Below are positions 1 through 58,327 of a DNA stretch of 58,327 nt, in pieces (within the stretch, counting starts at the first letter, position 1; every line of letters begins with the position of its first letter). The translations under genes and the position numbers were made by a program. The notes beneath the pieces are model-generated. The model was not told where the DNA came from. It made no database searches and saw only the letters and a list, made by a program, of their open reading frames with translations. Source of the stretch: an uncultured Nitrospiraceae bacterium (lineage in GTDB: Bacteria > Nitrospirota > Thermodesulfovibrionia > Thermodesulfovibrionales > SM23-35); the NCBI GenBank assembly GCA_937138415.1, contig CAKZPA010000027.1:1-58327 (forward strand), written 5' to 3'.

Positions 1-566
1 CTGGGGATGTGCGTTCCTCCCCCGCATTGGGAAGTGACGGGACAATTTACGTAGGGTCAAATGATGATCTACAATCTATAGCAAGAGGTTATCTCTATGC
101 AATTAATCCCGATGGCACGCGCAAGTGGTACGGCGATCTTTTCGGGGCGGTTTACTCATCCCCTTCTATCGCTGCGGACGGAACAATCTACATAGGTTCC
201 GATAAAAATGACGTGTTTGCATTTGAGCCGGACGGGACGCTTAAATGGGTATTCCCGACCAAAGGAGATGTAAGATCTTCTCCAGCGATCGCCAACGATG
301 GAATTATTTACATTGGGTCGGACGATGGTTTTCTTTATGCGCTAAATCCGGAGGGACCACTACATCCGGACGGTTATGTCAAATGGGAGCTGGCTTTGGG
401 AGGCCCGATACAGTCATCCCCCTCGATAATGCCCGACGGCGTGATCTATGTAGGATCCAATGATTTTAATTTTTATGCCATCGGAGGACATGACAAGCTA
501 ATGGAGAGCTCCTGGCCGAAATTCCGGCGGGATCTGAAAAATCAGGCGAGACAGCCTTTGGACTGA
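1..566 (+). CDS. PQQ-like beta-propeller repeat protein, 3' end only
   Basis: The reading frame is open from the left edge (first full codon at position 3) to a TGA at 564-566, so only the C-terminal ~187 residues are visible. The protein is built of repeats of about 40 residues, each containing a version of SSPxIxxDGxIYxGSxD followed by aromatic-rich FYALxPDGxxKW, the pattern of PQQ-like/WD-type beta-propeller blades; four such blades are visible. No enzyme residues are recognisable. Such repeats are usually found in secreted or outer-membrane-assembly propellers, and the signal peptide, if any, lies outside the window. Base composition is clearly more AT-rich than the operons further right, as often seen for secreted repeat proteins. 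Function unknown. Confidence 0.75.
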   Translation, partial: GDVRSSPALGSDGTIYVGSNDDLQSIARGYLYAINPDGTRKWYGDLFGAVYSSPSIAADGTIYIGSDKNDVFAFEPDGTLKWVFPTKGDVRSSPAIANDGIIYIGSDDGFLYALNPEGPLHPDGYVKWELALGGPIQSSPSIMPDGVIYVGSNDFNFYAIGGHDKLMESSWPKFRRDLKNQARQPLD

Positions 567-636
567 AAATAGTTAGAGGGGGGTGATCTGCAGAAAGTCG
601 ATGAAGGGAGATATGCAGTTTAACGCGCAACAACAC

Positions 637-644
637 AAAGGAGG
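637..644 (+). promoter_or_regulatory. Strong Shine-Dalgarno for the outer-membrane barrel gene
   Basis: AAAGGAGG lies 6 nt before the ATG at 651, a near-perfect anti-16S match that fixes the start. Confidence 0.8.
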
Positions 645-650
645 CGGAAA

Positions 651-1265
651 ATGAAGAAAATAGTATTACTGATCGTAGCACTGTCGTTGATTGCCGTTTC
701 CCCGGTCGTTTACGGAGCCGACACAATACTGCTCGGTAACGGAAATGTCGCGCTCAAGGCGTCCTATCTCAACTTCACCGAGGGCGCGCTCGAAGATCTG
801 GATAATGACGACGCCCTCTATCTCGGTCTGGAGGCCTACAACAAGATAACCTCGAATTTGTACGTCGGGATGGAAGTCGGCTACGCGAGAACCGATGGTA
901 GCGCGCGAATCGTCCTTGGCGAAATGGAACCCGTTAAGGCTGATACCGAGCTGACATTCGTGCCGATCGAACTCAATCTCAAATACGCGTTGGACATTGC
1001 TCCCCGCCTCGTTGCGGACATGGGTGCAGGTATCTCCTATAGCTGGATGAAAGAAGAAATATCGGGCCCCGGCCAGTCGTCGCCGGGCGACGACTGGCTC
1101 TGGGGAGGGCAGATATTCGCGGCGCTCAATTACAAAATCGAGCGGTTTTTCATGGGGATCAACGCAAAATACCAATTCACGGAGAACTTCGAAATCAGGG
1201 ATTTCGATACGGACGTGAACGCCAGTAACTGGCGGATCGGCGGGCAGATCGGCATCATGTTCTGA
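651..1265 (+). CDS. Predicted outer-membrane beta-barrel protein (OmpW/OprF-like fold)
   Basis: 204 residues. The N-terminus has a Lys-rich start, a hydrophobic core and a cleavage-like site (VVYGAD) around residues 20-24, a Sec signal peptide. The rest alternates hydrophobic and polar residues with many aromatic/glycine strand ends (for example YVGMEVGYARTDG, FMGINAKYQFTENF, WRIGGQIGIMF) and ends in a C-terminal Phe, the usual BAM recognition signal of outer-membrane barrels. About eight strands fit the length. A perfect Shine-Dalgarno precedes it and a perfect intrinsic terminator follows 22 nt after the stop, so it is a single-gene unit or the end of the propeller operon. The exact porin family and substrate cannot be named. 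Confidence 0.75.
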   Translation: MKKIVLLIVALSLIAVSPVVYGADTILLGNGNVALKASYLNFTEGALEDLDNDDALYLGLEAYNKITSNLYVGMEVGYARTDGSARIVLGEMEPVKADTELTFVPIELNLKYALDIAPRLVADMGAGISYSWMKEEISGPGQSSPGDDWLWGGQIFAALNYKIERFFMGINAKYQFTENFEIRDFDTDVNASNWRIGGQIGIMF

Positions 1266-1287
1266 TCCGCAAAACCGCGTACGCAAA

Positions 1288-1321
1288 TAAAAGAGGGGCG
1301 GTCAGTTCCGCCCCTCTTTTA
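1288..1321. terminator. Bidirectional intrinsic terminator
   Basis: A perfect 14-bp inverted repeat (TAAAAGAGGGGCGG paired with its complement) around a 6-nt loop at 1302-1307. A-rich and T-rich flanks on the two sides let it end both the plus-strand barrel gene and the minus-strand mini-gene at 1365-1409. Confidence 0.85.
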
Positions 1322-1364
1322 TGGTCCTTGGGTAAGATTATCTCTTTGTCTCCCAGTTCTTACT

Positions 1365-1409
1365 CTATTTCTTCTTCCCGCCTTTGCCGCAACCACACTT
1401 CTTGCACAT
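1365..1409 (-). CDS. 14-residue Cys/Gly/Lys-rich micropeptide
   Basis: Reading minus from the ATG at 1409-1407 to TAG at 1367-1365 gives MCKKCGCGKGGKKK. Support for a real gene is contextual: AAAGGAGG (1425-1418) sits 8 nt before the ATG, an extended -10 element (TGGTATAGT, 1518-1510) lies about 100 nt upstream, a 9-bp hairpin lies in the predicted leader, and a perfect terminator follows 43 nt after the stop. The CxxCxC arrangement and the Lys tail suggest metal or nucleic-acid binding, but this is only inference. A second ATG at 1416 in another frame is only 1 nt from the Shine-Dalgarno and is unlikely to be used. No family is recognised. Confidence 0.55.
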   Translation of the reverse strand: MCKKCGCGKGGKKK

Positions 1410-1442
1410 GGCGCATACCTCCTTTACGTGAGCGATGTCGCT

Positions 1443-1472
1443 GAACGATGCGTCGTCACGAATGCATCGTTC
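1443..1472 (-). promoter_or_regulatory. Leader hairpin of the micropeptide gene
   Basis: GAACGATGC (1443-1451) and GCATCGTTC (1464-1472) form a perfect 9-bp inverted repeat with a 12-nt loop. It lies between the predicted transcription start (about 1503) and the Shine-Dalgarno of the micropeptide, so it would be in its 5' leader. It could instead be a DNA operator dyad. Confidence 0.5.
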
Positions 1473-1509
1473 GTTAAACGCTGATATCCTCGAGCGTCGC
1501 GATCTTTTT

Positions 1510-1518
1510 ACTATACCA
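1510..1518 (-). promoter_or_regulatory. Extended -10 promoter of the micropeptide gene
   Basis: TGGTATAGT on the minus strand fits TGnTATAAT with one mismatch. No convincing -35 is visible, as is common for extended -10 promoters. The predicted start is near 1503. The rest of 1519-1745 holds no gene; a GC-only hairpin (CCCGGG at 1706-1711 and 1721-1726) lies just beyond the end of the RuBisCO-like gene but has no T-run. Confidence 0.45.
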
Positions 1519-1745
1519 TGCCCACTGCCCGCTTCGCCCCCCGCGATAAGGTAACCCTTCAGCGTGACGAGGAACCGATCAGCGTTTCCTTATTCTATGC
1601 GAATGGCACTCCAAATACAAGGGTCTCAGCGCATCGAAATGCCATGAAATATTGAAAAAGAAACCTTCAGAAAGCATCAATACGTTTCAAGCTAAGCGTC
1701 ATGAGCCCGGGAACGAGTGCCCCGGGAGAACACTCCATCGACACG

Positions 1746-3008
1746 TTATCTCGCAAAAAAATCGAGGGCACGCGAAAGTTCGCGATGATCTTTCGCATAC
1801 TCGTGCAGAGGGATGCACTGCAAAACTGCATCCCACGCTTGCCTCAGACTGCGAGCGCCCGCGGCAGGACCGTCTGGATGGAGAAAAGTGCCCGCTCCGG
1901 CGAGGTGAATGAAATCGTTGTGGCCGATCTTCTCCGCGTTTGCCGGAACCGTGCCCGCCCATTGACCACCGGAACTGACCGGGAGGGAGGATCGCATCGA
2001 TGCGAGCGAAGACGTGCACGCCCGCATGTTCGAAAGGACTTCATCGTCGGTTTCGTAGAGTTTCCCCTGGACCGCACCGCAATGAATCTGATCCGCGCCG
2101 CATATGCGGAAGAGTTTCGTGAGGACAGGGAAGCTCAGTCCGAGGAGGGGACTCCGGGCCCAGACTGCTGCGAATGTCCTGTGGCAGTGGATGGGAACTT
2201 TGCAGTATTCCGCAAATTCCCGCATCGCCTCGATCCCGATCGTCGCGGCATTGAGCATAACGCACCTTCCTCCGCCATCGACCACGATGTCATGGAGTTC
2301 TCTCAGCCGGTCTAATCGGTCAGTAATGTTGAACGCGTACATCTTCTTTTCGCCCGTGCGCTCCTCCACGCGCCGGATGGATGCCATCACGGCCGCGACC
2401 CGATCCCGAACGGAGTTGTAGGGAGCGTCCGCCAGAAGCTCGTCATCCTTGATGAAATCGAGACCACCATTGAACCCTTCTTCGGCCAGAGCCGCAACCC
2501 TCTCAGCCGTGAGTCCCACGCACGGTTTCACGATCCCGCCGATGATGGGCCTCCCGAAGATGCCGAGGAGTTCCCTGCAGCCTCCGATCCCGAACCGAGG
2601 GCCGCTGAAGTCGCGCAAAAACGATTCGGGGAATACGATGTCCGTCACTTTGGCCGCCGTGATCATGTTCATCTCGAAGAGTTCTCCTGCGACCGCCGTG
2701 AGGAGATTGGGGATCGTGGACTTGAAATTGACCGATGGGTAGGCGATGGTTATCTCCGCTGCCTCGATGGAGTCACGATCAATGACCGTCCGAACCGGCA
2801 GCTGGCACTCGAGCCGGCCTCGTAACGGGGTGACATCGAGAACCCGTGCACCGTGCCGTGCGACAATCCGTTCGCTATCGGGTTCGTGCATCCCGCCCAT
2901 CCCGATAGACTGGACCTCCGCGATAGCCTTGGCAACTTTAGATACGTCCAGCGGGCTTTCAACGTAATACTTTACCGTGACACATTCATCGATCTCTCCG
3001 ATCGGCAA
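1746..3008 (-). CDS. RuBisCO-like protein (form IV-type RLP)
   Basis: 420 residues with the RuBisCO large-chain fold: an N-terminal alpha/beta domain and a barrel carrying IVKPCVGL (160-166) and GGLDFIKDDE (181-190). Compared with spinach RbcL from memory, it keeps K175 (K161), the carbamylated K201 (K187), D203/E204 (D189/E190), H294/R295 (H276/R277), H327 (H309), K334 (K316) and S379 (S346). It replaces K177 with Cys163, N123 with Glu and H298 with Ala, so it should not fix CO2; RLPs are typically enolases/isomerases in sulfur-compound metabolism. The start is a TTG with GGAGGA 8 nt upstream (3022-3017). It is the last gene of a long operon, 30 nt after moeA. The RLP subclade cannot be assigned by eye. 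Confidence 0.88.
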   Translation of the reverse strand: MPIGEIDECVTVKYYVESPLDVSKVAKAIAEVQSIGMGGMHEPDSERIVARHGARVLDVTPLRGRLECQLPVRTVIDRDSIEAAEITIAYPSVNFKSTIPNLLTAVAGELFEMNMITAAKVTDIVFPESFLRDFSGPRFGIGGCRELLGIFGRPIIGGIVKPCVGLTAERVAALAEEGFNGGLDFIKDDELLADAPYNSVRDRVAAVMASIRRVEERTGEKKMYAFNITDRLDRLRELHDIVVDGGGRCVMLNAATIGIEAMREFAEYCKVPIHCHRTFAAVWARSPLLGLSFPVLTKLFRICGADQIHCGAVQGKLYETDDEVLSNMRACTSSLASMRSSLPVSSGGQWAGTVPANAEKIGHNDFIHLAGAGTFLHPDGPAAGARSLRQAWDAVLQCIPLHEYAKDHRELSRALDFFAR

Positions 3009-3038
3009 CGCAGAATTCCTCCGAGAATGGATTTTCGA

Positions 3039-4292
3039 TCAGAAGAGGCGGACGTCCACAGGATCCCCTTCCCGGACGCCTGACTTCATCATGGGAATGA
3101 CGGCGGTGCCGACAGCGCGGGTCAATGTGGTGATCAACCCCGATTTCCCGAGCAACGGTACGGCCCACAACTCCCCCTCCCTCTCCTCGATGATAACGCC
3201 GATGTGTTCTTCCCTGCCAGGGCTCGACGACACATTCCGCGCTATCCTCGCGGAGATCATCCTTCTCCTCTTCTCCAGCCGTTGCTCCTCCGCTCCGGAC
3301 TGCATCGCGAGGACCGGCCTTATGAATATCTCGAAGCAAAGGTGCACCGCCGCAGGGTGGCCGGGGAGACCAAAGAGAGGCGTCGTCCCCACAACTCCCC
3401 CAATCAGGGGCTTGCCCGGTTTCAAAGCGACCCCGTGGAATAAAACCCCCGGCTCGCCGGCTTCATTGATGACCTTCGCCGTCACGTCTTTCGTCCCGAC
3501 CGAACTTCCACCGGTAATGAGCACCATTTCCGAGCCGCGCAGGGACTCTTCGACGACGTCCCTGATCGCCTCGTACCGGTCTTCGATGATGCCTTTCTTC
3601 AACGCGGTGCCACCCGCATGCGAAACCAACCCAGAAAGGGTAAACGAATTGATATCGCGGACTTGCCCCGGTTGCACCGGTGCGCCCGGCGAAACGATTT
3701 CATCGCCCGTGGAAATAATCGACACTTTCGGACGGTCATATGCCCACACGCTCGTAATGCCGAGACCAGCCAATGCGCCCACATCTTGAGGTCGCAGTCG
3801 ATGGCCGCATCGCAGGACGCACTCGCCTTTCCGCACGTCTTCCCCCGCCTGAATGACATTCTCACCGGGCGACACCGGCCTCATGACTTCGATCGTTTTC
3901 TCGTCGAGCAACTGGGTGTGCTCGAACATCACAACCGCATCGGCACCGTCCGGCAACATCCCACCCGTCGCGATCCTCACGCACTCCCCCTTCCGGAGGG
4001 AGACCGAGGGCTTCTTGCCCATCGGTATTTCGCCCGCAACGGGGAGATACGCGGGAAGACTTTCGGAGGCACCGAACGTATCCGACGAGCGGACAGCGAA
4101 CCCATCGACGGTCGACCGGCTGAATCCCGGCAGGTCCTCCGGCGCCTCGATATCTCTCGAAACAACCATGCCGCAACAATCGTCGAGGCCGACGAGAATC
4201 TCCGCGGGTCTCCTGAAAGGCGCGTGCTGAAACAGTATCGCGAGCGCCTCAGCCACCGTCACCAACTCTTCTCTCCCAAGCATGTCACGCAT
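3039..4292 (-). CDS. moeA: Molybdopterin molybdenumtransferase MoeA
   Basis: 417 residues. MoeA inserts molybdate into adenylylated molybdopterin in the cytoplasm, the last step of Mo-cofactor synthesis. Family hallmarks are present: LPGFSRSTVDGFAV, RIATGGMLPDGADAVVM, GENVIQAGEDV, VSIISTGDEIV, the MoCF motif LITGGSSVGTKDV and LFGLPGHPAAV. I chose ATG 4292 because GAGG lies 6 nt before it and the pth stop is 8 nt upstream; a longer frame from 4352 would overlap pth with Arg-rich non-homologous sequence. It lies between pth and the RuBisCO-like gene in one operon. Confidence 0.93.
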   Translation of the reverse strand: MRDMLGREELVTVAEALAILFQHAPFRRPAEILVGLDDCCGMVVSRDIEAPEDLPGFSRSTVDGFAVRSSDTFGASESLPAYLPVAGEIPMGKKPSVSLRKGECVRIATGGMLPDGADAVVMFEHTQLLDEKTIEVMRPVSPGENVIQAGEDVRKGECVLRCGHRLRPQDVGALAGLGITSVWAYDRPKVSIISTGDEIVSPGAPVQPGQVRDINSFTLSGLVSHAGGTALKKGIIEDRYEAIRDVVEESLRGSEMVLITGGSSVGTKDVTAKVINEAGEPGVLFHGVALKPGKPLIGGVVGTTPLFGLPGHPAAVHLCFEIFIRPVLAMQSGAEEQRLEKRRRMISARIARNVSSSPGREEHIGVIIEEREGELWAVPLLGKSGLITTLTRAVGTAVIPMMKSGVREGDPVDVRLF

Positions 4293-4300
4293 GGCAAACC

Positions 4301-4858
4301 TCACGCATTGAAGCGGTTCATCGCTTTCTCGACGCCTTCGGCGATGAGACAACTCACCGCGTCCGCAGCGCGTGCGATCGATTCCTTGATGAGAGCCATT
4401 TCCGCTTTCGTGAATTTTCCCAAAACGTAATCCTCCGCCGTCATGCTCGGATCCCGGCCTATCCCCACTTTTACCCGAATGAACTCCCTGGATCCGATAC
4501 TCTGGATGATCGATTCGACCCCTCTGTGCCCGCCTGAAGAACCGGATTTCCGGATCCGCAGTCTTCCGGGCTCCAGATCGAGATCGTCATGGACGATAAT
4601 AAGGTTCTCAGGCGGTATGTCGTATTTTCGGCAGATACGGTGCACAGGCGGTCCGCTCATATTCATAAACAGAAGGGGTTCTACGAGAAACGCTCTCTGT
4701 CCCTCGATAGAACCCCTCCCTATTTTGTAGCCTTCTCTCCGGTGAGCGAGTTCGATGTGGTATCTACCCGCGAGCTCCTCCACGACCATGAACCCGATAT
4801 TGTGCCTGGTTCTGGCATACCTTCTCCCGGGGTTTCCCAGCCCGACTACGAGCCACAT
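4301..4858 (-). CDS. pth: Peptidyl-tRNA hydrolase
   Basis: 185 residues, the usual length. It releases tRNA from peptidyl-tRNAs that drop off ribosomes. Visible hallmarks: VVGLGNPGRRYARTRHNIGF with the catalytic His (residue ~20), FMNMSG with the substrate-binding Asn, IVHDDLDL with the catalytic-site Asp, and SGGHRGVESI. It follows rplY by 51 nt and precedes moeA by 8 nt; the order prs-rplY-pth is a widely conserved gene set. The Shine-Dalgarno is weak. Confidence 0.96.
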   Translation of the reverse strand: MWLVVGLGNPGRRYARTRHNIGFMVVEELAGRYHIELAHRREGYKIGRGSIEGQRAFLVEPLLFMNMSGPPVHRICRKYDIPPENLIIVHDDLDLEPGRLRIRKSGSSGGHRGVESIIQSIGSREFIRVKVGIGRDPSMTAEDYVLGKFTKAEMALIKESIARAADAVSCLIAEGVEKAMNRFNA

Positions 4859-4909
4859 CGGTCGTCCATGGAATGCCGAATAGACAGCGCCGCCCGCTCA
4901 CAGACGAGG

Positions 4910-5566
4910 TTATTTACCCTCTTCGGCCTCCTCTTCCTTCTTCCCTTTCTTTATCACTTCCGGTTCCGTGACCTCAGGCGCCGCAGCCTCCGCCGGAGCC
5001 GCCTCTTCGACGATAGGCGCTATGACATTCGCGATCACTTCGGATGCGTCCGTCAGGACTTTCACGTCATCGCCCAGGCGGAGATCACCCACGTGAAAAG
5101 ACTGGCCGATCTCGAGGCCCGATATATCGATCTTGATGTGCCCCGGAATGTTGTCCGGCAGACATTCCACTTCGATCTCCCTGAGAAGGTTCTGGAGAAT
5201 GCCTTTGTCCCTCTTGACGCCGATCGGCTCGCCTACGGTCGTCACCGGTACGCTCACCCTGACTTTTTCCGTCAGGGATACTTCGAAGAAATCCACGTGG
5301 AGCATTTCCCTGCTGGTCGGATCAACCTGGTAATCCCTGATGAGCGCGAGCCGGTTCTCTTCCTCTCCGAAGCGAAGGTTGACCATCACTTGCTCGCCGG
5401 CGGTCGAATTGATGAACTGCGCTATCTCCTTGCGGGGAATTTTTATGGGGAGCGAACCGCCGCCTCTGTAGAGAATGGCCGGGATCATCTGCGCTCTCCT
5501 CAAAGAACGGGCTGCCCCTTTGCCCTTCTCTTCTCTCTTTTGCACGTTCAATGTAATTCTTTCCAT
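4910..5566 (-). CDS. rplY: 50S ribosomal protein L25 (Ctc form)
   Basis: 218 residues. The N-terminal ~90 residues form the 5S-rRNA-binding L25 domain (ITLNVQKREEKGKGAARSLR, IPAILYRGG), followed by the TL5/CTC beta-domain (RDYQVDPTSREMLHVDFFEV) and a C-terminal tail of Ala/Glu/Lys low complexity (EEAAPAEAAAPE, KKGKKEEEAEEGK). The long form is typical outside gamma-proteobacteria. The start ATG 5566 is preceded by a purine-rich GGAAAAGGAAAACT. It lies 18 nt downstream of prs. Confidence 0.95.
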   Translation of the reverse strand: MERITLNVQKREEKGKGAARSLRRAQMIPAILYRGGGSLPIKIPRKEIAQFINSTAGEQVMVNLRFGEEENRLALIRDYQVDPTSREMLHVDFFEVSLTEKVRVSVPVTTVGEPIGVKRDKGILQNLLREIEVECLPDNIPGHIKIDISGLEIGQSFHVGDLRLGDDVKVLTDASEVIANVIAPIVEEAAPAEAAAPEVTEPEVIKKGKKEEEAEEGK

Positions 5567-5584
5567 AGTTTTCCTTTTCCTCCT

Positions 5585-6529
5585 TCACTCGAACAGCGAA
5601 CTTATTGACGACTCCTCGTGAATTCTCCTGATTGCTTCTCCAATGAGCGGTGCGATGCTCAGGACGGTCAGCTTCGTACAACGCTCTTTCTTGCTATTCA
5701 ATGGGATCGTGTTCGTGACGATCAGCTCTTCGATGACGGAATGGTTCACCTTGTCGACCGCGCTATCGGAAAGGACCGCGTGCGTGCACGCGGCAACCAC
5801 GCGATTCGCGCCTTTCTCCTTCAACGCCGCAGCTGCCTGTATCGTCGTCCCCCCCGTATCGATCATGTCGTCCAGAATCATGGTATCCTTGCCTTCGACA
5901 TCCCCGATGACGTTCATGATCTGCGAGACGTTCGCCGCTTCACGGCGCTTGTCGATGATGGCGATCGAGCACTGGAGTTTCTTCGCAAAAGCCCGCGCCC
6001 TCTCGACGCCACCCGCGTCCGGTGAGACGATCACGAGATTCTCGAGCGAATACGTCGCCCGAACGTAGTCGAGGAGAACCGGCGACGCGTAGAGATTGTC
6101 GACGGGGATATTGAAAAATCCCTGGATCTGCGCCGCGTGGAGATCCATCGTCAAGACCCTGTTAATGCCCGCGGCGGTAATCAAATCGGCCACGAGCTTC
6201 GCCGATATGGGGACTCTCGGCTGCACCTTCCGGTCCTGACGGGCATAGCCGTAATACGGGATCACGGCGGTGATGCGGCGCGCGGAGGCTCTCTTCAGTG
6301 CATCGACCATCAGGAGCAGCTCCATGAGATTTTTGTTCACGGGGATGCTCGTCGGCTGCAGGACAAAGACGTCGCTCCCCCGCACGTTTTCATTTATCTG
6401 CACCATGATCTCTCCGTCACTGAATTCCGTGACCGTCGCATCCCCAACAGGGATCCCAAGGTATGCGGCGATCTCGCCCGCCAACGCCTTGTGCGCGTTT
6501 CCGGTGAAAAATTTAATCCCCTCCGGCAT
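5585..6529 (-). CDS. prs: Ribose-phosphate pyrophosphokinase (PRPP synthetase)
   Basis: 314 residues, the standard class I length. It makes PRPP from ribose-5-phosphate and ATP for nucleotide, His and Trp synthesis. Visible motifs: [31 protein letters not shown] (ATP loop), [12 protein letters not shown] (metal-binding DLH), [10 protein letters not shown], and the PRPP-binding loop [12 protein letters not shown]. The start ATG 6529 has AGGAGGGG just upstream. It lies downstream of tRNA-Gln and ispE and upstream of rplY in the operon. Confidence 0.97.
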
Positions 6530-6616
6530 GTCCCCTCCTCTCAGGTGTCAGTTGCCAGAACGCACATGCCGCTGTTCCGCATGCGCAACCGAAATTCACT
6601 ATTTCAAGTCTCTCTT

Positions 6617-6691
6617 TGGCTGGGGCGGGAGGATTCGAACCTCCAGATGGGAGATCCAAAGTCTCCTGACTTGCCGTTTGTCGACGCCCCA
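6617..6691 (-). tRNA. tRNA-Gln (anticodon TTG)
   Basis: 75 nt read on the minus strand: acceptor stem TGGGGCG paired with CGCCCCA (7 bp), short D arm GAC/GTC, anticodon stem GGAGA/TCTCC with loop CTTTGGA giving anticodon TTG, T stem GGAGG/CCTCC with loop TTCGAAT, discriminator G and an encoded CCA at 6619-6617. It sits between ispE and prs with no obvious promoter of its own, so it is probably processed from the operon transcript. Confidence 0.97.
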
Positions 6692-6723
6692 ACAGAGCAT
6701 TCCGCAGACACCCGACCAGCGCG

Positions 6724-7632
6724 TTACGGGAGCCCTCCCCAATCCGTCACCTCGCTCAGCGTCTCGCCGAGGAAACACCAGTGAGGCTGCATGTGGCGGA
6801 GCGATGCTTCCGCACGCTGCCGGTCCCTAAAAATACCGAACACGGTGGGGCCGCTACCGCTCATGAGAGAAAGGTCCGCTCCCAGCGCGTTCAGTCTGTG
6901 CTTTATTTCCATGACCGCAGGACATCCTCTCGCGATAACGCCTTCAAGGTCGTTGTAAAGCATTGGGGAAAGAACTCGAAAATCCTGGTCACGCAGAGTC
7001 TGACAAAACAGTTTAATATCAGGAGCTTTTTTTGTCAACCGCGCACCGCCTTCCGTATCGAACAACCGATACGCCTCTGCGGCGGAAACGGCAACATCCG
7101 GCTTCACGAGGAGAACCGTGAAGGAAGATTCGATGTTCAGGGGTTCGACCACCTCTCCCCTCCCGCTCACCGCCGCTGCCGGGGCATAGAAGAAGAAGGA
7201 AACATCCGATCCAAGGCGCGCACCGAGTGAACACAGCTCCTGCCGCGACAAGCCAAGGCGCCAGAGGCGATTGAGACCGATCAGAACGGATGCCGCATCG
7301 CTGCTCCCGCCCCCCAATCCGGCACTCACGGGTATGCATTTTTCGAGGACGATCCGCGCGCCGTGACGATACGACGCATACTCCTTGAGGAGCCATGCGG
7401 CTTTTACGACGAGATTCTCAGAATACGGTATGCCGAGAGTGCTCTCCACCACGATCGAATCCGCATGCTCGAGGGTAAGCTCATCGAAGAGGGAGACGCA
7501 CTGCAGAACGCTCCGGATGTCGTGGTAGCCGTCTCCGCGTTTCCCTTCGACGTGGAGAAACCAGTTGATCTTCGCAGGCGCTTTTACCGCAATCCATTGA
7601 CCCTGTTCAGCAGGAGAAAAAAGGGAGTGCAT
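6724..7632 (-). CDS. ispE: 4-diphosphocytidyl-2-C-methyl-D-erythritol kinase
   Basis: 302 residues. This GHMP kinase phosphorylates CDP-ME in the MEP isoprenoid pathway. The N-terminal VKAPAKINWFLHVEGKRGDGYH carries the conserved Lys of the family, PVSAGLGGGSSDAASVL (around residues 102-118) is the GHMP ATP-binding loop, and LGSDVSFFF contains the catalytic Asp. A C-terminal LMSGSGPTVFGIF matches the GHMP C-domain. It starts 15 nt after the TPR gene stop and is followed by tRNA-Gln, so the three are probably cotranscribed. Confidence 0.95.
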   Translation of the reverse strand: MHSLFSPAEQGQWIAVKAPAKINWFLHVEGKRGDGYHDIRSVLQCVSLFDELTLEHADSIVVESTLGIPYSENLVVKAAWLLKEYASYRHGARIVLEKCIPVSAGLGGGSSDAASVLIGLNRLWRLGLSRQELCSLGARLGSDVSFFFYAPAAAVSGRGEVVEPLNIESSFTVLLVKPDVAVSAAEAYRLFDTEGGARLTKKAPDIKLFCQTLRDQDFRVLSPMLYNDLEGVIARGCPAVMEIKHRLNALGADLSLMSGSGPTVFGIFRDRQRAEASLRHMQPHWCFLGETLSEVTDWGGLP

Positions 7633-7647
7633 GTCCTCTTGCCAGCG

Positions 7648-9375
7648 TCATTCGCGGACACCCGTCACGCCATCTCGCCGCCCGGCATCTTCGATCTTGC
7701 GGAGGACCCGATTCTTCAAGTCTGCGTCTTCGCTTTTTTCGTGGAACATGAGAGATCGTTTCCAGTACTCGCGAGCCCGCCCCCCGTCTTTCACCGCGTC
7801 ATAGACATCACCGATATGCTCAAGGATCGTCGGATCGTCGCTCACGCGTTCAGCCGCCTTCAGCAACATTTCGAGCGCTTCGGGAAATCTGCCCATTTTG
7901 TAGTACACCCATCCGAGACTGTCCATAATGTATCCGCTGGCCGGGTTCAGCGCAAGCGCTTTCCGAATCATCGAGAGCGCCTCGTCAAGATGGATCCCCC
8001 TGTCGGCATAACTATAGCCGAGATAGTTGAGTGCCTCCGCGTGCTCCGGATTCATCTCGAGGACCCGCTTGAGGCAATCTACCATCTCATCGAACTTCCC
8101 CGTTTTTTCGAAGACGACCGCCTGATTGAAGAGAAGGTTATCGTTCGTCGGAAAACGCTCGACGGCCTCCCGGAGAATGCTCTCCGCGTGGCCGTACTCC
8201 TTCTTGTGAATGTACGCCGTCGAGAGGTATAGGTAGGTTTCAGGATTGTCCCTCTCGAAACTGAGGAGTTCCTGATACGTGGCGATAGCCTCGTCGACTC
8301 TCTTCGTCCGTGAATAGAGGAGCCCCAGATAGAAGAACGCGTTCGCGTTCTTCGGATCATGGGCGATAATTTTCTTCAGCTCCGCAATCGCTTCTTCGGG
8401 TCTGTCGAGTTCCCCGAGACAAACGGCAAGGTAGTAACGTATCCCGATATTCTGCGGCCTCGCCTCCAACACGATCCTGAATTCCTCTATCGCCTTATCG
8501 TACTGTTTGTCGTCGAGATAGAGGAGGCCAAGATTGACGTGGGCATCGATGTTGACGGGGAGCTGAGAACTGATCTCCCGGTACTGCTCGATGGCCCTGT
8601 CCGTCTCCTTCTGTTTAAAGTAGATCTGGGCCAACCTCTCCCGCGCCTGGAGATTGTGCGGGTTCGCGGAGACGGCCTGTTGGTAATACTCCTCGGCTTC
8701 CTGCCACTGATTCTTCGTCTCCGCGATCAGCCCGAGGTTGTAGTACGCCGCATCGAAATTCGGCTTCTGGGCCGTCACCTTCGCAAAACAGTCCGCGGCC
8801 AGATCACTCTCTCCCGCGTCCAGGTAGAGGGTGCCCAAATAGAAGATTGCCATCGCATTCGTTGGGTCTCTCTCGGTGAGTTCCTTCAGTATGCGGATCG
8901 CTTGTTCGTGCTCCTTCGCGGACGCATAGAGGAGACTCAGAAAAATCGCCGCTTCACGGTGATCGGGCCGCAGCGAAAGGATCCGCCGGTAAACGTCGAT
9001 CGCCTCGCGCGTCTTCTTCTGGCTGTTGTAGAGCTGTCCGATGAGGAGGAGGGCAGGGATATTGTCAGGGGAGCGCGCGACGATCTGCTCCGCGCGCACG
9101 AGCGCTTCGCTTACCTTGCCGGTTCTCAGGAGAAGATAGCTTATCTGGAGTTGAAGCGAGGCGGAGGTAGGGTCTTTCTCGAGGGCTTGCTCGTAATAGT
9201 CGAGGGCATCCTCCCATTTCCCGTCTTTTTCGGCAAGCGTTCCCAACAGAAAAAGGTGATACGAGTCCGGTGCCAGCGGCTGCGCTTCCGGAGCGGGTTT
9301 GACACCGCGTGATGTGCACGAGAAAGCGAGGAGGGAAAAAAAAAGAACCGCGAAGGGTGCGTATTTCAAAAGCAT
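7648..9375 (-). CDS. TPR-repeat probable lipoprotein
   Basis: 575 residues from ATG 9375. The N-terminus MLLKYAPFAVLFFSLLAFSC is a signal sequence ending in a lipobox-like AFSC (a slightly atypical match), so it is probably lipid-anchored. The remainder is about 14 tetratricopeptide repeats of 34 residues with the W/LG/Y..A/F..A..P pattern (for example ALDYYEQALEKDPTSA, AIEEFRIVLEARPQNI, AEALNYLGYSYADRG). TPR proteins are protein-interaction scaffolds; in this position, upstream of ispE, similar genes are common but uncharacterised. An earlier in-frame GTG at 9405 would spoil the signal peptide. There is no Shine-Dalgarno, but a TTGTGA-N18-CATAAT promoter ends 6 nt before the ATG, suggesting a leaderless mRNA. 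Confidence 0.85.
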   Translation of the reverse strand: MLLKYAPFAVLFFSLLAFSCTSRGVKPAPEAQPLAPDSYHLFLLGTLAEKDGKWEDALDYYEQALEKDPTSASLQLQISYLLLRTGKVSEALVRAEQIVARSPDNIPALLLIGQLYNSQKKTREAIDVYRRILSLRPDHREAAIFLSLLYASAKEHEQAIRILKELTERDPTNAMAIFYLGTLYLDAGESDLAADCFAKVTAQKPNFDAAYYNLGLIAETKNQWQEAEEYYQQAVSANPHNLQARERLAQIYFKQKETDRAIEQYREISSQLPVNIDAHVNLGLLYLDDKQYDKAIEEFRIVLEARPQNIGIRYYLAVCLGELDRPEEAIAELKKIIAHDPKNANAFFYLGLLYSRTKRVDEAIATYQELLSFERDNPETYLYLSTAYIHKKEYGHAESILREAVERFPTNDNLLFNQAVVFEKTGKFDEMVDCLKRVLEMNPEHAEALNYLGYSYADRGIHLDEALSMIRKALALNPASGYIMDSLGWVYYKMGRFPEALEMLLKAAERVSDDPTILEHIGDVYDAVKDGGRAREYWKRSLMFHEKSEDADLKNRVLRKIEDAGRRDGVTGVRE

Positions 9376-9381
9376 AACAAA

Positions 9382-9411
9382 ATTATGACACAAAGGCGGG
9401 ACCATTCACAA
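9382..9411 (-). promoter_or_regulatory. Promoter of the TPR-ispE-prs-rplY-pth-moeA-RLP operon
   Basis: TTGTGA (9411-9406), an 18-nt spacer and CATAAT (9387-9382) on the minus strand. The predicted transcription start coincides with the ATG at 9375. Confidence 0.6.
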
Positions 9412-9413
9412 TG

Positions 9414-9422
9414 TGATAGAAT
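9414..9422 (+). promoter_or_regulatory. Extended -10 promoter of priA
   Basis: TGATAGAAT fits TGnTATAAT with one mismatch and ends 5 nt before the ATG at 9428; no Shine-Dalgarno exists. It is divergent from and interleaved with the promoter of the TPR operon. Confidence 0.5.
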
Positions 9423-9427
9423 TCACC

Positions 9428-11365
9428 ATGGAATTTTGCAACGTCGTTTTCCCGCGCTCCATTCCCGCGCTGACCTATCGCTGTCCACAAAGCCTTTCCG
9501 AGCGGGTCAAACCCGGCATGATCGTTCGCGCGCATCTCAAGAATGTCCTCCTGCGGGGCGTCGTCATCGGAGAAGCGCGCCCTCCCGAACACGGGGAGAT
9601 CAAAGACCTCTGCGACGTCGAATACGACGCCCCGATCCTGAACGATGCCCTCACGAAGCTCCTCTGCTGGATGTCGGACTACTATCTCGCCGAACACGGA
9701 CTCGTGCTGAAACATTTCCTCCCCGGGGAACTGTTTTCGAGACAGGAGCGGCGGAAAAGAAACCGTTCCCTGCCGAAAGGACAGGAACCCCTCGCGCCCC
9801 GCGCCATACCTCTCGATAATACGCCGATCGATGACGCGCTCTGCCGACGGGTAACCGAGGCGATCCGGGGAGGGACATTCAAGACGTTCCTCCTGCACGC
9901 TCCGACCACCCTCTATCCCCGCGCATTCCTCCGGCGAATCATCGGGGACTCCCGGAATGGCATCGTCATCGTCCCCGAGATGCATTCACTGTCGGCCCTG
10001 TACACCTGCCTCCACGACGCGTTCGGTGAGAGGATCTGCCTCTACCACGGCGGCCTCAGTCCTGCGAGAAAACGTTCCGCTCTGGAAAAGATCCTTTCAG
10101 GCCACATAGATATTGTCATGGGCACGAGGATAGCGGTCTTCGCGCCGCTCAAGCGGGTGTCTTTCATCGCCGTTCTCGATGAACACAGCCCTTCGTACAA
10201 AGAACAAAAGATCCCGTCCTACCATGGAAGGGACGTTGCGGTTATGCGGGGGCTCTTCGAAAACGCAACGGTTCTCCTGGCTTCTATCGCCCCCTCGGTG
10301 GAGTCTTTCTTCAACTGCCGGCAGGGAAAATACACGTTGCTCAGACCGCGTGAGAGCGGCGACAAACGCCGGATCAGGCTCGTCGACATGAGGTACGAGA
10401 AAAGAGGGCGCTTCTCGCTCTCAAGGATCAGCACAGACAAAACCGCGTCTTGTCTCAAGAGGGACGGCAAGGTGCTCTTCCTCATCAACAGGCGGGGATA
10501 CGCAACGCTCCTCGCGTGCGAAGAGTGCGGTCACGTCGAAGAATGCCCGACGTGCGCGATACCGCTCGTCTACCATAAACAGGACACGGCGCTGAAGTGC
10601 CACTACTGCGGTTTCGTCCGACCCCGTGTGCCCGAACTCTGCAGGATCTGCGGGGGTCACGCGATTCGCCTCCTCGGCATTGGAACCCAGAGAGTGCAGG
10701 AAGATGTCGACCGTCTTTTCGGCGTGAAGAGCCTCCGGATCGACCGCGACAGAATGATCAGCACGGGCACGTTACGTACCCGAATGCGGCCTGCGGAAAT
10801 GCCGGACGCCCGATTGGTCATCGGAACGACCTTGATGTCGAGGTGGTTAAGCCGTGGAGCGGAGTATTCTCTCGCGGTGCTTCTGAACGCCGACAGTTTC
10901 CTCAATCGTGCCGATTTCAGGTCAGCGGAGAGGGCGTTTCAGGAGATCGCGACCGTCCTCGATGCCGTCAGGTACGACGGCGAGGTGCTCATTCAGACGA
11001 GAATGCCCGACCACTACGTGTTCGAAGCGCTCAAACGCGGTGACCATGAACTTTTCTACCGGGAGGAGATACGCAAACGCCGATCGCTCCTCTACCCGCC
11101 GTTTTCACGTGTGATCGTGCTGGCGTGCGTGAGTTCGCGCAACGCCTCTGCCCACATGGAACAGATTCGCGCTCAGGGATATGGAGACGTGACCGTCCTG
11201 GGGCCTGCGGTCTCCGGACAGAAGACAAAGGGGATCGAACATAGGTGGCTCCTCAAGTCTCCTCGCCGCGAGCACCTTCATGCCGCAACCCGCCGCATCA
11301 TGAAAGCGCTGAAGGAATCGAAAGATATACGAATAACAATCGACGTCGATCCTGTCGATCTGTAG
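9428..11365 (+). CDS. priA: Primosomal protein N' (PriA) with eroded helicase motifs
   Basis: 645 residues. PriA recognises stalled forks and reloads the replisome. The N-terminal 3'-DNA-binding domain (1-100), helicase-like core and C-terminal domain align with PriA along their length (GTRIAVFAPL, SYHGRDVAVMRG, ADFRSAERAFQE). All eight zinc-binding cysteines are present (CEEC, CPTC, CHYC, CRIC). The ATPase motifs are not: the Walker A site is HAPTTLYPRAF (157-167) without GxGKT, DEEH is reduced to DEHS (251-254), the GSATP motif is ASIAP, and the QxxGRxGR motif is missing. This resembles the helicase-inactive PriA of actinobacteria. ATG 9428 is chosen over GTG 9413 from homology and promoter position. 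Confidence 0.9.
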   Translation: MEFCNVVFPRSIPALTYRCPQSLSERVKPGMIVRAHLKNVLLRGVVIGEARPPEHGEIKDLCDVEYDAPILNDALTKLLCWMSDYYLAEHGLVLKHFLPGELFSRQERRKRNRSLPKGQEPLAPRAIPLDNTPIDDALCRRVTEAIRGGTFKTFLLHAPTTLYPRAFLRRIIGDSRNGIVIVPEMHSLSALYTCLHDAFGERICLYHGGLSPARKRSALEKILSGHIDIVMGTRIAVFAPLKRVSFIAVLDEHSPSYKEQKIPSYHGRDVAVMRGLFENATVLLASIAPSVESFFNCRQGKYTLLRPRESGDKRRIRLVDMRYEKRGRFSLSRISTDKTASCLKRDGKVLFLINRRGYATLLACEECGHVEECPTCAIPLVYHKQDTALKCHYCGFVRPRVPELCRICGGHAIRLLGIGTQRVQEDVDRLFGVKSLRIDRDRMISTGTLRTRMRPAEMPDARLVIGTTLMSRWLSRGAEYSLAVLLNADSFLNRADFRSAERAFQEIATVLDAVRYDGEVLIQTRMPDHYVFEALKRGDHELFYREEIRKRRSLLYPPFSRVIVLACVSSRNASAHMEQIRAQGYGDVTVLGPAVSGQKTKGIEHRWLLKSPRREHLHAATRRIMKALKESKDIRITIDVDPVDL

Positions 11366-11474
11366 AATCGGGGATCCTCTCCGCCCGCGGGCCTCACCGT
11401 TCCCCGCAACGGCAACCCGAAGAAACGGTCCTTACAGAACGCGTCTACGAAGCGAAAGACGACGAGCGCCGCGT

Positions 11475-12269
11475 TCAGGTGACGCCTTCCTTCGGGGGCG
11501 CCGTCTTCGCATAGCGAAATCCGGTCCACAGCAGAACGAGAGCGAAAACGACGCGCAGCGTCTGATCCGGGAGAAAATGGGCGAGCGTCCCGCCGCAGTA
11601 AGTGCCGACAATGATCCCCGGGATCAATCCGTACAACATCTGCGTCGAAACATTTCCCAAACGGTAGTGCGTCAGCGCACCCACACCGCCGGCCGGAATC
11701 ATCGCAAGGAGCGAAATCCCCTGCGCAAGATGCTGCCCGACGCCGGCGAGGAGAACGAGCGCCGGCACCATCACCGTTCCTCCCCCGACACCCATCATGC
11801 CGGAAAGGAACCCGCTGAAAATGCCGGTGATCAGGAGGATGGCACCTTTGGCGTAACCGCGAGGAGCGAACGCGGTCAACGATCCTAAATAGGGTTTCAG
11901 GAGAAGGAGCAATGCCACGCAAACGAGGAACACCCCGAACGCGCGCTTGAGCTTCCACTCCGGCAGTGCGTGGGCATACCGCGCTCCTCCGCGAGCCGTA
12001 GCCATTGCCGTCACCGCGATGAGAAGAGAGGCGATGATGTCGATCGACCCCCTCAGCGCATAGGTGATCGCACCACTGATGCCGGTAAAAACGAGCGCGA
12101 CCAGACTCGTCCCGTGTGCCCGATGCTGGCTCATTTTCAGTAAGCCTACCATGAGGGGGATCATCACGACACCACCGCCGAGTCCCACGAGCCCGCCGAA
12201 ACAACCGGCTGCCAACCCGATCAAAAGAGAAACGCCGCGGGAATGCGCCTTTTCACGCTCATCGCCCAC
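11475..12269 (-). CDS. TauE/SafE-family anion permease
   Basis: 264 residues with about eight hydrophobic segments and the two internally repeated glycine-rich signatures of the family: GCFGGLVGLGGGVVMIPLMV near the N-terminus and GFLSGMMGVGGGTVMVPALV in the middle. These proteins export sulfite, sulfoacetate or related organosulfur anions, but substrates are rarely known. The start is GTG 12269 with GAGGAG about 9 nt upstream. It lies 21 nt downstream of the YkgJ-type gene, so the two are cotranscribed. Confidence 0.88.
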   Translation of the reverse strand: MGDEREKAHSRGVSLLIGLAAGCFGGLVGLGGGVVMIPLMVGLLKMSQHRAHGTSLVALVFTGISGAITYALRGSIDIIASLLIAVTAMATARGGARYAHALPEWKLKRAFGVFLVCVALLLLLKPYLGSLTAFAPRGYAKGAILLITGIFSGFLSGMMGVGGGTVMVPALVLLAGVGQHLAQGISLLAMIPAGGVGALTHYRLGNVSTQMLYGLIPGIIVGTYCGGTLAHFLPDQTLRVVFALVLLWTGFRYAKTAPPKEGVT

Positions 12270-12290
12270 GCCGTGGCTCCTCGCGCTCGG

Positions 12291-12959
12291 TCATCTGTTC
12301 GGTCTCTCCGCGTGCCGTCTCTCGAACTCTTCCATCTTCCCGGCGAGGCTCTTCCAGTTGCACGTCTGCATGAGCTTCACCACCTGGTGCACCGCGCCCG
12401 TCTCGATAAGCTTCCACCGCTCCTTTTCATCGGCGATGCCGTAGAACGGGAGCATGAGAAAGAATGCCCGGTCGGTATATCGCTTGATCGGTGTGAGGAC
12501 GTCTTCCCTCCTCGTATAGTAAGGGTCTTCGCCTTCCCTGCAGGGCTCATTGAAGACGTTGAACTGCCTGCAGGCCACAGGCCTCATCGGGTGGACAGCG
12601 CAGGCGCCGTGCGCGAGAAAGGGGCACGGGTCATACTCGCGATAGTCTCTCAGTCGACTCTTGACGATGTCGCGCTCCGAACCGCGCATTTTCTCCGTGA
12701 CGTACCATGAAAGCCCTACCAGCTCGAGCGGGTAAACCGGAATCGTCCTATGCGTCCTGCAGCAGGCCGAGCACCCCTTCGCGCACGCTATCTTCTTCCC
12801 TCGTCTCGCCGCGCTCCTGATGGCCACGTCGACGCCCTCATCGACCGCGGCATAGGCGTCCAGCAAGAGAGGGAGCCATGGATGTACCTTTTCGTCCTCG
12901 GGAAAAGAAAGCCTCCTCTGCGAGGACGATCTCGCTTGTGAACGTTTTTTAGTTTTCAT
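12291..12959 (-). CDS. YkgJ-family cysteine-cluster protein
   Basis: 222 residues. The conserved cysteine pattern of the UPF0153/YkgJ family is visible: CAKGCSACCRTH, then CPFLAHGACAVHPMRPVACR and a later Cys in NEPC, a putative Zn or Fe-S site. The role is unknown. A TATAAT (12976-12971 minus) lies 11 nt upstream of the ATG, leaving a leader of only a few nucleotides; it overlaps the divergent -10 of the radical SAM gene. Confidence 0.8.
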   Translation of the reverse strand: MKTKKRSQARSSSQRRLSFPEDEKVHPWLPLLLDAYAAVDEGVDVAIRSAARRGKKIACAKGCSACCRTHRTIPVYPLELVGLSWYVTEKMRGSERDIVKSRLRDYREYDPCPFLAHGACAVHPMRPVACRQFNVFNEPCREGEDPYYTRREDVLTPIKRYTDRAFFLMLPFYGIADEKERWKLIETGAVHQVVKLMQTCNWKSLAGKMEEFERRHAERPNR

Positions 12960-12970
12960 GTCGCCAGGGA

Positions 12971-12982
12971 ATTATATAGAAT
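12971..12982. promoter_or_regulatory. Overlapping divergent -10 elements
   Basis: ATTATATAGAAT contains TATAAT on the minus strand (12976-12971, towards the YkgJ gene) and TAGAAT on the plus strand (12977-12982, towards the radical SAM gene). The two genes' starts are only 41 nt apart, so the two polymerases would compete. Confidence 0.45.
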
Positions 12983-13000
12983 ACATCAGAAGACGATCGT

Positions 13001-14833
13001 ATGGATTTTATCTTTATTTCCATGCCCTACGCGCGATTCATCTCGCGCTGGTTTGCCAACGTTCCGAACATCAACCTCGGCATCATGCAGGCGTACCTCG
13101 AGGAGAGGGGCTGGGGCGTGCGGACGTTCCACTTCCACCTCGATTTCCTTCCGTATTTGGAGCAATTTCCGTCGCATGTCAAAGAGAACCTGATTGCCCT
13201 GACAGAGCAGTTCGGCGTCGAATACATGGGGCTGGATTACCTCTACGCGTCCCTCTTCTTCGAGAGCCACTACCTCCAATCGAAAGACCGGTTTGCCGAG
13301 CGCCTCCAGGTACTCGGCCTATCGGTCGATGACTTCGAAGAATTGCGGCGGGTTGCGCGGTCATTCGTCGATGCGTGCTTCGGGAAACTCGCGCCGCTTC
13401 TCCCGAACACGAGGCTCGTGGGGTTCAGCTGCTCCCATTACCAACTGAGCGGCTCTCTCCTTCTCTGCGAACGGATCAAGAACGCGTATCCGCACATTCT
13501 CGCGATCTTCGGCGGCAAAGACTGCACGGGCGCTTTCGGCGACGAATTCATGAAGAGGGTCGGTATCGTCGATTTCGTCGGGACGGGAGAGTGCGAAGTC
13601 ACGGTCGAGAGTCTGCTCGATCGCCTGCGCAATCCCGCGAAAAGCGTCTTCAATGTCCTTTATAGAGACGCCGACGGCACGGTGCGGAGATCGCCGTCCC
13701 GTCCGAATACTTCCATCGAGTCGCTCCCTTTCCCCGCATACGATTTCGGACAGTTTCCGATCGGTCCGTCCGACATCATTCTCCCGATCGAATTCGGGAG
13801 GGGCTGCCCGTGGAAACGGTGTACGTTCTGCCCGGATGAATCCTACCACATTCTCTGTCAGGCGAAGTCGCCGAGTCGTATCGCGGCAGAAATATCGCAC
13901 TACCTCGGCATTTCACGGAATCTCAGACGTTACTTCATCCTCGATTCGGACGCGCTGAAAAACAGGGACGCGATCATCGCTCTCTCCAAAAAACTCGCAG
14001 GCATGGATCTCGAGTTCATCTATGCCGAGTTCCGCGCCGAAAAAATGGACCGGGATGTCTTAAAAGCCCTCAGGGATATCGGCACGTGGGTCCCGTACTT
14101 TCAGATCGGCATCGAAACGTTCAGTGACAATCTCCTCAAGCTGATGAACAAAGGCGTCACCGCCCTGAAAAACGTCGAGGTCCTGAAAGCGGCGGCGGAG
14201 TTGGGGGTTTCCGTTCAATTCAATCTCTTCACGTCCTTTCCGGGCATGACGGAATCCGACCTGAGGGAAAATACGCGGGTCATGGATCTTATTTCCCACA
14301 TACTCGTGAAAGACCTTTTCTCGATATTCCCCGGCGAATTTTACCTGCCGCCCGACTGTCCGATCTTCCTGAACGCCGATCGGTGGGGGTTGATGAAGGG
14401 ACCGGAATCGGTTTTCTCCGCGGTGTTTCGGGACCTGAACATGCCGTCCTATTCCAACTATCCGTACCCGTACCGTTTCCGCAACGACGAGGAACAGTAC
14501 CGTTTCTCCATGGCTTTGCGGGCGAAAGTCGAAGAAATCAAGAGCAGGACCAGTAACGAGACATTCATGGTCTGGAGGAACGTGCCGAACGGAATGGAAG
14601 TCGAGATCTCGAAGAACGGCTCGAGGGGAGCGTTCCTCCTCAGTGATCGGGAAGCGACTATCTACGCCGCGGCGTGCGAGCGAATTCGGCACGTCGATGA
14701 CGTCTCCTCGGAACTGCGCATCCCCGCGGATGAAATATCGGCAGTCCTCGAGACATTCGAACAGCGAGGGATAACCCTCCTCTCCCCGGACCGCAAAGAG
14801 TTTCTGTCGCTCGCCTTGCGGGCCGGAGATTGA
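13001..14833 (+). CDS. Cobalamin-binding radical SAM protein
   Basis: 610 residues. The N-terminal ~210 residues form a B12-binding Rossmann-like domain (FIFISMPYARF, LGIMQAYLEERGWGV, HILAIFGGKDCTGAFGDEF, VDFVGTGECEVTVESLL). A radical SAM domain follows with the cluster motif CPWKRCTFC, that is CX4CX2C instead of the usual CX3CX2C. The C-terminal ~120 residues look like a winged-helix/recognition domain. The layout resembles the RiPP-maturation rSAM/B12 methyltransferase group, whose first spacing is also expanded, but no precursor peptide is seen nearby. It is probably cotranscribed with hemG 50 nt downstream. The substrate is unknown. Confidence 0.85.
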   Translation: MDFIFISMPYARFISRWFANVPNINLGIMQAYLEERGWGVRTFHFHLDFLPYLEQFPSHVKENLIALTEQFGVEYMGLDYLYASLFFESHYLQSKDRFAERLQVLGLSVDDFEELRRVARSFVDACFGKLAPLLPNTRLVGFSCSHYQLSGSLLLCERIKNAYPHILAIFGGKDCTGAFGDEFMKRVGIVDFVGTGECEVTVESLLDRLRNPAKSVFNVLYRDADGTVRRSPSRPNTSIESLPFPAYDFGQFPIGPSDIILPIEFGRGCPWKRCTFCPDESYHILCQAKSPSRIAAEISHYLGISRNLRRYFILDSDALKNRDAIIALSKKLAGMDLEFIYAEFRAEKMDRDVLKALRDIGTWVPYFQIGIETFSDNLLKLMNKGVTALKNVEVLKAAAELGVSVQFNLFTSFPGMTESDLRENTRVMDLISHILVKDLFSIFPGEFYLPPDCPIFLNADRWGLMKGPESVFSAVFRDLNMPSYSNYPYPYRFRNDEEQYRFSMALRAKVEEIKSRTSNETFMVWRNVPNGMEVEISKNGSRGAFLLSDREATIYAAACERIRHVDDVSSELRIPADEISAVLETFEQRGITLLSPDRKEFLSLALRAGD

Positions 14834-14883
14834 AAAACTATATAGATTCAGATGATCGATTGTGATAAGATGAGGCAGAACGT

Positions 14884-16242
14884 ATGAGATTGGTGATCAT
14901 CGGCGGCGGCATCTCCGGGCTTTCTCTCGCCTATTTTCTCCTCGAACAGAGACCCGCCCTGGATATCCTCGTTCTCGAGTCGGAGCAGAAAGCCGGAGGA
15001 AAGATATGGACCGACAAGATCGACGGGTTCCTCTGTGAATGGGGCGTCAATGGCTTTCTCGACAACCGACCGAAAACGTTGGAGCTCGTGTCGAAGCTCG
15101 GCCTGACGCCGCTCCGGAGCAACGACAATGCCCGCAAGAGATTCATTTTTTCGAACGGGAGGCTCAACCTTTTGCCCGAGTCTCCCACCGCTTTCCTCGC
15201 GTCCAATCTCCTGAGTGTCAGGGGCCGCTTGAGAATTCTCTGGGAACCATTCGTGCCAAAGTGGCAGGGCGGCGACGAGACGCTCGCCCACTTCGCGACG
15301 AGGAGGCTGGGACGGGAAGCGTACGAGAAACTCATCGATCCGATGGCTTCCGGTATTTTCGCGGGCGACCCCGAAACAATGAGCCTCAAGAGTTGTTTCC
15401 GAAAAGTGTACCTACTCGAACAAACCTATGGCAGCCTGATACGGGGCATGATCAATCTCCAGAAAGAAGCGAAAAAGACGGGCAGGAAAGTCGGAGCAGG
15501 GCCTGGCGGCGTCCTGACATCATTCTTTGACGGGATGGAGACGGTCATACAGGCACTCACCGCGTTCCTCGGCGAGCGGCTGCGCACCGGTTCCCCGGTC
15601 GTCTCTCTCGACAGGAAGACGACATCCTACGAAATCTTCCTCGGAGACGGGACGACTCTCTCGGCCGATGCCGTCGTCTGCGCGACGCCGGCGTTCGTCA
15701 CGTCGGCTATGGTGAAGGAACTGGATAGGGAACTTTCGGCCGTACTGAGCGAAATCTCCTATCCATCGATATCCGTCGTCTGCCTCGGGTACAGGCGAGA
15801 AAAAATCCGTCAGAATCTCGACGGCTTCGGATTCCTCGTACCGTTCAGGGAGGGCAGGAGGATTCTCGGCACGCTGTGGGACTCGAGCATTTTCCCGAAC
15901 AGGGCGCCCGAGGGCTACGTTCTGCTCAGAACCATGCTTGGCGGCGCGCGGAAATCTGATCTTGCGCTGGAACCCGAAGATACGCTGAAGGGCATCGTGA
16001 TGGACGAGCTAAGAGGAATCATGGGCATCTCGGCGGAACCCGACATCGCGAGGGTGTACACCCACCCGCGGGGGATCCCGCAATACACGATCGGCCATGA
16101 GCAGAAGACGGCTCGGATTGCGGAATTATGCCGGAAATACAAAGGGTTCCACGTCACCGGCAACGCGTACGGCGGTATCGGCGTCAACGACTGTATCGAG
16201 AATTCTTCCCAGCTTGCACAAAGGATTCTTCAAGAGATATAA
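14884..16242 (+). CDS. hemG: Protoporphyrinogen oxidase (FAD-dependent)
   Basis: 452 residues, the usual PPOX length. It oxidises protoporphyrinogen IX (or coproporphyrinogen III) in haem synthesis. The N-terminal dinucleotide fold LVIIGGGISGLSLAYFL is followed by an acidic Glu (VLESEQKAGGKI), and GFLCEWGVNGFLDNRP and ASGIFAGDPETMSLKSCF are PPOX signatures; the C-terminal FAD segment is GNAYGGIGVNDCIE. Haem supply fits a genome with an 18-heme cytochrome. An extended -10 (TGATAAGAT, 14863-14871) lies just upstream, but GAGG 8 nt before the ATG suggests readthrough from the radical SAM gene as well. Confidence 0.92.
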   Translation: MRLVIIGGGISGLSLAYFLLEQRPALDILVLESEQKAGGKIWTDKIDGFLCEWGVNGFLDNRPKTLELVSKLGLTPLRSNDNARKRFIFSNGRLNLLPESPTAFLASNLLSVRGRLRILWEPFVPKWQGGDETLAHFATRRLGREAYEKLIDPMASGIFAGDPETMSLKSCFRKVYLLEQTYGSLIRGMINLQKEAKKTGRKVGAGPGGVLTSFFDGMETVIQALTAFLGERLRTGSPVVSLDRKTTSYEIFLGDGTTLSADAVVCATPAFVTSAMVKELDRELSAVLSEISYPSISVVCLGYRREKIRQNLDGFGFLVPFREGRRILGTLWDSSIFPNRAPEGYVLLRTMLGGARKSDLALEPEDTLKGIVMDELRGIMGISAEPDIARVYTHPRGIPQYTIGHEQKTARIAELCRKYKGFHVTGNAYGGIGVNDCIENSSQLAQRILQEI

Positions 16243-16307
16243 TTCTCGAAAAAGACGAACCGGGGTACGCGTGTCCCGCAACCAACTTTCATGACAGGAG
16301 GGGAACA

Positions 16308-16538
16308 TTGAAAGAGCAGGAAATCGTCGAACTCCTAAAAAAAGAGAACGAGGAATTCAGAAAATTGAGCGAAGAGCACAGAACCCTCGATACGGTCCTC
16401 GCTGAAATCGATAGCAAACGCTATCTCACGCAAGAAGAAGAACTCGAGCGGAAGAAGCTCCAAAAACAGAAACTGCTGAAGAAAGATCGGATGGCTGAAC
16501 TTGTGAGGCAGTACAAGAAGAGCCATTCTCTGAACTGA
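16308..16538 (+). CDS. DUF465/YdcH-family small protein
   Basis: 76 residues, highly charged and helical: an N-terminal LLKKENEEFRKLSEEHRTLD helix, a turn, then a Lys/Glu-rich helix containing LTQEEELERKKLQKQKLLKK and DRMAELVRQYKKS. This is the DUF465 (YdcH) pattern of a small helical hairpin of unknown role. The start is TTG 16308 preceded by AGGAGGGG (16298-16304). A bipartite intrinsic terminator follows the stop. Confidence 0.8.
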   Translation: MKEQEIVELLKKENEEFRKLSEEHRTLDTVLAEIDSKRYLTQEEELERKKLQKQKLLKKDRMAELVRQYKKSHSLN

Positions 16539-16564
16539 CACGAGATCGGCACGAACACGAAACG

Positions 16565-16616
16565 AACCGGGAAGCGCGCGATGGCTGTTCCCATCCCGTC
16601 TTTCCCGGTTTTTTCC
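16565..16616 (+). terminator. Intrinsic terminator after the hemG/DUF465 unit
   Basis: AACCGGGAA (16565-16573) pairs with TTCCCGGTT (16602-16610), followed by TTTTCCTTTT. A second short stem (GATGG/CCATC) sits inside the loop. Confidence 0.75.
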
Positions 16617-16714
16617 TTTTGTTCGAAAAAAATCGAATTTCCCTCTCAGGCGGACGATGAGGCTTTCCTGCGGCCGCACGGAGAAGAGAGCATACTGACT
16701 GAGTGGAGGAACGC

Positions 16715-18376
16715 ATGAGAAGCGATACCATTAAACAGGGTCTCGAGCGCGTGCCGCACAGGGCCCTCCTTTACGCAACCGGAATCCCTCGGAGTGAAAT
16801 GAAGAAACCGTTCATCGGGCTGGCATCGAGCTTCACCGATATCATCCCCGGTCACATCGGCATGAGAGACCTCGAGCGGTTCATCGAGAGGGGGATCCAC
16901 ACCGCCGGCGGATATCCGTTCATTTTTGGCATCCCCGGTATCTGCGACGGCATCGCCATGGGGCATTCGGGGATGCACTATTCGCTCCCGTCGCGCGAAC
17001 TCATCGCGGATATGGTCGAAACGATCGCGGAGGCGCATCGCTTTGACGGACTCGTGCTTTTGACCAACTGCGATAAGATTACTCCCGGCATGCTCATGGC
17101 TGCTGCGCGGATCGACATCCCCGCGGTCGTCGTCACCGCCGGCCCCATGCTCTCCGGGCGTCTGAGCGGTAAACGGTTGTCCCTCGTGAACGATACGTTC
17201 GAGGCGATCGGAAAATTCAAGAGGGGGCTGATCAAGAAGCAGGAACTCGACAGACTGGAGATGTGCGCCTGTCCAGGCCCCGGCTCCTGCCAGGGCATGT
17301 ACACGGCGAACACGATGGCGTGCGTCACGGAAGCATTGGGGATGAGCCTCCCAGGGAGCGCGACCGCGCTCGCGATCTCCGCCGATAAGCGGAGAATCGC
17401 TTTCGAGAGCGGCCGGTGCGTCGTGGAACTCGTGCGGCGCCGCGTCACCGCGAGGCAGATCCTCACGAGACAAGCCTTCGAAAACGCGATCATGGTCGAT
17501 CTCGCACTCGGGGGTTCGACGAATACGGCTCTCCACATTCCCGCTATCGCCTATGAAGCCGGCGTGGATCTCCCTCTGGAAACCTTCGATATCCTCGGCC
17601 GCAAAACCCCGCATCTCGCGAACATGCTGCCGGGGGGGGAGCACTTCCTCGAAGACCTCGATTGGGCCGGCGGCATCCCCGCGGTCATAAAGCGCCTTCG
17701 GAAGAACCTCCACAATACGATGACGGTGAGTGGCCGTAAGGTATTCGACATCGCCGATGCCGCAGTGGTCGTCGACGAAGACGTCATCAGGCCGATCGGC
17801 AAAGCCTACCACAAGGAAGGGGGGATCGCGATCCTCAGGGGCAATCTCGCTCCCGATGGCGCTGTCGTGAAGCAGTCCGCCGTCAGCCCAAACGCGATGA
17901 AGTTCGAAGGAACAGCCCGGGTCTTCGATTCCGAGGAAGAGGGCATGAAAGCGATTCTCGCCGGAAAGATCAAGCCGGGCGACATCGTCGTGATACGATA
18001 CGAGGGCCCTAAGGGAGGTCCGGGGATGCGCGAAATGCTCTCGCCGACCGCGGCGATCGCGGGAATGGGCCTGAGCGAATCGGTCGCCTTGATCACGGAT
18101 GGGAGGTTTTCCGGGGGTACGAGGGGACCCTGCGTCGGACACGTGTCCCCCGAGGCAATGGAGGGTGGAGCGATCGGGATCGTGAGAAACGGGGATCGGA
18201 TCAGGATCGACATCCCGAAGAGAAGACTCGATCTCCTCATTCCCGAGCGCGAGATTCAGGAGAGACGTAAAGCGTGGAAGCCGATCAAACCGAAGATCAC
18301 GAAAGGCTACCTGGCGCGATATGCGCAGATGGTAACGTCCGCCGGAAGCGGCGCCGTGATGAGATCATCGCTCTAA
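16715..18376 (+). CDS. ilvD: Dihydroxy-acid dehydratase
   Basis: 553 residues. This Fe-S enzyme makes the 2-oxo acids of branched-chain amino-acid synthesis. Family motifs are visible: [14 protein letters not shown] with a cluster Cys, [18 protein letters not shown] with another cluster Cys, [15 protein letters not shown], and [19 protein letters not shown] near the C-terminus. ATG 16715 is chosen because GGAGG lies 5 nt upstream. The pathway partners ilvB-ilvN are in the same window at 50794-53068, but not in the same operon. Confidence 0.96.
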
Positions 18377-18446
18377 TCGCCATGCTATGACATGAGCGAG
18401 GTATAAGGGTGTAGGCGTCCTAAGTCATGACGGCCCCAACGATGCG

Positions 18447-19115
18447 CTATCTCATCTTCGGCATTCCCTGCGGCATCGCGGGTATTGCTGGCATCTCGAA
18501 TTTTCTTGGTGTTTCGGTGATGAGCGTCTTCGCGCCGGTCCCGTATCCGATGAGAACCATTTCTGTATCCTTGGAGACGGACTTGATCATTCCGTAAGGA
18601 GCGACGTCTTTGGTCATCCACGTATCGACGACGCCGTCGGCATCCTGATGCTGGACATGCTGCGCCTTGAACGTCCCCGCCGGAACCGTGATCGTCTCCG
18701 TTCCCTTGTCGATGACCTTGCCCTTTGCCGCCTGCGTCTTGGGCTGTTGCTGCACCATCATCCCAATGGGCATCTCCATCGCGGGTTCATTGCCGTGCTT
18801 GACGATCATTCTCTTGACGTTATTGCTATCTTCCGGATTGCCGGAGACGAGCATCTTCATGATGGTTCGTCCTTCCCGCCCCGCGTCAGTAACCGTTTCA
18901 TACCAGTAGGACTCCCCTTCCTTACCGACGACGGCCACCTTCATCTTCACGGGTGATCCCCGTTTGGACGTGATCCGGTATTCGGACCACCCACCGACGA
19001 TCGGCTTGAATTCACCACGAAACGAAGGACCGGCAGACTCCCGGAACTGCGCGGCTGCCGCGCTGACAAAGATGAGCATGGTCAGCGCCGTAACTACTCC
19101 CCAGAGTTTTCTCAT
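18447..19115 (-). CDS. Secreted protein of unknown function
   Basis: 222 residues from ATG 19115, with a Sec signal peptide (MRKLWGVVTALTMLIFVSAA, cleavage near AAAA-QF). The mature part is beta-rich, with WSEYRITSKRG, SYWYETVTDAG, VPAGTFKAQHVQH, DTWMTKDVAPYGMIK, the style of periplasmic lipocalin-like or DUF4412-like proteins; this placement is tentative. The C-terminus is Pro/Met-rich (MPAIPAMPQGMPKM). The Shine-Dalgarno (GGAGGGAGGAG) is very strong and a sigma-70 promoter TTGGAC-N17-TATAGT lies upstream. It is a single-gene unit convergent with ilvD. Confidence 0.7.
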   Translation of the reverse strand: MRKLWGVVTALTMLIFVSAAAAQFRESAGPSFRGEFKPIVGGWSEYRITSKRGSPVKMKVAVVGKEGESYWYETVTDAGREGRTIMKMLVSGNPEDSNNVKRMIVKHGNEPAMEMPIGMMVQQQPKTQAAKGKVIDKGTETITVPAGTFKAQHVQHQDADGVVDTWMTKDVAPYGMIKSVSKDTEMVLIGYGTGAKTLITETPRKFEMPAIPAMPQGMPKMR

Positions 19116-19165
19116 GACGATCTCCTCCCTCCAATGAACGTTTCCCATAGGTTGCCCTGTTTCCT

Positions 19166-19194
19166 ACTATAACGTAACACAAGCCTCTGTCCAA
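19166..19194 (-). promoter_or_regulatory. Sigma-70-type promoter of the secreted protein gene
   Basis: TTGGAC (19194-19189), a 17-nt spacer and TATAGT (19171-19166) on the minus strand, about 50 nt upstream of the start codon. Confidence 0.6.
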
Positions 19195-19289
19195 AATAAA
19201 TTTCCTGGGGATCATGTGCGACCGTAGAAATCGGTTGTGTATTTGCTGTTATTCCGGTCTTTCTTGCCCGCCGTTTTTTTGGAGAGACC

Positions 19290-19335
19290 CGGTCGCCTCC
19301 GCCTCAGCGGATCGGCCGAGGCCGAGGGGCGACCG
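19290..19335. repeat. Dispersed palindromic repeat, family C copy 1
   Basis: Terminal inverted repeats CGGTCGCC and GGCGACCG (19328-19335) flank a hairpin CCGCCTCAGCGG (19299-19310). A diverged copy lies at 19734-19796. The 870-bp gap 19116-19984 contains no convincing gene; it is filled with such repeats. Confidence 0.55.
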
Positions 19336-19368
19336 AAATGACCAGATCAAGGGACGCCTTTTTTCTCG

Positions 19369-19488
19369 GTCATTGCGATCCCGCCTTGGCGGGAGGGCAA
19401 TCATGTCGTTCTCTTCGTAGAGACCATATGAAGAGCGAGATCGCCGCGTCCTCAACCCGCCGCGGGCGGGACTCGTCCTCGCGATGAC
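19369..19488. repeat. MITE-like intergenic repeat, family A
   Basis: Ends are GTCATTGCGA (19369-19378) and TCGCGATGAC (19479-19488), an inverted pair with 9 of 10 matches. Internal hairpins CCCGCCTTGGCGGG (19380-19393) and CCCGCCGCGGGCGGG are present. This matches the GTCATTGCGAG...CTCGCAATGAC type of dispersed repeat frequent in environmental delta-proteobacterial and Nitrospirota genomes (recalled, not searched). Confidence 0.6.
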
Positions 19489-19574
19489 ACAATATGGGCA
19501 TACAACGGACCGAAGGATCGAAGACTTTTTCGAAGGATCCGCCCAGGCGAAAAGAATGTCGTTCTCCAGGCTTC

Positions 19575-19710
19575 CTGGATACCGGATCGAGTCCGGCATG
19601 ACAGACAAAAAAAGAAAGTCGTCAAGGCCATCATTACGCCCCGTTTTCTGTACGGGGCAAATTCCGACCGGATTCCCCTTCGTGTCATTCCGGTGAAAAC
19701 CGGAATCCAG
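19575..19710. repeat. Inverted pair of family B repeats
   Basis: Copy 1 (19575-19603) runs CTGGATACCGG ... CCGGCATGACA; copy 2 (19683-19710) runs TGTCATTCCGG ... CCGGAATCCAG. They are inverted copies of one ~28-nt element about 80 nt apart. Copy 2 alone forms a perfect hairpin ATTCCGGT-GAAA-ACCGGAAT (19687-19706). Confidence 0.6.
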
Positions 19711-19733
19711 TGACTTTTAAAACCAACGTCGCT

Positions 19734-19796
19734 GGTCGCTCTCCTCAGCGAGTCGTCCGCACTCGGGCGGATTCGCCGAGATGAACCGGGGCGACC
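19734..19796. repeat. Dispersed palindromic repeat, family C copy 2
   Basis: Ends GGTCGC (19734-19739) and GCGACC (19791-19796), with the CTCAGCGAG and GGGCGG interior resembling the copy at 19290-19335. Confidence 0.5.
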
Positions 19797-19984
19797 AAGG
19801 AGAACCGAAGAGGCCGATCGAGTCGGGGGATGACAAATAAAGCATTTTGTAAAGAACACCTTTCCGGTACACATCCGAAATACTATGGGAAGTGTCCTCA
19901 TGTTTGTATGTCCTTTAAATCTGTTCTGCGCCTGCGCAATCTCCGCTCTTCCCTCTGAAGAGATCTTCAGAGTAAACTTAAGGC

Positions 19985-20908
19985 GTGAATGAACACATTT
20001 TTACGCCAGCGTATCTTCGGCTTCCGCCGAACGTGCTCGCCGATAAAGCGAGACAGGCCGAGGAAATCCTGAAAGAATGCACCTTGTGCCCGAGGGAGTG
20101 CAGAGTCGACAGGACCGCGGGCGAAACCGGTTTTTGCAGGACAGGGAACAAGCCGTTCATCTCGAGCTACGGCCCTCATTTCGGTGAAGAGAGACCGCTC
20201 GTCGGACGGTACGGCTCGGGTACCATTTTCATGGGTAACTGCAACCTCGGCTGCCTCTTCTGCCAGAATTATTCGATCAGCCATCTCGGCGAAGGCAGCG
20301 AAGTTTCGTTCGAGCGACTCGCCGACCTCATGCTCCACCTCCAGGAGCAGGGTTGCCATAACATCAATTTCGTCACGCCGACCCATCAGATGCCGATGAT
20401 CCTCAGGTCGCTTCTCATCGCGAGCGAAAACGGGCTCAATCTTCCCGTCGTCTACAACTGCGGGGGCTTCGAATCGCTCCATGCGATCGAATTGCTGGAC
20501 GGCGTCGTGGACATTTACATGCCGGACTTCAAGTATGACGATCCTGAAATGGCCCTGAAATATTCGGATGCCCCGCAGTACCCGGACGCAGCGCGAAAAG
20601 CCATCAAAGAAATGCACAGACAGGTCGGCGATCTTATCATCGATCGGAGGGGGATCGCCTTGCGAGGCCTGCTCGTGCGCCATCTCGTGTTGCCCGCGGG
20701 TATCGCGGGAACCGCCGGGATCGTGAAGTTCATCGCGGAGGAGATATCGAAGAATACCTATATCAACGTCATGGACCAGTATCGTCCGTGCTTCAGAGCG
20801 TTCGACCACCCCCCGTTGAACAGACGGATAACGGCCCGGGAATATGCCGATGCCGTGCAGATGGCAATCGACGCAGGACTGAAAAGGATAGACGGGGTCA
20901 CCATCTGA
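19985..20908 (+). CDS. PflX-like radical SAM protein (COG1313)
   Basis: 307 residues. The radical SAM motif is canonical, CNLGCLFCQN (CX3CX2C, around residues 87-96), and the N-terminus carries the extra cysteines of this group (CTLCPRECRVDR, GFCRTG), which could hold a second cluster. MPDFKYDDPEMALKYS, HLVLPAGIAGT and NVMDQYRPC are typical of proteins annotated as pyruvate-formate-lyase-activating-enzyme homologues. The glycyl-radical or other target is unknown; no such enzyme is in the window. The start is GTG 19985, with no proper Shine-Dalgarno and a TAAACT hexamer 6 nt upstream, possibly leaderless. Confidence 0.85.
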   Translation: MNEHIFTPAYLRLPPNVLADKARQAEEILKECTLCPRECRVDRTAGETGFCRTGNKPFISSYGPHFGEERPLVGRYGSGTIFMGNCNLGCLFCQNYSISHLGEGSEVSFERLADLMLHLQEQGCHNINFVTPTHQMPMILRSLLIASENGLNLPVVYNCGGFESLHAIELLDGVVDIYMPDFKYDDPEMALKYSDAPQYPDAARKAIKEMHRQVGDLIIDRRGIALRGLLVRHLVLPAGIAGTAGIVKFIAEEISKNTYINVMDQYRPCFRAFDHPPLNRRITAREYADAVQMAIDAGLKRIDGVTI

Positions 20909-20914
20909 TACGGT

Positions 20915-22507
20915 TCATTCTTTCGTCAGGATATCGTAGTCGTAATAGTCTCCATGTCCCGGCACGACGATCATGTGCTTGCCCCGGGACCGCACGTCCT
21001 CGCCAACGCGCACAATGAGGTCCCTGAGTCTATTCATTTCGTGACGGAATAAACGGCTGTCGACATTGGTGCTCGTCATCATGAACTTCGGGAGGTTCAA
21101 GATGTCCCGCTCCGCCTGGCTGAGAGTCCCGACACGCAAGAGATAATCAGCCGTGAATACGAGCCCCGCGTCTTTACTCAGGAAAAAAACCTGCCCCGGG
21201 ATGTGTCCTCCTTCGCTCCCGAGAACCAAATAGGAGAGACCCGCGAGTTCGAAACGGTCGATGATCGGGAATCCGTCGTTCCATTCGGTTGCGCGTGACG
21301 AGTACGGAATCCACGTCGAAGGGACGCGGAATTTCGTAAACTCGTTCACCAAGAGGGTAAAGCAGCGGTTGAGTTCCATCAGGGACGTGCCGCTCCCCCA
21401 CGCCCGGTTCCCTTCTCTCAGTATGCCTTCAGAGTCTCCGTGCAGAAAGACGCGACTCCCGAATTCCTCGGCAAAGTATCCGCTCATCCCTGCGTGATCG
21501 GCATCGGCATGGCTGAGATATATCCGCCCGACCTTGCCCGGGTCGAGGCCATTCTCCCTGAGCATGTTCTTCACGTCGTCGTAATAGAGGCCGTACCCGC
21601 CGTCTATCATCACGATCTCCCCGTCGCTCTCCAACACCTGAACATTTCCTCCGGTGGGAAGCCTGAACACGTGGAGACGCACCCCGTCGCGGACAACGGG
21701 AGGGAGCCTGCGATACGAAAACGCGTTCCCGGTCTTCAGCACCGACGCAGAGGCGAACGCGAGAATACTGGAGCACACCTCGCCGGCGTCAAAATACTTT
21801 CCCGCCTCCCTGCTGAACTGGACGAGCGATTCGGAGAGCTTCTGAGACGAATGAACGATCTTTCTCAGACGGTCGACATCATCGATATTCAGGAGTTTTC
21901 TCAGACGAAAGAAAAAACGTTCGACGAGATTGAGCCCGATGACGTCGTCCATCCGCCGCTGCTCCGCGCCCCGATAGGCGATGCTGTAGTAATACCCGCG
22001 CTCGTTCATCTCCCTGAGAAGAACGTCGATTTGGGAGGGGTTTTGGGTTGCTATGGAAAAATGCGCGGACGTCTCGGAGACATCCTCGTGGTAAGCCATA
22101 TAAATGACGTTGGCCCGATGCCCCGCTAGGAGGTGCGCAAATTCCCCGAGCGCGCCCGGCCGGTGTTCCAACTGCACTTCCGTCGTGAGAATGCTCTCGA
22201 TATCCGTCACGCTCAGTTCGAGCTGAGGAGCTGCCGCGAGGCCGCGACACACATCGGATTGAACGAGTTTTTCAGCGGCACGATCAAGCGATTCCCTGTT
22301 GCTTCCCCGGACCTCGACAAGGACGCGGTTCGGATGCTCCGTGCGGTTATAGTGAAAAAAGATGATGTTGAGTCCGCAGGCAGCGAAGAGCAGAGCCACT
22401 TCCGCAAGCGAGCCGGGCCGGTCTACGAGGAAAAGACACCCCCGTCCCAGGTAGTCATCATCACGATCAGCGGACCGATAAATACGAAAATACTGCTCAT
22501 CCATCAT
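20915..22507 (-). CDS. ACT-ACT-metallo-beta-lactamase fusion protein
   Basis: 530 residues. Two ACT-type regulatory domains lie at the N-terminus (CLFLVDRPGSLAEVALLFAA around 24-45, then VQLEHRPGALGEFAHLLAGH around 112-131). A helical linker (about 185-250) follows, then a metallo-beta-lactamase-fold domain with VMIDGGYGLYYDD, the metal motif LSHADADHAGMSG, GHIPGQVFF, VFTADYLLR and VVPGHGDYYDY. The metal ligands are intact, so it should be a hydrolase or diiron protein, presumably controlled by amino-acid binding to the ACT domains. It ends 6 nt from the convergent radical SAM gene and lies 50 nt after the phosphodiesterase gene. Substrate unknown. Confidence 0.85.
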   Translation of the reverse strand: MMDEQYFRIYRSADRDDDYLGRGCLFLVDRPGSLAEVALLFAACGLNIIFFHYNRTEHPNRVLVEVRGSNRESLDRAAEKLVQSDVCRGLAAAPQLELSVTDIESILTTEVQLEHRPGALGEFAHLLAGHRANVIYMAYHEDVSETSAHFSIATQNPSQIDVLLREMNERGYYYSIAYRGAEQRRMDDVIGLNLVERFFFRLRKLLNIDDVDRLRKIVHSSQKLSESLVQFSREAGKYFDAGEVCSSILAFASASVLKTGNAFSYRRLPPVVRDGVRLHVFRLPTGGNVQVLESDGEIVMIDGGYGLYYDDVKNMLRENGLDPGKVGRIYLSHADADHAGMSGYFAEEFGSRVFLHGDSEGILREGNRAWGSGTSLMELNRCFTLLVNEFTKFRVPSTWIPYSSRATEWNDGFPIIDRFELAGLSYLVLGSEGGHIPGQVFFLSKDAGLVFTADYLLRVGTLSQAERDILNLPKFMMTSTNVDSRLFRHEMNRLRDLIVRVGEDVRSRGKHMIVVPGHGDYYDYDILTKE

Positions 22508-22557
22508 CTGCCGCCGTTCATCCCGAGAAGCATGAGAGCCCGCGAGTGTTGCGCACC

Positions 22558-23043
22558 CTACAGGGTCAACTCGACAATCTCCGCGGCGAGCGTCTTAAGA
22601 TCGACGAGCGCCACCGTCGGCTTCCCGTAGAGATACCCGCACACTTCCCCCGGGTTCACGACGAGCGTGCGTTTCACCGTCCGGATATCGGCCATGTGCG
22701 TGTGCCCGTACACGACGAGGTCGAAATGACCGCTCGCGGCGAGGGATTCGACGACGTGGTGCTCGTGCATCACGACGATTTTCCTCTCTCCGAGCGTGAA
22801 GACGTGCGGCTGATTTCGAAGCCGTCCGCCGGCTCTCTCCTGGAGGAGCAGCTTGTCGCCGTCGTTGTTGCCGAAAATACCGACGTAGTCGCAGCCGAGC
22901 TTCCCGAACAGTTTCAGAACGAACGGCGACGCGTAGTCCCCTGCGTGAATCACGAACCCCATCGCCCGCGAATTGAAGACGTCGATCGCCTTTTCAACGA
23001 GCGGAATGTTGTCGTGCGTGTCAGACAGAATACCGATGAGCAT
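22558..23043 (-). CDS. YfcE/MJ0936-family metallophosphodiesterase
   Basis: 161 residues. The calcineurin-like metallophosphatase motifs are complete: ILSDTHDN (residues 5-12), GDYASP, GNND (around 59-62), MHEHH in place of the usual GHG, and VYGHTHMAD. Members cleave simple or cyclic phosphodiesters with Mn or Ni. The start ATG 23043 has AAGGAG just upstream. It lies 12 nt after marC, probably in one transcript marC - yfcE-like - ACT/MBL. Confidence 0.9.
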   Translation of the reverse strand: MLIGILSDTHDNIPLVEKAIDVFNSRAMGFVIHAGDYASPFVLKLFGKLGCDYVGIFGNNDGDKLLLQERAGGRLRNQPHVFTLGERKIVVMHEHHVVESLAASGHFDLVVYGHTHMADIRTVKRTLVVNPGEVCGYLYGKPTVALVDLKTLAAEIVELTL

Positions 23044-23055
23044 GGTGCCTCTCCT

Positions 23056-23658
23056 TCAGACAGAAAAATGTTGTCGAACGATGTTGACGATGCCGATGCG
23101 TATCATCATGATGGCGATCGCGGCGAGGAAGAGGAGCATCACCTTCCCTATCCCTACGATGCCGCCCTCCCCGACGACGCTCATCATCTTTTCCGCGTTG
23201 TTCAGCACAATCCACACAATGAGAAGGTTGAGAACGAGCGAAATGACCGTCGCGAGGATGCCATGGTGATCGACGAGAATGAGGATATTCGTGAGAACCG
23301 CAGGTCCGACAATGAGCGGCACCCCGATCGGCACGACGCCGACTTTTACGTCCGGCCGAATGCGTTCTTCTCCGCTGTGGATGAGATCCCGCACCGCAAA
23401 AACGAGGAGCACGAGTCCGCCTGCCGTCTTGAAATCGTCCCCGGTAATACCGAGTATCCTGAAGACGACTTCGCCAAGCGCGACGAACGAAAAACTGACG
23501 ATGAGTGCTGTGAGCAAAGACTCCCTCACCACCTGCGACTTCTTCGCTTTGGGCATATCTTTCGTGATCGAAACGAAAAGGGGCAGGAGCATGAATACGT
23601 TGATCGCAACGAAAATGGGAATGAACGTGTTCGGCAACGATTTTAGGATATCCGCCAT
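23056..23658 (-). CDS. MarC-family integral membrane protein
   Basis: 200 residues with six hydrophobic segments and MarC/UPF0056 signatures (FVAINVFMLLPLFVSIT, GDDFKTAGGLVLLVFAVRD, VVPIGVPLIVGPAVLTNILIL). Function unknown; despite the name, members are not established drug-resistance factors. ATG 23658 is chosen because a perfect TATAAT ends 7 nt upstream, so the transcript would start at the codon itself; there is no Shine-Dalgarno. Confidence 0.88.
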   Translation of the reverse strand: MADILKSLPNTFIPIFVAINVFMLLPLFVSITKDMPKAKKSQVVRESLLTALIVSFSFVALGEVVFRILGITGDDFKTAGGLVLLVFAVRDLIHSGEERIRPDVKVGVVPIGVPLIVGPAVLTNILILVDHHGILATVISLVLNLLIVWIVLNNAEKMMSVVGEGGIVGIGKVMLLFLAAIAIMMIRIGIVNIVRQHFSV

Positions 23659-23665
23659 GCTTTTA

Positions 23666-23673
23666 ATTATAAT
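23666..23673. promoter_or_regulatory. Symmetric bidirectional -10 element
   Basis: ATTATAAT reads TATAAT on the plus strand (23668-23673) and on the minus strand (23671-23666). It is exactly 7 nt from ATG 23658 on the left and 7 nt from ATG 23681 on the right. Confidence 0.55.
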
Positions 23674-23680
23674 ACTGACC

Positions 23681-23875
23681 ATGGAGAGAACGCATGCCGA
23701 TCACAACGCACTCGGCGAACATCCCGTCTCACTTTCCTCTGAAGACAAGCGGCATCGCCCGCTTCAGGCGCGCTCATCTTCGCTACCCATGGCTGATGAA
23801 AATCCCTCGCGCGAGGTCGATAGGGCTGTCCGAGAGGGGACGGGAGGGAGTCTCCGATGCCCTCGTTTGCGGTAA
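23681..23875 (+). CDS. Possible 64-residue leaderless open reading frame
   Basis: The frame starts at the ATG 7 nt after a perfect TATAAT, and overlaps the first codons of the release-factor-like gene. The product is polar and low-complexity (His/Arg/Ser-rich) with no recognised domain. A second short frame from ATG 23694, with GGAGAG upstream, is an alternative. Either may only be a transcribed leader of the release-factor-like gene. Confidence 0.25.
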   Translation: MERTHADHNALGEHPVSLSSEDKRHRPLQARSSSLPMADENPSREVDRAVREGTGGSLRCPRLR

Positions 23876-24246
23876 GTCAAGAGAAGAATCAGTGGCTCAG
23901 TGAGAAGATGGAAGCGCTCGGCATCCGCGAAAAGGATATCGAGGAGAAGTTCGTCCGTTCCTCGGGTCACGGCGGCCAGAATGTCAATAAAACCGCAACG
24001 TGCGTGTACCTCAAGCATGTCCCGACAGGGATCGAGGTCAAGTGCATGAAGACGAGAAGCCAGTCAATCAACCGGTTCCTCGCCCGTCGGGAACTCGTCA
24101 AAAAAATCGAGGGTCGGTTAGAAATCGTCACGGCAGAGGATCGGAAAGCAACGCGGATGAGAAAGCAGAAGGCCAAGAGGAGGAAAAGGGCATCGGCAAA
24201 ATACGCTTCTGGATCGTCGCGAGTGCTGCCGGACGCGGGTATCTGA
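23857..24246 (+). CDS. Release-factor-like protein with GGQ domain
   Basis: 129 residues, consisting almost only of the RF catalytic domain: SSGHGGQNVNKTATCVYLKH (around residues 31-50), RSQSINRFLARRELVKKI, and a Lys/Arg-rich C-terminal tail (RMRKQKAKRRKRASAK). It lacks codon-recognition domains, so it resembles ArfB/mtRF-R-type ribosome-rescue hydrolases; the canonical RF1 is encoded separately at 37720. The start ATG 23857 follows GGAGGGAG. The basic tail could bind the empty mRNA channel as in ArfB (inference). Confidence 0.82.
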   Translation: MPSFAVSQEKNQWLSEKMEALGIREKDIEEKFVRSSGHGGQNVNKTATCVYLKHVPTGIEVKCMKTRSQSINRFLARRELVKKIEGRLEIVTAEDRKATRMRKQKAKRRKRASAKYASGSSRVLPDAGI

Positions 24247-24252
24247 TATAAT
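24244..24252 (+). promoter_or_regulatory. Consensus extended -10 promoter
   Basis: TGATATAAT, a perfect TGnTATAAT. It starts within the TGA stop of the release-factor-like gene and drives the coiled-coil gene, with a predicted start near 24259. Confidence 0.6.
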
Positions 24253-24298
24253 AAGGCCGCTTATCCGCAAACAATACTCGTCAAGAGGAGGAATCGCC

Positions 24299-24514
24299 GT
24301 GAAAAAAGAGATCAACGCGCAGGAGAGGGTAAAACTCCTCGAGAAAGAGCTGGCGACACTCACCGACCAGATCGAGTCCCTGAACAGGAACGTGGTGGAA
24401 CTCAAAGATCTTCGGAATGAAATCAAGGGCCTGAAACTCTTTCTCGGGAGGGTCTACCCTGAATTCAAGACGTGGTTTCCCGAGATCATGCAGAAGGTTT
24501 ACAAGAACAAGTAG
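24299..24514 (+). CDS. 71-residue coiled-coil protein
   Basis: Starts with GTG 24299 after GAGGAGGA (24285-24292). The first 45 residues form heptad-like coiled coil (LLEKELATLTDQIESLNRNV), ending with an aromatic helix (YPEFKTWFPEIMQKVYKN). No family is recognised. Its stop is separated by 1 nt from the stop of the convergent DUF2207 gene. Confidence 0.7.
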   Translation: MKKEINAQERVKLLEKELATLTDQIESLNRNVVELKDLRNEIKGLKLFLGRVYPEFKTWFPEIMQKVYKNK

Positions 24515-24515
24515 T

Positions 24516-26255
24516 CTACCAGCTCCCTCCGCCTCCGCCCCCGAAACCGCCTCCCGAAGAACCACCGCCGCCCCCGCCGCCGACGCCACTCCCTCGCGGA
24601 GCAGAGAACATGGCCGCCGCGATGCCTGACGTCGCCGAGCCGATGGACCGAGAAAAATGCCGCGGGCTGAAGCCGCCCACCCCGGCGTGCGAAACATACC
24701 ACCGGGGCTCTTCCTGGAAAACTCCCTCGAACGCCTTCGCCCAGTTGTCGACGACGTCGAGCGCGATTGCATACGGGAGATATGTGGAGAAGAGATTCTT
24801 GTCACCCATGCGTCGAATCCGATCCTTTTCGGCCCGATTCATGAATTCTTGGAAACCCCTGATCTCTGCGTATGCGAGCGCACCGGCCCTCGTCTTCGCT
24901 GGCATACCCCTGGCGAGCGCGATGACCGGCAGACCCGTCACGATGCCCGCCAAAATGCCCTTCGGCGACGCGACTATGACCGAAAAAACAATGGCACACG
25001 CGATACATATCGCGAACCCTGCGCCGCCGTAAACTCTCCTCACCTTCTCCGGGCTTACGAGAAAGTACCGTTTCGTCGTCAACTCCGCGTACAGCGTCGT
25101 CTTGATCGGCTCGAGCTCCGTGTAGAATTTATTCTTCATGTCGGAAATCCAGCGTCCGGGCGCATCACCGATGAAAATCTTGGCCATCAGGAGCTTTTCG
25201 AACGATGTGAGGTTGTCATCGGGACCCTTCACTTTCTGGAGGTAATAATCGGCGGAACCGAAAATCAGACCCTCCGTCCTCTGCTCCTCGATCGTGATAT
25301 ATCCCTTCACGGCGAGACCGATGATCGTCCCGGTGATGTCCCGTGGATCGATCCTCTCGTCGACTAAGGCGCCGACCTCACCGGCCGTGAGCGGAACATT
25401 GCCGTACGTCGGGGGCTCACACCTGACGGTGACCGCCTCCCTTACCAGAGGATCCCGCCCCCGCGTTTTCCAGAGGTAGGTCATCAACGCCAGAGTGATC
25501 AGGGGAAAGAAGAACATCCAGTTTTCGCGGACATCGATGAACCACGCCACCCGTTGCATTGTCGTCGGCGGCGAGACGAGACCCTTATCCCAGCCAAAAG
25601 CGATCGTCAGTCCCTCACGCGGCGCGAGTCCTTTTGTCGTCACGAAGTCCGCACTGTTGTGGGACGCATCGTACCGGCACTGCGACGCCCTTGACCCGAA
25701 TGCCCCCGTATAACACGCTGCCCACAGATTCTTGCTTGGCACGTTCGTCGCGAGCGTTACCCGCACCGAAGCCTCCAGAATCGGAGCCCACCAGTGCGTG
25801 CCCGTCACGTTCCAATACAGTTCGTCATGGTCGCCGAAGAAGAGAAGCGCATTCTGCACTTCATACACGATCACGTACGTCTGATATCCGCTCACGAAGC
25901 GCCGCGGATCCCCGATCCGGACGTGGAGGACGTTCCCTTTCTTCGCAACGGCATAGTGCAACGGATTTCCTGTCTGATCGGTCACCGAGAGTATCCGCAA
26001 CGGCGTTTTTACGATATCGCCGCGCTCACCTACGTATTTGAACGGTATGTCCCGGTAAATGCCGTGTCTCGGTTCGTGAAAATTCACCAGTATGGTCTCG
26101 CTCACGGTGAGCGATGAATCGCTTTTCACGGCGATATCGGCGTGGAATTTGGCGATCGTAAAATCCTGCGCTGCCGCCGCGCCGAGGGACACGAAGAACG
26201 CGAGCAAAAGGGACACCGCGCGCGCGGACCAACAGAACGTCGTGCGTTTTTTCAT
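24516..26255 (-). CDS. DUF2207 membrane protein
   Basis: 579 residues: a signal sequence (LLLAFFVSLGAAAAQ), a large extracytoplasmic beta-domain (ADIAVKSDSSLTVSETILVN, HGIYRDIPFKYVGERG are DUF2207 signatures), a membrane segment around residue 240 (MFFFPLITLALMTYLW), a cytoplasmic winged-helix-like domain, two further membrane segments, and a Gly/Ser-rich tail ending in GGGGGGSW. The family is unexplained but is nearly always paired with LemA, as here (57 nt apart). Confidence 0.88.
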   Translation of the reverse strand: MKKRTTFCWSARAVSLLLAFFVSLGAAAAQDFTIAKFHADIAVKSDSSLTVSETILVNFHEPRHGIYRDIPFKYVGERGDIVKTPLRILSVTDQTGNPLHYAVAKKGNVLHVRIGDPRRFVSGYQTYVIVYEVQNALLFFGDHDELYWNVTGTHWWAPILEASVRVTLATNVPSKNLWAACYTGAFGSRASQCRYDASHNSADFVTTKGLAPREGLTIAFGWDKGLVSPPTTMQRVAWFIDVRENWMFFFPLITLALMTYLWKTRGRDPLVREAVTVRCEPPTYGNVPLTAGEVGALVDERIDPRDITGTIIGLAVKGYITIEEQRTEGLIFGSADYYLQKVKGPDDNLTSFEKLLMAKIFIGDAPGRWISDMKNKFYTELEPIKTTLYAELTTKRYFLVSPEKVRRVYGGAGFAICIACAIVFSVIVASPKGILAGIVTGLPVIALARGMPAKTRAGALAYAEIRGFQEFMNRAEKDRIRRMGDKNLFSTYLPYAIALDVVDNWAKAFEGVFQEEPRWYVSHAGVGGFSPRHFSRSIGSATSGIAAAMFSAPRGSGVGGGGGGGSSGGGFGGGGGGSW

Positions 26256-26312
26256 AGTCGGAGAAGATCCTCGGCGGCCGCAGGGGAACTCGTCATCCGC
26301 CGTGTCTTTCTT

Positions 26313-26879
26313 TCACGAGAAACTCACCTTGACCGGTTTCCGCTCCGCTTCCGGAGTTTCGAGCTCGAAGAATTCCTCCTGTCGGAACCCGAACGACGAT
26401 GCGACGATATTGGAAGGGAACGACTCGATCACGATATTGAAATCCCGGACAACCGCATTGTAGTAACGCCGTGCGTTCTCGATATTATCTTCCAGATCCT
26501 TCAACTGCGTCTGGAGCTGCATGAAGTTCGCGTTCGCCTTCAGCTCAGGGTATGCCTCCGCAAGAGCGAAAAGGCTCTTCAATGTTTCGGTGAGCGCATT
26601 CTCGGCCTTCGCTTTGTCGGCCGGCGCCGCCACCTGCATCGCGGTGGACCGCGCCCGTGTCACATTCTCGAACACGTTCTTCTCGTGCGAAGCGTACCCT
26701 TTGACGGTCTCCACGAGATTCGGCACCAGGTCGTACCTCTTTTTCAACTGGACATCGATGTCCGACCAGGAAGACCTGACCGTATTCCTGAGACGGATGA
26801 GCCTGTTGTAAACGGCGATCGTAAAAATCCCCGCGGCAAGGACGAATCCAAGGACAACAAGTCCGATGAACGTTACCAT
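26313..26879 (-). CDS. lemA: LemA family protein
   Basis: 188 residues. An N-terminal membrane helix (FIGLVVLGFVLAAGIFTIAV) is followed by the LemA domain: YNRLIRLRNTVRSSWSDIDV, QLKKRYDLVPNLVETVKGYA, ANFMQLQTQLKDLEDNIENA, RRYYNAVVRDFN. It probably exposes a helical bundle outside the membrane. ATG 26879 follows a GGGGGGG tract. It forms an operon with the DUF2207 gene. Confidence 0.93.
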   Translation of the reverse strand: MVTFIGLVVLGFVLAAGIFTIAVYNRLIRLRNTVRSSWSDIDVQLKKRYDLVPNLVETVKGYASHEKNVFENVTRARSTAMQVAAPADKAKAENALTETLKSLFALAEAYPELKANANFMQLQTQLKDLEDNIENARRYYNAVVRDFNIVIESFPSNIVASSFGFRQEEFFELETPEAERKPVKVSFS

Positions 26880-26913
26880 GACCCCCCCCTCATTCTGCGT
26901 AGTTATCATCAGC

Positions 26914-26958
26914 ACCCCTCAAAGCTGAGGGGTTGCCTGCGGGCTGCCTCCGGCAACC
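26914..26958. repeat. Two tandem hairpins between proS and lemA
   Basis: ACCCCTCA-AAGC-TGAGGGGT (26914-26933), and GGTTGCC (26931-26937) with GGCAACC (26952-26958). Neither has a T-run, so they are either a factor-dependent 3' end of proS or structure in a lemA leader. Confidence 0.45.
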
Positions 26959-27000
26959 GGCGCGGAAGGCTTTTGTTGCGTCTGGCCGACCACTGCCGTC

Positions 27001-28680
27001 TCAGGAGAATAACGTCAGGAGATACGCAACGACCGACTCGGCCTCTACCTTCTTCACTTCTTTCGTCTTCCTGTCCTTCACTTCCACGAGACCGTCCTTG
27101 AGGTTCTTTTCACCGAGAATGACCTGTGTCGGTATGCCGATGAGATCGGCATCCTTGAACTTGACGCCGGCCCGGGCATCCCGATCATCCACCAAGACCT
27201 CGATGCCCTTCGCCCGCAGATCGCGGTAAAACGCCTCCGCGAGGTCTCTCGTCTTCGGATCGTTCATGTTCAGCGCGAGGATCTCGACATCGAACGGCGC
27301 GATCGCCCTCGGCCAGACGATACCGTCGTCATCGTGATTTTGCTCGATTGCCGCCGCGGCGATGCGTGCCGGTCCTATCCCGTAACTCCCCATGACGAGA
27401 GGCCGTTCCTGCCCTTTTTCATCGAGGTACATCGCCTTGAGCGGGACCGAGTACTTCGTGCCGAGCTTGAAAATGTTCCCTACTTCTATGACGCGCTGAA
27501 TCCGTATCGGAGCGTTGCACTTTACGCAGAAATCGCCTTCGCGCGCGAGGGTGATGTCGTGCCATTCGGCGGTGAAGTCTCTGCCGGGAACGATTCCTTT
27601 CACATGGTAGTCTTGTCGGTTCGCTCCGCTCACGTAGGTCCCCTCCTGAAGGCACGTATCGGCAATAACTCTCACCTTCTGCTCCATGGGACCGATGAAC
27701 CCCGCGTCGACACCGAGCGCCGACCTGATCTCATCCTTGTGCGCGGGCCTGTGCTTGCCGATGATGCGCGCCAGCTTCTTTTCATGAAGCTCCTGATCCC
27801 CTCTCACCAGGGCGAGAACCGGACCGCTGTCGCTGATGACGAGAAGGCTCTTGATGAAATACCGCGGCTCGATGCCCAAAAACTGCGACACTTCCTGGAC
27901 CGTGCGTTTTCCGGGCGTGTACACCTCTTCCACCTGCCACGCTACGGGTTCGTTTCTCTTCGGGTCAGACAGCGCGAGCTCCACGTTCGCTGCGTAGCCG
28001 CACGCATCGCATATGGCAACTTCATCTTCGCCCGCCGGGCTTGGCGCCATGAATTCGTGCGACATGCCGCCACCCATCATCCCGGGATCGGACTCCACCA
28101 TAAAGAAGTCGAGGCCGCAGCGGGAAAAAATCCTGTGGTAGGCTTCTGCATGGCGTCGATAGCTCTTTTCGAGCCCCTCCTCGTCGGCATCGAAGCTATA
28201 ACTGTCCTTCATGAGAAATTCCCGCGTCCTCAGGACACCGCTCTTTGGCCGCGCCTCGTCTCTTAGTTTGGTCTGGATCTGATACCAAACCTGTGGCAGT
28301 TCCCGATAGGAGCGAATTTCTCGCGCTGCGAGCCACGTCATGATTTCTTCATGCGTCATGCCGAGGCACATATCGCGACCGGTCCGGTCTTTCAGTCTGA
28401 ACATCTCGTCTCCGATCTCGTACCATCTTCCGGTCTCCTGCCATATTTCCGCAGGGTGCAGAGCAGGCAGCGCGATCTCCTGAGCGCCGAGCGCGTTCAT
28501 CTCCTCCCTCAGAATCGCGTTGATTTTTCTCATCACCCTGAGCGCGAGCGGGAGATAGATGTAGAGTCCCGCGGCAAGCTGTCTGATATAACCAGCTCTC
28601 ACCATCAGCACGTGGCTAATCGCCTCGGCGTCCGACGGCACCTCACGGAGGGTCGGAATCAAAAGGTTCGCATATCTCAT
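27001..28680 (-). CDS. proS: Prolyl-tRNA synthetase (bacterial type)
   Basis: 559 residues, bacterial length with an editing insertion. Class II motifs: motif 1 region LPLALRVMRKINAILREEMN, motif 2 RDEARPKSGVLRTREFLMKD, and motif 3 MGSYGIGPARIAAAAIEQN. The INS editing domain lies between them (VSQFLGIEPRYFIKSLLVI, GVDAGFIGPM), and a C-terminal anticodon-binding domain follows (FDVEILALNM, VLVDDRDARAGVKFKDADLI). ATG 28680 has AAGGAG upstream; longer frames upstream are not homologous. Confidence 0.96.
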   Translation of the reverse strand: MRYANLLIPTLREVPSDAEAISHVLMVRAGYIRQLAAGLYIYLPLALRVMRKINAILREEMNALGAQEIALPALHPAEIWQETGRWYEIGDEMFRLKDRTGRDMCLGMTHEEIMTWLAAREIRSYRELPQVWYQIQTKLRDEARPKSGVLRTREFLMKDSYSFDADEEGLEKSYRRHAEAYHRIFSRCGLDFFMVESDPGMMGGGMSHEFMAPSPAGEDEVAICDACGYAANVELALSDPKRNEPVAWQVEEVYTPGKRTVQEVSQFLGIEPRYFIKSLLVISDSGPVLALVRGDQELHEKKLARIIGKHRPAHKDEIRSALGVDAGFIGPMEQKVRVIADTCLQEGTYVSGANRQDYHVKGIVPGRDFTAEWHDITLAREGDFCVKCNAPIRIQRVIEVGNIFKLGTKYSVPLKAMYLDEKGQERPLVMGSYGIGPARIAAAAIEQNHDDDGIVWPRAIAPFDVEILALNMNDPKTRDLAEAFYRDLRAKGIEVLVDDRDARAGVKFKDADLIGIPTQVILGEKNLKDGLVEVKDRKTKEVKKVEAESVVAYLLTLFS

Positions 28681-28783
28681 GCTCGACTCCTTGTTTGATC
28701 GATGGTTCACCGCAGCAGAGCCGCCCATCTACTATAGAAAAATTCATGGTAAAAGTGGTAGATTAAAATGGTTGTGGCGAGCC

Positions 28784-28839
28784 ACCATTCCGGCAGAACG
28801 GGGAATCGATTCTTCCAGTTATGCACCGTCCGGAATGGT
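28784..28839 (+). promoter_or_regulatory. Structured leader upstream of greA
   Basis: ACCATTCCGG (28784-28793) and CCGGAATGGT (28830-28839) are a perfect 10-bp inverted repeat around a 36-nt loop that itself contains AACGG/ACCGT and the palindrome AATCGATT. It lies about 75 nt upstream of greA. Confidence 0.4.
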
Positions 28840-28914
28840 TCTCTGCCCCCTTAATTGTTGGAAGGCGAGACGCCAGACGAAAGCAACCAAAGAGACATAG
28901 AGAGAAAAGAGAAA

Positions 28915-29394
28915 ATGACGATGAAGCGAATTCCGATGACACCCGACGGCTATCAGAAACTGCAGGAGGAGCTGGACCGCCTTTTGAAAGTCGACAGGCC
29001 GAAGAATATCAAGGACATCTCCGAAGCGAGGGCGCACGGCGACCTCTCCGAAAACGCGGAATACCATGCCGCTAAGGAGCGCCAATCCTTCATCGAAGGA
29101 CGCATCCAGGAGCTGAAAACCAAACTCGCCCTCGCGGACGTGATCGACCCCTCGAAGATCTCGCAGAAGAGAATCGCCTTCGGCGCAACAGTGAGGGTCC
29201 TCGATCTGGAAACGCAGGAAGAGAGGACCTTCATGCTCGTCGGCCCGGAAGAAGCGGACGCGAAAAACGGGAAGATCTCGATCAGCTCGCCGGTGGGTAA
29301 GGCTCTCCTCAACAAGGAAGTGGGCGATACCGTCACGATAAAGGTCCCCGCGAAAACCCTGGAGTACGAGATTTTAGAGATCGGCTTTGCATAA
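28915..29394 (+). CDS. greA: Transcription elongation factor GreA
   Basis: 159 residues. It promotes RNA cleavage in backtracked RNA polymerase. N-terminal coiled coil: MTPDGYQKLQEELDRLL, ISEARAHGDLSENAEYHAAK with the conserved acidic tip; C-terminal FKBP-like domain: FGATVRVLDLETQEE, ISISSPVGKALLNKEVGDTV. Start ATG 28915 is chosen from homology; the Shine-Dalgarno is only a purine-rich stretch. Its last 8 nt overlap pyrK. Confidence 0.95.
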   Translation: MTMKRIPMTPDGYQKLQEELDRLLKVDRPKNIKDISEARAHGDLSENAEYHAAKERQSFIEGRIQELKTKLALADVIDPSKISQKRIAFGATVRVLDLETQEERTFMLVGPEEADAKNGKISISSPVGKALLNKEVGDTVTIKVPAKTLEYEILEIGFA

Positions 29395-30151
29395 GCTCTT
29401 CACTGCACGAGTTATCGAGAACCGTCCGGTCAATCATAAAAATTATCTCCTCACCGCACAGCCACTTGCCGCGACAGCCGCGCCGCTCCCCGGTCAGTTT
29501 TACATGATCGAAACGGCCCGCTCGTTGGACCCCCTCTTGAAGAGGCCCTTCAGCTATTTCAGAAGGACTCCCGATACCCTCCAGTTTCTCTATGCGCTGA
29601 AGGGGAAAGGCACCGCACTGATGAGTACGCTGGCGACGGGGCAGGAAATTCGGGTCATCGGCCCTCTCGGGACCGGGTATCCGCCTCCGCCGAAAGGCAC
29701 GGCCCCGCTCCTCGTAGCCGGAGGACTCGGCATCGCGTCGCTCTTCTCTTTTGCGGAAACCCTTTCCAAGAAACTGTGCTTGCTCTATGGTGCACGATGC
29801 CGCAGCGATTTCCTCATGCTCGACGAAGTGGATAAGCTTGGCTGCGAGGTCGTGACGTGCACGGATGACTTCTCCTTCGGGAAAGGAGGGAAGGTGACCG
29901 ACGTCGTCAGCGACTTCCTTTCAAGCTCCCCGAAGAAGCGATACACACTGTATGCGTGCGGACCGCTCCCGATGCTCGCGGCGGTTTCCGATACTGCGCG
30001 ACGCCATAAAATAAGGGGTTTTGTCTCTCTCGAAGAGAACATGGCGTGCGGATTCGGCGCATGCCTCGGGTGCGCCGTTCGAACCGTGCGAGGGTACAAG
30101 AGAGTCTGCAAGGAAGGCCCTGTGTTCCCGATAGAGGAAATCGTGTGGTAA
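29387..30151 (+). CDS. pyrK: Dihydroorotate dehydrogenase electron-transfer subunit
   Basis: 254 residues. The FAD/2Fe-2S partner of PyrD that lets NAD accept electrons in pyrimidine synthesis. FAD-binding RPFSYFR (around residues 52-58), nucleotide-binding GGLGIASLFSFAE, and the C-terminal 2Fe-2S cluster site MACGFGACLGCAV followed by a fourth Cys in KRVCKEGPVF. It starts at TTG 29387, overlapping the end of greA, with pyrD 25 nt downstream. Confidence 0.93.
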   Translation: MHKLFTARVIENRPVNHKNYLLTAQPLAATAAPLPGQFYMIETARSLDPLLKRPFSYFRRTPDTLQFLYALKGKGTALMSTLATGQEIRVIGPLGTGYPPPPKGTAPLLVAGGLGIASLFSFAETLSKKLCLLYGARCRSDFLMLDEVDKLGCEVVTCTDDFSFGKGGKVTDVVSDFLSSSPKKRYTLYACGPLPMLAAVSDTARRHKIRGFVSLEENMACGFGACLGCAVRTVRGYKRVCKEGPVFPIEEIVW

Positions 30152-30176
30152 CGCACTTTTACAAGACAAGCGTTCC

Positions 30177-31088
30177 ATGGACTTGTCCGTCAGCATAGGC
30201 AGGCTCAATCTCAAAAATCCGGTGATGACCGCATCCGGCACTTTCGGATACGGTGAGGAATATACGGATTTCATGGACCCCAGCGTGCTCGGTGGTATTA
30301 TCGTGAAAGGGATATCCCTCAAGCCCATGGAGGGAAATCCTCCCCCGAGGATTTGCGAGACCCCATGCGGCATGCTGAATGCCATAGGCCTCCAGAACGT
30401 CGGCCTCAAGAACTTCTTGAAAGAGAAATTGCCCTACCTCAGAAAGTTCGAGACGAAAATAATTGTCAATATCCTCGGGAAGAGTATTCAGGAATACGTA
30501 AAAATCGCGAAAGCGCTCGATGGAGCTGGGGTCGACGGCATCGAACTGAACGTATCATGCCCGAACGTCAAGAAGGGTGGGATCACTTTTGGCACCGACC
30601 AGCGGTCGCTCTCGCAGCTCATTAACTCCGTGAGACAGGCGGTGCCCTCCGCCACTATCATAACGAAACTCTCTCCGAACGTGTCAAGCATCCCCGATTT
30701 CGCGAAGACCGCTGAGGATGCCGGCAGCGATGCCATATCTCTCATCAACACAATTCCTGCCCTGGCAATAGATCCGGAGACCTGGAAGCCGAGACTGGCG
30801 AACGTAACAGGAGGCCTGTCCGGCCCCGCGATCAAACCGATCGCCCTGAGGATGGTATGGGAGGCTGCACAGGCGGTGCAGATTCCCGTTATCGGCGTGG
30901 GAGGCATTCTCAACTCGTCTGATGCTGTAGAATTCCTCCTCGCGGGTGCATCTGCCGTGCAAGTCGGAACAGGGAATTTTGTGAATCCGCGGGCAACATC
31001 TGAGATTGTCGAAGGGCTATCTGCGTATCTGCAGAGAAAGAATATTCATTCGGTCAGTGCCATAATCGGGAAGCTCAAGACCCCCTGA
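30177..31088 (+). CDS. pyrD: Dihydroorotate dehydrogenase, class 1B catalytic subunit
   Basis: 303 residues. FMN enzyme converting dihydroorotate to orotate. Signatures: LKNPVMTASGTFGYGEEY, GIELNVSCPNVKKGG with the catalytic Cys typical of class 1 enzymes, TKLSPNVSSIPDFAKTAEDA, NVTGGLSGPAIKPIALRM, and the FMN phosphate site IGVGGILNSSDAVEFLLAGA. Adjacent pyrK confirms the 1B type. Confidence 0.95.
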   Translation: MDLSVSIGRLNLKNPVMTASGTFGYGEEYTDFMDPSVLGGIIVKGISLKPMEGNPPPRICETPCGMLNAIGLQNVGLKNFLKEKLPYLRKFETKIIVNILGKSIQEYVKIAKALDGAGVDGIELNVSCPNVKKGGITFGTDQRSLSQLINSVRQAVPSATIITKLSPNVSSIPDFAKTAEDAGSDAISLINTIPALAIDPETWKPRLANVTGGLSGPAIKPIALRMVWEAAQAVQIPVIGVGGILNSSDAVEFLLAGASAVQVGTGNFVNPRATSEIVEGLSAYLQRKNIHSVSAIIGKLKTP

Positions 31089-31175
31089 CACTGGCCTTAT
31101 CCCATTTATTAATAATTCCAATCAATTCATAAGTTTTTTCAAATGGACGAAAAACATAATCCATGATAGAAATTG

Positions 31176-31181
31176 TATAAT
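31176..31181 (+). promoter_or_regulatory. -10 hexamer of the secreted hydrolase gene
   Basis: A perfect TATAAT in the AT-rich 31089-31222 gap, about 40 nt upstream of the ATG; no clear -35. Confidence 0.4.
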
Positions 31182-31222
31182 TAATAGTCGTATTTCCCCT
31201 CCACAGATTGCAGGGGAGGAAG

Positions 31223-34076
31223 ATGAACAAACCGGCCTCTAAAAGAAGCTCTTATATCAGAAGCTTCATTATTGTTTTCATCCTTCTCGGGGCTGCATCG
31301 GCAACAGCCCAGGCACCTTCCGTCGTAGCCACTATACCTCCAAACGGCGCGTTCGGTGTCAGACCGGACTTAGATGCTATCCTCATCACCTTCGACAAAC
31401 CCATGACGTGGCCTAATCTCACTCCCGCCAACAAGTGTTATTCCATCAGCGGCAGTTGGGGGACGCCCGTTATCATAAAGGCGCCATGGCATGATGATAA
31501 CATCGTTCGGATCGGCAGAGAGGGCGGCGAATTCGTTTTTCTCAACCGATCCGACCTGCCCGCGGGATCCGTCATCAGTCTCACTCTCAATCCGCCCGGT
31601 GCCTCGAGTGAATGTTTCCGCGATAAGGAAGGAAACCTCCTTCCCCCTTTCGATCTCAGTTTTACCGTGAGGCAAAATCCGTCGGACCCGCCCCTGGAGC
31701 CTCAAGTGATTTCCACGAATCCAGCCAAATGGAGTCATGATGGTGGACCGCAACATCGCCTCTGTCTCGATAACATTTAGCAAGCCTATGAATACCGGGA
31801 CACCAGCGCCTGTGCTCACGTATGGTTGGGGACCGTCATCGAAAAACTGGTCCGCAGACGGGAAGACCTTAACGTTAACGAGAAACAACGCAGGAACCCC
31901 TCTCCCTGATGGGCAGGATATCGTATTCATTCTGAGCACGTACGATGCCCAACCTCTTCGTGACGCGGGCGGGAATGCTCTGCAGGAGTATACCTTTTCA
32001 TTTACAACCGAGGGTAATTTGGAGCAGTGGGTCAAGAATGCTTTCGGCGTCGACATTATTCAAGTCCCCGCAGATCTGGCGAAGGGATTCTATTGGCACT
32101 ACTATCTGAGTATACCGAAGACATTATCGGGGCCCTCAGTCCTTTATGTGGCACCGAACAATACGGGCTGGCCCGCGATTGATCATACCTATCATGACAT
32201 CAGGGCCAGAAGATTGCTCTACTGGGAAACCCAGAATGTCTTTAACTGGCAACTCGATGCCCCCGTCCTTGTCCCCTCTTTCCCGCGGTACACGCAGCTT
32301 TACCTGCAGAACCTCTGGCTCGATCCGTACAGCGAACATAATCGCATCGTGGAGTTACAGCGGATCGATCTGCAATTGATAGCCATGATTGAAGATGCAA
32401 AGGAAAGACTCCGTTCCATTGGACTCAGCTTGTACGATGACGTGCTTATGAACGGTTTCTCCGCATCGGGAGACTTTACGGCGCGCTTCACCCTCCTTCA
32501 CCCCGAAATGGTGAGAGCGGCAGCTTTCGGCGGTTGCGGAGGCACGCTCCCCGTAACAGAGTGGGAGGGGAGAGCATTGAGCTGGCCTGAAGGAATTTCG
32601 AATATCAGCGCAATCACCGGCCACCCGTTCAACATTGCTGCCTATCGATATGTCCCGCAATTCTTTTTCGTCGGCGATGGAGACAACTTCGATCCCACCG
32701 ACTGGGAAAGAGCACGCCAAATATACAACTCAGTCGGAACGAATATCGAGCTAAGGATGTACCCCGGTGTCGGTCACCAGTACACCGATGAGATTTTAGC
32801 GGACCTGGGCAATTTTTTTGCTCAATACAAATCTTCGAAACCGGTCGAGTCTCTCTCGGTAATCAAAAAGGGCACGGGGAAAGGAACAGTTGCGAGCAGT
32901 CCTCCGGGCATCCAGTGCGGGAACGATTGCTTCGAAAGATTGGATCACGGCACGAGGGTGATTCTTACAGCTACCCCGGATACTCGCTCGACCTTTGCCG
33001 GGTGGAGCGGGGCGTGTTCGGGGACGGGCGCGTGTCAGGTAGATATGGATTCATCAAAGAGAGTGATAGCGACGTTCCTCATTGGGAAGCCCATAATCTC
33101 CGCGGTCCCCATGTCGGTCAATTTTGGTTCATTAAAAATAGACGACCTATCTGCTCCCAAACCGGTAACCGTGAAAAATATGGGACTATTAGAACTAATT
33201 CTGCGCAAGATAGAGATTATTGACCCGGTCAGCGGAGAAGCTTCAGCCGAGTTCATTCAGACAAACGACTGCCTGACAACGCCGATTGTGAAAGGCCTCA
33301 ATCCCTTCCGCATCGATGTCGTATTCGCGCCCGCACTTCCGTTCGGGAAAAAGAACGCTTTGATGAGAATCGAATCAAATGATCCCAAAAAGCCGCTAAT
33401 CAGTGTGAAACTCACTGGGATGGCTCCACCACCCAAGATATCCGTCGCCCCGAGGGCGCTTCGCTTTGGATCCGTGGGCGTCGGCAATTCTTCGCCCCCC
33501 AAAACCGTGACAATAAAAAATACGGGAATCTCCGATCTCGTGATAAAGAGCGTCTTTATTGAAGGCGGTAACGCATCCGAATACTTGCTAACGGGGGACT
33601 GCGTATCCGAACCGATACCGCAGGGAGGTTCCTGTGATGTGCTGGCGACATTCGCATCGTCACCCCCGTTCGGGAAGAAGACTGCGGACCTGATTATCTC
33701 TTCAAACGATCCTAAGCGGCGTTCTATCAACGTTAAGCTGAGCGGCGTGAGCCCGCCCCCGAAGATCTCTGCAACACCGACAATAGTGAATTTCGGTACT
33801 GTCAGCGCAGGTGACACATCGTCGAAAACAGTGACGATAACGAACAGGGGGGTCTCGGACCTCATGATCTATGACATAACGATAGCCGGGGCACACGAAT
33901 CGGATTTCACGCAGACAAATGAATGCTTAACAGCCCCCATACAGTTCGGTAAAAGCTGTGTCATAACGCTCGCATTCTCGCCGTCCGCCACAGGGAAAAA
34001 AACGGCTGCGATGACGATAACTTCTAATGATCCTCTTAAAGGGTCCGTTACTATAAGCCTCACGGGCACACGATAA
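31223..34076 (+). pseudogene. Secreted Ig-like/alpha-beta hydrolase/ASH-repeat protein with a frameshift
   Basis: About 950 residues if repaired. ATG 31223 follows GGGGAGGA and a signal peptide (FIIVFILLGAASATAQ). The order is: an SbsA-type Ig-like domain (IPPNGAFGVRPDLDAILITF), a second Ig-like domain, an alpha/beta hydrolase with nucleophile elbow GFSASGDFTARF, a beta segment with AGWSGACSGTGACQ, and three ASH/HYDIN-like repeats of ~105 residues (VNFGSLKIDDLS, LRFGSVGVGNSS, VNFGTVSAGDTS). The second Ig domain is broken: AAA at 31727-31729, where dropping one A restores NPANGVMMVDRNIA. Everything downstream is open for 2.3 kb, so it is a recent mutation, a sequencing error or less likely a programmed shift. 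Substrate unknown. Confidence 0.8.
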
Positions 34077-34226
34077 CTGGGGCATGTCCCTTCCCTCCCC
34101 AAAAAACAGAGATGCGTGAAGGCATCACGGGATGGCCTTGTCCCTACGGGAGGAAGAGCTCTTCTCAATTTCACATCGGCACATCCGGATCAAAAGCGTC
34201 GCCGCTCTCAGCCCCGTCCAAACTTG

Positions 34227-34232
34227 TATAAT
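34227..34232 (+). promoter_or_regulatory. -10 hexamer of the coaE-ribF operon
   Basis: A perfect TATAAT ending 7 nt before the coaE ATG; no Shine-Dalgarno between them, so the mRNA is probably leaderless. Confidence 0.5.
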
Positions 34233-34239
34233 AGTGGTC

Positions 34240-34854
34240 ATGTTTCTCGTCGGTCTGACCGGGAATTACGGCATGGGGAAGAGCACGGTGCTCAGGATGT
34301 TCGGGGAACTCGGTGCGATCACCTATGACGCTGACGAGATTGTCGCATCGCTTTTACGGGAGGAAGAAATCACGCGGCAAGTTGCGCACGTTCTGGGAAG
34401 CGGTGTTCTCAAGACGAACGGGACGCTGGATAAGGAGAAAGTGGCTCACGTGATCTTTTCCCGTGCGGAACAGAGAGAGGCCCTAGAGGATATCCTCCAT
34501 CCGCTCGTGTTCGAGAGAATCAATAAGCTCCTTTCAGACGCCGGCGCGGAGAACGGTATCGTCGTCGTGGAAGTGCCGCTCCTGTTCGAGCGAAAGTACG
34601 AGGGGGCATTTCAGCGGACCATTACAGTGAAAACGGATACGAAAACCGCTCTCGAGCGGCTCGCTAAAAAGGGGATTGCGCCTAACGACGCCCTCGTACG
34701 TGTCAAAGCCCAGCTCCCGATCGAAGAGAAAGAGGCGCGGTCTGACTATGTAATCGACAATAGCGGAACGCTCGAGGGAACGAAGGATCAAGTGATGACC
34801 GTTTATCGAAAATTACTGCACGAGGCCATGCATGGAGATCGTCGTCGGTCTTGA
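34240..34854 (+). CDS. coaE: Dephospho-CoA kinase
   Basis: 204 residues. Final kinase of CoA synthesis. P-loop GLTGNYGMGKST (residues 5-16), ITYDADEIVASLL (the T.DAD substrate motif), ILHPLVFERI and EVPLLFERKYEGAF are CoaE signatures. ATG 34240 is chosen because the fold begins with FLVGLTG; upstream in-frame sequence is not homologous. Its C-terminus overlaps ribF by 23 nt. Confidence 0.94.
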   Translation: MFLVGLTGNYGMGKSTVLRMFGELGAITYDADEIVASLLREEEITRQVAHVLGSGVLKTNGTLDKEKVAHVIFSRAEQREALEDILHPLVFERINKLLSDAGAENGIVVVEVPLLFERKYEGAFQRTITVKTDTKTALERLAKKGIAPNDALVRVKAQLPIEEKEARSDYVIDNSGTLEGTKDQVMTVYRKLLHEAMHGDRRRS

Positions 34855-35773
34855 AGCGTTAGAAAAACCTTATCCGAATACGGTGCTCACCATAGGAAAT
34901 TACGACGGGGTGCACCTTGGCCACCAGAAGATCCTCTCCGCGGTGGTGAAAAAGGCCGCCGAGACCGGGGGAACCTCGATGGTGATGACGTTCGATCCTC
35001 ACCCGGTGAAGGTGATCGCGCCAGACAAACAAATCAAGCTCCTCACGACCACGGCCGAGAAGGCGCGCCTCCTCGAATCCGCCGGAATACAGGTATTGCT
35101 CCTCGTCAATTTCAACAGGGAGTTCGCGAACACACCCGCCGAGGACTTCATCGAGGAAATCCTCGTGAAAAAGCTCCGCGTTCGGGAAGTCATCGTCGGC
35201 GATCACTATACGTTCGGCAAACAGAAAAGAGGCACGATCGATCTCCTCAAAAAGTACGGCAAGCTCCGGGGGTTCGGCGTTCAAGCGATAAAAAATGTGA
35301 CCGTGCACGGCAACGTCGTGAGCAGCAGCGCGGTCCGGTCGCTCATCCAGCGGGGAGCCGTATCCGAAGCGGCACAGTACCTTGGGAGGGCGTATTCCAT
35401 CGAGGGAACGGTGATCAGGGGGAAAGGGAGAGGACAGCGGATTCTCAACATTCCGACGGCGAATATCACCACACCGGTCGAGATCGTCCCGCGGGAAGGA
35501 GTATACGCGGTGAGGGTCTCGCTGCGGGGAAACACCTACGATGGCGTGGCAAATATCGGAAAGAATCCGACATTCGGCAACGGACAGCTCAGTTACGAAG
35601 TCCACCTCTTCAGTTTCTCCGGGAATCTTCTCGGGGAGCACATCAGGATAGAATTCATCGAGCGCATTCGAGCCGAGCGTACATTCCCCGACGCGGCGAG
35701 CCTCGAAAAGCAGATACGCGACGATATCGAATGTGCCCGACGGCTCCTCAGGGAAAGAAGCCGCGAATCATGA
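34832..35773 (+). CDS. ribF: Bifunctional riboflavin kinase/FAD synthetase
   Basis: 313 residues. The N-terminal nucleotidyl-transferase half has TIGNYDGVHLGHQKIL (the GxH..H motif), FDPHPVKVI, VGDHYTFGKQKRG and VSSSAVRSLIQRGAV; the C-terminal kinase half has GTVIRGKGRGQRILNIPTAN with the conserved NxPTAN motif, GVYAVRV and NIGKNPTFGN. Overlaps coaE, and its end overlaps the convergent LuxR-type gene by 6 nt. Confidence 0.95.
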   Translation: MEIVVGLEALEKPYPNTVLTIGNYDGVHLGHQKILSAVVKKAAETGGTSMVMTFDPHPVKVIAPDKQIKLLTTTAEKARLLESAGIQVLLLVNFNREFANTPAEDFIEEILVKKLRVREVIVGDHYTFGKQKRGTIDLLKKYGKLRGFGVQAIKNVTVHGNVVSSSAVRSLIQRGAVSEAAQYLGRAYSIEGTVIRGKGRGQRILNIPTANITTPVEIVPREGVYAVRVSLRGNTYDGVANIGKNPTFGNGQLSYEVHLFSFSGNLLGEHIRIEFIERIRAERTFPDAASLEKQIRDDIECARRLLRERSRES

Positions 35774-36322
35774 AGCCCCGGCGGTATTCATGAGCAGCCG
35801 CGCGAGGTCGAATCTGTTTTCCACTCCCGATTTCAGGTAGATGTTGCTCAAATGATCCTTTACCGTCTGCTCGGCAATCTCGAGTTCTTCGGCGATTTCG
35901 GCATTCTTGAGACCATCGAGCACCCGCCTGAGGATGTCGGTTTCCCGCCGGGTCAATCTCAGTTGCTTGCGCACTTCGTTCATATCGAGTTTCTGGGAAA
36001 CCCGCTCTTCGATAATGAATACCCCGACGAAAGGACCGGGGATCTCCGATACGAAAAATTTGAAGATCCAATTGCTCGACGATCCGTCGAGCCGTCTGCA
36101 GAGATAGACCTCGCCCGGGAACGATGAGTGGAGGCTCGCCGTGGCAAGAGCGTCGAATATCCTCCGCGCCAACTGAGGAATCTCCTCGGGAAGGAAATAT
36201 CGCTTGAGAAAATGCGATGCCGCTCTGTTGGTATAGTATTGGTTGAGCTTCCGCGTGTAGACGATGACGCCTATCGGCAGTTTATCCATGATTACCCGTA
36301 TCACGTCATCCATAGTTGCCAC
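35768..36322 (-). CDS. LuxR-type transcriptional regulator with PAS-like domain
   Basis: 184 residues. The C-terminal ~60 residues are a GerE/LuxR helix-turn-helix ([57 protein letters not shown]). The N-terminal ~110 residues look like a single PAS domain ([31 protein letters not shown]), so it probably senses a cytoplasmic signal. There is no receiver domain. Start ATG 36322 with GAGAGGTGG upstream. Targets unknown. Confidence 0.8.
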
Positions 36323-36508
36323 CTCTCGGTCGGTATGAATGTCGGTTTATATAATAGCCGAAAACGCGTCCGATCGGTTGTGATCGGCATCAGCGTCGGA
36401 TTTTTTCGAGCCTATTCCTTGCCCCGGCGGCACGACCATGGGCAGCTCGCTTGCCAAAGAAGAGACAATTCTTTTATTATTAAGATATTTCTGACGAGGA
36501 GGATCACG

Positions 36509-36709
36509 TTGAAAGAGGGCATTCATCCACAGTACCAGGAGACGAGAGTGGAATGCGCATGCGGTGAGACATTCGTGACGCGTTCGACGAAGCAGAAGAT
36601 CCACGTCGATATCTGTTCGAAGTGCCACCCGTTTTTCACCGGCAAACAGAAAATCGTCGACGCGGAAGGCCGCGTGGAGAAATTCAAGAAAAAGTACGAG
36701 AAGAAGTAG
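36509..36709 (+). CDS. rpmE: 50S ribosomal protein L31 (zinc-binding type)
   Basis: 66 residues, the usual length. [11 protein letters not shown] at the N-terminus, then [12 protein letters not shown] and [14 protein letters not shown] supply the zinc cysteines, and a C-terminal Lys-rich tail. The start is TTG 36509 with AGGAGGA (36497-36503). A perfect intrinsic terminator follows, but DUF1385 and prfA continue downstream, a common gene order. Confidence 0.95.
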
Positions 36710-36727
36710 GGACGAAGAGAGGGACAG

Positions 36728-36764
36728 GCCGTTAGTTGCCCCGGTGTAACTAACGGCTTTTGTT
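36728..36764 (+). terminator. Intrinsic terminator after rpmE
   Basis: GCCGTTAGTT (36728-36737) and AACTAACGGC (36748-36757), a perfect 10-bp stem with a 10-nt loop followed by TTTTGTTT. Confidence 0.85.
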
Positions 36765-36848
36765 TGAACTCTCGAAGACCTTTTTCGGGTGACAAACGGC
36801 GGATACGGGTCTGCGAGAAAAGGTCAAACGAAATCCCACCGTGCACGC

Positions 36849-37727
36849 ATGAAAAACATCGGCGGACAGGCAGTCATAGAAGGCGTCATGATGAAGGGGC
36901 GGAAGAGCTGGACCGTTGCGGTCCGGAGCCGGAACGGGGATATCCTCGTCAAAACGGAGATGTTGTCGGAACTCCCGAAGATCTTCCGGCTTCCGATCTT
37001 TCGCGGATGCGTCGCGCTCTTCTACGCTCTTTTCATCGGTATCAAGGCGATCGAATTTTCAGCCAATAAGGCTTTCGAGGAAGAGGAAGGGAAACCGCTC
37101 GGTTCCGCATCGATGATCATGACCATCGCCCTCGCTGTGTTTTTGGGAGTCGCGCTTTTCGTCTTTCTCCCCCTCTACGCGACCAAACTGCTCGGTCTCC
37201 TGTTTCATTCCGTTGCGGGAAACTCCTTCGTCTTCAATCTCGTCGACGGTGTGATCAGGGTGATCGTCTTCCTCGCGTATATCGTTTCCGTGGGTACGTG
37301 GAAAGAGATGAGACGAATCTTCGAGTACCATGGCGCCGAACACAAGGTCATCCACGCGTACGAAAACGGTCACGATCTGACAGTGGACAACATCAAAACG
37401 CACAGCCCCCTCCATCCGCGCTGCGGCACGAGTTTTCTCCTCATCGTGATGATCACGAGTATCGTCGTCTTCTCGTTCATCCCGCAGGAGTGGTCTTTTA
37501 TTGACAAGTTTCTCTCCCGTCTCGTGCTCATTCCGCTCGTTGCGGGCCTCTCCTACGAGATGTTGAAGCTGTCCGCCCGCATGAAGGACAATCTCCTCAT
37601 GCGCCTCATGATTCAACCCGGTTTGATGCTCCAGCGGCTGACAACAAGAGAGCCGGATGAATCTCAGATCGAAGTGGCGATGAAGGCCCTCCAGGAGGTG
37701 CTCCTGACGGAAGAATCCCATGCTTGA
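36849..37727 (+). CDS. DUF1385 membrane protein
   Basis: 292 residues. The N-terminus has the family signature [13 protein letters not shown], and [17 protein letters not shown] with [15 protein letters not shown] follow; about five membrane segments. It occurs between rpmE and prfA in many bacteria but has no established function; the His/Glu residues in YHGAEHK suggest a catalytic or metal site (inference). The stop overlaps prfA by 8 nt. Confidence 0.9.
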
Positions 37728-38781
37728 GAAGCTCAAAGCCATAGAGCACAAGTACGAAGAGCTCACGAAATTGTTGATGGAGCCGGAGGTCCTCTCGAAA
37801 CCGGCTGAGCTCCAAAAATACTCGAAGGAACAGGCCGACCTCCTCCCGTTAGTCGAAAAAATCAGGGAGTACAGCCACCTCATGGACGAGATCGTCAGCG
37901 TCGAGGAACTGCTCCGCAGCGGCGATGGCGACATCCGCGAACTCGCGCAGGCGGAACTCGAAACGCTCAAGGAGAGAAAACCGAAGATCGAGGAAGAACT
38001 CAAGATCATGCTCCTGCCCAAGGATCCTCGTGACGAAAAGAATGTCATTCTCGAAATTCGGGCGGGAACCGGTGGAGAAGAGGCGGCTCTTTTTGCGGCC
38101 GACCTCCTTCGCATGTACCTCAAGTACGCGGAACGTAAACGATGGAAAGTCGAGACGATCGAGATGAACCCGACCGGCCTCGGCGGTATCAAAGAGGTCA
38201 TCGTCTCGATACAGGGGAAGAATGCGTACAGCCGTCTCAAGTACGAAAGCGGGGTGCACAGGGTCCAGCGCGTCCCTGTGACCGAGGCATCGGGGAGAAT
38301 CCACACGTCCGCATCGACCGTTGCCGTGCTCCCCGATGCGGAGGACGTCGACATCAAAGTCGATGAAAGAGATCTTCGGATCGACACGTTCTGTTCCTCG
38401 GGACCGGGGGGTCAGGGGGTCAATACGACGTATTCCGCAGTCCGTATCGTCCATATCCCGACCGGATTGATCGTCCAGTGTCAGGACGAACGATCGCAGA
38501 TCAAGAACAAAGAGAAGGCGATGAAAGTTTTGCGATCTCGCCTTTACGAGATCGAGATGGAGCGGCAGGAGAGAGAGCGCGCGTCCGAGAGAAAAGCACA
38601 GGTTGGGACAGGGGACAGGAGCGAAAAGATCAGAACGTATAACTTTCCCCAGAACCGCGTGACGGACCACCGTATCGGCTTCACTCTCCACAAACTCGAA
38701 CAGGTTCTCGAAGGCGACATCGACGAGATCATCGATGCCCTCATCACTCACTACCAGGCCGAAAAACTCAAAGAAATCTGA
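37720..38781 (+). CDS. prfA: Peptide chain release factor 1
   Basis: 353 residues. Recognises UAA/UAG and hydrolyses peptidyl-tRNA. Domain I helices at the N-terminus, then the catalytic GSGGQ-equivalent [40 protein letters not shown], and the C-terminal [37 protein letters not shown] contains the RF1 PxT-type recognition stretch PVT. Usual neighbour prmC is missing downstream. Confidence 0.96.
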
Positions 38782-38800
38782 TGCGCCGTGATATGATGGT

Positions 38801-39211
38801 GTGCATCTGAAAAACCTGAAATCGGCTCTCTCCAGATTAATGAGAGACATGTTCCACCCACACGAAATTTTTCGCGTGCTTGGACAGGACCGTTATACGA
38901 GCCTGAAAATACGAGTCGTCTTGCTCGATGTATTCCTCGCGATAGCGCCGCTCTTCATCGTTATAACGATCAGTTATTTCTGGTTCCAGAACACTTTGGC
39001 GGAAGATTTCTACAAACAGTTGCAGTGGGAAATTCAGAACACAAAACAGACCATCGAATTCTTCGTGGATGGAAGACTTGCTGCACGCAAGTTCATCACC
39101 TCGACATATTCCTATGAACAGTTGTCAGACCATGCATGTGTGTCTAAAACTATCTCCAATTTCAGTCACATGAGCATTGCGGAGGGCGTCGAGGCGATCA
39201 AAGCCGTGTAG
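38801..39211 (+). pseudogene. Truncated N-terminus of a membrane sensor (dCache-type)
   Basis: Up to 136 residues if read from GTG 38801 (ATG 38840 or 38849 are alternatives): a cytoplasmic start (FHPHEIFRVLGQDRYTSLKI), one membrane helix (LDVFLAIAPLFIVITISYFW) and the beginning of an extracellular cache-like domain (RLAARKFITSTYSYEQLSD). The similarity then decays and the frame stops; no kinase domain follows. The remains point to the sensor that would have partnered the response regulator at 39628. A TGATATGAT extended -10 (38789-38797) lies directly upstream. Confidence 0.6.
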
Positions 39212-39615
39212 CACTGTAACCAGTCCGCCGCGCAAGAAAAGGGAAAATACGTGTCGGCATGCCTTTTTTCTCTCCTTTTACTGTCTCAGTTTGGCAATCC
39301 GGCTGGGGTTGCATAGCTTCACTGACCGCTTTAGCTCTTGAGACTCATGCTCTGAGCTTACTACGCCGGATCCCCTCCACAAATAACGCGAATCATCGTC
39401 CTAAAATACTATCTTCATTACAAGTCAAAATTTTTGTTGGGTAATGTGCTCCACGTGATTCAGTACACGCAATCGCTCAGAGATTATGCACAGTTCATCC
39501 CTAACGAAGAACCCTCAAAAAAAGTTACTGAAGCAGCGCTTGTCTTCAGCGGCAAGCCACCTTTTTTCCTCTTGACTATCCGAGCTGAAACGTTTACCAT
39601 ACTGTTATTTAGCAT
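39212..39615. other. Gene-free, decayed segment
   Basis: About 400 nt, more AT-rich than its surroundings, with no frame of convincing coding character on either strand. It probably holds the eroded remainder of the sensor kinase. I see no riboswitch or terminator I can support. Confidence 0.5.
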
Positions 39616-39627
39616 ATGCTTATTGTC

Positions 39628-40365
39628 ATGCCTGTGCGCAACATCCTCATTGTTGACGATGACCCGTGCATCAGAGATATTCTCCGGAGTATCTTGGATT
39701 GTTTCTCTCTGATTCACGAAGCCGCGACATATGGCGATGCGATGAAGTTGCCGCCTCGATCGATCGATCTCGCCATCATCGATTACGTTCTCCCTGATCG
39801 CGACGGTTTCGAGGTGATGCAGTCGCTCAGAGAGTGCAATCCCGCCCTGCCGATTATCCTCATGACGGGGCATGGTGATGAAGACATCGCGGTACGCGCG
39901 CTCAGGGCAAGAGTCATAGATTACATGAAGAAACCCCTGAATCTCGTCTACGTCAAGCAGAGGGTCTCGGCAATACTCGGCACCGACGCTCCCAGGTCTG
40001 ACCCCTCCAGTCACTCCGACTGCGACAGTCATCTTGAAAAGGCCGTGGGCTTTATCCACTCCCATTATATGGAAGAGATCTCCCTGGCCGCGACCGCGCG
40101 CACGGCGGGAATGAGCGTATCCAGTTTCTGCCGGGCTTTCAAGGCGACATTTAACCTGTGCTTCTCCTCGTACCTGAATCGGGTGAGGATGCAGAGTGCC
40201 GCACAGCGCCTCAAAAAGGCGGACGTCAGCATCACGGACATAGCGTTCTCGGTAGGCTTCAGGCACGTTGGGCACTTCAACAGGGTCTTCAGAGCGACCT
40301 ACAAGATGTCCCCGCGGGAATACCGAAAGCGTGTCACCGGGGAAGTGAAGAGCGCTCACGACTGA
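39628..40365 (+). CDS. Response regulator with AraC-type DNA-binding domain
   Basis: 245 residues from ATG 39628 (ATG 39616 also possible). Receiver domain: NILIVDDDPCIRDI with the acidic pair, AIIDYVLPDRDGFEV with the phospho-acceptor Asp, MTGHGDED and the conserved Lys in YMKKPLN. C-terminal AraC/XylS double helix-turn-helix: ISLAATARTAGMSVSSFCRA and ITDIAFSVGFRHVGHFNRVF, ending KMSPREYRKRV. Its likely sensor upstream is broken. The last 10 nt overlap the convergent P-type ATPase gene. No Shine-Dalgarno; TATGCT lies 7 nt before ATG 39628. Confidence 0.85.
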   Translation: MPVRNILIVDDDPCIRDILRSILDCFSLIHEAATYGDAMKLPPRSIDLAIIDYVLPDRDGFEVMQSLRECNPALPIILMTGHGDEDIAVRALRARVIDYMKKPLNLVYVKQRVSAILGTDAPRSDPSSHSDCDSHLEKAVGFIHSHYMEEISLAATARTAGMSVSSFCRAFKATFNLCFSSYLNRVRMQSAAQRLKKADVSITDIAFSVGFRHVGHFNRVFRATYKMSPREYRKRVTGEVKSAHD

Positions 40366-43028
40366 CCCGGCGCTCTCCGTCTCACAATCATTTTTCTCGC
40401 TTCATCGGACAGGACCAGAACCACTGCGAACGGGATAAGAAACAACCAGACATTCAGCCCGAGAGGCGCTGTGCCGAAAATCTTGTTGCCGACGGGATGG
40501 TACACGATGAAGAACTGGAGGGCGAGTTCGACGGCGATACCCCAGAAAATCAGCCTGTTGCGGAACAACCCGGTATCGAGGACCGAGGCACGGTCGGAAC
40601 GGCACGCGAAAACATTTCCTGTCTGCGTCACGATGATGCCTGTCAGGCACGCCGTCGTCGCCGTCATATACAAAGTATCGTGCGGAGCGAGAGTCTCCCC
40701 CCATGTCCATCCCCCGCCACGCAACACATAGAAGAAGCCGCACATGCACGCAACCGCCTCTATCGGACCGAGGAAGAGATAGGATCTCGTCAACAACGGG
40801 GCGCCGAGAAGACGTTCCTCGACGCGTCTCGGCGGTCTCTTCATGACGTCCGACATCGGTTTCTCCGCGCCCAGTGCTAAGGCAGGGATCATGTCAGTCC
40901 CGAGATCGACCGCCAATATCTGGAGAATCGTGAGCGGAAGGGGTATCCCGAACAGAATGTACGCGACATAGGGAACCGCCTCGGGAATATTCGAGGCAAA
41001 TATGTACGTGAGGAACTTTTTGATATTCTCGAAGACGGTTCGCCCCTCTTCAATGGCGCTCACGATCGTCGCAAAATTATCATCGAGCAGAACCATATCC
41101 GACGCCTCCCTCGCGACATCGGTACCCGTCGTGCCCATCGAAATCCCGATGTCCGCCTTTTTGAGAGCCGGCGCATCGTTCACTCCGTCACCGGTCACCG
41201 CGACGATCTCTCCTTCATCTTTCAGGAGTGAAACGACCCGCATCTTGTGTTTCGGCGTCATGCGTGCGAAAATGACTTCCCGCGCCGTGAGTTTTTCCTT
41301 CAATTCCTCGTCGCCCATCCGATTGAATGCGTGACCTTCGATCACCATGGGCTCTGCCCGAACGAGACCAATCTCCCTTGCGATTGCGACGGCGGTCCTG
41401 CTCGCATCGCCCGTGATCATGATGACCCTGATCCCCGCGTTTCTGCACTTTTCGATCGCCTCGGGAACCTCGTCTCGCGGGGGATCCTCGAGACCTATGA
41501 GCCCGGCAAGCACCGTATCGGATTCAACACTGCCCTCATGATAGGAAATCCCCAAATCTCGATACGCAAAAGCGAGCACCCTGAGCCCGCCGTCCATGAG
41601 GGAATGCGCCGCACCGGTGATTCGTGTTTTCATTTCGTCCGTGAGCGCGAGCACGTTTGCCTCGAAAAGAACTTTCGTGCACAGCGGCACGATGCTCTCC
41701 GGCGCGCCCTTTGCGTAAGCGAACACTCTTCCGGAAGGGCCGGTGATATCCGTTCGTCTGCGATGGACGGTCGTCATCCGCTTCCTCTCCGCATCGAAGG
41801 GGATTTCCTGTATTCGATCTTCGCTCACCTCGCCGAGCACGCCACGTGCAAAGGAGAGCAACGCCCGGTCGGTCGGATCACCCCGATACCGTCTTTCGAC
41901 ATACCGCGCATTATTGCAGAGGCTCGCTGCCATCAGCAGTTCCTCCGCCTCCTCCTTCGCCACCTCATGGGCACCGACAATCTTTCCACCGTACCAGACC
42001 TGTTTCACCGCCATCTCATTCCTCGTGAGCGTTCCGGTCTTATCGGTACAGATGACGGTGACGGCACCGAGGGTCTCGACCGATGTCAGGGTTTTTATCA
42101 GTGCCTTCCGCTTCGCCATCCTCTGGCTCCCCATAGCGAGTGCCAGCGTCATCGTCGGCAGCATCCCCTCCGGGATGAGCGCGACCGTGATACCGATGGC
42201 GAAGAGGAAGTTATCCCAGAAGCTGCGTCCGGCGAAAAAACCGATCGAAAAGAATGAGAGGCCGACCGCGAGCGCTACCGTTGCGATAATTCTCGTGGCT
42301 CGCACAATCTCCTTCTGCAGGGGGCTGAGGCCCGTTTCGACTGCGCTCGTGAGGTGGGCGATGCGTCCGAACTCGGTCATCATTCCCGTCGCAAACACGA
42401 CCGCCCTGCCGGAACCGCTCATGACCATCGTCCCGGCAAATACGATGTTCCCGCTCTCGAGAAGATCCGCGTCGCACGGTTCGGCATTTCTCGAGACCGG
42501 CTCGGATTCACCTGTGAGCGGCGCGTGGTTGACCTTGAGCCCGGCACACCAAACAAGACGGGCATCAGCCGCAATTTTGTCGCCCTCGGAAAGAACGAGG
42601 ATGTCGCCCGGCACGACCTCGCACGCGTGAACTCCCCTTTCCTTCCCCGACCTGAGCACCGTGACGACGAACGGGAGGAGTTTTTTCAGTTCCTCGAGTG
42701 CCCGCTCGGTCCGGTATTCTTGAAAGAAGGTAAAAGAGGCATTGATGAGAATGACAGCGATGATCGCAAACCCAAGCGTGAGCATGCCCTCTCCCGGATG
42801 CATGTACTCGGAGAGGAAAGAGAGACCCGCGGCAATCCAGAGCAAGACAGCCAAGAAATGGGTGAAGTGAGAGAGGAATCTGAAGAGGAGAGGCTTCCTT
42901 CTGACGCCCCGAATCTCGTTCGGACCGAACTCATCGATCCTCCGCGCAGCCTCTTCGTCCTGGAGGCCGTCGGCATTCGTGATGAGGGCTTCATAGACGT
43001 CCGCTTCGGAAAGGCTCTGGATTCTCAA
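40356..43028 (-). CDS. Cation-transporting P-type ATPase (P2-like)
   Basis: 890 residues. N-terminal cation-ATPase domain (GLQDEEAARRIDEFGPNEIR), actuator LTGESEPVSRN, phosphorylation site VICTDKTGTLTRNEM with the phospho-Asp, nucleotide site KGAPESIVPLC, hinge VAVTGDGVNDAPALKKADIG, and a C-terminal domain with about four membrane segments. The M4 motif reads IPEGMLPTMTLALAMG, closer to PEGLLPTVT than to the PEGLPAVVT of Ca pumps, so the cation is uncertain. Start TTG 43028 is the most sensible by homology, with a weak AGGA upstream. A Usp gene lies 107 nt upstream on the same strand. Confidence 0.9.
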   Translation of the reverse strand: MRIQSLSEADVYEALITNADGLQDEEAARRIDEFGPNEIRGVRRKPLLFRFLSHFTHFLAVLLWIAAGLSFLSEYMHPGEGMLTLGFAIIAVILINASFTFFQEYRTERALEELKKLLPFVVTVLRSGKERGVHACEVVPGDILVLSEGDKIAADARLVWCAGLKVNHAPLTGESEPVSRNAEPCDADLLESGNIVFAGTMVMSGSGRAVVFATGMMTEFGRIAHLTSAVETGLSPLQKEIVRATRIIATVALAVGLSFFSIGFFAGRSFWDNFLFAIGITVALIPEGMLPTMTLALAMGSQRMAKRKALIKTLTSVETLGAVTVICTDKTGTLTRNEMAVKQVWYGGKIVGAHEVAKEEAEELLMAASLCNNARYVERRYRGDPTDRALLSFARGVLGEVSEDRIQEIPFDAERKRMTTVHRRRTDITGPSGRVFAYAKGAPESIVPLCTKVLFEANVLALTDEMKTRITGAAHSLMDGGLRVLAFAYRDLGISYHEGSVESDTVLAGLIGLEDPPRDEVPEAIEKCRNAGIRVIMITGDASRTAVAIAREIGLVRAEPMVIEGHAFNRMGDEELKEKLTAREVIFARMTPKHKMRVVSLLKDEGEIVAVTGDGVNDAPALKKADIGISMGTTGTDVAREASDMVLLDDNFATIVSAIEEGRTVFENIKKFLTYIFASNIPEAVPYVAYILFGIPLPLTILQILAVDLGTDMIPALALGAEKPMSDVMKRPPRRVEERLLGAPLLTRSYLFLGPIEAVACMCGFFYVLRGGGWTWGETLAPHDTLYMTATTACLTGIIVTQTGNVFACRSDRASVLDTGLFRNRLIFWGIAVELALQFFIVYHPVGNKIFGTAPLGLNVWLFLIPFAVVLVLSDEARKMIVRRRAPGQS

Positions 43029-43135
43029 CGCACCCGTGATCCTTCCGTTTCACGATTTCTTCGGGACGATGTCACAGCCTCAGGCGTTCCGGGGAATCAT
43101 TCTCGGTCAGGGAACGGACCGATCCATCGGAGGTT

Positions 43136-43984
43136 TCACCATCGATCCGCGATTAGCCAGGGTTTGAAGACAATGAGATTGCAGGGAGTCTCCCGAAGTA
43201 CCGTCTCGACTGGATTTCCCCCCATGATGCTCCGGACGAGGCTCCGTTCGCTCGCCCCCATGACGATGAGGTCATTCCTCTTGTGGGCGGCTTCAATGGT
43301 GATCTCCCGGGCGATGTCGCCGTACCGTATCTTCTTTTCGTGCGTGACGTCAAACCGCCTGAGACACTCGGCGAACGACTCGATGTCTTTCGGTACGCCC
43401 GATTCCCGCCGTAGCGCCGCGAGGTGCGCGGCGCCATGAAAGTATCCCGCGATCGGTTCCGCGAGGTGGAAGAGGGTAATTTTCGCATCGAAGGCCTCCG
43501 CCAGTTTTGCGACGAAACACGACGGCTCCTTTATCGTGACCATCCTGCCACGCAGCGGGACGAGGATATTCTTCGGAGACACTCTCCCCATGTGCACCAC
43601 TCTCACGAGAGCGACCGAACAGGGCAGATTAAGGATCAACGCCTTCGCGAGGGTTCTCTGGAAGAATCGCTTCTCCAGGTCTTCCCTGCGGGTCGAGGCA
43701 AAGAGGATATCCGCCCGATTCCGCTCGATGGCGTCCCGAATCTTCGCGAAAGGCTCCCCGCGTTCCGTGATGCTCTCGACATCGATCTCCTGACGCTCGG
43801 CTTCCCTGAAGAGGCGTCCGAGAGCCGCCTCGGCGCGTCGAAACGCTTCCGCCTTCATACCCGCCTCCGCCACAAAAAACAGAGTGAGAGGAGCGCGGCA
43901 CGCACGTGCGAGGGCAAGGGCATAGCGCGCGGCGACCTCCGAATTCGTGTATTCGTTCACCGCTGCAACAATGCGCCGATACAT
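43136..43984 (-). CDS. Tandem universal stress protein (two UspA domains)
   Basis: 282 residues with two UspA-like domains: the first from YRRIVAAVNEYTNSEVAARY, the second from NILVPLRGRMVTIKEPSCFV to NDLIVMGASERSLVRSIMGG with NPVETVLRETPCNLIVF, the G2xG9xS/T-type ATP motif. It probably accompanies the ATPase in stress response (inference). ATG 43984 is chosen because TTGTGA-N17-TATAAT ends 6 nt upstream; longer frames are not homologous. Confidence 0.85.
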   Translation of the reverse strand: MYRRIVAAVNEYTNSEVAARYALALARACRAPLTLFFVAEAGMKAEAFRRAEAALGRLFREAERQEIDVESITERGEPFAKIRDAIERNRADILFASTRREDLEKRFFQRTLAKALILNLPCSVALVRVVHMGRVSPKNILVPLRGRMVTIKEPSCFVAKLAEAFDAKITLFHLAEPIAGYFHGAAHLAALRRESGVPKDIESFAECLRRFDVTHEKKIRYGDIAREITIEAAHKRNDLIVMGASERSLVRSIMGGNPVETVLRETPCNLIVFKPWLIADRW

Positions 43985-43990
43985 GGACTC

Positions 43991-44019
43991 ATTATAGCGA
44001 GCCCATCGACAAATCACAA
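43991..44019 (-). promoter_or_regulatory. Sigma-70-type promoter of the Usp gene
   Basis: TTGTGA (44019-44014), 17-nt spacer, TATAAT (43996-43991) on the minus strand; the -10 ends 6 nt before the ATG. Confidence 0.65.
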
Positions 44020-44047
44020 CGGCGCGCGATGTCGATCGGTCGCCTCG

Positions 44048-44056
44048 TGGTAGAAT
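44048..44056 (+). promoter_or_regulatory. Extended -10 promoter of the heptosyltransferase operon
   Basis: TGGTAGAAT, ending 6 nt before GTG 44063; divergent from the Usp promoter. Confidence 0.55.
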
Positions 44057-44062
44057 ATTCAT

Positions 44063-45610
44063 GTGTTTGCCGCATCGTGCGAGAGGCTTCTTGTCAGAGG
44101 TGTCAATTGGATCGGCGATAGCGTGATGACCCTTCCGGCAATCGCATCCCTCCGGAAGCACATGAAAAACACCCACGTCGCTCTCCTCGCAAAGCCGTGG
44201 GTCTCCGAGGTATTCGAAGGAAACCCGCACATCGACGAAATACTGCTCTATTCCGACTCGCACAGAGGGATCATCGGCAAGGTTAAGCTCTCTTCGCACC
44301 TGCGCAGCCTCCGTTTCTGCGGAGCCGTTCTCTTTCAGAACGCATTCGATGCCGCCCTCCTCGCTTTCCTCGCCGGCATAAAAGAACGCGCCGGATACGC
44401 GAGGGATGGACGGCGATTCCTCCTCACGCATGCCGTCCCCGTCCCGAACGACTCAGAGCATCACATTTTTTACTACCTCAACCTCCTTCGGGAAATCGGC
44501 ATCGGCGGTGACTATTCCTACCCTTATATTTACCTGTCGCTCGATGAGCGACTGCAGGCGAGGCAGCGCCTCTCCGGTTTGAAGAGGCCGATCCTGGGGA
44601 TCAATCCGGGTGCCACCTATGGCTCCGCGAAGCGTTGGTTCCCCGAGAGGTTTGCAGAAGTGGCCTCGTGGTTCATAGCCGACACGGGCGGCAGCGCCGT
44701 TCTCTTCGGAAGCGCGCGGGAGGTCGACATCGCGGATGAAATCTACAAGAACATCATTCCCGAGTTCAGGCCTGCGGAAACCGTGCTCACTCTCGCCGGC
44801 CGCACATCCCTCAGAGAACTCATTTCGCTCGTCTCGGAATGCGACGTTTTCCTGACGAACGATTCGGGTCCTATGCACATTGCCTATGCAGTGAGGACAC
44901 CGCTCGTCGCGCTCTTCGGCTCGACGGATCCCGCTGTGACCGGGCCGCCGCCCGGAGACGAAACTCCCTCGGTCGTCATCGCTGCGGCTGATGTGCCGTG
45001 TCGACCCTGCTTCGAGCGCTCGTGCAAAAAAAACGACATGCAATGCATGTATGGCATCGCCTCGGATGACGTTTTCTACGCAATAAGGCAACTCGTGCCG
45101 CGCGTTCCGGCCGTTTTTTTCGACCGCGACGGAACGCTCTGCGAGGATCGAGGATATATCGACACGATGGATGAACTGCGCCTCTTCCCCGATGTGTCGA
45201 CCCTCGAACTACTCAGGAAGGCGGGATTCAAACTGATAGGAGTGAGCAACCAATCGGGCATCGGACGTGGTCTGGTTACGGAAGAGTTCGTTCGGCACGC
45301 GCACAGGATCTTCGTGGATCAATTCGGGTTTGACGATTTCTATCATTGCCCGCACCACCCGGACGATCACTGCGTCTGCAGAAAGCCGGAGCCTGAAATG
45401 CTCCTGAGGGCGCGGAGCCGGCATGCGATCGACCTCAAGAGATCATTCGTCGTCGGTGACAAGGATTCCGACATGCTCCTCGCAAAAGCCGTCGGCGCCA
45501 GGGGGATACTGGTGACGACGGGCAAGCAGCGGGAATCGGCCTACGCAGATTTCACCGCCCCCAATCTCCGACAGGCGGTGGACTGGATACTGAAACAGGC
45601 ACGATACTGA
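44063..45610 (+). CDS. Heptosyltransferase II - D,D-heptose 1,7-bisphosphate phosphatase fusion
   Basis: 515 residues. Residues ~1-345 are a GT9 ADP-heptose:LPS heptosyltransferase (LLVRGVNWIGDSVMTLPAI, GINPGATYGSAKRWFPERF, LTNDSGPMHIAYAVRTPLVA, LFGSTDPAVTGPP). Residues ~345-515 are a HAD phosphatase of the GmhB type (VFFDRDGTLCEDRGYI, GVSNQSGIGRGLV, zinc-loop CPHHPDDHCVCRKP, VVGDKDSDMLLA). The fusion joins a step of ADP-heptose synthesis to its use in the LPS inner core. Start GTG 44063, without a Shine-Dalgarno. The next gene starts 1 nt after its stop. Confidence 0.92.
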   Translation: MFAASCERLLVRGVNWIGDSVMTLPAIASLRKHMKNTHVALLAKPWVSEVFEGNPHIDEILLYSDSHRGIIGKVKLSSHLRSLRFCGAVLFQNAFDAALLAFLAGIKERAGYARDGRRFLLTHAVPVPNDSEHHIFYYLNLLREIGIGGDYSYPYIYLSLDERLQARQRLSGLKRPILGINPGATYGSAKRWFPERFAEVASWFIADTGGSAVLFGSAREVDIADEIYKNIIPEFRPAETVLTLAGRTSLRELISLVSECDVFLTNDSGPMHIAYAVRTPLVALFGSTDPAVTGPPPGDETPSVVIAAADVPCRPCFERSCKKNDMQCMYGIASDDVFYAIRQLVPRVPAVFFDRDGTLCEDRGYIDTMDELRLFPDVSTLELLRKAGFKLIGVSNQSGIGRGLVTEEFVRHAHRIFVDQFGFDDFYHCPHHPDDHCVCRKPEPEMLLRARSRHAIDLKRSFVVGDKDSDMLLAKAVGARGILVTTGKQRESAYADFTAPNLRQAVDWILKQARY

Positions 45611-45611
45611 T

Positions 45612-46634
45612 ATGGCCCCCGGGAAAATTCTCATCGTCAAACCGAGCTCCCTCGGCGACATCGTCCACAGTCTGCCGGTTCTGAACGCCCTCTCGAAGAC
45701 CTTTCCCGATGCCGTTATCGATTGGGTGATCGCTCATGGTTTCGAGGGCCTTCTCGAAGGGCATCCGATGATCCGCAAACTCTGGATAATCAGGAAAGAT
45801 AACTGGAAAAAGATTCGGAATGTGAGAGAGACAGTGCAATCGATCAGCGTTCTGTTCAAACAATTGAAAGGAGAACAATACGACGTCGTCATAGACCTCC
45901 AGGGACTCCTCAGGAGCGGGCTGATCGCATCCGCAACCGCCTCGCCGATGAGAATCGGACTCAAAGAGGCGCGCGAAGGGAGCAGAGTTTTCTACACGCA
46001 CACCGTGGAAGGCGGAAAGAACGGTCACGCCGTCGACAGATACCTGAAGATTGCCGGGTTCCTCGGATGCGATATTTCGGATGTCCGTTTCCCTCTCCCG
46101 CCGACCGGACGGACATCGTTTCCCCAGGTGCCCGAAAAATACGCGGTTCTCGTTCCCGGCGCCAGATGGGGTACCAAACTGTGGCCCGCGGAGGAGTTCG
46201 GGAAACTCGCCTCTGCCCTCCCGATGACGACCCTTGTCATCGGCGGCAGGGCAGACACCGATATCGCCAATGTTGTCGTCTCACTTTCCGGCGGTAAAGC
46301 GAGATCGCTCGCGGGAGAAACAGATATCAAGGATCTCATAGAAATACTGCGGCGTGCCCAGTTCGTCGTGAGCAACGATTCGGGGCCCATGCACATTGCC
46401 GCTGCACTCGCCATTCCGGTTTTTGCGATATTCGGGCCGACGGATCCTCGAAAAACAGGACCTTACGGCGGGGGGCATACGATCATACGGTCGTCTGTTC
46501 CCTGCGCTCCGTGCCGCAGAAAATCATGCGAAGACGCGAGGTGCATGAAGGAGATCACAGCCCGCAACGTCTACGATATCATCGCTGCTACGTTATCACG
46601 AGAGCGACCGAAGGGAGGTACGGAACGACCCTGA
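45612..46634 (+). CDS. waaC: Lipopolysaccharide heptosyltransferase I
   Basis: 340 residues, GT9 family: ILIVKPSSLGDIVHSLPVLN at the N-terminus, DVVIDLQGLLRSGLIASATA, VPGARWGTKLWPAEEFGKLA, VSNDSGPMHIAAALAIPVFA and IFGPTDPRKTGPYG. It probably adds the first heptose to Kdo2-lipid A (inference from similarity). Starts 1 nt after the upstream gene, in one operon. Confidence 0.9.
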   Translation: MAPGKILIVKPSSLGDIVHSLPVLNALSKTFPDAVIDWVIAHGFEGLLEGHPMIRKLWIIRKDNWKKIRNVRETVQSISVLFKQLKGEQYDVVIDLQGLLRSGLIASATASPMRIGLKEAREGSRVFYTHTVEGGKNGHAVDRYLKIAGFLGCDISDVRFPLPPTGRTSFPQVPEKYAVLVPGARWGTKLWPAEEFGKLASALPMTTLVIGGRADTDIANVVVSLSGGKARSLAGETDIKDLIEILRRAQFVVSNDSGPMHIAAALAIPVFAIFGPTDPRKTGPYGGGHTIIRSSVPCAPCRRKSCEDARCMKEITARNVYDIIAATLSRERPKGGTERP

Positions 46635-46724
46635 TGACCATACCATGCGTTTCAGATGTGCAGATGGTGCGTCAGACTCTTTCGACTGGCCGAGGCAGAT
46701 GCACTGTGGGCAAGGTCGACCCTC

Positions 46725-49700
46725 TCAACGTTTCTTCAAGAATCGAACAGCATCTTCAGCCGGAACAGGGGGGCTCACGTAGTACCCCTGACCCATGCTG
46801 CACTTGAGCAGTCGCAGGATCTTCCACTGTTCTTCCGTTTCGACCCCCTCCGCTATCGTTCTTAAATTGAGCGTGTCCGCCACGCTCACGATCGCTTTCA
46901 TGATCGACGCAGATTCAGGCTCTTCAGCGATCTCCCATATGAGGGACTTATCGATCTTCAGATTGTCGACCGGGAACCTTTTCAGGTGGGCCAGCGACGA
47001 GTACCCCGTACCGAAATCGTCGATGGATATCGAAATGCCCATCTTCCGGAATTCCGCAAGAGTCGTCGCGATGAGATCGACCTCCTGAATGAAAGCGCTT
47101 TCCGTTATTTCCAGGGTGAGGAGCGAGGGAGCGACGCCTGATTCCGCGAGGATATTTTCGACAATCCTCGCGAAGTTCCTCTGCCTGAATTGCACGAGGG
47201 AGAGGTTGACGGACACGGAAACGACCGAATATCCCCCATCCTCCCACCTTCTGAGCTGTTGGAGAGCACTCCCGAGAATCCATTCACCCACCTCGACGAT
47301 CATCCGCGTATCTTCGAGAACGGAGATAAACTTCCCGGGTGCCACCAACCCCAAATCCGGGTTGTGCCACCGCACCAAAGCTTCGAACCCGACGATATCT
47401 TTGGTCGCGATATCCCAGTACGGCTGGTAGTGGAGCACAAATTCCCTGTTGTCGAGGGCACGGCTGAGGCGTCTCTCCACGAGGAGGACGTGCGATGCCC
47501 TCACATGTAGGTCTTCGGTATAGAAACGGAAGGATTTTCTCCCCTCCTTCTTCGCGAGCGCGAGAGCACGTTCTGCGCTTCGGACGAGGTTCTCCGGGCT
47601 CGGCCCGTCCATCGGATAGATCGCGATCCCCGTGCTGACTGTCAACATGACTTCTTCTCCATACACATCCAAAGGCGCGCACACGAACTGAACCACCTTC
47701 TCCATGATGGGGAGAATATCATCCGAATGCGCAATGTCGAAAAGGGCAATGCCAAACTCGTCGTTCCCCAAACGTGCCACAGTATCCGTCCTGCGAACCG
47801 CGCTCGAAAATCTCTCGCCGACATCCTTCAAAACTTTATCTCCGATATGTTGCCCGTAGGCATCGTTGACGTACTTGAACCGGTCGATATCCATGATGAG
47901 AACCGCGACATTCCGGGAGGACCGTTCCGCCCGAGCAATCCCCTGTCGAAGCCTGTCCATGAACAAACCCCTGCTGGGCAAACCGGTCAACGCATCGTAG
48001 TATACAAGGTACTCGGCCTTTTCTTCTGCCTTCTTTCTCATGATGATTTCGGACAGGACCGTCGCGAACGCACACAGGAATTCTTTCTCCCTTCTCTGAA
48101 GAGCGTATCCTTGCTTTACGTAGAGGTTCAGAACCCCCAAGGTTCTGCCACCGCTCAGGATTGGAACCGCACAGTGCGTGTGGGGAGAAATCGTGTCGCC
48201 GTCCTTGCCATAGGATTCATCGCCCAAACGGCTAATCTGGATTTCCTGTGTCGCCGCTGCGCGTCCGCAGAGCCATCGGCCGAAGGAAACCTCGCTGCAC
48301 GACTTTTTCACTGCATCAGGGAGATTCATGAACGCGCTCAGAAATAAAATCTCAGGGTCTCTCTCCACAAGCTGAATGAAACCGACCGCTTCGAACTCGA
48401 TGAACGGAACCTCGACGACGATGTGAAGCGACTTCCGCAGGATATCTTCCAGCGACATCTCTTTCAGAGCCTCACTGAGCACCCTGTTCATGGTTGCTTG
48501 TGCCACATACGCATTGACGAGTTCCGCCTGTGACTCCTGGAGGGCGACCTCCGCATTCTTGCGCTCCGTCACATCCATGATGAAGCCTTCCAGCACCTGT
48601 TCTTTGTCATGCGGGGCGGACACGAGCTGGCCCTGTTCCCACACCCATTTCACGTCCCCCTGTTTCGTCATGATCCGGTACTCGATGACGAATCCCTTCC
48701 CATGGGCTACCCTTTCCTGAACGCCGCCATGGACAGCGGCGCGGTCATCGGGATGGATGATGTCATCGAACAGGACGGCACCGGTCAATTCATCGGGGGA
48801 ATAACCGGTCAGTGCGAGAGACCCCTCGCTCACGAACTCCATCGACCGACCCGGCGCGTTCTTGCGCCGGTAAGCCATACCAGGGAGATTGCTCAACAAG
48901 ACCCGCATACGTTCCCGGCTGCGGACCAAATCAGCCGTTCTCTGCTGCACGATCAGGTCCAGCGTCGCACGTCGTCTGCTAATGAAGCCAACGAAAATCG
49001 TCAGAACCGATGTGAGCGCCCCTCCCGCGACTGCGACCAGCCATCCCGCACGCGCCGGGTACAGCGCAGCGAAATGCGGACCGGGATACGCTGATACCGC
49101 ATACGTTTTGCCGTATGCGAAGATCGGCACGATGACGCCAACCCCTTTGGTGCGGCACAGTGCAGATTCACCTTCGATACCGCCCGCGTGCGGGTGATCC
49201 GATGACGTCGCGATCAAAACCGATTGCCCGTCCGGCCGAAGTTGAAACAGGCATAAATGCGATGCTGCGAGCAGGTCGACGCTCTGCCACCGGCCCTGCT
49301 CGAGGAGGTAATCCATGCGGAGAATAGCAGACGCAAATCCCTCCACTTGTCTCTTCTGACCGAAGACCGGCCAGTAAATAAAGATTTCATAAGGCCCTTC
49401 TCCCTCCGTTGGCGACATAGGATCCGTTGCCGTGACCAGGCCAAACCTTGTAGCTTCCTCGATCGCTGCGCGATGCGCGCCATGAGAACCTCGATCGAAA
49501 CCGAGCTGCGTATCGCTCTTCGTGAGGGGTTCGGTATAAAAAACAGGGTAATACGTGGGGCGCGCCGGCGCGATGACCCGCCTCCCGAACTCGTCCGTTT
49601 CCCAGATCGCAAACCCCGGCAATCCATCCTGGCGAGCCGATTCTTCCATTTTCTCACGATCATCTGCCGCGACGACCGGTACCCACTGCCATGCCGATAC

Positions 49701-50651
49701 CATCGGATCATCCGTTAAATACTTAGTAAAGGACGAGAACTCCGCCCGCTCGACGTGCATACTTCCCTCGAAGAAACTCGCCAAGCCAGCCAATTGAGTG
49801 TCCCGTAAATCGCGGAGCGTCTCCGTCACGAAGGCCGCTTTTGTCATGGCAATTCGCCTGAACGTCTCCTGCCTGCCGCGATCCTCCAGCGCGTGAAGCT
49901 CATACGAAAGAATGACCGTCAGTGCCAAGCCGATCGCGCACGTAACGAGTGCCTCGGTATTGCGCGACCACCACTTCATTCCGTGCGAAACCGGCATGCG
50001 ACTGCGGTGCCAGAGCAATACCGCCGCTCCCGACAGGATTACCGTCATCGCGACCGCCGACATGACCGGGAAGAAGACCGCACGCACTTTTTCAGAATTC
50101 CAGTTTCGCGCATCGACATCCATGCCGAGGACTGCAACAACGTCGCCGGAAGAAGGATTGAACAGGGGGACGAGGGCCGTCATCCACGTCCCCCAACGAT
50201 CGGTCGTCGGACCTTCGAATTGTGGAGCTGGAGCGAGAAAAACGTTTCGCATAATCTCCGACACCTCCTCGTACACCTGCCCCGGACCAGATTCGTCCTG
50301 AGACCCCATCGGCTCGGAATCCACGAGAAAGATGATCGATCCATCCGGACGCTTTGCCAAAAGATAAAGGAAGCGGCAATTCTCGAAGGCCTGACATGTG
50401 CTCCTAAGCTGCCCTTTGAGCCGAACGTAGTACGGCGAGACGCGATCGGCTTCCGTTCCGGTCAATGAGGTGACATTCTCTAGATTCAGGGCATTTGCAA
50501 TGAGGTGGGTCTTCTGCATCAGATCCGCGCGCATCCATTGCTCGGTGCTTCGCGCAGTCCAGGTGGTGAAAAGAACCCCTCCGAGGAGGGTTACCGCAAC
50601 GATCGCTGCCGCGACGAGGATTACAGAGCGCGGCGTTTTACTGTCGAACAC
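46725..50651 (-). CDS. Large CHASE/PAS/GAF/GGDEF/EAL cyclic-di-GMP protein
   Basis: 1308 residues. Order: membrane helix at the N-terminus (SVILVAAAIVAVTLLGGVLF), an extracytoplasmic sensor region, membrane segments, a CHASE domain (about 270-490), a further membrane helix, PAS (about 600-710), GAF (about 720-880), GGDEF (about 890-1050) and EAL (about 1060-1300). The GGDEF signature is GNDEF (in RLGNDEFGIAL), so cyclase activity is doubtful. EAL catalytic residues are intact: FEALVRW, LEITES, DDFGTGYSSL, LKIDKS, GVETEEQ and MGQGYY. It is probably a membrane phosphodiesterase sensing external and cytoplasmic cues. Start GTG 50651 with GAGGTG upstream. Confidence 0.92.
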   Translation of the reverse strand: MFDSKTPRSVILVAAAIVAVTLLGGVLFTTWTARSTEQWMRADLMQKTHLIANALNLENVTSLTGTEADRVSPYYVRLKGQLRSTCQAFENCRFLYLLAKRPDGSIIFLVDSEPMGSQDESGPGQVYEEVSEIMRNVFLAPAPQFEGPTTDRWGTWMTALVPLFNPSSGDVVAVLGMDVDARNWNSEKVRAVFFPVMSAVAMTVILSGAAVLLWHRSRMPVSHGMKWWSRNTEALVTCAIGLALTVILSYELHALEDRGRQETFRRIAMTKAAFVTETLRDLRDTQLAGLASFFEGSMHVERAEFSSFTKYLTDDPMVSAWQWVPVVAADDREKMEESARQDGLPGFAIWETDEFGRRVIAPARPTYYPVFYTEPLTKSDTQLGFDRGSHGAHRAAIEEATRFGLVTATDPMSPTEGEGPYEIFIYWPVFGQKRQVEGFASAILRMDYLLEQGRWQSVDLLAASHLCLFQLRPDGQSVLIATSSDHPHAGGIEGESALCRTKGVGVIVPIFAYGKTYAVSAYPGPHFAALYPARAGWLVAVAGGALTSVLTIFVGFISRRRATLDLIVQQRTADLVRSRERMRVLLSNLPGMAYRRKNAPGRSMEFVSEGSLALTGYSPDELTGAVLFDDIIHPDDRAAVHGGVQERVAHGKGFVIEYRIMTKQGDVKWVWEQGQLVSAPHDKEQVLEGFIMDVTERKNAEVALQESQAELVNAYVAQATMNRVLSEALKEMSLEDILRKSLHIVVEVPFIEFEAVGFIQLVERDPEILFLSAFMNLPDAVKKSCSEVSFGRWLCGRAAATQEIQISRLGDESYGKDGDTISPHTHCAVPILSGGRTLGVLNLYVKQGYALQRREKEFLCAFATVLSEIIMRKKAEEKAEYLVYYDALTGLPSRGLFMDRLRQGIARAERSSRNVAVLIMDIDRFKYVNDAYGQHIGDKVLKDVGERFSSAVRRTDTVARLGNDEFGIALFDIAHSDDILPIMEKVVQFVCAPLDVYGEEVMLTVSTGIAIYPMDGPSPENLVRSAERALALAKKEGRKSFRFYTEDLHVRASHVLLVERRLSRALDNREFVLHYQPYWDIATKDIVGFEALVRWHNPDLGLVAPGKFISVLEDTRMIVEVGEWILGSALQQLRRWEDGGYSVVSVSVNLSLVQFRQRNFARIVENILAESGVAPSLLTLEITESAFIQEVDLIATTLAEFRKMGISISIDDFGTGYSSLAHLKRFPVDNLKIDKSLIWEIAEEPESASIMKAIVSVADTLNLRTIAEGVETEEQWKILRLLKCSMGQGYYVSPPVPAEDAVRFLKKR

Positions 50652-50793
50652 GCAGGAGCACCTCTTCTCTGCGGTGTCCCCAGAAATAGCGAGTTCTCCC
50701 CCGCAAGCTCCCTATTGGCTACCTGCAGGAGGGTGAGGGGGCACACACGATTAGACTTAGCAAGGGCATGTCACAAAATATACCAAAAACGGT

Positions 50794-51282
50794 TCAACTT
50801 TTCTTGACCCCCTCGCGGGCTATGGCGATCTTCCCGGTTCTCACGAACTCCTTGATCCCGATCGGCTTGAGGAGCTCGATAATCGCCTCTATCTTTTTTT
50901 CGTCCCCGGTTATTTCGATGGTATAGGTCGTCTTGCTCGAATCGACCACTCTCCCCCTGAAAATTTCGGTGAGCCTCAAGACCTCGGCTTTATCCTCCTG
51001 CCGGGGGGCAACTTTAATGAGAACCATTTCCCTCTCGACGTGGTCGAGTTCGGTCATGTCGACGACCTTTATGACGTCGATCAGCTTGTTGAGCTGCTTC
51101 GTGATCTGTTCGATAATCTGGTCGTCACCGCTCGTGACGATCGTCATCGTCGATATTTGAGGATCGATCGTCTCCCCGACGGAGAGGCTCTCGATATTGT
51201 ATCCCCTTCCACTGAACAGACCCGCGATTCTCGAAAGTACGCCGAATTTGTTCTCGACGAGCAACGAAATGGTGTGTCTCAT
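50794..51282 (-). CDS. ilvN: Acetolactate synthase small (regulatory) subunit
   Basis: 162 residues. N-terminal ACT domain [40 protein letters not shown], then the C-terminal domain ([30 protein letters not shown]). It confers valine feedback on IlvB. It lies 55 nt downstream of ilvB on the minus strand. Confidence 0.95.
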
Positions 51283-51337
51283 GCACGTCCCTCAGGTTCT
51301 GCTATCTTCTTCTCTCTCTCTCCCCTTTCACCGATCC

Positions 51338-53068
51338 CTACTTCACGGCTTTAAGCTTCTTCTCTTCCTTCTCCGGCTTTTCTTCGAAGAGCATGTGGTC
51401 GATCGGCGCGCCAGCGGGCACCATGGGAAAGACCTTCTCCTTCCAGTGGACGACAAAGTCCATGAAGACCGTCTTCTTGATTTTGAACGCCTCCTTCAGA
51501 ACCGACTCCACTTCGCTCGGCTTCGTCGCTCTCAACCCGACAGCGCCGTACGCTTCGGCGAGTTTGACGAAATCGGGAACGACCTCGAGGTGCGTGTGAG
51601 AGTACCGCCCTGCGAAGAAGAGTTCCTGCCATTGTCTCACCATGCCGAGATATCGGTTGTTGAGAATCGCCACCTTCACCGGAAGTTTATTGATAACCGC
51701 GGTCGCGAGTTCCTGAATGTTCATCTGAATACTGCCGTCGCCCGCGATATCAATGACGAGCTTGTTCGGGTGCGCTATTTGAGCGCCAATGGCCGCCGGG
51801 AATCCGTATCCCATCGTCCCCAGTCCGCCCGACGTCAACCACATCCTCGGCCGGTCGAACTTGAAGAACTGCGCCGCCCACATTTGGTTCTGGCCGACCT
51901 CGGTCGAGATGATGGCGTCCCCCTTCGTCAGCTCGAATATCTTTTCGACGACGAACTGCGGCTTTATCACGTCGTCGCTGTACGTGTAGGTCATCGGCCT
52001 TTCCTGTCGCCACAGGTCGATCTGCCTCAGCCACGCTTTGCGCACCTCGTCCCACTGTTCCTTCATATCCTCTCTCAGCATCTTATTCAGCACCGTAAGA
52101 ACCCGCTTGACATCACCGACGATCGGGATATCGACGCGCACATTTTTTCTGATCGACGTCGGATCGATATCGATATGGATGATCTTCGCGTGAGGAGCGA
52201 ACGCGTCAATCTTCCCCGTTACCCTGTCATCAAACCGCATCCCTATGGCGATGAGGAGGTCCGATTCCTGGATGGACTTGTTCGCGTAGTACGTCCCGTG
52301 CATACCCGGCATCCCGAGCGAGAGCGGGTGCGTTCCCGGAAACCCCCCGAGCCCCATCAGCGTCATCGTCACGGGGATGTTCGTCACTTCCGCGAGTTCC
52401 TTCAGTTCCTTGTGGGCTCCGGAGATGATGACGCCCCCGCCGGCAATGATAACCGCCCTCTTCGACTTCGCGATGAGGTTCGCGGCCTGTTGGATCATCC
52501 ACCTGTTTCCCTCGTACGTCGGGTTATAGCTTCTGATCTTGACCTCGGGCCACGTAAAATCCGCCTTCGAAGCCGTCACATCCTTCGGGAGATCGATGAG
52601 AACCGGACCCGGGCGACCGGTCGTTGCGATATGGAAGGCCTCTCTGATGATTCTCGAAAGATCTCTCACGTCTTTCGCGAGGTAATTGTATTTCGTACAC
52701 GGTCTAGAAATCCCGACGATATCAGCTTCCTGGAAAGCGTCATTCCCGATGAGCATCGTCGGCACCTGCCCGGAAAAAACGACGAGCGGTATGGAATCCA
52801 TGGATGCGGTGGCAATGCCAGTGATCGTATTGGTCGCGCCGGGACCGGATGTCACGAGCACCACCCCGGGCTTGCCCGTCGATCGGGCATATCCGTCGGC
52901 TGCATGCACAGCACCCTGCTCGTGCCGCGTGAGGATCAACTGGATGTCCTTGTCGTCGTAGAGAAGATCGAATATGTTAAGGATCACCCCCCCGGGATAT
53001 CCGAAAATGTGCTTTACGCCCTCTCTCTTCAGCGTCTCGACTAATATTTCCGCTCCTGTCATCTTCAT
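51338..53068 (-). CDS. ilvB: Acetolactate synthase large subunit
   Basis: 576 residues. ThDP enzyme of valine/isoleucine synthesis. Signatures: [36 protein letters not shown] with the catalytic Glu region, [17 protein letters not shown], and the ThDP site [20 protein letters not shown] with [19 protein letters not shown] 53068 with GGAG 11 nt upstream; an extended -10 (TGGTAAAAT) lies at 53109-53101. Confidence 0.96.
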
Positions 53069-53100
53069 ATACGCACATACTCCTACGAAAAAATTGGTTC

Positions 53101-53109
53101 ATTTTACCA
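53101..53109 (-). promoter_or_regulatory. Extended -10 promoter of ilvB-ilvN
   Basis: TGGTAAAAT on the minus strand, one mismatch from TGnTATAAT, about 32 nt upstream of the ATG. The rest of 53110-53318 holds nothing I can identify. Confidence 0.5.
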
Positions 53110-53318
53110 TAAAAACTGCCACAGGTGTCCCTGGGAACTGGGATTGCCCCCGATTGAACCCAAAAAGTGCATTTGAAAAGGGCAGCTGGAGTGAGAAATA
53201 TGATGTTCGATACCTTATACCGAAAGGGAAAGGCCGAGAGTGCTCCACGCAGAGAAACCGGCTAATCCTGACCCCAGGAAAGGGATTCACAGAAAGCTTT
53301 GGCAGGCATCCCGTGCAA

Positions 53319-53447
53319 TTACCGCTCGGCGTCCATATTCAGAAAACGCCAGAAACTGATCATGAGAATCAAAAAAACAACCAGCAGGAGATACGCGTTT
53401 CCCTGATTTGCAAAAATGTCATAGAGTGTGAAAATACCTTGGCTCAT
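53319..53447 (-). CDS. HmcD-like small membrane subunit
   Basis: 42 residues from ATG 53447 with GGAG 7 nt upstream to TAA at 53321-53319. Reads MSQGIFTLYDIFANQG..., then a single membrane helix (YLLLVVFLILMISFWRFLN) and a short charged end. It lies 24 nt after the NrfD-type gene, the position and size of HmcD-type subunits in Hmc complexes. Primary sequence alone would not identify it; the operon context does. Confidence 0.65.
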   Translation of the reverse strand: MSQGIFTLYDIFANQGNAYLLLVVFLILMISFWRFLNMDAER

Positions 53448-53471
53448 CTGTTTTCTCCGCTGTCTGGTCTG

Positions 53472-54746
53472 CTAATCCCTGTCAAATTTTTCCGCCCACT
53501 GGGGAGACTTCCGCATCACCGGCATTCTGTTGACAATCCACCTGAAAGCCCATATCTGAACGAAGACGACGGCAAGGGTGACTATCCACTCGAGAGCAGA
53601 AGGGAAATATCTTTCCGCAAAAGGGAGATCCCAGTTATATGCCAGAAACACGGAATTGTATCTGTTCATCAGAATGCCTACCATGGCGATAACGGCTGCC
53701 GTCTGAATCGTCAGCATGTTTTTCTTCTGAGCGCCATGAGCGAACATTAACCCGGGGATAGCCACAAAACCTATGATTTCGAGCAACCACCAGTATCCCA
53801 TTTCTGAGTTGACAAAGGCAAAATCACCTTCGAACTGTGCAACGATAAGAGAAAGCGCAAAGAATCCAAACATAACTCCCCCGCATATCTTGGCAAACCC
53901 CATCATGACATCGAAACGGGAATTGCGGTACTCTTCATCAATCTGATATGAGAAAACCTTTTCACTTATGGCATCTACCATGATGAGCAGTGAGATACCG
54001 GCATAGATGCTCGACACAAAGAAAAGCACGGGAAGCATTTCGGAATACCAGAGGGGATGGATCTTCCCCTTCGCCATGGTCAGTAACGCGCCTACCCCTG
54101 TCTGTTGCAGCACCGAAAGGGTGATGCCGAACACGGTCGCACCCAGAGCAACAGTAGCAGCCCTCTTCCGCGAAGTGGTATTTCCGATCCACTCAGCAAA
54201 AGCCGGCCTGAATTGCAGGGCAGCCGTCACGATGGTAAGCAGGAAGACCCATAGCACGATGAACATGACCGAATTTGCACCAAAGCCGTTCCCTATGAAG
54301 ACATTCGGGATATTCCACCAGCGGCCAAATGACAGAACAATAACCACCAGGCAGAAAAATGAGGTCAGCAAATTGTTCAGCACCGCCACCCGTAAAAACG
54401 GGCGATATTTTTTCACGCCAAGCACATTCACGATAAAAGGGACCACAGCCCCACCAGCCGCGAAAGCGACCCCGCACATGATGTAGAACCCTATCCAGAG
54501 CCCCAGGGGTGACAACTGACTCAGGTTGGTGACCGGGGAACCAAGGCCTGCAAACAATCGATACACGATAGCCAAGATGCTGAATGCCACCACGACGCCA
54601 GAAAGAAGATTAAACGCCGTTGCCGGATTCCCTTTCGGCTTCGATTCTTTCCTGAAAAAAGGCCAGAAATCCCTGCCAATCTGTATTTCTGCTGGCTTGT
54701 CCGGTTGCTCGACAACCGCTACAGTCTCTAACTTTTCTCCAGCCAT
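53472..54746 (-). CDS. NrfD/HmcC-type quinol-interacting membrane subunit
   Basis: 424 residues with about ten membrane segments (for example VVAFSILAIVYRLFAGL, FYIMCGVAFAAGGAVVPFIV, NSVMFIVLWVFLLTIVTAAL) and the NrfD/PsrC-family acidic and glycine positions. These subunits pass electrons between menaquinol and a periplasmic Fe-S subunit. It is 21 nt downstream of the ferredoxin gene. Confidence 0.9.
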   Translation of the reverse strand: MAGEKLETVAVVEQPDKPAEIQIGRDFWPFFRKESKPKGNPATAFNLLSGVVVAFSILAIVYRLFAGLGSPVTNLSQLSPLGLWIGFYIMCGVAFAAGGAVVPFIVNVLGVKKYRPFLRVAVLNNLLTSFFCLVVIVLSFGRWWNIPNVFIGNGFGANSVMFIVLWVFLLTIVTAALQFRPAFAEWIGNTTSRKRAATVALGATVFGITLSVLQQTGVGALLTMAKGKIHPLWYSEMLPVLFFVSSIYAGISLLIMVDAISEKVFSYQIDEEYRNSRFDVMMGFAKICGGVMFGFFALSLIVAQFEGDFAFVNSEMGYWWLLEIIGFVAIPGLMFAHGAQKKNMLTIQTAAVIAMVGILMNRYNSVFLAYNWDLPFAERYFPSALEWIVTLAVVFVQIWAFRWIVNRMPVMRKSPQWAEKFDRD

Positions 54747-54767
54747 GATTGTTCCTCTTCCTTTCCT

Positions 54768-55679
54768 CTAATGTTTGCCAGTTCCTGAATGTTTTTCTTC
54801 AGTCTTCGGTTCACTCTTTTCGATTCCCTTCTTTAACGCAGCATTTACAGCAAGCAGGAAAAGCGGCGTCAGCGTTGCTATGAAGGGCACAGCCCTCAGA
54901 TAACCGGCACTGTATTCCGGGTAAGGTATCGTGCCCAAATCCTTGCGGAAGCCAATTTGATCAAATGGAACTGCAGAGAGGTACAGGTGCGATGCTCCGC
55001 CCACTTCATATTCACCGAATATATGATCAACATACTGCCCGGGATTTGCAGCGATTCTCCGATTACCCTCCTCCAGTACCAGCCTTCTTGTTCCGGCCAT
55101 GAGAGCCTGCGTCGGGCAGACTTCAACGCATGCGGGAAGAACGCCCTGCTTGTATCTATCCCAGCACAGATTGCATTTCTGGATGTTCGATACTGCCCTG
55201 CCGTATTCAAATTTCGGCATATCAAACGGACATGAAACCATGCATAGTCTGCATCCTATGCAGTTCGAGTGCCAGATGACGTGTCCGGCCCGCTTCTTTT
55301 CAAGAGCCTTCACCGGACAGGAAGCAACACATCCCGGCTGGTTGCAGTGCATGCACCTTTGCGGAACGAATATTGTTCCCTTTTCGGTTTCATACCTATT
55401 CGTAACGGTATATTCGGTGACAGTCGTCCTTCGCGGTGATGCAAAAACCTGCTTGTTGGCAGCCTCCGAAATATCAGGTACGGGGAGCCCGTTCACTTCA
55501 GCACAGGCCTGCTCACAGCGGCGGCAGCCTATGCAGCGAGTAGTATCAACGAGAATACCGTAAAATTCCTTCGTCTTTGTACTCTCACCTGCCAAGGATT
55601 GCACCGGCATGAGAAGGCTTCCGGTCGTTGCACCCGCAACCCCGGTCCCGATAATTTTTAGAAAAGTCCTTCTGTCCAT
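54768..55679 (-). CDS. HmcB/DsrO-type periplasmic ferredoxin
   Basis: 303 residues. Tat signal MDRRTFLKIIGTGVAG with twin Arg and a cleavage site after SLAG; then four Fe-S binding clusters: CIGCRRCEQAC, CMHCNQPGCVASCP, CIGCRLCMVSCP and CNLCWDRYKQ...CVEVCP. A C-terminal membrane helix (PFIATLTPLFLLAVNAALKK) anchors it. It should link the cytochrome to the NrfD subunit. Starts 12 nt after the cytochrome gene. Confidence 0.92.
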   Translation of the reverse strand: MDRRTFLKIIGTGVAGATTGSLLMPVQSLAGESTKTKEFYGILVDTTRCIGCRRCEQACAEVNGLPVPDISEAANKQVFASPRRTTVTEYTVTNRYETEKGTIFVPQRCMHCNQPGCVASCPVKALEKKRAGHVIWHSNCIGCRLCMVSCPFDMPKFEYGRAVSNIQKCNLCWDRYKQGVLPACVEVCPTQALMAGTRRLVLEEGNRRIAANPGQYVDHIFGEYEVGGASHLYLSAVPFDQIGFRKDLGTIPYPEYSAGYLRAVPFIATLTPLFLLAVNAALKKGIEKSEPKTEEKHSGTGKH

Positions 55680-55691
55680 CCTCGCTCCTCT

Positions 55692-57485
55692 CTATTCATT
55701 CTCAAGCACTGATTTACTATATGGTCTCCACGCATTGAGATTTCTCGCGGTATTCTGTTTCACCACTGTTGCATTCTTCAACGAGGTAATATCCGCAGGC
55801 CCCCCGGCTTTTCTCTGATGACAAGCCGCACACCTGTCTCCTTCTTTATCAGTTGCACCGCCGCCTTTCGCGATGCCCATCCTGTCATGGCATCCCAGAC
55901 ACTGGTTATGGTATGCGGAAAGAAGTCTGACGTCGTTTAAATTCTTTTCGTCATAGTCAATCATGTGGCAATTTCTGCAGTTCGGCGGAAGGCCTCTTTG
56001 GGCCTCAGCCGCTCCCGCGCTGTAATGATGGCATCCTGCACAGAGTGTCTGGACATCCCTGTGGAAATAGGTTGCGAGCCTGCTCTCATTCGAGATTCTT
56101 GTTAACGCTCTGAGAATATCAGCATGGGGGAACACAGCAGAATCATATTCCTTTTCCAGAACATTAATCGAGATATTGCCGACCACGCCTGGAACAGCAA
56201 AGGCCTGTGGCATACCTTCTGCATCTCTCCTGCCCGAATGGCAACGTGCGCATGTTTCCTTCTTCGGATTCATCGTCTCAACATCGACATCGGCGATATT
56301 GTAATGGCACCCCGCGCATTCCTTTTGCGCCTTCATTTGATTGTGGCAACCTGAACAGCTGTATGGGGAAAATGCGCTGTGATACGCCTTGGCTATGCTC
56401 ACGTTATTCCCCTCCGGCTTGCCCGTCAGGCTGTGGCAGTCCTTACATGCTTTCAGCCTTTCATGGTGGCATGACGAACAGGATTTTGCGTAGGACTGAT
56501 GCGCCCGGTGGTTAAATGCCACGCCGTGCATCCGTGCATTCTCGATCGTTATATATGCCACATCCTTCTGGCCACGGTACGGCCTTGGTACGTTCCGAAG
56601 GTCATCGGCAGTTCTGTATTCGCCGGTATGACACTTCGAACAGTCAGTTGGGATATGGCAGCTTGTGCAGCTGACGACACTCTTGGTATTCGGCAGGTGG
56701 CATGCACCACACCGCACCTTGTCTTTATGAAGATTATGGGCTGTATCCTTGTTCGACATCTTCTGGTATTCATCCCGAAGTTCCAAGTGACAGCCGAGGC
56801 ACTGCTGATGAGAAACTTTCCGGGTCGACAGTCCCTTCCCTGCAGCCACGCTTGTGACGGCTGCCAGTTCTGGGCCCCTCTTCTTATTGAGGTCGTGACA
56901 GTAGGCACAGGGATCCTCCGTTCCTGCCTTCCGAACGAGTTTCTGCTCTTTGGTATCGTATGTGTGGTGGCACTGACCGCAATCACCCCTCCCGAACCTG
57001 TCTCTCATAACCCTCACATGCGTATTGTGGTCAGCAGCATCAAACTCGGCAGCCGGATACGATATCTTCACATCTGCCAATTCCTTTTTATGGCAATTGT
57101 TGCAGGTGAGCGGCCCTGCCTTCATTTTCTTATGACATCCGATGCACGCATCATGAAAAGCGTTCATCGCAGCTTTATAGCCTTGCCCGTCAATCCTCTT
57201 CGGGAAGGTAAATATAATCTTATTCATGTCATTGACCGGATGGCATGCTGCACAGCCCTCATTCTCAAGCGCTTTTTCGTGCAGTTTGTGGTCAAAAATC
57301 ACATGGGGGCGCTGAAGCTTTCCGAATAGTTCAGTGTGAGCAATGCTAATCTTCCCGTCAGCATCAGCGGCAGTCAGCTGGGCTGCAGGCCCCGGTGTGC
57401 CTGCAGAAAACACAAGGGTGAGACCGATGGCTATCAAAATGAGATAGATGACACTTATCACCAACAATAATATTTTTTTGCGCAT
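55692..57485 (-). CDS. 18-heme membrane-anchored c-type cytochrome (HmcA-like)
   Basis: 597 residues from ATG 57485 (GAGGAAGGG upstream). An N-terminal helix (ILLLVISVIYLILIAIGLTL) acts as signal or anchor; the periplasmic part contains 18 CxxCH heme-c motifs (counted in order: CAACH, CIGCH, CNNCH, CGQCH, CAYCH, CLGCH, CGACH, CTSCH, CSKCH, CSSCH, CKDCH, CSGCH, CAGCH, CARCH, CAGCH, CRNCH, CLGCH, CAACH). HmcA has 16. A longer upstream frame overlaps the HdrB-like gene and is not supported. It belongs to the Hmc-like operon, between the HdrB-like and ferredoxin genes. Confidence 0.92.
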   Translation of the reverse strand: MRKKILLLVISVIYLILIAIGLTLVFSAGTPGPAAQLTAADADGKISIAHTELFGKLQRPHVIFDHKLHEKALENEGCAACHPVNDMNKIIFTFPKRIDGQGYKAAMNAFHDACIGCHKKMKAGPLTCNNCHKKELADVKISYPAAEFDAADHNTHVRVMRDRFGRGDCGQCHHTYDTKEQKLVRKAGTEDPCAYCHDLNKKRGPELAAVTSVAAGKGLSTRKVSHQQCLGCHLELRDEYQKMSNKDTAHNLHKDKVRCGACHLPNTKSVVSCTSCHIPTDCSKCHTGEYRTADDLRNVPRPYRGQKDVAYITIENARMHGVAFNHRAHQSYAKSCSSCHHERLKACKDCHSLTGKPEGNNVSIAKAYHSAFSPYSCSGCHNQMKAQKECAGCHYNIADVDVETMNPKKETCARCHSGRRDAEGMPQAFAVPGVVGNISINVLEKEYDSAVFPHADILRALTRISNESRLATYFHRDVQTLCAGCHHYSAGAAEAQRGLPPNCRNCHMIDYDEKNLNDVRLLSAYHNQCLGCHDRMGIAKGGGATDKEGDRCAACHQRKAGGPADITSLKNATVVKQNTARNLNAWRPYSKSVLENE

Positions 57486-57502
57486 ACAGTTCCCTTCCTC
57501 AT

Positions 57503-58327
57503 TTATTTCTTCAGTTTCAGGTGTTCGGGCATCTCCATCGTCGCCACCAGTATCTCGTCGAAAAAGATGTTCTTCACCGGCAGATTCCAGTACTTGATCA
57601 CGTCCTTTATCCCCGTGCTGCAGTTGTGGCACGGCGTGATCACGTACTTCGCACCCGTCGCCATAATCTGCTCGGCCTTCACCCTGTTGAACTTCGCCTT
57701 ATGCGCCGCCCAGTTCGATAACGACGCCAACCCGCCTCCCGCGTTACAGCAGAAATTGTGCTCCCGGTTCGGCGTCATCTCCCGAAAGTCCTCGCACGTC
57801 TCGTTCACAAAATACCGAAACTTCTCCGCTGCTCCCCCCCTCCGAATAATATTGCACGGGTCCTGCAGCGTAACCGGTTCCTTGATCTTCCTCGCGATCT
57901 TGATCTTCCCCGTCTTCAGAAGATCAACGTAAAACTCTCCCGTCTGCATCACCTCAAACGGCAATGTCTTCATTCCTAACATCGGCGGTGCCACAGACCT
58001 TGTGGCAAATCGAGGGTGCCCTCACTCAGTGAGCACCATCGTCTTCACCCGCAATCGGGCCGCGTTGTCGTACATCCCCCGCACAATCCGGTTCATCGTC
58101 GTGAAATCCCGCAGGAACATCGGCATGTTGCTCGCGTCCCACGTGTCCCTCCCCGCCACCGTCCAGTCGATCCCCGCCGCATGCATGATCTTCGCCGTCC
58201 GCTCGATATGATACGTGTTCGTCTTCGGCTCTCCCCCCAGAGGGTACCAGATCACCTCCGCCCCCTCTTTATCAATCGGTATCCGTAAGTTCTCAAACTC
58301 CGCCCCAACCTCCTCCTCCTGCCACTG
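57503..58327 (-). CDS. HdrB/DsrK/HmcF-like subunit with in-frame TGA (probable selenoprotein), partial
   Basis: 274 visible residues, open to the right edge. C-terminal CCG (HdrB/DsrK-type) domain: GHPRFATRSVAPPM, LQDPCN, FCCNAGGG, TPCHNCS. A TGA (58024-58022) interrupts MVLTE-TGA-GHP in frame; from memory relatives read ECGHA here, so the TGA replaces a conserved cluster Cys. A SECIS-like hairpin follows (57989-58007). If Sec is inserted, the protein is intact on both sides. It is the first visible gene of the Hmc-like operon. Cytoplasmic; exchanges electrons with thiol/disulfide or sulfur carriers. Composition is clearly more C-rich than the cytochrome gene. Confidence 0.85.
57989..58007 (-). 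promoter_or_regulatory. Candidate bacterial SECIS element
   Basis: On the minus strand UGCCACA (58007-58001), loop AGGUC (58000-57996), UGUGGCA (57995-57989): a perfect 7-bp stem. The loop begins 21 nt after the TGA, within the 16-37-nt range for bacterial SECIS, and has G in its second position. AGGUCUG also occurs at the apex of the E. coli fdhF SECIS (from memory). Confidence 0.75.

Follow-up and report, generated by a model that had tools for sequence, protein, structure and literature searches.

Does the TGA at 58024-58022 on the minus strand end a gene, or does it specify an amino acid within an intact electron-transfer subunit, and what would that residue do there? The window, the whole stretch of 58,327 nucleotides analysed here, is contig C27 of the 2.11-Mb genome (57 contigs) of an uncultured Nitrospiraceae bacterium. 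This single TGA breaks an otherwise open 274-codon frame that reaches the contig end. With the TGA read as U, the frame from 58327 to 57503 yields 274 residues followed by a TAA, with no frameshift, and the TGA codon occupies the Cys position of an E-C-G-H motif. On the minus strand the surrounding codons are ATG GTG CTC ACT GAG TGA GGG CAC CCT CGA TTT GCC ACA AGG TCT GTG GCA CCG, within the sequence ...GTGCTCACTGAG TGA GGGCACCCTCGATT TGCCACA AGGTC TGTGGCA.... The initial annotation had located the TGA at these positions in a frame open on both sides, and was exact on both points. The frame (57503..58327, minus strand) forms the C-terminal 274 codons of a TmcB/HmcF-like CCG-domain iron-sulfur subunit, with a Pfam CCG domain at residues 152-240. 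The same 77-mer ends both C27 and C36, and another 77 bases are common to C30 and C47, a pattern that a k=77 assembly graph would leave where it breaks at repeated genes; the N-terminus (~180 residues) therefore lies beyond the contig end. The assembly breaks at shared 77-mers within several TmcB-like paralogues (C15, C27, C30, C36 and C47), which seem to comprise a complete Cys copy on C47 and two to three close copies. The middle part of the close TmcB-like copies is absent from the bin.

The TGA codon (58022..58024, minus strand) encodes residue 102 of the fragment, which corresponds to residue 281 in L066, a full-length relative. Among 84 motif-bearing homologues found in a scan of named GTDB genomes, this column holds U in 11 and C in 73, and nothing else. 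Within the window's own family, a set drawn from 60 relatives and the window's genome, 14 of 20 genomes contain the Sec form, and four genomes of a related family (f10) have Cys at the column; some of the GTDB loci come from the same assemblies as family relatives (for example L066 and G007), and these counts overlap and are not independent. Among named genomes, Sec is carried by Thermodesulfovibrionales/Nitrospirae MAGs and by two species of Thermodesulfobacterium; to judge from these nearest named relatives, the window would belong to Thermodesulfovibrionales. One named strain, Thermodesulfobacterium hydrogeniphilum DSM 14290, has a Sec form (L069) with 68% identity and the motif TEUGHPR. 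When the U/C label was placed on a tree of 79 rows we counted nine changes, at least seven of them forced by well-supported branches, on a tree with long branches and midpoint rooting that gives no direction of U/C change except for the copy on C36. This C36 Cys copy is nested among Sec forms on a long branch, and has probably either lost Sec to Cys or begun to decay; on the tree it looks like a Sec-to-Cys loss. It carries a C-terminal frameshift that removes ~25 residues (L044:7570-8319, minus strand). A TGA in this copy was considered as a second Sec form and rejected; it is the stop that follows the frameshift, and the motif codon is TGC. Likewise, a TAG in the homologue G014b was considered as pyrrolysine or recoded Sec and rejected as an ordinary stop, 172 residues after the Cys.

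Downstream of the TGA lies a SECIS-type hairpin, TGCCACA-AGGTC-TGTGGCA (57989..58007, minus strand), with seven perfect pairs and an AGGUC loop that starts 21 nt after the UGA. Of the 1,991 TGA triplets on the window's two strands, only 10 (0.5%) precede a comparable hairpin. Such a hairpin is also seen in 15 of 16 further Sec-type sequences, with stems of 5-8 bp, loops starting 15-23 nt past the UGA and a G within the first two loop positions; the remaining one, L049, has only three unbroken pairs at the usual geometry. Stems of seven or more pairs occur in only 2 of 73 Cys types. When 16 rows were aligned, 87.5% of stem cells were paired, as compared to 15-55% with the partner slid, and two stem pairs were changed on both sides; the shuffle statistics are modest (2/500 for cells paired and 15/500 for covariation). 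On C36 the Cys paralogue has retained the motif as ECGHS, and of its hairpin the broken remnant TTTCCACAACGTATGCTACAC is left.

The genome encodes the complete selenocysteine machinery. A tRNA-Sec with anticodon tca is located at C35:24649-24742, SelB at C2:1469-3319 (343 bits, cut-off 242), SelA at C2:6018-7370 (618.7 bits, cut-off 268) and SelD at C57:4538-5464 (L177; 380.9 bits, cut-off 125). SelD is itself a predicted selenoprotein: its frame contains one in-frame TGA (KVRAAG-U-ASK) followed by the strong hairpin AAGTCC-GGG-GGACTT. Thus all four genes that the initial annotation had proposed to look for (selA, selB, selC and selD) were found, the column that it had suggested aligning holds C or U only, and the SECIS-type hairpin that it described, with a 7-bp stem at 21 nt, is confirmed and recurs in the Sec forms. 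Its Sec interpretation is supported by the machinery, the U/C column and the hairpin; selB and selC are both present, and none of the 84 homologues has anything but Cys or Sec at the position. On this sequence evidence the gene almost certainly encodes a selenoprotein, with the UGA at 58024-58022 as its Sec codon. SelA, SelB, SelC and SelD, together with the hairpin just downstream, would decode this UGA as selenocysteine.

The protein belongs among the TmcB-like CCG subunits. Against NCBIfam models the window fragment scored 291.6 bits for TmcB, 220.8 for HmcF and 121.0 for DsrK. A full-length relative (L056/L066) scored below both curated cut-offs (TmcB 527.1, cut-off 735; HmcF 350.1, cut-off 750), and a double-Sec relative also fell short of the TmcB cut-off of 735, with 670.6. 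Because these scores lie under the curated cut-offs, we call the protein TmcB-like and not a TmcB equivalog. Downstream on the minus strand are genes for an hmcA-like multihaem periplasmic cytochrome c (55692..57485; NCBIfam HmcA 418.6 bits, above the cut-off of 400), an hmcB-like iron-sulfur protein whose N-terminus is of the twin-arginine type (54768..55679; HmcB 302.5 bits, under the cut-off of 420) and an hmcC-like membrane protein of the NrfD family (53472..54746; HmcC 313.6 bits, under the cut-off of 550; Pfam NrfD). The description of the gene as an Hmc subunit in the initial annotation thus holds for its hmcA, hmcB and hmcC neighbours, whereas the closest model is TmcB.

In relatives, genes of ~418 and ~224 amino acids (tmcD and tmcC) lie directly upstream. 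In the window's own genome, contig C15 carries tmcD (497 bits, cut-off 440) and tmcC (252.4, cut-off 240) and stops just inside the start of a TmcB-like gene, and an assembly break separates it from the window copy. Because hmcA, hmcB and hmcC follow the gene, and tmcD and tmcC precede its counterparts in relatives and a TmcB-like gene on C15, the locus is most likely a Tmc-Hmc hybrid, with the predicted order tmcD-tmcC-tmcB-like and then hmcA-hmcB-hmcC. It is very likely that the protein is the TmcB-type subunit of a Tmc-Hmc complex. One relative, G014 (L047:6063-11140, minus strand), has a tandem tmcD-tmcC-tmcB(Sec) beside tmcD-tmcC-tmcB(Cys)-hmcA-hmcB-hmcC, so that a single locus holds both a Sec and a Cys isoform. 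Acetolactate synthase-like genes for the large (51338-53068) and small (50794-51282) subunits adjoin the hmc genes on the minus strand of the window; relatives L072 and L091 likewise have a large-subunit gene of this kind after the locus.

Full-length relatives have two CxxCxxCxxxC motifs, a single Cys/Sec at 281 and the CCG2 set C337, C372-C373, C412 and C415; after the two ferredoxin motifs, the only invariant cysteines are C281 and the CCG2 set. In the window the CCG2 set comprises the Cys of DPCN (57854..57856, minus strand; the first conserved CCG2 Cys, invariant C337 of L066), the CC pair of HNFCCNAGGG (57746..57751, minus strand; invariant C372 and C373) and the CxxC of CHNC (57620..57631, minus strand; C412 and C415). 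The CCG2 Cys set is complete and the CCG1 half keeps one Cys/Sec, an arrangement that departs from the two-cluster pattern of HdrB. An AlphaFold2 model (mean pLDDT 92, pTM 0.90) matches EtfD with a Z of 25.4 (3.1 Å over 386 residues) and HdrB with a Z of 17-18 (~2.9 Å over ~236 residues, 202-446). Profile alignment places E-C-G-H on T-C-P-H-C of EtfD (9ojn), so that the Cys/Sec matches the leading Cys of the CCG1 CxxC.

The CCG1 position serves HdrB as a cluster ligand. The initial annotation had taken the Cys column for a cluster ligand and proposed that Sec directly ligates a noncubane-type iron-sulfur cluster. The profile alignment bears out the equivalence with the first CCG1 CxxC Cys (TCPHC), a ligand position in HdrB, but the CCG1 half has no other conserved Cys in the window's TmcB-like family. 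Since these other CCG1 cysteines are missing, the usual ligands cannot build a full CCG1 cluster, and we regard direct ligation by this Sec as unlikely. There is about an even chance that it instead acts as a substrate-side selenol; it may alternatively serve as a lone extra ligand to the CCG2 cluster. As a selenol, the Sec would face the CCG2 cluster and a partner disulfide.

Selenium may nonetheless be tolerated as a ligand elsewhere in the family. A TmcB-like gene of genome G002 (G002c; L050:4818-6131, plus strand) has two in-frame UGAs with a hairpin after each. The first is in the ECGH column; the second takes the place of the leading Cys in the CCG2 CxxC (ISP-U-HNC as compared to ITP-C-HNC in the neighbour G018), which is likely a direct ligand, and has an 8-pair hairpin with a GAA loop after it. 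This gene is a putative double-Sec cluster protein, read from a single genome in which an assembly or base error is possible; if the second Sec is real, it places selenium on a likely direct cluster ligand. A broader reading, that in the Nitrospirota family and the two Thermodesulfobacterium species the hybrid Tmc-Hmc complexes have, in their catalytic subunit on the cytoplasmic side, an active-site Sec that faces the CCG2 noncubane-type cluster and has been repeatedly gained and lost, with the second Sec of G002c ligating the cluster, is rather doubtful.

Taken as a whole, the locus would encode a Sec-bearing TmcB/HmcF-like cytoplasmic subunit of a hybrid complex in a Thermodesulfovibrionales sulfate reducer, an explanation to which we assign a probability of roughly 0.87. 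The periplasmic multihaem cytochrome (HmcA) would exchange electrons with periplasmic cytochromes, and HmcB/HmcC and TmcC would move electrons across the membrane. Two [4Fe-4S] clusters in the N-terminal half would hand electrons to the CCG2 cluster. Beside it, Sec at the first CCG1 CxxC position would provide a redox selenol that would accelerate the two-electron, reversible reduction of a partner with a disulfide. The genome encodes a DsrC with two C-terminal cysteines (...KQACRYAGLPKPTGCV) and has dsrA pieces at contig ends, and DsrC is for that reason a reasonable candidate; we rate its chance of being the partner at somewhat below even. In Desulfovibrio, a proposed role of Tmc is to supply the sulfite pathway, perhaps DsrC, with electrons, and Hmc may run the opposite way, with the cytoplasmic redox partner of both complexes stated as unknown (PMC4215793).

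The assignment of the codon to Sec also has to be weighed against two other ways of reading it. The genome has a second tRNA-Sec-like tRNA, with anticodon GCA and a U discriminator (G000:C36:119378-119479, minus strand; L002:1501-1602), which is missed by ARAGORN, scores above the Rfam tRNA-Sec cut-off and has similar counterparts in many relatives. It matches the published selC* tRNA-Cys class (PMC7609411). This tRNA adjoins the C36 Cys paralogue. That the two are functionally linked was considered and rejected: elsewhere in the family, similar tRNAs and the TmcB-like gene are carried by different contigs (in G018, for example, C15 against C23), and the adjacency on C36 looks incidental. Such a tRNA could let the cell read the UGA as cysteine, at least when selenium is scarce, and the U at the discriminator position is as in the selC* class (PMC7609411); yet the GCA anticodon reads UGC/UGU and not UGA, and with a standard tRNA-Sec with anticodon UCA also in the genome we judge decoding as cysteine to be very improbable. 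Least credible of all, to the point of being negligible, is that the UGA, as a normal stop codon, really ends translation, or arose by nonsense mutation or base error, so that the gene is broken, or is split in two and re-initiates at a GTG (57994, 28 bases after the TGA), where a 163-aa ORF begins: the TGA stands at the same Cys column in 14 family genomes and the two Thermodesulfobacterium species with the frame open on both sides, nearly all TGA forms have the hairpin, the Sec machinery is complete, and the base error named in the initial annotation as a possible refutation is effectively excluded because the TGA is conserved in relatives.

The selenocysteine reading matters in several ways. 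The repeated natural Cys/Sec swap at one invariant residue points to a likely reactive site, and the Sec and Cys forms could be compared for partner, rate and reversibility. 77Se would allow an HdrB-like cluster site to be probed by spectroscopy. In Nitrospirota genomes, standard gene calling would tend to cut this subunit in two at the UGA, and the complex would then be listed as incomplete.

How the protein compares with known systems bears on its novelty, of which the initial annotation was unsure. Five Sec-containing 'Fe-S oxidoreductase (GlpC)' proteins were listed by Zhang et al. 2006 (PMC1794560), and reviews published since then assign the family to COG0247 or PTHR43551, with UGH as its motif (PMC9312934, PMC13188914); the UGH example in PMC13188914 is WP_174406253.1. 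The use of Sec in this motif is thus already published, whereas the window protein apparently belongs to another subfamily and complex. The GlpC type is a homologous CCG protein with U-G-H at the same column. Among our homologues, six from Desulfobacterota (L163, L166, L167, L170, L172 and L173) have NTEUGH aligned with residue 102, and we infer that these represent the published GlpC UGH family. The NTEUGH homologues are ~33-35% identical and form a fully supported clade separate from the window type, and the published GlpC operon (glpC-hdrA-frhD-frhG-frhA) differs from the hmcA-B-C neighbours in the window.

TmcB (NF045724) of the Tmc complex is the best-scoring family, and tmcD and tmcC precede the gene in relatives. 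The window type differs in its score under the equivalog cut-off, in having HmcA downstream instead of the tetrahaem TmcA and in Sec for Cys. HmcF (NF045711) and DsrK (NF045796) are related CCG subunits that scored lower than TmcB; the window protein has Sec instead of their Cys and has HmcA and HmcB-like and HmcC-like proteins as neighbours. Desulfobacterium autotrophicum (D. autotrophicum) has the selenoproteins HdrD4 and HdrF2 (PMC2702500). These likewise carry Sec in HdrD/HdrF-type CCG proteins of a sulfate reducer, but are not described within a cytochrome-linked Hmc/Tmc complex, and residues could be compared only through a relative's homologue, L173. Methanogen HdrB (Z 17-18) and mycobacterial EtfD (Z 25.4) share the fold. 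HdrB has two complete CCG motifs, whereas the window family keeps only CCG2 complete. In the literature searched, which leaves most subscription papers outside and makes for weak evidence, we found neither HmcF with selenocysteine nor TmcB with selenocysteine. As far as we have seen, what is new is the setting of the Sec: its position was known, and here it occurs in a different subfamily and complex, in a Tmc/Hmc-type subunit.
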